Shown here: one piece after another, positions 1 to 35,745 of the stretch
Layout: every line of letters begins with the position of its first letter
Position numbering within the stretch: the stretch's first letter is position 1
The notes under the pieces: model-generated
What the model saw: only the letters and a program-made list of their open reading frames with translations
Databases searched by the model: none
What the model was told of the DNA's origin: nothing
Source: Deltaproteobacteria bacterium
GTDB lineage: Bacteria; Desulfobacterota; Desulfarculia; Adiutricales; Adiutricaceae
Length of the DNA stretch: 35,745 nucleotides
Reading direction: 5' to 3'
Assembly (NCBI GenBank): GCA_031288415.1
Contig: JAITRL010000063.1
Location: forward strand, 1-35,745
Made by a program: the position numbers and the translations under genes

Positions 1-1578
1 GGAAGGGCGCTGGCCGCGGCCTGTTCCTTCCCGGTCTCGGACGGGCTCGAGATCTACACCAACTCGCCCAAGGTGCGCGAGGCCCGCCGCCTGGTGGTGG
101 AGCTCCTCCTGGCCAACCACCCCCAGGACTGCCTCACCTGCGACCGCAACCAGACCTGCGAGCTCCAGAAGCTGGCCCTGGACCTGGGCGTGAAGGAGGT
201 TCGCTTCGAGAAGTCGAAGCCGACCTGGGAGATCGACCGCACGAGCCCCAGCCTGGTGCGCGACCCCAACAAGTGCGTGCTGTGCGGCCGTTGCGTCAGG
301 GTCTGCTCCGACAAGCAGACCTGCTCGGTCTACACCTTCGCCAACCGCGGCTTCAGCTCCATCGTCACCCCCGCCTTCGGCAAGGGCCTTGGCGAGGTGG
401 CCTGCACCCTCTGCGGGCAGTGCTCCTCCATCTGCCCCGTGGGAGCGATCACCGTCAAGGACGACACCGAGGCGGTCCTCAAGGCCATCGACGACCCCGA
501 AAAGATCGTGATCGTGCAGACGGCCCCCTCGGTCCGCGTGGCCCTGGGCGAGATGTTCGGGGCGCCTTCGGGCTCCATCGTCACCGGCAAGATGGTGGCG
601 GGCCTCAGGCGCGCCGGCTTCGACCGGGTGCTCGACACCAACTTCACCGCGGACGTCACCATCATGGAGGAGGCGACCGAGTTCCTCCACCGCCTCGAGT
701 CGGGCGGCAAGGACAAGCTCCCCATGATCACCAGCTGCTCGCCGGGCTGGATCAACTTCATGGAGATGTTCTACCCCGACCTCGTCGAGCATCACTCCAC
801 CTGCAAGAGCCCCCAGCAGATCTTCGGCGCCCTGGTGAAGACCTTCTACGCCGAGCGGGAGAAGCTCGACCCCTCCAAGATCGTCTCCGTCTCCATCATG
901 CCCTGCACCGCCAAGAAGTTCGAGTGCACCCGGCCCGAGATGAACGCCTCCGGCTACCAGGACGTGGACTACGTGCTCACGACCAGGGAGCTCGGCAAGC
1001 TCTTCAAGAGCCTGGGCATCTCGTTCGAGGACATCAAGCCCGAGGAGTACGACCCGATCATGGGCATCGGCACCGGCGCGGGCACCATCTTCGGGAACAC
1101 CGGCGGGGTCATGGAGGCGGCGCTCCGCACCGCCTACGAGGTCGTGACCAAGAAGACCCTCCCCTCCATCGAGCTGACCGCCGTCCGCGGCATGGCGGGC
1201 CTCCGCGAGGCCGAGATAGACCTCGACGGCACCAAGATCAAGGTCGCCATCGCCCACGGCCTCGGCAACGCCCGGAAGATCATGGATGCCATCAAGGCCG
1301 GCAACCCCAACAAGTGGCACTTCATCGAGGTGATGGCCTGCCCCGGCGGCTGCATCTCCGGCGGGGGCCAGCCCATCGCCCACGACATCAACTACCGCGC
1401 CAAGCGCATCGCGGGCCTCTACGACGACGACCGCCACCTGGCCCTCCGCAAGAGCCACGAGAACCCCGAGGTCCAGGCCCTTTACAACGAGTACCTCAAG
1501 GAGCCGGGCGGCCACCTCTCCCACAAGCTGCTCCACACCACCTTCCACAACGCCCACATGGATCTCTTCACGGCGTAG
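1..1578 (+). CDS. hydA: [FeFe] hydrogenase catalytic subunit, HndD/HydA type (NAD(P)-linked/electron-bifurcating complex style), 5' truncated by window edge
   Basis: Frame 1 is open from base 1 (GRALAAACSFPVSDGLEIYTNSPKVREARR, the 2Fe-2S ferredoxin-like N-terminus). Then HPQDCLTCDRNQTCELQ (His-Cys3 cluster), two 4Fe-4S motifs (CVLCGRCVRVC, CTLCGQCSSIC), and H-cluster motifs TSCSPGW, MPCTAKKFE, MACPGGCISGGGQP. Confidence 0.96.
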   Translation, partial: GRALAAACSFPVSDGLEIYTNSPKVREARRLVVELLLANHPQDCLTCDRNQTCELQKLALDLGVKEVRFEKSKPTWEIDRTSPSLVRDPNKCVLCGRCVRVCSDKQTCSVYTFANRGFSSIVTPAFGKGLGEVACTLCGQCSSICPVGAITVKDDTEAVLKAIDDPEKIVIVQTAPSVRVALGEMFGAPSGSIVTGKMVAGLRRAGFDRVLDTNFTADVTIMEEATEFLHRLESGGKDKLPMITSCSPGWINFMEMFYPDLVEHHSTCKSPQQIFGALVKTFYAEREKLDPSKIVSVSIMPCTAKKFECTRPEMNASGYQDVDYVLTTRELGKLFKSLGISFEDIKPEEYDPIMGIGTGAGTIFGNTGGVMEAALRTAYEVVTKKTLPSIELTAVRGMAGLREAEIDLDGTKIKVAIAHGLGNARKIMDAIKAGNPNKWHFIEVMACPGGCISGGGQPIAHDINYRAKRIAGLYDDDRHLALRKSHENPEVQALYNEYLKEPGGHLSHKLLHTTFHNAHMDLFTA

Positions 1579-1698
1579 GAAGCCTTTAGCCTCGCCGCTC
1601 CGTCGGGAAGCGGCCCGCGCGGCCTGACCGCGCGGCGCCTGTCACCCCTCCCCTTCCGGGGCCGTAATGCCCCTGAAGGCGCGGACACTCAGCATGAC

Positions 1699-1731
1699 AA
1701 GGGCCGGGATGCCTTCAGTCCCGGCCCTTTT
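1699..1731 (+). terminator. Rho-independent terminator downstream of the hydrogenase gene
   Basis: Perfect 9-bp stem gggccggga/tcccggccc (1701-1709/1719-1727), followed by a T-run (tttt). Confidence 0.75.
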
Positions 1732-3283
1732 CGTTTCGTCGTCGGCCCGAGGGTAAAGTTCCGGCGGGCCGAGCGGCAGAAAAAGTTCCGGAGGGCCGAG
1801 CCGCAGAGAAGCGGCGACGGCGGAAGCGCGCCGCGGGAGGGAGAGCGGCCCGCCGGAGCGGAGAGGGGCAGCGCGGCCGGCAAGGCCGCGTCAGGGGCCC
1901 GCCGGCCTGAGACGCGAGCGGCCTGCAGGAGGGCAGCTTGCGCCCCGGATCCTGCGGCAGGGGCATCGTCCCGATCCCCTGCGGGCGCCCGAAGGGAGAA
2001 AGACCGCCCAGGCCTGGCCGTGAGCCAGAGGTTTTGCGGGTTAACGACGGGGGATCAAGCGCGCGGGAGGGGCCTTCGGCGCGGGACTGCCGCGGCAAGC
2101 GGCATTAAACGAAAACGGGCAGGGCTTCGCCGGAGCCTGGGCAAAGGAGCGCCGGAAGCGAAGACGCGGCGGCGATGCCGGAGAGGCGGGGCAGGGGTTT
2201 AAGTCGCGTAGCGGCGGCGTCTCCGCCGCAAGGGGAGCCGGCAGCGGAATCATGGGCGGACGTGCTTTCGCTTGACGGCGAACAGGCAGCGACTCATTGG
2301 ACCGGCGATGATGCGGCGCTAAACGGGACAGAGGGGAACTTCGGCGCGACGCCGGCCTGGTCTTCCTGTCATCAGGCCTTCCGGCGCCGTTTGCGGAAAA
2401 GGGCGCAAGGGGGCCGCCATGCGGCGTCTGTGGGCTGCGGTTCAGGACAAAAAGCCCGGAGCCGGCAGAGAGGAAGGCTACGGATTTCGGCAACGCCCGC
2501 CCGGATCGCGGCGGAGGGAAAGGTCTGGCAGGGGGGGAAGAGGCGGAAAACGGTTGACAAACGTGACGAAAACGGTAAAAAATGTGGCTAATCGTTCCCT
2601 GAACTGCCTGTTTTCCCTCAGATCCCGCCGGTTCCGTCAACGGGGCAGGCTGATTACCGGCAACTATACGCATGAGACGTTGAAAGACGTGATTTTGCGC
2701 CACATGAAAGTTTTGTGACGAATCAAACTGAAATCGCCAGAGGCCGCCTTACGGCCGCGCGCTGCGCCCTGGCCGGCGGCGGCCGCAGGGGGCCCGGAGG
2801 CGCTTAAAGCCGGCCGAACGAAGAGGCGACCGGACAAGCGCCGGGGGGATTAGCCCGGAATGGCAGGCCGCGCCGGAAATCGCCCCCGCTCAGGCGCATG
2901 GCCGGGCAAGGGTGACCGCCGCCGCCCCGGCCCTTGGCGGCCTTGAAACAATCCGGCGAGGTCTTGCGGCCGGGCGGGAAAACGGTTCCGCCGGGAGCGC
3001 CATTACCGGAAGCGGCGGCCGCGCCTGCCTTGGCGGCGAAAATCGGCTCAGCCGTCGCCGCAGGCGACGCGGCCTTCCTGAAAGCGGGGGGAACGGCGCC
3101 TGCGGCGCTCCCCCGTCGTCGGCAGGCCCCTGGGCCGACAGGGCGTTTTTCAGGACCGCTTCCCCGCCCCGCGCCGGCATTGCCGGTCAAAGGCGAACCG
3201 GTTCCGGGCGCGAGGCGTGATTCGGCTTCGCGGGCCGGCCGCAAACCTGGCCGCGTCAAGGCAGGTTTTCCGGGAGAGTCAGG

Positions 3284-5197
3284 ATGGGCCTAAAATCCAA
3301 AATAGCCATAGGCTTCGCCGCCATATGCCTCATTTTCATCGCGGTCAGCGTTATAGTCGCGGTAGAGCTCGCCGCGATCAGCTATGAGACCCATGAGCTG
3401 AACAACGTCATCACGCCGAGCGCCGCCAAGGCCGCCGAGCTCAAGTACTCGGTGACCCGCGAGGCGCTTCTGATCGCGGGTTACGCCGAGTCCGGCCAGG
3501 ACGGGCTTTGGGCGGCCGCTACGGAGGTCAGGCGGCTCAACAACGCCATGGCGGAGGAGCTCAAGGGCCCCGTCGGACTCCTGTCCGCGGACCGTCCTGA
3601 GCTGGCCCAGGGCCTTGCCGCGTTCGAAAGCAGCTACAGGAGGTTCCAGGAGTCAAGCGAGAGGCTGCCTGAGCTGAACCGTTCGGACCGGGACACCTGG
3701 GACAAGACGCTGAAGGAATATGACGGTTTCCAGGAGGCTTTGCGCGGATACGAGCAGGCCATGGACGAGCGGCTTGCGGCCTCCCTGCGGTCCGGGGCGG
3801 AATTTTCCGAACTCAAGATCCAGTACCGGAGGGTGGCGAGCGCAGCCGATCTCAGACGGCAGGGGGGGGATTTCTTCGCCACGCTGCAGGCCGGCCATCT
3901 CACGCGCGACGTGTCGGCCCTGGAGCGGTCGGCATCCATGCTCGAGCGGCTCAGGACAGCCTCGGAGGCCATCCGCGACGACACCAGGTTCCCGGCCAAC
4001 AAGGCGCTGCTGGAGACCGTGCTCTCTTCGCTGGCGGGGTGCAAGGAGGCCATAAGCCGGCTCAAGGTTTCCATAACCGCCAGCGCGTTCAGCATGACCG
4101 AAGGGGCTGAGGCCAGGAACCAGGCCATAGAGGCCATAACCGGGCTCTCCGGCGATTTCGGCCGGATGACGCGCGAGTTCGCGGAAATGACGGGGAGCTC
4201 CATCGGAGCGAGCCGGCGGCTCTTGCTCGTCGGAGTGGCGGCCGCGCTCGCCTTGAGCGCCGTCATGTCGATCCTGCTGATAAGGGGCATCGTGGGGCCC
4301 CTCGTCAGGATTTCCGAGGCCCTGGCCGACGGCTCCGTCGACGTGGACATGACGGCCGGCGAGATCTCCTCGGCTTCCGGGAAAGTGGCCGACGGCAACG
4401 CCCGCGCGGCGACCGCCCTGGAGGAGACGAGCGCCAGCGTGGAAGAGCTCTCCTCCATGACCCGACGCAACACGGAGAACGCGCTGAGGGCGAGGGAAGT
4501 GATCACCGGCGCGACCGAGTACGCCGCGAAGAGCGCGGAGAGCTCCGATCAGACCATGGACAAGGTGATGGAGGCCATGAACCAGATAGCGGCGAGCGGG
4601 AGCGAGATCGGCAAGATCATCAAGACCATCGACGAGATCGCCTTTCAGACGAACATTCTCGCGCTGAACGCTTCCGTGGAGGCGGCGCGGGCGGGGGAGG
4701 CCGGGGCCGGCTTCGCCGTGGTGGCCGATGAGGTCCGCAACCTGGCCATCAAGTCCAAGGAAGCGGCCAAGAACACCGGAGAGCTCATAGCGAACACCAT
4801 AGACAACATCAGCTTAGGCACGCGCCTGGTCAGGCAGTCCTCCGAGACGTTCAATGCCGTCGTCGAGAGCGTCAAGAAGGTGTATTCCTTAATCGGGGAA
4901 GTGGCCGAAGCATCCAAGCAGCAGGCGGCCGGCATAAGCCAGATCAACGCGGCGATCCGCCAGCTGGACCAGGTGACGCAGGGAAGCGCCGCCGTGTCCG
5001 AGGAGACGGCAAGCCACGCGGCCGTGCTTTCCCGCAACGCGGATCACCTTGAGGAGCAGGTGGAACAGCTGTTGCGCCTCATAGAGGGGAGCGCCGCCCG
5101 GCACCTCGCCACCGCCCGGGAAACCGCAGGCGCCGCCGGCCAGGGGGCCGGCCGGGGCGGAGGGCCCGCCGGAAGACTTTTGCCGCCCGCCTCATGA
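3284..5197 (+). CDS. Methyl-accepting chemotaxis protein
   Basis: N-terminal TM helix (IAIGFAAICLIFIAVSVIVAVE), second TM (RLLLVGVAAALALSAVMSILLI), and the conserved MCP hairpin tip IDEIAFQTNILALNASVEAARAGEAGAGFAVVADEVRNLA. Confidence 0.96.
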   Translation: MGLKSKIAIGFAAICLIFIAVSVIVAVELAAISYETHELNNVITPSAAKAAELKYSVTREALLIAGYAESGQDGLWAAATEVRRLNNAMAEELKGPVGLLSADRPELAQGLAAFESSYRRFQESSERLPELNRSDRDTWDKTLKEYDGFQEALRGYEQAMDERLAASLRSGAEFSELKIQYRRVASAADLRRQGGDFFATLQAGHLTRDVSALERSASMLERLRTASEAIRDDTRFPANKALLETVLSSLAGCKEAISRLKVSITASAFSMTEGAEARNQAIEAITGLSGDFGRMTREFAEMTGSSIGASRRLLLVGVAAALALSAVMSILLIRGIVGPLVRISEALADGSVDVDMTAGEISSASGKVADGNARAATALEETSASVEELSSMTRRNTENALRAREVITGATEYAAKSAESSDQTMDKVMEAMNQIAASGSEIGKIIKTIDEIAFQTNILALNASVEAARAGEAGAGFAVVADEVRNLAIKSKEAAKNTGELIANTIDNISLGTRLVRQSSETFNAVVESVKKVYSLIGEVAEASKQQAAGISQINAAIRQLDQVTQGSAAVSEETASHAAVLSRNADHLEEQVEQLLRLIEGSAARHLATARETAGAAGQGAGRGGGPAGRLLPPAS

Positions 5198-5638
5198 TGC
5201 GGGCTGAATGCCCTAAGGTCCATGATCCGCGGTTTTGGGGAGGCGATCAGCGGCAGGCGCCTAAGGCTCCCGGCTGAAGGCCGGCCCCTCAGCCGCGGAG
5301 GGGGGCGCCGCCTGCGCCCCTGCGGCTCCTGACCGCCGGCGCCGCCTGAGGCAGGCGGGGTTCCTTGGACGGAACGCGGCTCCCGCGGCTCCGGCAACGC
5401 CCTTTCGCGTCTCGGCGGAGCGCCGTCCTTGCGGCCCTGCGGGAGGCAAGCCGCGGCCCGGCCCTGCCGCCGGCGTGAAACGGAACGCGGGGGCCTCTCC
5501 GGGCCCGCGGCGCGCTTAAAGCGCCTGGGGGCAGCCCGGACGGCCGGCGCCGGGCGGAAAGAGCCCTGCGGCGGCCGGGGACGTCTTTGGCCGCGCGGAA
5601 ACCGCGTTGTAGCAGGAGGATGGAGGGCTTTCGCGACG

Positions 5639-5681
5639 AAAAACGGCCGAAAACCGCCCCCGGAGGGGCGGTTTTCGGCCG
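5639..5681 (-). terminator. Rho-independent terminator for the minus-strand glucose dehydrogenase gene
   Basis: Perfect 17-bp inverted repeat cggccgaaaaccgcccc/ggggcggttttcggccg (5644-5660/5665-5681) with 4-nt loop, followed on the minus strand by TTTTT. Confidence 0.85.
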
Positions 5682-5745
5682 GAGGGTCATCGGCCTGCCG
5701 GAAAGCCGGAGGCCGGGGGCTTGGCCGCCGAAGGCCGCCCGCAGG

Positions 5746-7134
5746 TTACTTGCCCTTGTACTCGAAGACCAGAAGCGAGCCCGGGTTGGCGGGCTGCTGG
5801 GACGGGAGGCCGTTCTCGTCCAGGTGGTTTCCGGTCTTGTCGGTGATGACGTAGATGGACTTGCCGTCCGGGCTGATCAGGACCTGACGGTAGCGGTTGC
5901 GGGTGTGGAAGTACTTGACGATGTCGCCCTGGGCCTGCTTGCGGTCGGCGCTCAGGGGCACCCGGTAGAGGGCGCCGTTCTTAAGGCTGGAGATGACGAT
6001 CGAGTTCTGCCAGGCCTTGATCGGGCCGTCGGCCGGATAGTAGTCCAGGCTGGCTGGGGCGATGGTGGCCCAGCCCAGGTAGGCGAGCGCCCCGAACTTG
6101 GCATCCTGGAAATTATAGGCGCTGGGCATGGTGTAGAAGGTCCTGACGGGCTCCTTGTAGTCCTTGCGGTCCCACTTGGTTTCCTTCTCGGATGGTTGGT
6201 CGGGCGGCAGGTAGACCGAGCCGTCGATCTTGTCGCAGCCTTCGACCGCGGACCAGTTGATGTAGGCGTAAGCCTGATCGTCGGGGTAGCCGGCGATGAG
6301 CGGCCAGCCGTAGTTGCCGCCTGAGACGAGGATGTTGAGCTCGTCGTCGGTGGAGGGGCCCTGCTCGACCTCGAAGAGCTGGTCGTCGACGAACTTCAGG
6401 CCCTGGGGGTTGCGGTGCCCCGCGGTGAAGACGTGGCTCTTGACGCCGTTGAAGGCCGGGTTGTCGTCGGGGATGCTTCCGTCGGGGTTGAGGCGCAGCA
6501 CCTTGCCGACGTACGCCGACCAGTCCTTCGCGGCGACCTCGTCCGCCGTGGGGAGCCTCTGGGCCTCGTTGAGCTTGCAGCGGTTGGCCCCCTGGTTATG
6601 GCCCAGCTCGCCTTTGCTCAGGTAGAGCTTGCCGTCAGGGCCGAAGACAAGGCGGCCGCCCTGGTGATCTGTCCAGGCGGGGAGGCCGGAGAAGATCTCC
6701 TTGGGGTCGGACAGCTTCTTGGAGGCCTTGTCGTACTTGTAGGTCACGATTTTCTGGAGCTCCTTGTCGCCGTCCATGTAAGTGTAGGTAACGTAGAGGA
6801 GTCCGGAGGAGTCGAAGTCAGGGGCAAGGGCCAGGCCGAGCACCCCCTCGTGCTGAGGGCCGGTCTTCACGTCGGCTATCTCGACCAGCACGGCCTTGCT
6901 GCCTGTGGCGGGATCCACCTCGGTGATCTTCTTGCCTTCGCGCTCGGTGATCCAGAGCTTGCCTTCCGGCCCCCAGATCATGCCCCAGGGCGAGTCGAGG
7001 CCCTCGGCGACGACCTTGCCGGCAAACGGCTCGGCCACGGCGATCTCGTCACCGGGGGCCGCGAAGAGAGCGGGCGCGGCCAGGGCCGCCAAAACGAAAA
7101 ACAACGCGAAAACCATAAACCGATTCATTGACAT
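5746..7134 (-). CDS. gdhB: Soluble PQQ-dependent glucose/sugar dehydrogenase (GdhB-type beta-propeller), exported
   Basis: Signal peptide MSMNRFMVFALFFVLAALAAPALFA; AGGAGG RBS just upstream of 7134. Motifs resembling Acinetobacter s-GDH as I recall it: DHQGGRLVFGPDGKLYLSKGELGHNQ, YVGKVLRLNPDGSIPDDNPAFNGVKSHVFTAGHRNPQGL, EQGPSTDDELN, GGNYGWP, SSLKNGALYRV, TRNRYRQVLISPDGKSIYVITDKTGN, ANPGSLLVFEYKGK. The track ORF extends to 7236, but 7134 is the better start. Confidence 0.92.
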   Translation of the reverse strand: MSMNRFMVFALFFVLAALAAPALFAAPGDEIAVAEPFAGKVVAEGLDSPWGMIWGPEGKLWITEREGKKITEVDPATGSKAVLVEIADVKTGPQHEGVLGLALAPDFDSSGLLYVTYTYMDGDKELQKIVTYKYDKASKKLSDPKEIFSGLPAWTDHQGGRLVFGPDGKLYLSKGELGHNQGANRCKLNEAQRLPTADEVAAKDWSAYVGKVLRLNPDGSIPDDNPAFNGVKSHVFTAGHRNPQGLKFVDDQLFEVEQGPSTDDELNILVSGGNYGWPLIAGYPDDQAYAYINWSAVEGCDKIDGSVYLPPDQPSEKETKWDRKDYKEPVRTFYTMPSAYNFQDAKFGALAYLGWATIAPASLDYYPADGPIKAWQNSIVISSLKNGALYRVPLSADRKQAQGDIVKYFHTRNRYRQVLISPDGKSIYVITDKTGNHLDENGLPSQQPANPGSLLVFEYKGK

Positions 7135-10100
7135 TGAGACCTCCTGAACCAAAGGCGCTTCGAGGAAGCGCCGGACTCCGGGCGGGATAGGACAAGCGTC
7201 GTCGGCCGACGCTTCCGCCCCGGTGCGGACAGACATGACAAACCAAAGAAATTCAACCGGCCGTGCCGGGAAGACGAGGCGCGGGAGGCATCCCGGCCTT
7301 GCGGGGCGGCGCGGCCCTGCGGCGGGTCCTGAGTGGCGGCCCGCAAGGCCCGGGCGCGGGCCCGCAGGGCCCTACGCGGCAGGCCCAAGTCCAAGAAGCC
7401 GCGCCCCGGGCTTACGGGCGGGAATCGAGCGGGCGTCGGCGCAGGGCCCGGAAAAAAAAGCCTGCAAAGCCTGCAAGGTCGCCTCCGGCGCCTCGCTAAA
7501 GTCAGGCGCGCCGGCGTCGCGGGCCATGATATCCCCACGGCGAGGGCCGCAGGGAAGGCGCCCGGGACTTGCCGGGCGTCCCGGGCCGTTTGGCGGGGCG
7601 GCTGAAGGAGGCCTCAGCCGATATAAAGGTTCCGGCCCCAGGCGCGGCCGGGCGCCTGGGAAAAGGGCCGGGCCGCGGCATGGCTTTGGCGGGGGCGGGT
7701 CCGGACCGGCCGACAGGGACGTCCGGAGACCGCAGGCGCCGGGCTAAGGGGCCGCGGGGAAACAGGCCTGGCCCCCGGCCTGAACCGCTCATGAAGGCGC
7801 GGCGCCGGCTAAGAGCCCCGCCGCAAGGGAGGGAGCCTCATGCCTGCGCATGCCGCCTCATGCGTCTCATTCCCTGCATGCTTTTCTGCAGGTATTTCCT
7901 GTCCAATAAGGTAGCGGACTTCACTTTCAGCCCGGAGCGCCCGGCAAGCGAGGCGCGCGGAAGGCCGTTCGGGGGGGGATAGGGGGGCGGCCAGGCGGCA
8001 CCCGGCGGCGCTTGATAAGCTACAGGCCGCAGGCAGGCGCGGGCGCCTCGGGCGGCTTGGCAACGGTCAGGCTGCAGACGGCCGGGAACAAGGCGCAACG
8101 CGCCAGGCAAGGCTCGAGACTGCAGGGAAAGCCAGTCCTTCGCTCCCGCTTCCGGGCAAGTGCGGGAAGCGGTTTTCGGGAACCGGCGACAAGGAAAATG
8201 AGCTAATCAGAACCCGATTTCGCAAATGTTAAGGCAATGATGGCACAATTTATGTAAAGGCTCATCAGGGAGCCTGGAAGCCGAATCAGGCGCCCGGGAG
8301 GGCCGCTGACGTTTCTCGGCCTGCCGCGCCGCGGCATGGGGCTCTGCCGGCAAGGCGCCCCCGGTTCAGGCGCCGCGGCCCGGCGAACGGGTCAGGCCCG
8401 GGAATTTACAGGGCCGGCCGGAACGCGGCTTGCGGCCGGTAATCGCGGGCGGTCCGGCTGGTGAGGCGCGGGGCCTCCTTTCCTCCGGTAGGCAAGATAC
8501 CAGCATACGGCCGCGCTGTCAACGAGTCTCCCTCCGGGACCCCTGAGCCCGGTCGCCGCGCCTCCAATCGAGGCGGAGGCCCCTGAGCCCGTCCAGGCGG
8601 CTTGTGGGGTGCCGCCGAGGCTGTCAGGAGCCGGCACAGCGGCGGCGGCCCTGGTCGAAGGTCAGCCTGCGCGGGAAGGCTGAAGCCGCGGCTTGCAAAG
8701 AACTGTTCCGCCCGCCGGGACGGGTCCGGTCCCGTTGGGAGGGAGTTCAGGATGGAAGCGCGGGCGGAGCGGCGGCCGCGCCGGCCTGAAATTCGGAGGC
8801 CGCCGTGATTCATTTCGGCATCGGAACGTTTTTCGAACGCGGGAATGATTTTCGGCTTTGTCGGCGACGGCTTCGTTTACGGGAACGCCCGAACATTGCC
8901 GCGCGCGGATTCATGTGACATCCGGTCAAGGCTACGCCTGCCGCCTGCCGAGGGCAGGTCAGGTTTTCCGCCGCTTTCATCCGGTCGAGGCGCTTCGGCG
9001 CGCGGTGAAGCCGCGCCCGTCACTGAATCATGCCGCCATTGTCAAGGCCGCGACGATTCTAAACCGGGCTTCCGAAACAGGCTCTCAGGCTGTCCCGGGC
9101 GGCGGCGATCTTTCAGGCTGTTGCGGGGTCGCCGCTGGCGGGCAGGCCGACAAATCCGGCGGGCTGTCTTCAGCGCGCGAAAGCGAAGGCTATTTTTTTG
9201 GGGGGAGGCTTGGCGCAGGGTCCGGCGCCAAGGCGCCCGGCGCCGGGCCGTATCCCGCCGCCTGGATCTCGCGCCCGAAGCGGCTTAAGCGGTTTAAGGC
9301 CGCCGCCGGCATACCCAGGGCGCTCCGGCGGAAGTCGGCATGTTCCTCAAGGCGGCCGGAAGTATCCAAGCGGGGGGACGGCGCCTTTTCCGGAAAAGCC
9401 CGGCCAGGCGGCCGCGGAAGGCAAGGCAGGCTGAAATCATCGCGATTTTCCGGTCGCGGATTCAGGAGGCTTCCGAGGCCTGCGCGGCCGGGGACGCTTC
9501 ATGCTCGGCGTCTCGGCGAGGCCGCGCCGGCGCCGGCCGGATCAGAAGCAAACGCCGGAACGACGGGGGATGTTGGTTCTCGGGGGGGCGCGCAGGTGAT
9601 CATGGCGGGGCTCCGTTTACGCCCCGAGGGCGCTTTTGCGCGCAGGCTCATGCGGCAGGAGCCTGCAGGCGCGAGGGTCGGGTCTCAAGGCCAGGGAAAG
9701 CCGGAGGCGCCGCAAGACGGCGTCAGCGGGGGCATTGGCCGCAGGGAAGGCTTGCCCCGCGAGGGGCGCGGCTTCGCTTTTCAGGCAGCGGCTTGGCCCG
9801 GCTTGGGAAAGCGGGCCGCGGCACGTCTCAGGCAAATATGAGGGAGACTGAAGGCGGAAGCAGGATCAGGAGCCTGTCGAATTGAGCCTGAAGCGGCCTT
9901 GGCCCGGGCTGTCAAGGCTTCCGGCGGCTTGGCCGTCGAAGTCACCTGCAAGCCGCGCGATCCGGCATCCGGGGGCCTGAAGGACGGCGCGGGGACACCC
10001 TGCGGCGTACCGGCGGAAGGCGCCAAGGTTGACATGACGTTGGCCCGCGCCGGGCTCGGGGGCCGTTAATTCCGCTCCCCGGAAAGCCGGGGGCGGGGCA

Positions 10101-10350
10101 GGCAAAGCGGCTGTCGCGGGGTTCATGGCTCAGCCGCGTGGCCGGATATCGCGAGCGGTTGAAAGCGCGCGGCAAGCGAGCGGCGCTGTCGGCGATTGGC
10201 GGGAGGATCGGCCTTAAGGCAGGCCGGATTCCTGCCGGATGACTCCGACAGGGTCGGCCCTGCCGGCGCCTGCGCGGGAAAGCCTGCAGCAGCGGGGCTT
10301 AGGTGAGTCAGGGAAGAGCGCCGCGGCCTTCCGTACTTGCGGCTTCGCCT

Positions 10351-10953
10351 CTAAGGGCGGAGGGGGCGCGGCGGCCGGGCGCCGGGGTCAGCGGAAGGTT
10401 TGGCGGGCTCGGTCTTTGGATCGTTGGGTTGATTCTTTTCCGCAGGCGGCTGACAAGGCAAAGCGCCGCTGTTTATCGGGGTCGTCTGCCTAATGCAAGG
10501 GTCAGCATCAGCAAATTTTATTTTGACTAGCAAGTTAGGGTCGAAGTTGATTTTTAAAATTTCAGGCAAATTTTCCGGAAAAGTCAGGTTTTCAGGTAGT
10601 TGTATGTTAGGCAAAGATTCCATAAAAGGCATAAATGAATTGTAAATATTAGAGTATAAATGATATAATAGTATATCATAATAAGTATGAGCAAGATAAT
10701 TACCGATATCACATAAAGGTTTCCATTTTATTTGTTTATTTAGATGTTGAATAACATTATCATCGATCCGCGAAAGCACTTGTATTGATCTTGAGTATTT
10801 TAAGATATTATAAACTAATGAATCAAAAATAAAGAATTCAATAACAGGGCGTTGTATAGAAACAATAGGAGTGATAAATGATAAATTATTATTTGAAGTA
10901 ATAATATCTAAAATACAATAATTAAATGTAGTATTTAAGCGAAAATCAGCCAT
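10351..10953 (-). CDS. hepT: HepT-like HEPN domain protein (DUF86-type toxin of an MNT/HEPN pair), with catalytic Arg position altered and an abnormal C-terminal extension
   Basis: DSLVYNILKYSRSIQVLSRIDDNVIQHLNKQIKWKPLCDIGNYLAHTYYDI aligns by eye with the HepT/DUF86 pattern (W[KR]xxxGxRNxLxHxY). Start codon overlaps the stop of the MNT gene. AT-rich composition until ~10510, then GC-rich tail. Confidence 0.75.
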   Translation of the reverse strand: MADFRLNTTFNYCILDIITSNNNLSFITPIVSIQRPVIEFFIFDSLVYNILKYSRSIQVLSRIDDNVIQHLNKQIKWKPLCDIGNYLAHTYYDILLYHLYSNIYNSFMPFMESLPNIQLPENLTFPENLPEILKINFDPNLLVKIKFADADPCIRQTTPINSGALPCQPPAEKNQPNDPKTEPAKPSADPGARPPRPLRP

Positions 10954-11278
10954 TTAGTTGGCCTAAAAATTGTTTGAAAGGGCGGGCATAACTGAAAATA
11001 TGTTTAGCGATCAATGGTCTTAATTCTAAATCTTCAAATAAATCTACTTTGATATCTAAAAGAACTTCTAAATCGTCATAAAAATGCACATAATCATTAT
11101 AATTAAAATAATTTTTTGATTTGAAGGTATATATAAGATCAAGATCACTATTTTCAGTGTCTTCGCCTCTGGCGACGGAACCGTGAATTTTGACGTCGGT
11201 AAACCCCAATTGCTCGTATTTATTGACAATCTCAAGGACCTTGTCCCTGTTTTCTTTCAGTTTTTCGGTGGGTGTCAT
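10946..11278 (-). CDS. mntA: Minimal nucleotidyltransferase, MntA-type antitoxin
   Basis: KIHGSVARGEDTENSDLDLIY matches the GSxxRGx(n)SDxDL nucleotidyltransferase motif. AAGGAGG RBS upstream of ATG at 11278. Adjacent and overlapping HepT-like gene. Confidence 0.9.
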   Translation of the reverse strand: MTPTEKLKENRDKVLEIVNKYEQLGFTDVKIHGSVARGEDTENSDLDLIYTFKSKNYFNYNDYVHFYDDLEVLLDIKVDLFEDLELRPLIAKHIFSYARPFKQFLGQLNG

Positions 11279-12009
11279 GATGTACCCTCCTTGAAATTAC
11301 TAATAGCAAATATCCGTCCAAATATCCACACAAAGAGCCAAGCGGAGATGAAGCACGGCAAGTGCCAATCTCTTATGGAATTTTTTTGTACTAAAAAACT
11401 AGAAGAATTAGTAAGAAGAGTTAAAAAATAAGAAATTGCAATTGTATTTGGAAAAATTATGATCGGCAAAAGTTAGCTGGTTTGCGGCGTCAGATGCACC
11501 GGCGGGCGCAAAGCACGCAAATTCAATCGCGGAAGCGCACCGATAAAACATGTCCGTGGCAGTTTCTGTCTGGTTGGAAAATATGCGCCGGAACTGTTTT
11601 CCTTAAAGAGGAAAAGGGCGAGGAAGAGAAAACGAGCGGCAACTGACTGCAGGCGTCAAGGGAACAGGCCTGCAGGCGAAAGCGGCCGGCGCGCCGGAGC
11701 GGCAGGTCCGGCGGAAGAGTCGGGGCCTGCCCTTGCCGGCGGCATGGCGGCGCCCGCCGGTCAGCCTATGGCGCGCGCGGGATTTCGGCGGGCAACCAGG
11801 CTGTCAGCGCGGAGCCTGCGGAGTCCCCGTGAGCCGGTCCGGCGGAAGGCTGCCTCTCTCCTTAAGACGGGGCCTGAAGCCTCGTCGCCGGCGGCCAGGG
11901 AGGCCATATCGCGCCATCCGGCAGGCGGCCGGCGCCAGGATTCCTGCAGGCGCAGGAAGCGCGGGGCCTGTCGGGAAAAATCCAGGGAGACGGCGGGAGG
12001 CCGCAACGG

Positions 12010-12051
12010 AAAAAACCCTAAACCCTTGGTTTTGCAAGGGCTTAGGGTTTT
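12010..12051 (-). terminator. Rho-independent terminator of tRNA-Glu
   Basis: Near-perfect 17-bp inverted repeat aaaaccctaaacccttg/caagggcttagggtttt (12012-12028/12035-12051, one mismatch), followed on the minus strand by a T-run. Confidence 0.8.
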
Positions 12052-12071
12052 AAGGCGTTGAAGGCCTAGCC

Positions 12072-12147
12072 TGGTAGTCCCAAGGGGACTCGAACCCCTG
12101 TTTTCGCCGTGAGAGGGCGGTGTCCTAGACCGCTAGACGATGGGACC
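12072..12147 (-). tRNA. tRNA-Glu (anticodon CTC), CCA encoded
   Basis: Minus strand GGTCCCATCGTCTAGCGGTCTAGGACACCGCCCTCTCACGGCGAAAACAGGGGTTCGAGTCCCCTTGGGACTACCA folds as a cloverleaf: acceptor GGTCCCA/TGGGACT, T-arm AGGGG-TTCGAGT-CCCCT, anticodon loop CTCTCAC. Close to E. coli tRNA-Glu. One C-A mismatch at 27:43. Confidence 0.95.
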
Positions 12148-12573
12148 TCAACGGGAAGAAAAAAATAGCAGGACCTGGCGGAAAAAGCAAGCCTTTTGCC
12201 TGCGCGCGGAGCACAGGCGCAGGCCGTCGCAGGGGGCGCCGTGAGCATGACAGGACAGTTCGAAGCAGGCTCTGACGGTTCATGGACAGTGTCCGGCTTC
12301 CGGGGCGGAATGCGGTAGGTATCCGGGAAATGCCGGCGGGCCCTGGAAGGAGCGGGAGGCTTAGGGAGGGCTTCCTCGGAGGCTCGTGCCCCGCTTCATT
12401 GGCCGGGCCCGGCGCTTGAGGTTTGCCTGGGAGCCGACTGCGGCGATGCTGCCGGGCGCGCCTGGGCGGCCTTATTGCGGAAAGAGCTCTTCAGGCGCGG
12501 GCAGGGATTCGCCGGCCAGGCCGCGAGAGGGCCGGGGGGCAGACGGGGGGCGCCGGTCCGCGCCGCGCGGCCG

Positions 12574-12602
12574 TTGATTAAGGGTTGCCGCGCTGTTAAA
12601 AT
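12574..12602 (+). promoter_or_regulatory. Candidate sigma70-type promoter
   Basis: TTGATT (12574-12579), 17-nt spacer, TAAAAT (12597-12602), in an otherwise GC-rich context. Confidence 0.6.
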
Positions 12603-12608
12603 AGAAGA

Positions 12609-12722
12609 TACCCCGCTTCCGGGGGAGCCCCCCCCGATGGCCTGTCCGTGCCGGGAAAATAGCCCGGAGGGCGGCGGCGCCCGGCATGCCTTTCCCGCAC
12701 CGGTCGGGAAAGGCGTTTTTTT
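12609..12722 (+). ncRNA. Candidate ~114-nt small RNA or terminated leader/attenuator
   Basis: Bounded by the promoter at 12574-12602 and the intrinsic terminator at 12688-12722. Contains internal complementary arms gtgccggg/cccggcat. No recognised RNA family. Confidence 0.4.
12688..12722 (+). terminator. Rho-independent terminator
   Basis: gcctttcccg (12688-12697)/cgggaaaggc (12705-12714), followed by gttttttt. Confidence 0.85.
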
Positions 12723-12748
12723 CGGGCGCTTTCCGAAGGATCACAGTC

Positions 12749-13021
12749 ATGCCTATCTACGAGTTCAAGTGCAGGGAGTGCGGCAAGGAGTTCGAGGACC
12801 TGGTCCTCCGGGCCGGGGAGGGCGGCCAGTGCCCCGCCTGCGGAACGGCAGGCGCGGAGAAGCGCATGTCCAGCTTCCGCAGCCGGACCGGCGGCGGAGG
12901 CGGCGGCTACGGCGACTTGGGTGATTTCAGCGACTACGGGGGGGCGTCACAGTCCGGGGGCGGCTCTTCCTGCGGGGGCTGCACCGCCAGCTCGTGCGCT
13001 GGGTGCGGGGTATCCCGCTGA
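12749..13021 (+). CDS. FmdB-family zinc ribbon protein
   Basis: MPIYEFKCRECGKEFEDLVLRAGEGGQCPACGTAGAEKRMSSF is the typical FmdB/CxxC_CxxC_SSSS N-terminus. Gly/Cys-rich tail GGSSCGGCTASSCAGCG. Start moved from 12686 to 12749. Confidence 0.92.
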   Translation: MPIYEFKCRECGKEFEDLVLRAGEGGQCPACGTAGAEKRMSSFRSRTGGGGGGYGDLGDFSDYGGASQSGGGSSCGGCTASSCAGCGVSR

Positions 13022-14082
13022 AGGCCCCGTTGCGCATAGGGGCGAGGGGGAGCCCCCTGTCGCTCGCCCAGACCGGGTCGGTCGCAAGGGAGCTGGAGGC
13101 CGCGAGCCCGGGGCTCGCCGTCCAGATCGTGCCCATCCGCACCAGAGGGGACGATCCCGGCAGGGCTCCCCTGGGCGCGGCCGGGATCAAGGGGCTGTTC
13201 GTCAAGGAGATAGAGGACGCCCTGCTCCTGGGGGCCATCGACCTGGCCGTGCACAGCGCCAAGGATCTGCCGAGCGCCCTCCCGGAGGGCCTCGCTTTGG
13301 GGGCCGCCCCCCGCCGGGCATCCCCTTTTGACGCGCTCATAGCCGAGGGCGCCGCCGGCGTGGGCTCCTTGAAGAAAGGCGCCAGGGTAGGCACGTCGAG
13401 CCTGCGGCGCCGGGCCCAGCTTCTCGCCCTGCGGCCGGATCTGGCGATCGTGCCGTTGCGCGGCAACCTGGACACCCGCCTCGGCAAGGTGGTCTCAGGG
13501 GAACTGGATGCCACGCTCCTGGGGGCCTCCGGGCTGAGGCGCCTCAAAGGCGAGGCCTTCCCGGTCAGTGAGATCCCCCCCGGCGAGATCCTTCCGGCGC
13601 CGGGGCAGGGCCAGCTGGCCCTGGAGCTCAGGGAGGGCGACGAGGATACCCTGCGCCTCTGCGCTCCCCTGAACCATGCCCTGTCCGAGGCCGCGCTCGC
13701 GTGCGAGCGGGCCTTCATGGCGGCCCTGGGCGCGGGATGCCAGACCCCGGCCGCCGCCTGGGCCAGGATCGAGGGAGGCGCCTTCGTGGCGAGCAGCCTC
13801 GTCTGCGAGCTCGACGGGAGCCGTACCCTTAAGGCCGAAGGCCGCCTGGAGGGTTTCCGCGCGATCCCCGAAACCGGCGCGGTCTCCCCTCCCTCTTCAG
13901 TTGCTTTTTCAGAGCCCGCCCCGGCGGCCGCAGGCGGCCCCGGCGGAGCAGGCGGCTCCCGCGGCTCCGGCGAGGCCGCCCCTGACCTGGAGGCGGCCCG
14001 CGGCCTGGGCCGCTCCCTGGCGGAAAGGCTCCTGGAGGCGGGAGCGGCGGAGATCATCGCCAGGGCGGAAAGGGGTATCTAG
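12994..14082 (+). CDS. hemC: Hydroxymethylbilane synthase (porphobilinogen deaminase)
   Basis: LRIGARGSPLSLAQTGSV, IRTRGDD, KGLFVKEIEDALL, DLAVHSAKDLPS, RVGTSSLRRRAQLLALRPDLAIVPLRGNLDTRLGK, PAPGQGQLALE, GAGCQTP. Start GTG 12994, or a nearby alternative such as GTG 13003, overlapping fmdB. Confidence 0.96.
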   Translation: MRWVRGIPLKAPLRIGARGSPLSLAQTGSVARELEAASPGLAVQIVPIRTRGDDPGRAPLGAAGIKGLFVKEIEDALLLGAIDLAVHSAKDLPSALPEGLALGAAPRRASPFDALIAEGAAGVGSLKKGARVGTSSLRRRAQLLALRPDLAIVPLRGNLDTRLGKVVSGELDATLLGASGLRRLKGEAFPVSEIPPGEILPAPGQGQLALELREGDEDTLRLCAPLNHALSEAALACERAFMAALGAGCQTPAAAWARIEGGAFVASSLVCELDGSRTLKAEGRLEGFRAIPETGAVSPPSSVAFSEPAPAAAGGPGGAGGSRGSGEAAPDLEAARGLGRSLAERLLEAGAAEIIARAERGI

Positions 14083-14086
14083 CCTT

Positions 14087-15589
14087 ATGTCCGGCACGGT
14101 TTACCTTGTTGGCGCGGGGCCCGGCGACCCCGGGCTCCTCACGCTCCGCGCGGCGGAGCTTTTGCGCAGGGCGGATGTGGTGGTCTACGACCACTTGGCC
14201 TTTCCCGGGCTCCTGGATCTCGTCCGCGAGGATGCCAGGATCGTTTACGTCGGCAAGGAGGGGGCCTGCCATACCCTTTCGCAGGAGGGAATCAGCGATC
14301 TGCTGGTGGCGGAGGGCCGCGCCGGCAACAGCGTGGTGAGGCTCAAAGGAGGCGACCCTTATATCTTCGGAAGGGGCGGCGAGGAGGCCTTGCGGCTAGC
14401 CGAGGAGGGCATCGCCTTCGAGGTGGTGCCCGGCGTGAGTTCCACCTGCGCGGCCCCGGCGTACGCGGGAATACCGCTCACACACAGGGATCTTTCCAGC
14501 CAGGCCGTGCTCGTCACGGGCCACGAGCGGCCGGACAGGGACGGCTCGGCCCACAACTGGAAGGCCCTGGCCGCCATCGGCACCCTCGTGGCGGTGATGG
14601 GGCGCGAGAGGCTCCCGGAGATCTGCCGGGCCCTTACCGAGGCCGGGAAGGATCCAGCCACCCCCGCCGCGCTGGTGGAGTGGGGCACCACGCCGCGCCA
14701 GCGCACCGCCGAGGGCACGCTGGCGGATCTACCCGAGCTGGCCGACTCCATGGGCATCAGGCCCCCGGCCCTCTTCGTGTGCGGCCCGGTGGTGAGCCTG
14801 CGGGGCAAGCTCGCCTGGTTCGAGAGAAGGCCGCTGTGGGGCCGCTCGGTCGCCGTCACCCGCACCCGCTCCCAGGCTGGGAGGCTTTCCGCCGCCCTCA
14901 GGGAGCTGGGGGCGCGAGTCGAGGAGAGGCCCGTCATAACCTTGAGCGAGATCGACCCCAACCCCGCCCTCGACATGGCCTTCTCCCGCCTCGCCTCCTA
15001 CCGGTGGATAACCTTCACGAGCCCCAACGGGGCCGGCATTTTCCTGCGCCGCCTTTTCTCCCGGGGCCTGGACGCCCGGAGCCTGGCCCGCTCCCGCATA
15101 GCCGTCATCGGCCCTGGCACGGCGGAGGCCTTAAGGCCTTACGGGCTGATCCCCGACCTGGTGCCCAAGGCTTTCGTCGCGGAAGGCCTCCTGGAGGCCT
15201 TCCGGGGAGCCGATCCCGGGGAGCTCCTGCTGGCCAGGGCGCTCAAGGCCCGCGACGTGCTTCCTGAAGGCCTCCGCGCCATGGGCTTCAGCGTGGAGGT
15301 CCTTCCGCTGTACGAGACGGGTCACCCCGGCCCGGATCCTTCCTGGGACCCGGAACTCACGGATCTCGTCACCGTCACGAGCGCCAGCTGCGCCGAAGGG
15401 CTCGCCATGTCCGTCCAGGAAGGGTCCAGGGGCGGGGTCAGGGTCGCCTCCATCGGTCCCGTGGCCTCCAGGGCCGCCAGGGACTTGGGCTTCCGCGTCG
15501 CAGTGGAGAGCCCTGCGAGTTCCATCCCTTCCCTGGTCGAGTCCATAACCGCATACTTCAGGTCCGGGGCGGCCGGGCCTGCGGGCTGA
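14087..15589 (+). CDS. cobA/hemD: Uroporphyrinogen-III C-methyltransferase / uroporphyrinogen-III synthase fusion (CobA-HemD)
   Basis: SUMT motifs VYLVGAGPGDPGLLTLRAAELLRRADVVVYDHL, VRLKGGDPYIFGRGGEEA, VVPGVSS, AGIPLTHRD; C-terminal HemD-like domain (VAVTRTRSQAGRLSAALRELGARVEERPVI, ITFTSPNGAGIFLRRL, IAVIGPGTAEAL). ATG 14087 is 4 nt after the hemC stop. Confidence 0.95.
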   Translation: MSGTVYLVGAGPGDPGLLTLRAAELLRRADVVVYDHLAFPGLLDLVREDARIVYVGKEGACHTLSQEGISDLLVAEGRAGNSVVRLKGGDPYIFGRGGEEALRLAEEGIAFEVVPGVSSTCAAPAYAGIPLTHRDLSSQAVLVTGHERPDRDGSAHNWKALAAIGTLVAVMGRERLPEICRALTEAGKDPATPAALVEWGTTPRQRTAEGTLADLPELADSMGIRPPALFVCGPVVSLRGKLAWFERRPLWGRSVAVTRTRSQAGRLSAALRELGARVEERPVITLSEIDPNPALDMAFSRLASYRWITFTSPNGAGIFLRRLFSRGLDARSLARSRIAVIGPGTAEALRPYGLIPDLVPKAFVAEGLLEAFRGADPGELLLARALKARDVLPEGLRAMGFSVEVLPLYETGHPGPDPSWDPELTDLVTVTSASCAEGLAMSVQEGSRGGVRVASIGPVASRAARDLGFRVAVESPASSIPSLVESITAYFRSGAAGPAG

Positions 15590-16332
15590 GCGGGGCTTGA
15601 GCGCCGGCGGGATTGAGGCCGCCGGCCGGGCTGCGGGACAAAACATCGGCCGGGCCGCAGGGCCAGGCCGCAGGACAAAACCGCCCGCCTAGCCGCGGAG
15701 CCATGCCGCCGGAGAAAGCTTCAGGCCGGGCCGCGCAGCCCCTCGGCCCGCGGCATGATCAGGCCTGCGGGGCCGCCGGCCGGCCGGGCGCCCGAACGGG
15801 GGAGGGCTGGAATGCCTGCGGAAAGCGCTTGACACGGCGGGCCGCGGATCGGAAACTGTATTTCAGTCCCATGGCCGTCAGCAAGTTTGCCCGCAGGATA
15901 CGCCGCCCGCAGGAGTAATACGCCCGCCGGGACTCTGCCCGGCCTGCCGCCTTCCGGAAAAGCGTTTTCACGCCTGCCCGGCCGCGCGCGAGGCGCCGCT
16001 TGCCCCCGGAAAATCCAGCCCCGAAACCTCCTGCGGGCAGCCAAAGCGCCGGCCGGCCTTTGCCTGAAAGCCGCGGACAGCCAAAGCGGCGGCAGGCCCT
16101 TGCCCGAAAATCGCTGACGCAAGGAGCGGCGGCCGCGCGAAGCCTCAAGGCGCCGGCGGGCCCGGAAAGCCTCAAGGCCGAAGGCGGCGGCAAGAGCGGA
16201 AGGCCGCGCGGCGGAGGCGCGGGAAGCGGCCGCGGCCGGAGCGTTCCCTGCGCGGACTCCTGAAGGGTTTTTTTTCGCGCGCGGTTGGCCCGCTTGCCGG
16301 CTTTCCGTCGCGCGCCTCCTTCCGCGGCCTTC

Positions 16333-16398
16333 GTTTTCCTTGGACAGCGGTTCTCCGCGGCCTCAGTTTTCCTTGGACAGCGGCGCTCCGCGGCGTTT
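16333..16398. repeat. 33-bp tandem repeat, 2 copies
   Basis: gttttccttggacagcggttctccgcggcctca / gttttccttggacagcggcgctccgcggcgttt. Confidence 0.85.
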
Positions 16399-16464
16399 CA
16401 CTTTTCACGACTGCCGCTTTCCCTGCCGAACCGTTTTTTCCGCCGGCGGCTCTCCGCCGCCGCG

Positions 16465-16528
16465 GCTTTCCGCGCCTATCGCTTTCCGCGCCTATAGCTT
16501 TTCGCGCCTATCGCTTTTCGCGCCTGAA
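16465..16528. repeat. 16-bp tandem repeat, 4 copies, just upstream of the helicase gene
   Basis: gctttccgcgcctatc, gctttccgcgcctata, gcttttcgcgcctatc, gcttttcgcgcctgaa. Confidence 0.9.
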
Positions 16529-16559
16529 TCTTTTCACTGGACTCCAAGGAGGCACCGCT

Positions 16560-18845
16560 GTGACGACGCCGGACTTCACGAGCACCCTGAACGCCGCACA
16601 GCTTGAGGCCGCCGCCTTCGACGGCGGGCCGCTCCTGATTATAGCCGGGGCCGGGACCGGGAAGACCCACACGCTGGTGAGCCGGGTGGCCTGGCTGATC
16701 TCCAGGGGCGTGGCGCCGGAAGGCATACTGCTTCTCACGTTCACGCGCAAGGCGGCCGGCGAGATGCTCCAGCGCTGCGCGGGCATGGCGGGCGCGCGGG
16801 CGGGCAGGGTCTCCGGGGGGACATTTCACTCCCTGGCCTACTCCCTGCTCCGGGCCGAGCACAGGGCGGCCGGCTACCCGCCGGGCTTCGGGATCCTCGA
16901 TCAGGACGACGCGGAGGCCCTTGTGGGCCGTATCCGCGACTCCTGGCCGCTCCGGGAGGGCAAGACCGGCTTCCCCACCAAGTCCAAGATCCTTCAGATC
17001 ATCAGCCGCTCGATCAACAGGGAGACGTCCATAAAGGACACGGTGAAAGCCCGTTTCGATTACCTGTCCAAGCATGTCAGAGACATCGAAGGCATAGCCG
17101 AAGAGTACGCGAGCCGCAAGCTGAGGAACGCCGTGATGGACTTCGACGATCTCCTCGTTAAGCTCGCGGAGGTCCTGGCGGGCGATCCCGAGGCGCGCGA
17201 GCGCATGGCCTCCCGTTACACCCACATCCTGGTGGACGAGTACCAGGACACCAACCCGGTCCAGGCCCGCATCGCCTGGCTGCTCGCCAGGGAACACCGG
17301 GAGATCACCGCGGTCGGGGACGATGCCCAGTCCATCTACGGCTTCAGGGGGGCGGACTTCAGGAACATCATGGAGTTCCCGAAGATCTTCTCCCCCGCCG
17401 CGATCATCAAGCTCGAGATCAATTACCGGAGCTTCGGGAGCATCCTGAAAGTCGCCAACAGGGTGGCCTCCGGGGCCAGGGAAAAGTACGAGAAGGCGCT
17501 GAGCGCCGCCCGCGGGGACGGGCCTCCCCCAGTCATGGTCCTGACCGAGGACCTGCGCGCCGAGGCCGCCTGGGTCGGGGGGCGGATCGAGGATCTCCTC
17601 TTCTCAGGGGAAGACCCGACCGGCATCGCCGTGCTCTTCCGGGCGGGCTTCCACTCCATCGAGCTTGAGCTCGAGCTTATCCGCCGCGGCATCCCTTACG
17701 TCAAGTACGGGGGCAGGAAGTTCCTGGAAAGCGCCCACGTGCGGGATTACCTGGCCTTCTTCCGCCTTGCGCACAACCCGGCGGACGAGATCAGCCTCAT
17801 GAGGATACTTCAGCTGTTCCCCGGGGTCGGGCGCAAGGCGGCTTCGGACGCCGCGGCCTGGGTCCAGGAGCGGCCCGCGCGCCTTCTGGACTTTGGGGAG
17901 GCGCCGTTCAGGGGCCGCGCGGCGGGCGCGGTCGCGCCTCTCGCCGGGCTGTTCGCGGAGATCTGCCGCGACGGCGTCTTCGACGGGGACCCCGGGGAGA
18001 TCCCCGGGCTGATCCTGGACTTCTACCAGCCTCTCATGCCGAGGCTCTACCCCGATGACTTCCCTGACCGTCAGGATGACCTCGAGCAGCTCCGCATTCT
18101 GGCGGACTCCTCGGCCTCGCTCTCTGCCTTCCTCGCGGAGGTGACTCTCGAGCCGCCTAACGCCTCCCATGCCGGGGAAGCGCCCGCCGAGGGCCCCCGC
18201 CGCGACGTCGTGCTGTCCACCATACACTCCGCCAAGGGACTCGAGTGGAAGACGGTGTTCATCGTCTCGGCGGTGAACGGGAGGATCCCCTCCTCCTACG
18301 CCCTGGCCAGCGAGGACGAGATGGAGGAGGAAAGGCGGCTGTTTTACGTGGCCGTGACCAGGGCCAAGGACGAGCTCTACGTCATGTGCCCTGAGGAAGT
18401 CGGCGATTCCCGGAACCCTTACTCCGCCTCGGCGGCGAAGCCCACGCGTTTCCTGGACGGGCTCCCCAAAGGCGCGATGGACGTCATCATCCGTTCCGGC
18501 GGCAAGGTGGAGTACGGCGACGTCTACCCTGGCGGCTCCGGAACCCTGGACTCCCAGGACGGGGACTTTTCCGACGATGACGGCTGGGGGCCGGGCTTTT
18601 CCGACGACTCCCAGCTCGGCGCGGAACTCCCCGCGAAGCGGAGGGCGGCGGCCCGAAAGCCCGCCGCAAGGCCCGCTTCAGATACGGAGATCGTTTTGGA
18701 GCCCGCGAAGGGCGAGAGGGTGCGCCACCAGACCTTCGGGGAGGGCATGGTGTTGAGTTCCGAGAACGGCAAGGCCCTGATAGACTTCGATTCCTGCGGC
18801 AGGAAGTCAGTGGTCTGCCGTTACGCGCGCCTCACCAGGGTCTGA
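16560..18845 (+). CDS. UvrD/PcrA/Rep-family superfamily I ATP-dependent DNA helicase
   Basis: LNAAQLEAAAFDGGPLLIIAGAGTGKTHTLVSRVAWLI (Walker A), ILLLTFTRKAAGEMLQR, HILVDEYQDTN (DExx), VGDDAQSIYGFRGAD, VVLSTIHSAKGLEWKTVFI, EERRLFYVAVTRAKDELY; C-terminal Tudor-like VRHQTFGEGMVLS. GTG start with AAGGAGG RBS. Confidence 0.96.
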   Translation: MTTPDFTSTLNAAQLEAAAFDGGPLLIIAGAGTGKTHTLVSRVAWLISRGVAPEGILLLTFTRKAAGEMLQRCAGMAGARAGRVSGGTFHSLAYSLLRAEHRAAGYPPGFGILDQDDAEALVGRIRDSWPLREGKTGFPTKSKILQIISRSINRETSIKDTVKARFDYLSKHVRDIEGIAEEYASRKLRNAVMDFDDLLVKLAEVLAGDPEARERMASRYTHILVDEYQDTNPVQARIAWLLAREHREITAVGDDAQSIYGFRGADFRNIMEFPKIFSPAAIIKLEINYRSFGSILKVANRVASGAREKYEKALSAARGDGPPPVMVLTEDLRAEAAWVGGRIEDLLFSGEDPTGIAVLFRAGFHSIELELELIRRGIPYVKYGGRKFLESAHVRDYLAFFRLAHNPADEISLMRILQLFPGVGRKAASDAAAWVQERPARLLDFGEAPFRGRAAGAVAPLAGLFAEICRDGVFDGDPGEIPGLILDFYQPLMPRLYPDDFPDRQDDLEQLRILADSSASLSAFLAEVTLEPPNASHAGEAPAEGPRRDVVLSTIHSAKGLEWKTVFIVSAVNGRIPSSYALASEDEMEEERRLFYVAVTRAKDELYVMCPEEVGDSRNPYSASAAKPTRFLDGLPKGAMDVIIRSGGKVEYGDVYPGGSGTLDSQDGDFSDDDGWGPGFSDDSQLGAELPAKRRAAARKPAARPASDTEIVLEPAKGERVRHQTFGEGMVLSSENGKALIDFDSCGRKSVVCRYARLTRV

Positions 18846-19367
18846 GGCGCCCGCCTGCCTGCGGCAGGTCGCGGCTACAGCCGCTGCCGCCCTGGCTGAA
18901 GTTGCGGCCGCCTTCAGGCGGAAGCCTGCAGCGGGGCCATGGCCCGAGGCTTGGCCGCGTCGGGGCAGGGCCGGGGGCGGGCCAGGGGCCTGGACTGCGC
19001 CGGGCCCTGAGAGGTTGCCGGAGGGGCGGGGAGGGATAGGCAAAAATTCCCGCGCAGGCCGCTCCTGGAAAGGATCGGCCTGCCGGAATGACATCTCCAG
19101 GAAACCGCGGTCGCGAGGGCACATGGACGGCCTGCGCGGGAGGCGCCCGGCATCCCGGAGCTTGGGCAGCCGCCGCGCCGTACCCGGCGGGATTTAGGCG
19201 GGCCTTGTAAATGAGCGCCTTCCCCGCCCGGATCTTCCCCGACGCCGGAGACGGGCGGGGCGGGCCCTGCGGCGGGCGGTTCGAAGCGCGGCCGCGCGCG
19301 TGACAGGGGAGCTGAAGGTTCCCGTGGCCCTTGCCTTCCGGGCGCGGGATTTCTGGGCCTTTTGGCG

Positions 19368-19769
19368 TTACCAGACCGAGGTGGAGAGGCTTCCGGCCGC
19401 GGCGGGGTCGAAGTTGCAGGCAATGTTGTCGCACACGATGACAGGCGATCCGTCGGTCTTGAGCCGCAAGGAGAACCTGAAGCCGTAAGTATTGTCCTCC
19501 GGGTTCCCGTACACCGTGAGCGGGCCGTAGAGGATGTCCGGGAGCTTGACAAGGCCGGCTACGCGTTCAAGTTCAGAGTAGTCGTCGCAGTATCGGCCGG
19601 TCTCGGCGCGGTAGGCCTCCTCGGTCACTATTACCATCAGATATGCCTTCTTGACGTTTGGGTCGTCCGAGGCGGGCGCGCGCGCCGGGATGGCGACAGC
19701 CAGAAGCGGGAGCAGTAAGGGGAGGAACGCGAACAGGACGTGTTTCGGGGTTCTGGAAAGAGCAGTCAT
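19368..19769 (-). CDS. Small exported protein of unknown function
   Basis: MTALSRTPKHVLFAFLPLLLPLLAVAIPARAPA signal sequence, then KKAYLMVIVTEEAYRAETGRYCDDYSELERVAGLV (reminiscent of pseudopilin-like 'AYRAETGRY' segments). RBS-like GAGAGGT upstream of 19769. Confidence 0.65.
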   Translation of the reverse strand: MTALSRTPKHVLFAFLPLLLPLLAVAIPARAPASDDPNVKKAYLMVIVTEEAYRAETGRYCDDYSELERVAGLVKLPDILYGPLTVYGNPEDNTYGFRFSLRLKTDGSPVIVCDNIACNFDPAAAGSLSTSVW

Positions 19770-20373
19770 GGTGACCTCTCGCTGCGGCATGCGGCAGGGC
19801 TGCCCCGAGGGTTAGGCCGCGCCGTGACGTTTCAGGGCGGCCGGAGCGGGCGGGAAAAGGAAACCCGGTCGCTAAGGAGAAGAAGCAAATTTCAATATAG
19901 GAAAATATATAATATAAATTATATTTATAAAATAATAGTATAATGATTTAAAATAATATTAAAAAAAATATAAATATTTTGAAGATGCCAAATAAAGCCA
20001 TCTTAGCTTGCTATTCTATCGCCCGGGCCAGTCTTGATGCAAAGCTCCGGCCTCAAGGCGCCGACTCCTCGGGATTTGTATAATGGCGGAGGTTTTCCGC
20101 AAGAGCCCGGGCTTTGGGAAGTCCGCCTCCGATCCTTCAGATCCCGAAAGCGCCTGTTGCCTTGCCGCCTTTTCCAGGCTACGCCGATCCTTGCCAGGCC
20201 TTGCCGGCGTACCCTGCCGCAAATCACCAGCAATGCCCCGCAATGACACGCGTTGACCCGTCGCCGTGTTCCGCCGTGATTTCACGACCCCGCTCCCCGA
20301 CGTGATTGCCCTGAAGTCGCTGCAACCGGTCTCCCTATTCCCTATAAGCCGCGAAGCGGCAACGGTTTGAGCC

Positions 20374-23334
20374 ATGAGTGCCCCCCTGTCCGCGGCGCTG
20401 GCCTTCACTGCCTTCTTCCTGGCCTATACGGTCTCCCTGGGGTTCTGGGGACGGCTGATCCTCAGGCTCTGCGGCGCGAGAGGGGGGCTGGCCTACGGCT
20501 CGCCCCTGCCGGTCGCGGCCTGTCTGGGGGTCATGGCGCTTCTCCTGCGGCATGCAGCTTCCTTCGGCCGGGGCTTCGAGGAGGCTTACGCGGCGATCTT
20601 CCTTCAGGGGTGCGTGGGAGGGCTGGCGGAGGGGGGCCTCTGGCTATACAGGCGCTTCCGGGCTTGGCGGGTGGCCAGGCGGGAGGCCTCTGAGGCCGGG
20701 GCCGCGGGGCCGGCGGCTCCTGAGGCAGGCCTAGAGGGGCAAGGCCTCCCTGCGCCCGCCCAAGCCTCCCGGCCGGCCCGTGAGGCCCGGGAGGCCCGTG
20801 GCGGCCCGGTCCCTCAGGACCCTGCGGACGGGCCCTGGGCCCTCGCGGCCTCGGCGGCCGCGTGCTTCGCCTTCACCCTTTACTTCTCCCTGATCAGCCC
20901 CAGCAGGCGGCCGGACCCCTGGCTCTCCCCCGCCATAGACCACTACGCTTGGGTGTTCGGAGCCGACTACTGGCGCGAGGCCTTTGCTCCCGCGCGGTTC
21001 CTCATGGAGGCCCCCCAGGCCTGGTTTCAGGATGCCTTCGGCCAGCATGTCAGCCTGGGCATGTTTTCCTCGATTCTCGGGGGACTCTCCCTGGCTGAGC
21101 CGCCGCTTTACGCGGCCGCGCTCTTGGCCTGGACTGCCGCCGCTCTCTTTGTCCTCATCCGGGGGCTGACCGGCCTCTCCCGACTCCTGTGCTTCCTGGC
21201 CGCAACGGGCGCGGTCGCGGGGCCCTTTTTCGGCCACCTCGTGTTGAACGGCTCCTTCGCGCACCTCTTAGCCGTTTTCGGGCTGGCTGCGGCCCTCTGC
21301 GCCTTCCTGATCCCCGGGCGCGAGGCGAGCCCGCTGGGGAGGGGGGCCAGGGTCTTCTTTCCCGTGCTGTTTCTCTTCATGGCCTATCAGGCCGGCTTTC
21401 CGGTCCTCATGTGCCTCCTGGCGGGGGCGGCATGCCTGGCAGGCCTCCTGAAAGGCTCCCGCCCCCGCGAAGGGCAGGAGGTGCCTCAGCCTCCTCAGCC
21501 CTCCGCCGGGGACCCGCGCCTCCGGCCGCGGCGCCCGGCCGTCTCGAGGGGGCCGCGGGCGGCCCTGCGGAAACTCAGGGGCGCCCTGAGGGAGCCCTGG
21601 CGGCCGCTGCGCGCGGCGTTCCTGAGCGCCGCCCTCGCCTCCCTCTTGTCCCCGCAGACCTTCCTGTGGACACTGGGGAGGCTGCGCTCGGCGGCGAGCC
21701 AGGTTTCCGGGACGAGGCTGGGGCTGCTCGATCCGCTCCTTTTCTCGGGAATTCCCCACGTGAACCTGAGCCTCGCCGCCGAGGCCGCGCCTGGGGGAAG
21801 CTCCCTGGCGTGGGCGGCCGCTTTGGCGGCGTTTCCGGCCCTCTGGGCCGCCGCGTTTTTCCCCTTTGCAGGCAAGGCCGGGGTGGGCTCCGCCCGCACA
21901 GGGGCCGAAGACTCGGGTGAGGCCCCGGAACCGGCAGAGGCCGCGGCCTTGCGGAAAGCCTCCGTCCCCCTGAAGCCTTCCGGTTCCCGGAGGGCCCGCG
22001 GCTCCCGGAGGGCTGACGGCTCCCGAAAGAGCGCCGGCTCACGAATGCCCGCCGGCTCCCTGGACGTCCCCGGCGCCCTGACCGGCCCGGCCGCGGTCGT
22101 CGGCGCCTTGAGGCCTTGGGCGGCCTGGAGCCGGGCGGGCCTGAGCGCCCTTTGCGCGGCGTATTACCTAAGCCTTCTGGCTTACCTGGGGATCTACCTG
22201 GTCAGGGGCGACAGCTACCAGCTGTGGAAATTCGCGGCAATGACGGCCCTTCCGTTGTCCTGGATCCCGCCGGTCCTGCTTTTCCTGGCGCTTGAGAGGC
22301 TGTTCTGCCGCAGGCGGAGGGCTGGCTTTGCCGCCTCCATCGCCGCGTGCGCGGCGCTGGCGGCGGGGGCGGCGTTCCTTGCCCCCGCCCCCGGCACGGA
22401 AGGGAGGCCGGCGCGCCCCTGGTCGCTTCTCCCCATGATTTCAGAGGTCCTCAGGGCGGGCAGCGAGGGGGAGGGCGTGCAGCTGGCCGTCTACGATCTC
22501 TCTTCGGCCGCCAAAAACATGGCGGCCCTCATCCTGTCCGAAAAAAGGCCCGGCTCCCTGGCCCTCGCGGTCAAGGGGGCCTACTTCATCCCTGACAACC
22601 CGGACTATTTCCGGCTGCTGGCCCCGGGGACGGCGTTCTACACGGACAGGGTGTACCCCGGGCCTTACGGGGGCGACTTTTCGGATCCCCCGCCGCGGTT
22701 CCGGCTCAAGCGCTGGGATTACGCTGACTTTGTCCTGCGGGGAGCTGTCGCCTGGATCGACGGGGTCTACCGCTTCACCGGCGACCTCACGCGCCCCGAG
22801 GCCCTCTTGGCTGTCCTGCCCCCTGCGGCCCTCCGCGGGAGGGACATCGTCCTGGAGGTGACCCTCGCCCAGACGAAAGGCGCCGGGGATCCACGCTGCG
22901 GCAGGGTCCTGGCTCTGGCTGGCGGCCCTGAGTCTGCGGCCCTCGAGCTGGAGCTCGAAGGCGGGCCTGAGCCTCCTGCGGCTTCCGGCTTTGCGGGGCC
23001 CGTCTCTTCCGGGCTTCCTGAAGCCTCATCGGTCAAGATCCCGGTCCCCCGCGAAGCCTTCTCGGACGGCCCCGCGCTTGTGAGGCTGGGTTTTCCCGGC
23101 TTTGCCCGGCTGCTTCCGGCCGGCGGGCCTCCGCCGGCAGGGGCTCAAGCGGAGGCGGGCTCTTGGGCGGCCTTCTCGGCGCGGCAGGGAACGGCTCCGG
23201 GCGCCTCCGCGGAAAACTTCCTGTGCGACTATGTGTTCAGGAAGGCGGATATGCGGGCGGCAGCGGACGACGGGGCGGGCCCTCCCGAGTCTACCGGGTC
23301 TTCCGATGATTCCGGGTCTTCCGATGATTCCTGA
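20374..23334 (+). CDS. Large polytopic membrane protein (986 aa), unknown function; glycosyltransferase-C-like architecture possible
   Basis: Multiple hydrophobic segments across the first ~650 aa, internal Arg/Ser/Gly 6-aa repeats (SRRARGSRRADGSRKSAGSRMPAGS), then a ~300-aa soluble-looking C-terminal region ending GSSDDSGSSDDS. ATG at 20374 follows an intergenic region. Confidence 0.75.
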   Translation: MSAPLSAALAFTAFFLAYTVSLGFWGRLILRLCGARGGLAYGSPLPVAACLGVMALLLRHAASFGRGFEEAYAAIFLQGCVGGLAEGGLWLYRRFRAWRVARREASEAGAAGPAAPEAGLEGQGLPAPAQASRPAREAREARGGPVPQDPADGPWALAASAAACFAFTLYFSLISPSRRPDPWLSPAIDHYAWVFGADYWREAFAPARFLMEAPQAWFQDAFGQHVSLGMFSSILGGLSLAEPPLYAAALLAWTAAALFVLIRGLTGLSRLLCFLAATGAVAGPFFGHLVLNGSFAHLLAVFGLAAALCAFLIPGREASPLGRGARVFFPVLFLFMAYQAGFPVLMCLLAGAACLAGLLKGSRPREGQEVPQPPQPSAGDPRLRPRRPAVSRGPRAALRKLRGALREPWRPLRAAFLSAALASLLSPQTFLWTLGRLRSAASQVSGTRLGLLDPLLFSGIPHVNLSLAAEAAPGGSSLAWAAALAAFPALWAAAFFPFAGKAGVGSARTGAEDSGEAPEPAEAAALRKASVPLKPSGSRRARGSRRADGSRKSAGSRMPAGSLDVPGALTGPAAVVGALRPWAAWSRAGLSALCAAYYLSLLAYLGIYLVRGDSYQLWKFAAMTALPLSWIPPVLLFLALERLFCRRRRAGFAASIAACAALAAGAAFLAPAPGTEGRPARPWSLLPMISEVLRAGSEGEGVQLAVYDLSSAAKNMAALILSEKRPGSLALAVKGAYFIPDNPDYFRLLAPGTAFYTDRVYPGPYGGDFSDPPPRFRLKRWDYADFVLRGAVAWIDGVYRFTGDLTRPEALLAVLPPAALRGRDIVLEVTLAQTKGAGDPRCGRVLALAGGPESAALELELEGGPEPPAASGFAGPVSSGLPEASSVKIPVPREAFSDGPALVRLGFPGFARLLPAGGPPPAGAQAEAGSWAAFSARQGTAPGASAENFLCDYVFRKADMRAAADDGAGPPESTGSSDDSGSSDDS

Positions 23335-23513
23335 GGTTCGGGAGACGCCCTCCAGGCGGCAGGCCGCCTCAGGCGGCGCCTGAGGCGGCCGAGGGCGCGC
23401 GGGAAGCCGCCGCCGCGGCGGCGGTGCGGCAGCCTGCTTCAGGACGGCAGGATAAACCTGGGTGACAGGCCGCTCCGGCCAGCCATGCTAATGCGGGTCG
23501 GCAGGGCGCTCCA

Positions 23514-23596
23514 GGCCGGGAGGCGGCGAGGCCTTCTGGAGGCCGCCCGGGCCGGGAGGCGGCGGGGCCATCTGGAGGCCGCCTGGGCCGGGAGGC
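23514..23596. repeat. 36-bp tandem repeat, ~2.3 copies
   Basis: ggccgggaggcggcg(a/g)ggcc(t/a)tctggaggccgcc(c/t)g units starting at 23514, 23550 and 23586. Confidence 0.85.
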
Positions 23597-24025
23597 CGGG
23601 CCGGCGCCCGTTAAGCGCCTGGGCGGGATAAGCGAGGCGCCGGCGGCCTTTTCTCTAAGAGAGGGACTGCGAGACGTCCTGAACCGTTCCGCCGGACTTC
23701 GCGCGGCGCGGCGGCCTTGCGCGCTTGACGGCGAGCCTCAGGCGGCCGGGGGCGCCAAGCCTCGCGGGAGGGCCCGGATCGTCTGCCGGCATATCGGCTC
23801 ATTGCGGCATGGCCTTTGCGAAGGTTCCGGGAAACGTCAGGCGCGCAAGGGGCCTGCGAGCGGAAGCCGATCGTCGCCGGAGCCGCTCGTCCGCGCCGCC
23901 TTCGGCCCGCCCCGCAGGGCTTTTTGGAGCAAGGGGCATTAAGGCGGCATGGCGGGCTGGAACGCTTGCCGACTTGCGGGGCGGCGGAGGCAGGCAGCAT
24001 GTTTTCCGCGGCGGCGGCGTGCCGT

Positions 24026-24450
24026 GCAGGAAAAACTGATGCGCGTCGGCAAGGAATCGCCGATCGCCTTGCCGCGCGACGGCGGCAGGCGGCATCTTCT
24101 CCGCAGCGGCAGCGTGCCGCGCAGGAATAACTGATGCGCATCGGCAGGCGGAATCGCCGATCGTCTTGCTGCGCAAAGGCGGAAGGCCTCATGTTTTCCG
24201 CAGCGGAAGCGTATAGCGCAGGAATAACTGATACGAATCTGCTGGCGGGAATACCGAATCGCTTGACGGCGCAACGGCGGCAGGCCGCATGTCTTACGCG
24301 GCGGCAACGGCGTGCGCAGGAATAAATCATACGATTTAACGAGCGGGAATCACCAGCGCCCTTTACGGAGCCGGGATTGCAGGGCGCATGTCTTATGCGG
24401 CTACGGTGTGCCGCGCAGGAATAAATCATGCGATTTAACGGGCGGCGAGG
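24026..24450. repeat. Degenerate ~95-99 bp tandem repeat array (4 full units plus partials)
   Basis: Units start with gcaggaa(a/t)aa(c/a)t(g/c)at(g/a)cg at 24026, 24121, 24218, 24316 and 24415 (spacings 95, 97, 98, 99). Shared internal blocks such as ggcatnttntccgcngcggcngcgtgccgc. A partial unit precedes 24026. Confidence 0.85.
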
Positions 24451-25423
24451 GCTTCCCGCGCGCGTTTCGGCAGAGGGCGGGGAAAAAAAATTTTGTCTGA
24501 AGCCTCAGGAGGACTGCCGCTTGCGGCAGCCGGGCAGGCCGCGGCAAGCGGCACAAGCCTCCTTCCGCAGGCGGAATGAGGCTTGTGCGCGCGGCCGGCC
24601 GGGGCAGGGAAGCGGCCGCAACGGAAGATGCGGTAAGATGCCGGAGGGGACGCTTACGGCATTCGCGCGGCAGTTCCGAAAACGGCGCGCCAGGGCGCGA
24701 AAATGCGGTTGATCTCGCCGGATTAATGCCTATAATGGTGAATCGGGCTTTTGGCAATTGCTTGTGAAGGGGGATTCCTGCGGACCGGCGCTGCCTGCGG
24801 CGCCGCAACCCGCCCCGAACGCTTTTTTCAGAGCCCGCCTTGTCTGGCGGCCCGCGGCCTTTGCCGGGCGGTCCAGGCGCCGCGCGCATTTCAGGTTTGC
24901 CGCCTAAGCCGTTTTCTTTCCCGGGGTTTCCTCATTTCAAGCCTTCGTTTATTTTCAAGACCGGGAAAGCCTTGTCAGTTGCGCCATCCGCAAGGGCTAT
25001 TCCGTATCTGGCGCCTTTTCATAGCCCAAGGATTTTTGTTTTTGCAAGGAAACCGCCGTCGCCCGCAAGCGCCATTGCATGGCAAGCCCCTTTGCGTTTC
25101 CGGCGTTCTCAAGCTCAAAGGCGTCTTGAGCGCGGGGCGTATCCGTATTCCCGGGCTTCTGTAATCCCGGGTTTCTCCGGCTCCAATGTCGCTCCGGTTC
25201 AGGGCATCTCCGGTTTCAAGGCGGCCTGAGTCCAGGGCGGCTCCGGTACCAAGGCTTCCGGGAGCCTGGATGACCCCGGTTCCAGGCGCCTCCAGTTCTT
25301 AAGTCCTTATCCCGCTTCATGCCTATTCGCCGCAAGCCTTTCCCCCTTCCGGGAAGGCCAGGCGCGCGGGCCGCGCGGCGGGTTTTCCGCCGCAAGGGGC
25401 GCGACTCCCGCAGAGGGGCGGGC

Positions 25424-26779
25424 ATGAGCTACCGGGACACGATAACCTCCATCTTCGACCTGCAGAAGTTCGGCATGAAGTTCGGCCTGGACTCCATGCG
25501 CGCCATACTCGCCCGCCTCGGCAACCCCGAGGCCGGGGGCCGCTACGTGCACCTGGCGGGCACCAACGGGAAGGGCAGCACGGCGGCCATGATAGCCGCG
25601 GCCCTTTCCGCGGCGGGGCTGCGGACCGGGCTTTACACCTCCCCGCACCTGGTGACCTTCCGGGAGCGGATCCGGGTGGACGGGGAGCTCATGAGCGAGG
25701 AGGAGGTGATCGGGCTCGCGGGGGAGGTATGGAAGGGCTGCGATCCTGAGCATCCGCCGACCTTCTTCGAGTTCGTGACGGCCATGGCCTTCCTGCGCTT
25801 CAGGCGCGCCGGCGCGGACGTGGCCGTGCTGGAGGCCGGGCTGGGGGGGAGGCTGGATTCCACCAATATCATTGCCCCTCTCGTCGCGGCCGTCACCAAC
25901 ATCGGCCTGGAGCACACCGAGCACCTGGGGGGGACCGTCGCCGAAATCGCGGCCGAGAAGGCCGGGATCATCAAGCCGGGCGCCCTTTTCGCGGGCGGGC
26001 GGCTCGTGCCGGAAGCCAGAAGGGTCTTGGACGGGCGGCTCGCCGCCGCCGGGGTCAAGGGCCTTTTCCTGGGGGAAGGCTTTTCGGCCGAGACCGTGTC
26101 AGAGGACGAGGGAAGGCCCGTCATCGACTACCGGGGCCCCGGGTGGACCGTCAAGGGCCTCCGCGTCAACCTCGCCGGGCCCTATCAGGCCGACAACGCC
26201 GCGTTGGCGGCAGCCGTCCTGGAGCTGCTCGCCTCAGTCCCCTCCGAGGACGGGGGCGGGCCCCTGTTCAGGATAGGCGAGGATCATGTCCGCCAGGGCC
26301 TTTCGCAGGTCTCCTGGCCCGGCCGGGGCGAGGTCATCGCCCCCGGCCTCTGGCCTCCGGGCCGCAACGGCCGCGCCCCCCTGGTCCTGGACGGCGCCCA
26401 TAACCCCGACGGGGCCGCTTCCTTCGCCCAGTACCTCAGGCGCCGCCCGCGCAGGGAGCTCCATCTTATCGTGGGAGTCATGGCCGACAAGGACGTGGCC
26501 GGGGTCCTGGGGCCGGTGCTCGCTGAGGCCGACCGCCTCTACCTGACCAGGCCCGTGTACTTCAGGGCGGCTTCCCCTGAGCTTCTCCTGGAGCGGATCC
26601 GCGCCGCTTCCGGGGAGCCGGGTATCCCCTGGGGGCTCTACCAGGAGTTGCCTGAGGCCATCGAGGCGGCGGCCAGACAGGCGGGTCCCGAGGATCTGGT
26701 GGTCATCTCGGGCTCGCTCTTCACGGTGGGCGAGGCCAGGGCCTACCTGACCGGGGAGAGCGTCATCGAGTCCAACTGA
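25424..26779 (+). CDS. folC: Folylpolyglutamate synthase / dihydrofolate synthase
   Basis: YVHLAGTNGKGSTAAMIAAALSAAGLRTGLYTSPHLVTFRERIRVDGELM, EVGLGGRLDSTN-type AGLGGRLDSTNII, TNIGLEHTEHLGGTVAEIAAEKAGIIKPG, LVLDGAHNPDG. Start moved from 25319 to ATG 25424. Confidence 0.96.
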   Translation: MSYRDTITSIFDLQKFGMKFGLDSMRAILARLGNPEAGGRYVHLAGTNGKGSTAAMIAAALSAAGLRTGLYTSPHLVTFRERIRVDGELMSEEEVIGLAGEVWKGCDPEHPPTFFEFVTAMAFLRFRRAGADVAVLEAGLGGRLDSTNIIAPLVAAVTNIGLEHTEHLGGTVAEIAAEKAGIIKPGALFAGGRLVPEARRVLDGRLAAAGVKGLFLGEGFSAETVSEDEGRPVIDYRGPGWTVKGLRVNLAGPYQADNAALAAAVLELLASVPSEDGGGPLFRIGEDHVRQGLSQVSWPGRGEVIAPGLWPPGRNGRAPLVLDGAHNPDGAASFAQYLRRRPRRELHLIVGVMADKDVAGVLGPVLAEADRLYLTRPVYFRAASPELLLERIRAASGEPGIPWGLYQELPEAIEAAARQAGPEDLVVISGSLFTVGEARAYLTGESVIESN

Positions 26780-27005
26780 AGGCGCCGGGGCCGGCCATTG
26801 GCCCTGTCGGGACCCCTGGCCGGCCGTCTGAGCCGAATAAAAACGCTTTGAACGCATCCAACCCCGGCAGACCCGCGACAAATTTTAAACTCAAACCGAA
26901 ACACGCCGATGTTATCTATAAGGAGACTGAAAGGCCACGTCTGACTTGCCCCGCAGGCCAGAACGGGACGATTGAGGGAAAACCGGCTGACCTCCGTCAT
27001 TCGGC

Positions 27006-27041
27006 GGCCATGACGGCCATGACGGCCATGACGGCCATGAG
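27006..27041. repeat. 9-bp tandem repeat, 4 copies
   Basis: ggccatgac x3 plus ggccatgag. Confidence 0.9.
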
Positions 27042-27266
27042 GGCCGGGAGGAGCCTGGCTCGCGCGGCGGCCGGCCTTCGCGGGGCAGGAGGCCCCGGAC
27101 CGCCTGACATGCCGAGATCCTGAAACCCTGAAACGCGGAATCCTAAAATCCTGATATCCAGAGATCTTGAAGCCATGAGGCCCTGAATCCGAAAATCCTG
27201 ACGCCCTGATTTCCCCAGACCCTTGAGTTCCGAAGACACCTCAAACCCTGCTGTACGCATGGAGCC

Positions 27267-30020
27267 GTGATGGACAAAGGCTTTCCACAGGACCGGGAGG
27301 GGCGGCGGCGGCCGCCCCGGAGGCGCTCCGGCCACGCCCCGCCCCCCAGGAGCGCCCCGCGCTTTGTGGGGGCGGGGAGCGTCTCTTGCCCCCGGCCCGG
27401 AAGCCCTGACGCCGTATCCCCGGCAGGGAGAGGCTCCGCCCGGGCGGCGCCGCGAAGCCGCGCCTGCGGATCCGCCCGCCGCAGGCCGGCGCTCCTGGCC
27501 CTGGCCGCCTCATTGGTGTTGGCGGCGGCCGACCCTCTCCAGGCCCAGTTCCGGGGGGATTCGGGGTTCGAGATCCAGAGCGGCGACGTCTGGGGCGGCA
27601 CGTTCGACGGGGCGGGGCTCCTGCCGGGCGAAATGCCCTACGATCCTTTGGCCCCTCCCGCGAGGCCAGGCGCGCCCTCAGGGGATGGTTCCGCGGCCGC
27701 AGGGCCCGGGGGGGCAGGCGAGCCTCCCGGCGGCAACCCGCCCCGGGTCCGCATGGTGATGGATGACGGGAGCGGCGACGAGCCCGTCGTCATCGAGGCG
27801 GATTACGTGGACTACGCCGAGGAGGAAGGGCGGCTCTTTTTCCAGGGGCTGGTGAAGATCAGCCGGGGGGCCGAGGTTATGACCGGCGACCGGGCCATGT
27901 GGCACGACGGGACCCGGAGCGCGGAGATTTCCGGCGATGTCCGCGTCTATACCGCCGACTTCGCGGCGACGGCGGAGCGGGCGGCGGTCAACATGGACCT
28001 GCGGCTCGCCAAGATCTTCGACGGGCGGGCCTTCTTCCCCTCGAGGCATTATTACATTGCCGGCAGCGTTCTGGAGCGGCGCGGCGAGGAGGCCCTTTAC
28101 GTGGAGGACGGGGTCTTCACCACCTGCGACGGGCCCGACCCCGCCTGGAGCCTTACCGCGGAGCGGCTGACCGTGAACCGGGAGGGGGTGGCCGAAAGCG
28201 AGGGGGTGACCTTCCGGACGAGGTGGGCGCCCCTGGCCTACATCCCGTACCTGCTCGCGCCCGTCAAGACGGAGCGCTCGACGGGGTTCCTGCTCCCGGA
28301 GATCGGGAGCTCCACCCGGGACGGCTTCGTGGTGTCCCTGCCGTTCTTCTGGGCGGCGCGGGAGGACTGGGATCTCACCATCCTCCCGGTCTACCGCTCC
28401 TCCCGTGGCTTGGCGGTCACCCTGGAAGCCCGCTACAACCTCAACGTCGGCGAGGGAATCTGGCTGGTCACGTCCCTGACCGACCGCAAGCCCGAGACCT
28501 TCCGGTACCGCAGGGGCGGCGGCGAAAAGGCGGCCAAGGACCTCTGGTGGGTGCGCGCCCAGAACTCCTGGAACCTGGACGGCTGGAACGTGAACCTGGA
28601 TCTCGACTTCGTCTCGGACCCCAACTACCTCTACAGCTTCCGGAACGACCCGGACGGCTTCTACTATTCCAGCCTGCTCTTCCAGGAGCACTTCGGCCGC
28701 ACGCTGAACGAGGAACTGGACTCCAGGAGGCTTTCGACCCTGTTCGCCCAGAAGTCCTGGACGGACAGCTATTTCCGGGGGACGGCCAGCTACACCGACG
28801 ACCTGTACAGCCGCGGCAACCTCGACACCCTCCAGGTCGCGCCCAGCCTGTACTACGCCATCGCCGCCAGGCCCCTGCCGGAGGGGCTGGCCGCGAGGCT
28901 TCCGGGCGGCGGGCCTCGCTTCAGCCTGGACCTGCAATACGACTACTACACGCGCCGCACGGACAGGGACTCGCCCGTCGACGAGACGGGCCACAGGCTC
29001 CTGGCCTCGCCGGCCTTCCACTGGCGCTGGGACGCCTTCGGCAGCCTCAGCTTCCTGGCCAAGGGGGGCATGGACCTGAACGTCTACGCCCCCAAGGGCC
29101 GGAGGCCCGATGAAGCCGGGGCGCTCGCGGCGGATCACGACGGATTCTACTCCAGCCTCGGCGGCGAGGCCTCGCTGGAGGTCTCCACCACGCTCTCCCG
29201 CGTCTACGGGGGTTCCGAAGGGGACGCCTACCTCCACCAGGTGACGCCGTTCGTGGCCTTCGAGCTGCGCGAGTCGCCTGACCAGGATGACATGCCCTAC
29301 TTCGACGAGTTCGACCGGAGCCTCCGCCGCCAGACCTTCCGCTACGGCCTCCGGTCCTCCGTCACCTCCAGGACCGCCGCCCCGCAGGGGGCGGATCCCT
29401 CCGCGGCGGGGGGCTACGTCTACCGCGAGATCCTCAAGGTGGGCGTGTTCGGGAGCTACGAGTTCGCCGACAACCTCAAGTGGGCCGCCAGGGAGTACGC
29501 CCGCTACTTCACCACCGGGTACTTCGACAGGGGCACCGGGCCCGTGGAATTCGAGGTCGAGGTTTTCTTCACGCCCTTCTTCAGCGCCAGGGCCATCTCC
29601 AGCCTGGATATCCGGACAGGGGACTTCACGGGACACGATGTCTTCCTGGACCTGAGGGACGGCCGGGGCGACAGCATCTCGCTCATCTACGACTACGACA
29701 AGCCCAGGCTCGAGTACGGCCCGGCGGAATACGACACGGTGAACCAGCTGCGCGGCGACGTGAACCTCGAGCTTGCCTCAGGCTGGTCCTTCGGGGCTTC
29801 TTCCCGCTACGACTTTCAGGAACAAAGAGGCCTGGAGACCTACCTCAGGCTCATGTACACCGAGCAGTGCTATGCCGTGAGCCTGATCTGGGCCGACTCC
29901 GGGGATGATCGGAGGGTGTCCCTCATGGTGGACCTCCTGGGCCTCGGGTCTTTCGGGGACAGCGCCCAGCCCGCCGGAGGCAAGGGCCTCACCGGCATGG
30001 GGGAGGGAGGCCTGTACTGA
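27267..30020 (+). CDS. lptD: LPS-assembly outer membrane protein LptD (OstA/Imp)
   Basis: Signal-like LLALAASLVLAAADPLQAQ; OstA domain (VVIEADYVDYAEEEGRLFFQGLVKISRGAEVMTGDRAMW); LptD-characteristic SEGVTFRTRWAPLAYIPYLLAPVKTERSTGFLLPEIGSSTRDGFVVSLPFFWAAREDWDLTILPVY; C-terminal beta-barrel pattern. N-terminal start uncertain (GTG 27267 or ATG 27270). Confidence 0.93.
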   Translation: MMDKGFPQDREGRRRPPRRRSGHAPPPRSAPRFVGAGSVSCPRPGSPDAVSPAGRGSARAAPRSRACGSARRRPALLALAASLVLAAADPLQAQFRGDSGFEIQSGDVWGGTFDGAGLLPGEMPYDPLAPPARPGAPSGDGSAAAGPGGAGEPPGGNPPRVRMVMDDGSGDEPVVIEADYVDYAEEEGRLFFQGLVKISRGAEVMTGDRAMWHDGTRSAEISGDVRVYTADFAATAERAAVNMDLRLAKIFDGRAFFPSRHYYIAGSVLERRGEEALYVEDGVFTTCDGPDPAWSLTAERLTVNREGVAESEGVTFRTRWAPLAYIPYLLAPVKTERSTGFLLPEIGSSTRDGFVVSLPFFWAAREDWDLTILPVYRSSRGLAVTLEARYNLNVGEGIWLVTSLTDRKPETFRYRRGGGEKAAKDLWWVRAQNSWNLDGWNVNLDLDFVSDPNYLYSFRNDPDGFYYSSLLFQEHFGRTLNEELDSRRLSTLFAQKSWTDSYFRGTASYTDDLYSRGNLDTLQVAPSLYYAIAARPLPEGLAARLPGGGPRFSLDLQYDYYTRRTDRDSPVDETGHRLLASPAFHWRWDAFGSLSFLAKGGMDLNVYAPKGRRPDEAGALAADHDGFYSSLGGEASLEVSTTLSRVYGGSEGDAYLHQVTPFVAFELRESPDQDDMPYFDEFDRSLRRQTFRYGLRSSVTSRTAAPQGADPSAAGGYVYREILKVGVFGSYEFADNLKWAAREYARYFTTGYFDRGTGPVEFEVEVFFTPFFSARAISSLDIRTGDFTGHDVFLDLRDGRGDSISLIYDYDKPRLEYGPAEYDTVNQLRGDVNLELASGWSFGASSRYDFQEQRGLETYLRLMYTEQCYAVSLIWADSGDDRRVSLMVDLLGLGSFGDSAQPAGGKGLTGMGEGGLY

Positions 30021-30333
30021 CGGCCTTCGCCTCCGGCAAGGGGGCCGGGGGTCCGGAGCCTTTTCCGGAAAGCTTCGCCTTCAGGCCCCTCATGGGGCGC
30101 CTTTAGCCTCAGGGGCCGCTTTCCTGCGGGAGGCGGCCCTTTGAGGAAGCCCGCCGCGCCCGCCCTTTCCGGGCCTCCTGCGGCTTTTGCGGCGCGGGCC
30201 CTCAAGCCCCCGTGCCGGAGGCCCGGGATGCTGCCGCCCTCGAATCCCGCCGTCAACGGGGCTTAGCCCTCAGCCGCCTTCGGCCTTTTTTGTGCGCCAG
30301 GCCTTATAAATTCTCCCCCCGCAAGGAGTCCAC

Positions 30334-31632
30334 ATGTCTACCAGCCAGTACAGGCAGGTCCTCACCGACAGCTTTCCGCCGGAGATATCCGTCACCATAG
30401 GGGAGACCACCCTCGTCTACCGCAAGGAAGTCTATACGCTCAAGGATGCCCAGGGCGGGGAGCGGACCGACGGGCTGCGGTACGGGGAGAACCCCGGCCA
30501 GGAGGCGGCGCTCTACCGCCTCGTGAACGGGAACCTCGTCATCGCCGGGGTGGAGTACGTAAGGCCCGGGCTTCCCCTGGTCTCCGGGCTCTCGGAGATG
30601 GATCCCCGGACATCCATGATGTACGGCTGCCGCAAGCACCCCTCCAAGACCAACCTGACCGACGTGGACTCGGCCCTGAACGTGCTGAGGTACGTCTCCG
30701 GCTCCCCGGCCGCGGTGGTGGTCAAGCACAACAACCCTTCGGGCGCCGCCGCCGACCCCTCGCTCTCCGAGGCCTTCCGGAAGGCCTACGAGGGCGACGT
30801 CGTGGCCGCCTTCGGGGGGGCGGCGGTGGTGAACCGGCCCCTGGACAAGGCGACCGCGGAGATGATGAACTCCAAGTACCTGGAGGTGGTGGCCGCCCCC
30901 GACTACGAGGAGGGGGCCGTGGGCATCCTCTCGGCCAAGCCGGATCTGAGGATCTTCAAGATCTCCAACATCACGCGCCTCTCCGAGCTCGCCCACAGGA
31001 GGTTTCTGGACTTCAAGTCCCTGATCGACGGCGGACTGGTCATCCAGCAGTCCCCCGACAACAGGATCCTGTCTCCGGCGGACTTCCTGCCCGCCGAGTG
31101 CGAGAGCAAGGGCAAGACATACAGGGCCGGGCGCGCCCCCGACGCCAGGGAGCTCGCGGATCTCGCCTTCGGCTGGGCGGTGGAGCAGGCGGTGGTCTCC
31201 AATTCCGTGCTCTTCGTCAAGGACGGGGCGACCGTCTCCATCGCCGGCGGCCAGCAGGACCGCGTGGGGGTGGTGGAGATAGCGGTCTTCAAGGCCCGCC
31301 GCAACTTCGCGGAGCTGCTGAGCTTCCGCAGGCGCGGGGCCGCCACCCAGGACCTCGCAAAGAGGCTTGGGGAAGAGCCGGCCCTCCAGAAGGACCTGGA
31401 CTCCTTCCGGGAGGAGGCGGCCGCCGCCAGGGGAGGGCTCCCCGGCTCCGTCATGGTCTCCGACGCCTTCTTCCCCTTCAGGGATGCCCTGGATGCCGCG
31501 ATCAGGGAAGGGGTCACCGCGGTCGCGCACCCCGGCGGGGCCATCCGCGACTGGGAAAGCATCGAGGCGGCCAACGAGGCCGTGCCCCAGGTGGCCATGG
31601 TGTTCACCGGCCAGCGCGCCTTCAAGCACTGA
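30334..31632 (+). CDS. purH: Stand-alone AICAR transformylase domain (PurH C-terminal domain without IMP cyclohydrolase/MGS-like domain)
   Basis: LRYGENPGQEAALYR, VVKHNNPSGAA, AYEGDVVAAFGG, SVMVSDAFFPFRDALDAA, VAHPGGAIRDWESIEAAN, MVFTGQRAFKH. Begins directly at the AICARFT region. Confidence 0.92.
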   Translation: MSTSQYRQVLTDSFPPEISVTIGETTLVYRKEVYTLKDAQGGERTDGLRYGENPGQEAALYRLVNGNLVIAGVEYVRPGLPLVSGLSEMDPRTSMMYGCRKHPSKTNLTDVDSALNVLRYVSGSPAAVVVKHNNPSGAAADPSLSEAFRKAYEGDVVAAFGGAAVVNRPLDKATAEMMNSKYLEVVAAPDYEEGAVGILSAKPDLRIFKISNITRLSELAHRRFLDFKSLIDGGLVIQQSPDNRILSPADFLPAECESKGKTYRAGRAPDARELADLAFGWAVEQAVVSNSVLFVKDGATVSIAGGQQDRVGVVEIAVFKARRNFAELLSFRRRGAATQDLAKRLGEEPALQKDLDSFREEAAAARGGLPGSVMVSDAFFPFRDALDAAIREGVTAVAHPGGAIRDWESIEAANEAVPQVAMVFTGQRAFKH

Positions 31633-32710
31633 GGCGGGGAAGGGCTGTCCGGCGCGGGGGAGGCGGGGCCATGGGCAGGCCGTAGCGAAGAGGCAGCCCC
31701 GGGCCAGGAGGAAAACGGGACCGGGGCGGTTAGGGCAACCGTTCCCGCGCCTGTTCCAGTCGCCCTGCGGGCTTGGCGTGAGCTGAGGCGGCCGGCGGAT
31801 CGCGCGCCGCTCTTGGGAGTCCTGTGAGTTCCGGCCCCCATCTCGCCGCTCTTGGCCGGTTACGGCGGACATGCGGCGGCGGCCCTCCCTCCGGCCGAGG
31901 GCTGGGCCGGGCGTGCCCGTTGCGGAACCGGGCCTCAACCGGAGGGCGCAGTCCGGATCGCCGTCAGGCCTGTTCCGGCCTTTCGAGGCGTTGTCCAGGC
32001 GTTTGCCTGGCGCCATGTCACGGGCCGGGGTCTCCCTGGCCCTGCCCTGGCGGGCCTGTCCAGGGAGCTGCCGGGCGCCCGCCTTGCGGCCGATCCCCGG
32101 ATGGCTGGCCGGGAAATGGGACATTGCCGGCAACCATGCCCCTGGCCGGCGGGCGGAACACGGCCCGCGCGGCCGGCGGCGGCGTTTTCGGGGCGGCTTG
32201 GCGGCCTGTCCGGTTTTCCTCAGGCTTTTTCAGCGGCCGCGGCGATCGGGAAGACCGATGCCGGCCGCTTTGTTCATTGTCCCGTGGGTCTGCCGCTCCA
32301 GTCAGGGCACGTCAGGCTGGCCGCGGATCCGTCAAGATGCAGCCTCAATGCCTGATCGCATGGAGCGGTTCCTTGCGGCAGGTCAGCCCGGGCAGGCTTT
32401 GCGGCTTCAGGCCGGGGGGGGAGGAAGGCCTCGCCAGGGCGCGGGCGGCAAGCCTGAAGCCGGAACGAGACCCTCCGCGGCCGCCGCGGGAGGGGCTCCG
32501 GGGGACTCTGGACGGCAGGGCCTTGAGGGCCGGGGAAAAGGACGGGTTCGGGGGCCTTCCGGCCGCGCGCCCCAGGGCTCATGCCGCCGTCTTCGCGTAA
32601 GGCGGCATCCTGGAGGGAAATTCCGGGGAACTGCCGGGCGGCAACCGACGACGGGGCGCGGCAGCGGCCCTGACGGCCGGGCGGAGCGGAAGAAGGCCTG
32701 CGGGAAGGGG

Positions 32711-34099
32711 TCAGAAAGCTTCGGAGAAGTCGTTGACCCGCGTGCTGTCGGCGATGGACGTGCAGGTCCTGTATGCTATTCCCAGATACGAGTTTAAGAA
32801 CGCGGTGAACACGAAGTAGTTCGCGCAGACGGCCGCCAGGTAACCTGCGGACAGATCGGCCGGGTTGAGGAAACTTCCGGTCATGTTCCGGGCCGAGTTC
32901 ATCTCCGACATGGCGAGGGCTGTCATGAAGACGGTCGCGATCACCCCGATCATGAGGAAAACGGCGAAGATCTTCAGACGGTTGCCTTTGGTGAGGGCCA
33001 GGCTGCGGCGGACGGCCTGCATGGCGCCGAGCTCCTCCAGGACCATGGAGGGGACCGTCAGGCTGCACGAGACATAAATGAAGAAGAGGGCGATCGCGAA
33101 GCCCAAGAGGAAAACTATGCCGATGACGCCCGACGCGGCTGAACCTGCCGCGCTGGCTAAAGGCACTAAGATCGCCAGGGGGATCGCAAGGCCTATCGCG
33201 CATAAGAAAATGATCAGCATGAGAAGCAGGTACGTCGGGGTCCTGCGGAATGACATCCCCAGGCACTGCAAGGCGTCAAGCTCGTTTCCGTCGGAGTCGG
33301 GGGTGGCGGCCGCCACCGCTCCCATGCAGACCATGTAGGCTATGGAGAAGGTCAGGTTGAACATGAAGACAAGGCCCGGGCGGCCGTTGCTGACGGCCGC
33401 CTGCGAGAGGATCATCGGTATGGCGGAGATGAGGGTGAAGCCCAGAACCGGGCCGGGCCGGGCCTTAATGAAGGCCAGGGTCTCCCGGATGCTCTCGAAG
33501 ACCTTCAAGGCTCCAGGATTCGTCTGGGGCTCATGGAGGCCGGCGGACGGGGGCCGGTAGCCCTGCCATTGGCCTTGCGCGGGCTGGCCGGGATACTGGC
33601 GGGGGGGTTGCCCCGGATAGCTCTGCCATTGTCCCTGGGCCGCCTGGCCGGGCTGCCTCGGGTAGCCCTGTCCCGGCGCCTGGGGTGCAATCTGGCCTGT
33701 CTGCCCCGGGTAGCTCTGCCATTGGCCCTGGGCGGCCTGGCCAGGCTGCCTCGGGTAGACCTGTCCAGGCGCCTGGGAGGCAGGCTGGCCGGGTTGCCCA
33801 GGGTAGCCCTGGCCCGGAGCCTGGCCCGGAGCCTGAGGAGAAGCTTGGCCGGGCTGGCTCGGGTAGACCTGTCCCGGGGCCTGGGGGGCCGCCTGGCCGG
33901 GCTGGCCCGGGTAGACCTGCCCCGGGGCCTGGGGAGCCGCCTGGCCGGGCTGGCCCGGGTAGACCTGCCCCGGCGGCTGGGGGGCCGCCTGGCTAGGCTG
34001 CCCCGGGTAGGCCTGGCCCGGCGACTGGGAGGGAGGCAGTCCGGAGGCTGACGGCTGGTTCTGTCCAGGCGGTGGCGAGGGCTTCCGTAAATCTTGCAT
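32711..34099 (-). CDS. Integral membrane protein with Pro/Gln/Gly-rich repeat N-terminus ([16 protein letters not shown] repeats); membrane domain resembles GDPD membrane-domain-like families
   Basis: ATG 34099 ([16 protein letters not shown]...). N-terminal ~16-aa repeats [16 protein letters not shown]; then about six hydrophobic segments ([61 protein letters not shown]) and [24 protein letters not shown]. The track start at 34366 is not favoured. Confidence 0.8.
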
Positions 34100-34335
34100 G
34101 ACATGTCCTTTTATCCGGGCCCAGGCCCCTTGAACAGGCCTGTAAAATCTGCTCGGCGGCTTTGAGACCCGTATGATATTGCTCGGTCGGGTAAACTCGT
34201 GGAGTCGCCGGCGTTCGCGCGGGCCCAGAAGCGGCCAGGCCTCAGAGCGGGCGGGGCCAAGGGCGCGAGGGCCCTCGGCGCGGCCGAAAACTGGAGCGTC
34301 AAGGAATTTACCGGGCGGAGGTCCCGAGCGCCTGC

Positions 34336-35202
34336 TTAAGCGGGGGGCGGGGCTTCCGCCCTCCACGTCTCAGGTTCCCGGAGCTGGGACAGGCGCAGCC
34401 GGCAGTAAGCGGCCGTCCCCGCGATGGACGTGAGGTAGAAGATAAAATAAAGCAGGGCGGGGAACGCGGCGCCTGCGGAGGCGGGATCTTTTAAGGCGGA
34501 GACGAAGTCAGCCAGGGCCGTGGCGGCGAAGGAAGGAAGAAGGACCGCGAAGGCCGCCGGCCTTGCGCCTTTGGAAATCCTGAAGGCCCGAAGGACGGAG
34601 GCCACGGGGCCCAGCCTTTCGGTCGCGCTGATCGCTGCTGCCAGGGAGAAGACGGCGCCGGCAAAGCCGACGGCCAGGAGGGCGGCGATAACGACAAGCA
34701 GGTCCCAAAGGGTTCCGGCCTTTCCGGCGGGGCCGCCCTGAGTCCACTGGTAGAAGCTGACGATCAGCCTGTAGCCTAAGAAAGAGTAACAGATCCAGTA
34801 AGGTACGGCTAGCGCGGCGAGGAACGGGGTCCTGGAGGCAGCCAGGGCAAGGCACCTGAGAGGCCCGCCAGGCCAGGCGCCCGGAGGAGCCGTCGATGGC
34901 AGGGCCCCATCGGTCCGGCCGGCAGACGGAGCGGAAGCCGCGAGCGCGGCGGCGGCCGCGCAGCCCAGAAAGGCCAGGGAGGCCAGGAGGTTCAGGAGAA
35001 GGGACAGGACAAAGTGTCCATGCCCGGAGAGGAGCCGGGAGGCGGCCTTGAAGGCCAGGCAGACTGCGGCGAAAAGGGCCAGCGCGCCAGGGCGGGCGGC
35101 CATGAGCCTCAGGATCAACCGGAGGAAGGTCCCGATCCTGAGCACGGGGGCCGCGCGGGGTTCAGGCTCATCCGCTCTCCAGGGCTTGAGGTACTCTTCC
35201 AT
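34336..35202 (-). CDS. Integral membrane protein of unknown function, possible tandem relative of the adjacent membrane protein
   Basis: ATG 35202 ([15 protein letters not shown]) with AAGGGAG RBS; multiple hydrophobic helices; [23 protein letters not shown] parallels [21 protein letters not shown] of the neighbour. Confidence 0.75.
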
Positions 35203-35745
35203 AACGGCTCCCTTGGAGGCCCAGTCACGGCCCCATACCTGAGCCGCCAGGAGCTTCGGCGGGCTGCGGCGGCATAGCGGCGCCGCAGGCGCAGGGAGGC
35301 GCGGCAAAGGGAGGGCGCAAACATGGCGTCAAGGCTGTCATTATAGGAGCCGCCCCCCAGGCCGGTCAACCAACGGAAGAAGTTGGGCATTGGGGATGTA
35401 TTTCCTCTTCCTTCTCTTTCCGGCGGCTTGTTCGGCCTTTCCCGCAACCGTCCGTTCCTGCGGCGGCCAACGCGTCGACAACCGACGGCAGGCCGCGCCG
35501 GAAGCCTTTGAGGGAGCCTGTTGCCTGGCCGCGCCCGCCCGCTCAGTTGGCCGGGCGCAAGATACCTTCGCAACGGAGATAGTTCAGGGTCGCGCCGACG
35601 CTTGTGCGGAAGTTCCGGCTTAAGCGCAATAATGTTCACTCAAGGATTTCAGGAATGGGGCAGTAAAGCCTATTTAAAGGCTGATTTCTTCTCCTAACGT
35701 TATAAGAACTCATCTTTCGCTTAACGCCTCGTGGGTTGCTAACCC

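Follow-up and report, generated by a model that had tools for sequence, protein, structure and literature searches.

The window analyzed here, a 35,745-nucleotide stretch from a Deltaproteobacteria bacterium, carries a pair of adjoining minus-strand genes encoding a HepT-like HEPN protein (10351..10953) and an MntA-like minimal nucleotidyltransferase (MNT; 10946..11278). The two ORFs are co-directional and overlap by 8 nt, both here and in a second intact copy of the pair, called C144. The HEPN ORF specifies 200 aa, which the ORF itself, hhalign, and an AF2 model divide into a helical core (residues ~1–130) and a C-terminal tail (131–200; 10354..10563, minus strand) with a Pro/Arg-rich end. 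The MNT, recognized from Pfam, NCBIfam, and its omega values, is a 110-aa short form that lacks the long C-terminal helix. It matches Pfam Polbeta (4e-10) and NTP_transf_2 (2.5e-9), and it matches NCBIfam MntA_antitoxin at 7.6e-9, under the equivalog cut-off. Direct reading of its catalytic motif (G33 S34 ... D45 L D47; 11138..11182, minus strand) gives an exact GSX10DXD that is invariant in three copies of the gene, confirming an earlier sequence-only reading that had called the MntA motif intact. The third Asp is D79, within ‘KVDLF’. The MNT also matches PADLOC PDC-S09, a candidate nucleotidyltransferase phage defense system, at 4.7e-22; the likeness consists of the MNT match only, and this candidate model is silent on HEPN function.

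The pair lies in an AT-rich island (10450..11550) of ~26–40% GC, with surroundings of ~70% GC. Base composition is not uniform within it. Specifically, GC3 is 0.59 in the HEPN tail, like that of the host, versus 0.18 in the HEPN core, and the copies measured reveal a mosaic across the cassette: GC3 is 0.4–0.6 in the first 52 MNT codons (11123–11278) and in the HEPN tail (10354–10563), and 0.10–0.19 in the middle.

The defining feature of the HEPN protein is a missing Arg. The motif region WKPLCDIGNYLAHTYY, read directly from the minus-strand ORF at 10351–10953, includes the loop equivalent to Rx4HxY, W77–Y91 (WKPLCDIGNYLAHTY; 10681..10725, minus strand), which was delimited by direct reading, hhalign, and comparison with 69 HepT ORFs. 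The loop runs W77-KPLCDI-G84-N-Y-L-A-H89-T-Y91, with six residues between Trp77 and Gly84. The residues from Trp to Tyr, including Gly in place of Arg, are as the sequence-only reading had them, and its codons are exact: on the minus strand, GGT at 10702..10704 places Gly84 at the catalytic Arg position, and CAT at 10687..10689 encodes His89, the conserved His of Rx4H. Tyr91 (TAT; 10681..10683, minus strand) is the counterpart of the Tyr AMPylated by MntA in characterized pairs (PMC7641770). Both His89 and Tyr91 are invariant in all three copies in which the loop can be read. A second departure, unremarked in the sequence-only reading, lies in helix 2, where the canonical Glu of the ‘IGE’ segment is gone from all three readable copies and a basic/serine patch (S54/R55) is present instead. 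No invariant stretch of the HEPN copies is longer than this segment, KYSRSI (K52–I57; 10783..10800, minus strand).

Assignment of so divergent a protein to the HepT group relies on profile comparisons. The Pfam HepT-like score of the window HEPN is 13.9 bits, and the cut-off of 23.5 is not reached; PF05168 yields no Pfam match up to E 10. When a profile of the paralogs is aligned by hhalign to 30 canonical HepTs, residues 42–121 match with 95% probability and an E value of 3.8e-8, and the HEPN Trp, His, and Tyr fall onto the canonical W..R[ND]xxxHxY. With an HMM built from these 30 HepTs, bit scores are 25.4–30.8 for the three readable copies and no more than 9.3 for shuffled sequences (n=6,000). 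When the paralog profile is used to search 395 genomes from the phylum, it recovers HepT proteins, many adjoining MNT genes. By these comparisons, the window HEPN is a true yet remote HepT relative, and the earlier HepT-like/MntA assignment is borne out, with the HEPN under the Pfam cut-off. An AF2 model computed from a nine-row alignment containing viral and bacterial HepTs is a helix bundle with pLDDT 75, versus pLDDT 38 from the single HEPN sequence. Because the other alignment rows are HepTs, the better model is not independent evidence. The first PDB neighbor of the AF2 model in Foldseek is Shewanella oneidensis HepT 6m6u, for which an E value of 0.56 and a TM score of 0.45 lend weak support to a HepT fold, and a structure search of the Foldseek type against a viral library returned nothing meaningful for the HEPN model.

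How unusual is the absent Arg? Among 69 HepT ORFs gathered by profile, without selection on the motif, 63 cover the Arg/His/Tyr site, and all 63 possess all three residues; the window Gly stands at the very column that is Arg in each of them. The helix-2 ‘GE’ is nearly as constant in these canonical ORFs (Gly in 66/69, Glu in 65/69). Likewise, the proteins encoded next to the closest MNTs of the phylum have the Arg wherever the loop is readable. The HEPN profile detected no Arg-less family member beyond the home genome in the 395 phylum genomes or in 63 genomes of the class, and every HepT match outside the family that covers the site has the Arg. No Arg-less relative was found by tblastn in plasmids and phages, nor in viral contigs, and one scan of other genomes’ contigs with N-terminal peptides uncovered no such relative; a single Oscillospiraceae locus surfaced there, with Arg present. 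So far, then, the Arg-less family occurs in the home genome only, among the genomes searched. Arg-less HEPN proteins as such are already known. In the survey of Anantharaman et al., 83% of HEPN-M proteins (PF08780/PF01934) retain the motif (PMC3710099), so some members of that group lack the Arg. HEPN proteins without it that are encoded beside MNT genes have been described previously (PMC3710099; class II in PMC7641770).

The home genome harbors three further copies of the pair, which lay beyond the reach of the sequence-only reading. In C144, the MNT and HEPN genes are both intact, and the HEPN loop, WKDLCDIIDVLAHKYH, has Ile at the Arg position. In C132, the MNT is intact and the HEPN carries two frameshifts, one close to the beginning of the gene and another close to the end of the core; its loop, WSSLFKIGDILAHKYH, has Gly at the Arg position. 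In C308, the MNT has one stop and the HEPN is eroded. Thus, the column holds Gly, Ile, and Gly in the window, C144, and C132, and none of the three has Arg, so the Arg was lost ahead of duplication; four related copies, with no Arg in the readable three, indicate a heritable change tolerated by selection. The sequence-only reading had raised the prospect that Gly is conserved in a clade. Absence of the Arg is indeed shared by all three readable copies, but the residue replacing it varies. Nor has the catalytic Arg shifted to the residue just before the His, which is Ala in all copies, and no other Arg occupies the catalytic position. The aligned copies show that loss of the Arg from Rx4HxY and of the Glu from the helix-2 ‘IGE’ both preceded copying. 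The family departs from the Rx4HxY of class I HepT/MntA at the Arg alone, His and Tyr being present, and the HEPN protein presumably is no longer an Rx4H RNase. All of the evidence comes from one metagenome-quality assembly that is 82.6% complete.

Clues to the origin of the cassette come from its neighborhood. A tRNA-Glu (CTC) gene (12072..12147, minus strand) lies 0.8 kb upstream of the MNT. Upstream of the C132 cassette (L099, 3785–3856) is a degenerate tRNA-Glu, uncalled by ARAGORN, that is 85% identical and has matching flanks. Its presence at the same relative place marks C132 as a segment copied from the window locus, as opposed to a separate capture. In two congeners (L108/G001 and L109/G003), the empty-site comparison finds the tRNA-Glu and the neighboring zinc-ribbon gene in synteny with no MNT/HEPN island. 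The family is present in none of the five congeners and is absent from the rest of the 63 class genomes. Given the island-free synteny, the cassette probably arrived beside the tRNA-Glu gene in the home lineage.

Selection has treated the two genes differently. Between copies, omega of the MNT is 0.14–0.21, and canonical MNTs, by the same measurement, give 0.04–0.25. For the HEPN, omega between copies is 0.26–0.41, with CIs below 1, versus 0.04–0.14 for canonical HEPN, apart from one pair at 0.26 with low dS. The HEPN tail (131–200) is constrained between the window and C144 (omega 0.45, CI 0.20–0.84). Identities tell a parallel story: in those canonical pairs that have MNTs 75–90% identical, the HEPNs are 85–96% identical, whereas in the Arg-less copies the order is reversed, with MNTs 74–81% and HEPN cores 52–63% identical. 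That the HEPN is less conserved than the MNT, the opposite of canonical pairs, indicates that it has been selectively released. Released does not mean free. In neutral simulations of the window/C144 core, omega of 0.41 or lower arose in 0–1.7% of runs under an AT-rich equilibrium and in up to 10% under the least favorable setting tried (kappa 6, 50% AT); the frame stayed open in 0–3% of runs and, in a separate run, in 3/2,000. Together, the omega values and the simulations argue that the window/C144 HEPN has lost much constraint yet is not free to drift. HEPN selection is relaxed, not neutral, and MNT selection is normal.

Several characterized systems resemble the window pair. Class I HepT/MntA type VII systems (PF01934 + PF01909; S. 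oneidensis SO_3166/SO_3165) share the MNT-then-HEPN order, the overlap, GSX10DXD, the W...H-x-Y loop, and remote yet significant sequence homology; the window family differs in having no Rx4HxY Arg, no helix-2 ‘GE’, a 70-residue C-terminal tail, a short MNT, a HEPN under the Pfam HepT cut-off, and four copies in a single genome. Class II HEPN/MNT pairs (PF05168 + PF01909) share an intact MNT motif, a conserved HEPN Tyr, and the lack of RX4H (PMC7641770), but the closest profile of the window HEPN is PF01934 and not PF05168, its His is kept, and its nearest profile relatives are class I HepTs. Legionella pneumophila lpg2920/lpg2921 likewise has a short MNT (~108 aa) without a long helix 4 and an 8-bp overlap, and Rx4H is not needed for catalysis there (PMC11586414); unlike the window protein, the Legionella HEPN keeps RX4HXY and has Q44/E47 Mg2+ ligands. 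The window segment YNILKYSRS contains no acidic residue, as aligned to canonical HepTs, the Legionella sequence itself being outside the alignment. Finally, the Parep1/8 HEPN-T proteins, compared by description only, share the loss of the Arg, a retained His, and other conserved basic residues (PMC3710099), but they are archaeal and belong to a different HEPN clade.

We lean, by a little over even confidence, toward a type VII-derived pair in which the HEPN has ceased to be an Rx4H RNase and persists as a non-nuclease partner of MntA or as an AMP acceptor. The notion is that a HepT/MntA-derived pair entered the lineage as AT-rich foreign DNA beside the tRNA-Glu gene and, after loss of the Arg and the helix-2 Glu, would have been copied around the genome. 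In two of the four copies, both genes then kept their reading frames, as the comparison of copies shows, with selection relaxed but real for the HEPN and ordinary for the MNT. The MNT, catalytically intact by motif, may still bind the HEPN and adenylylate Tyr91, and the HEPN could serve as a docking and acceptor partner and not as a cell-killing RNase. The output of such modification might be a HEPN that acts as a substrate-binding subunit keeping the MNT on target, or the pair might buffer another HepT/MntA system, for example, the canonical pair C64. Precedents exist for the individual elements. Tyr104 of RX4HXY takes AMP from MntA (PMC7641770), and where HEPN and MNT domains are fused, the HEPN typically has no catalytic residues and is viewed as a substrate-binding partner (PMC3710099). 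Neither R98A nor H103A has more than a negligible effect on the L. pneumophila HEPN, whose active site is the Q44/E47 Mg2+ site (PMC11586414); loss of the Arg alone, therefore, need not kill activity. Moreover, the HEPN is dead in two of the four copies, so its function may be dispensable. In line with the alternative raised by the sequence-only reading, the HEPN may act through something other than Rx4H RNase activity.

That reading had also proposed a toxin either disarmed or decaying. A disarmed RNase is well supported: the R97G mutation abolishes toxicity of S. oneidensis HepT (PMC4621449), and the window family has parted with the helix-2 Glu in addition. For the window copy, plain decay is not supported, because loss of the Arg predates duplication and the HEPNs of the window and C144 remain open with omega of about 0.4; decay does fit C132 and C308. 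A broader version of this idea, which we consider unlikely although worth serious attention, holds that the founder already had a disarmed toxin, that mainly the MNT is left, whether through anti-addiction or by chance, and that the HEPN is on its way out, with C132 and C308 as later stages. The damage in these two copies speaks for it, as do a HEPN evolving under roughly threefold weaker constraint than its canonical counterparts and a HEPN dN (~0.3) near the raw divergence of flanking non-coding DNA. Against it, the window and C144 cores have stayed open across ~30% nucleotide divergence, with indels in-frame only and omega ~0.4; neutrality is rejected under nearly all simulation settings; and His89, Tyr91, and KYSRSI have not changed in the readable copies.

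It is improbable, in our estimation, that the HEPN is still a toxic RNase in which the role of the Arg has passed to another basic residue, such as one of the helix-2 residues Arg55 and Lys52, which would face the dimer cleft, working with His89. KYSRSI does put basic residues where canonical HepTs have the Glu, and both the Parep1/8 HEPN, in which the R is missing but the H persists along with further conserved basic residues (PMC3710099), and the Legionella HEPN, which uses a different site (PMC11586414), provide precedents. Nonetheless, in the alignment to canonical HepTs, the Asn49/Lys52 region shows no acidic counterpart to the Legionella-type metal ligands, a toxin should display canonical-level constraint and the HEPN omega is several-fold higher, and no structure is precise enough to set Arg55 close to His89. 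We regard as a long shot the related proposal of a re-engineered HEPN, in which the Rx4H/Glu site would have been dismantled in favor of a basic helix-2 patch (Lys52-Tyr-Ser-Arg55) that, together with His89 and Tyr91, would form a new nucleotide- or RNA-handling site under MntA AMPylation, making the protein either an effector without RNase activity or a dominant-negative partner restraining the canonical HepT in the same cell. A sequencing or assembly error at 10702–10704 has a negligible chance of explaining the Gly. The assembly is a single draft, but paralogs on separate contigs are also Arg-less, with an Ile codon in C144 and a Gly codon in C132, which excludes a miscalled base.

HEPN/MNT pairs are mostly read as toxin plus antitoxin on the basis of Rx4HxY. 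The window family is a natural Arg-to-Gly counterpart of the Shewanella mutagenesis, with the pair retained and sister copies at several stages of loss. The family thus offers a compact natural test of the MntA/HEPN role after RNase loss, be it that of a protein-modifying partner, a decoy, or a leftover.

Additional features accompany the copies. Immediately upstream of the C308 copy (L101, 1126–1147) is an IS end (CGATTTYCCCGACAGTCTCCT), part of an IS with a transposase; this end occurs also in C57, C222, and C367, and degraded look-alikes precede the remaining copies. A 26-mer was considered as a flanking repeat of the cassettes and ruled out, as it is the IS element end and is intact only near C308. 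The C64 pair (L001, 1444–2161, minus strand) is a separate canonical MntA/HepT with RNIAVHGY and an intact MNT, situated in another AT-rich stretch of the home genome. Its HepT has a similar Pro/Arg ending, for which shared sequence with the window tail was ruled out, the two not being DNA-related. Finally, the C144 contig (L100) contains, at about 6300–6600, a 300-base stretch of only 11% GC.
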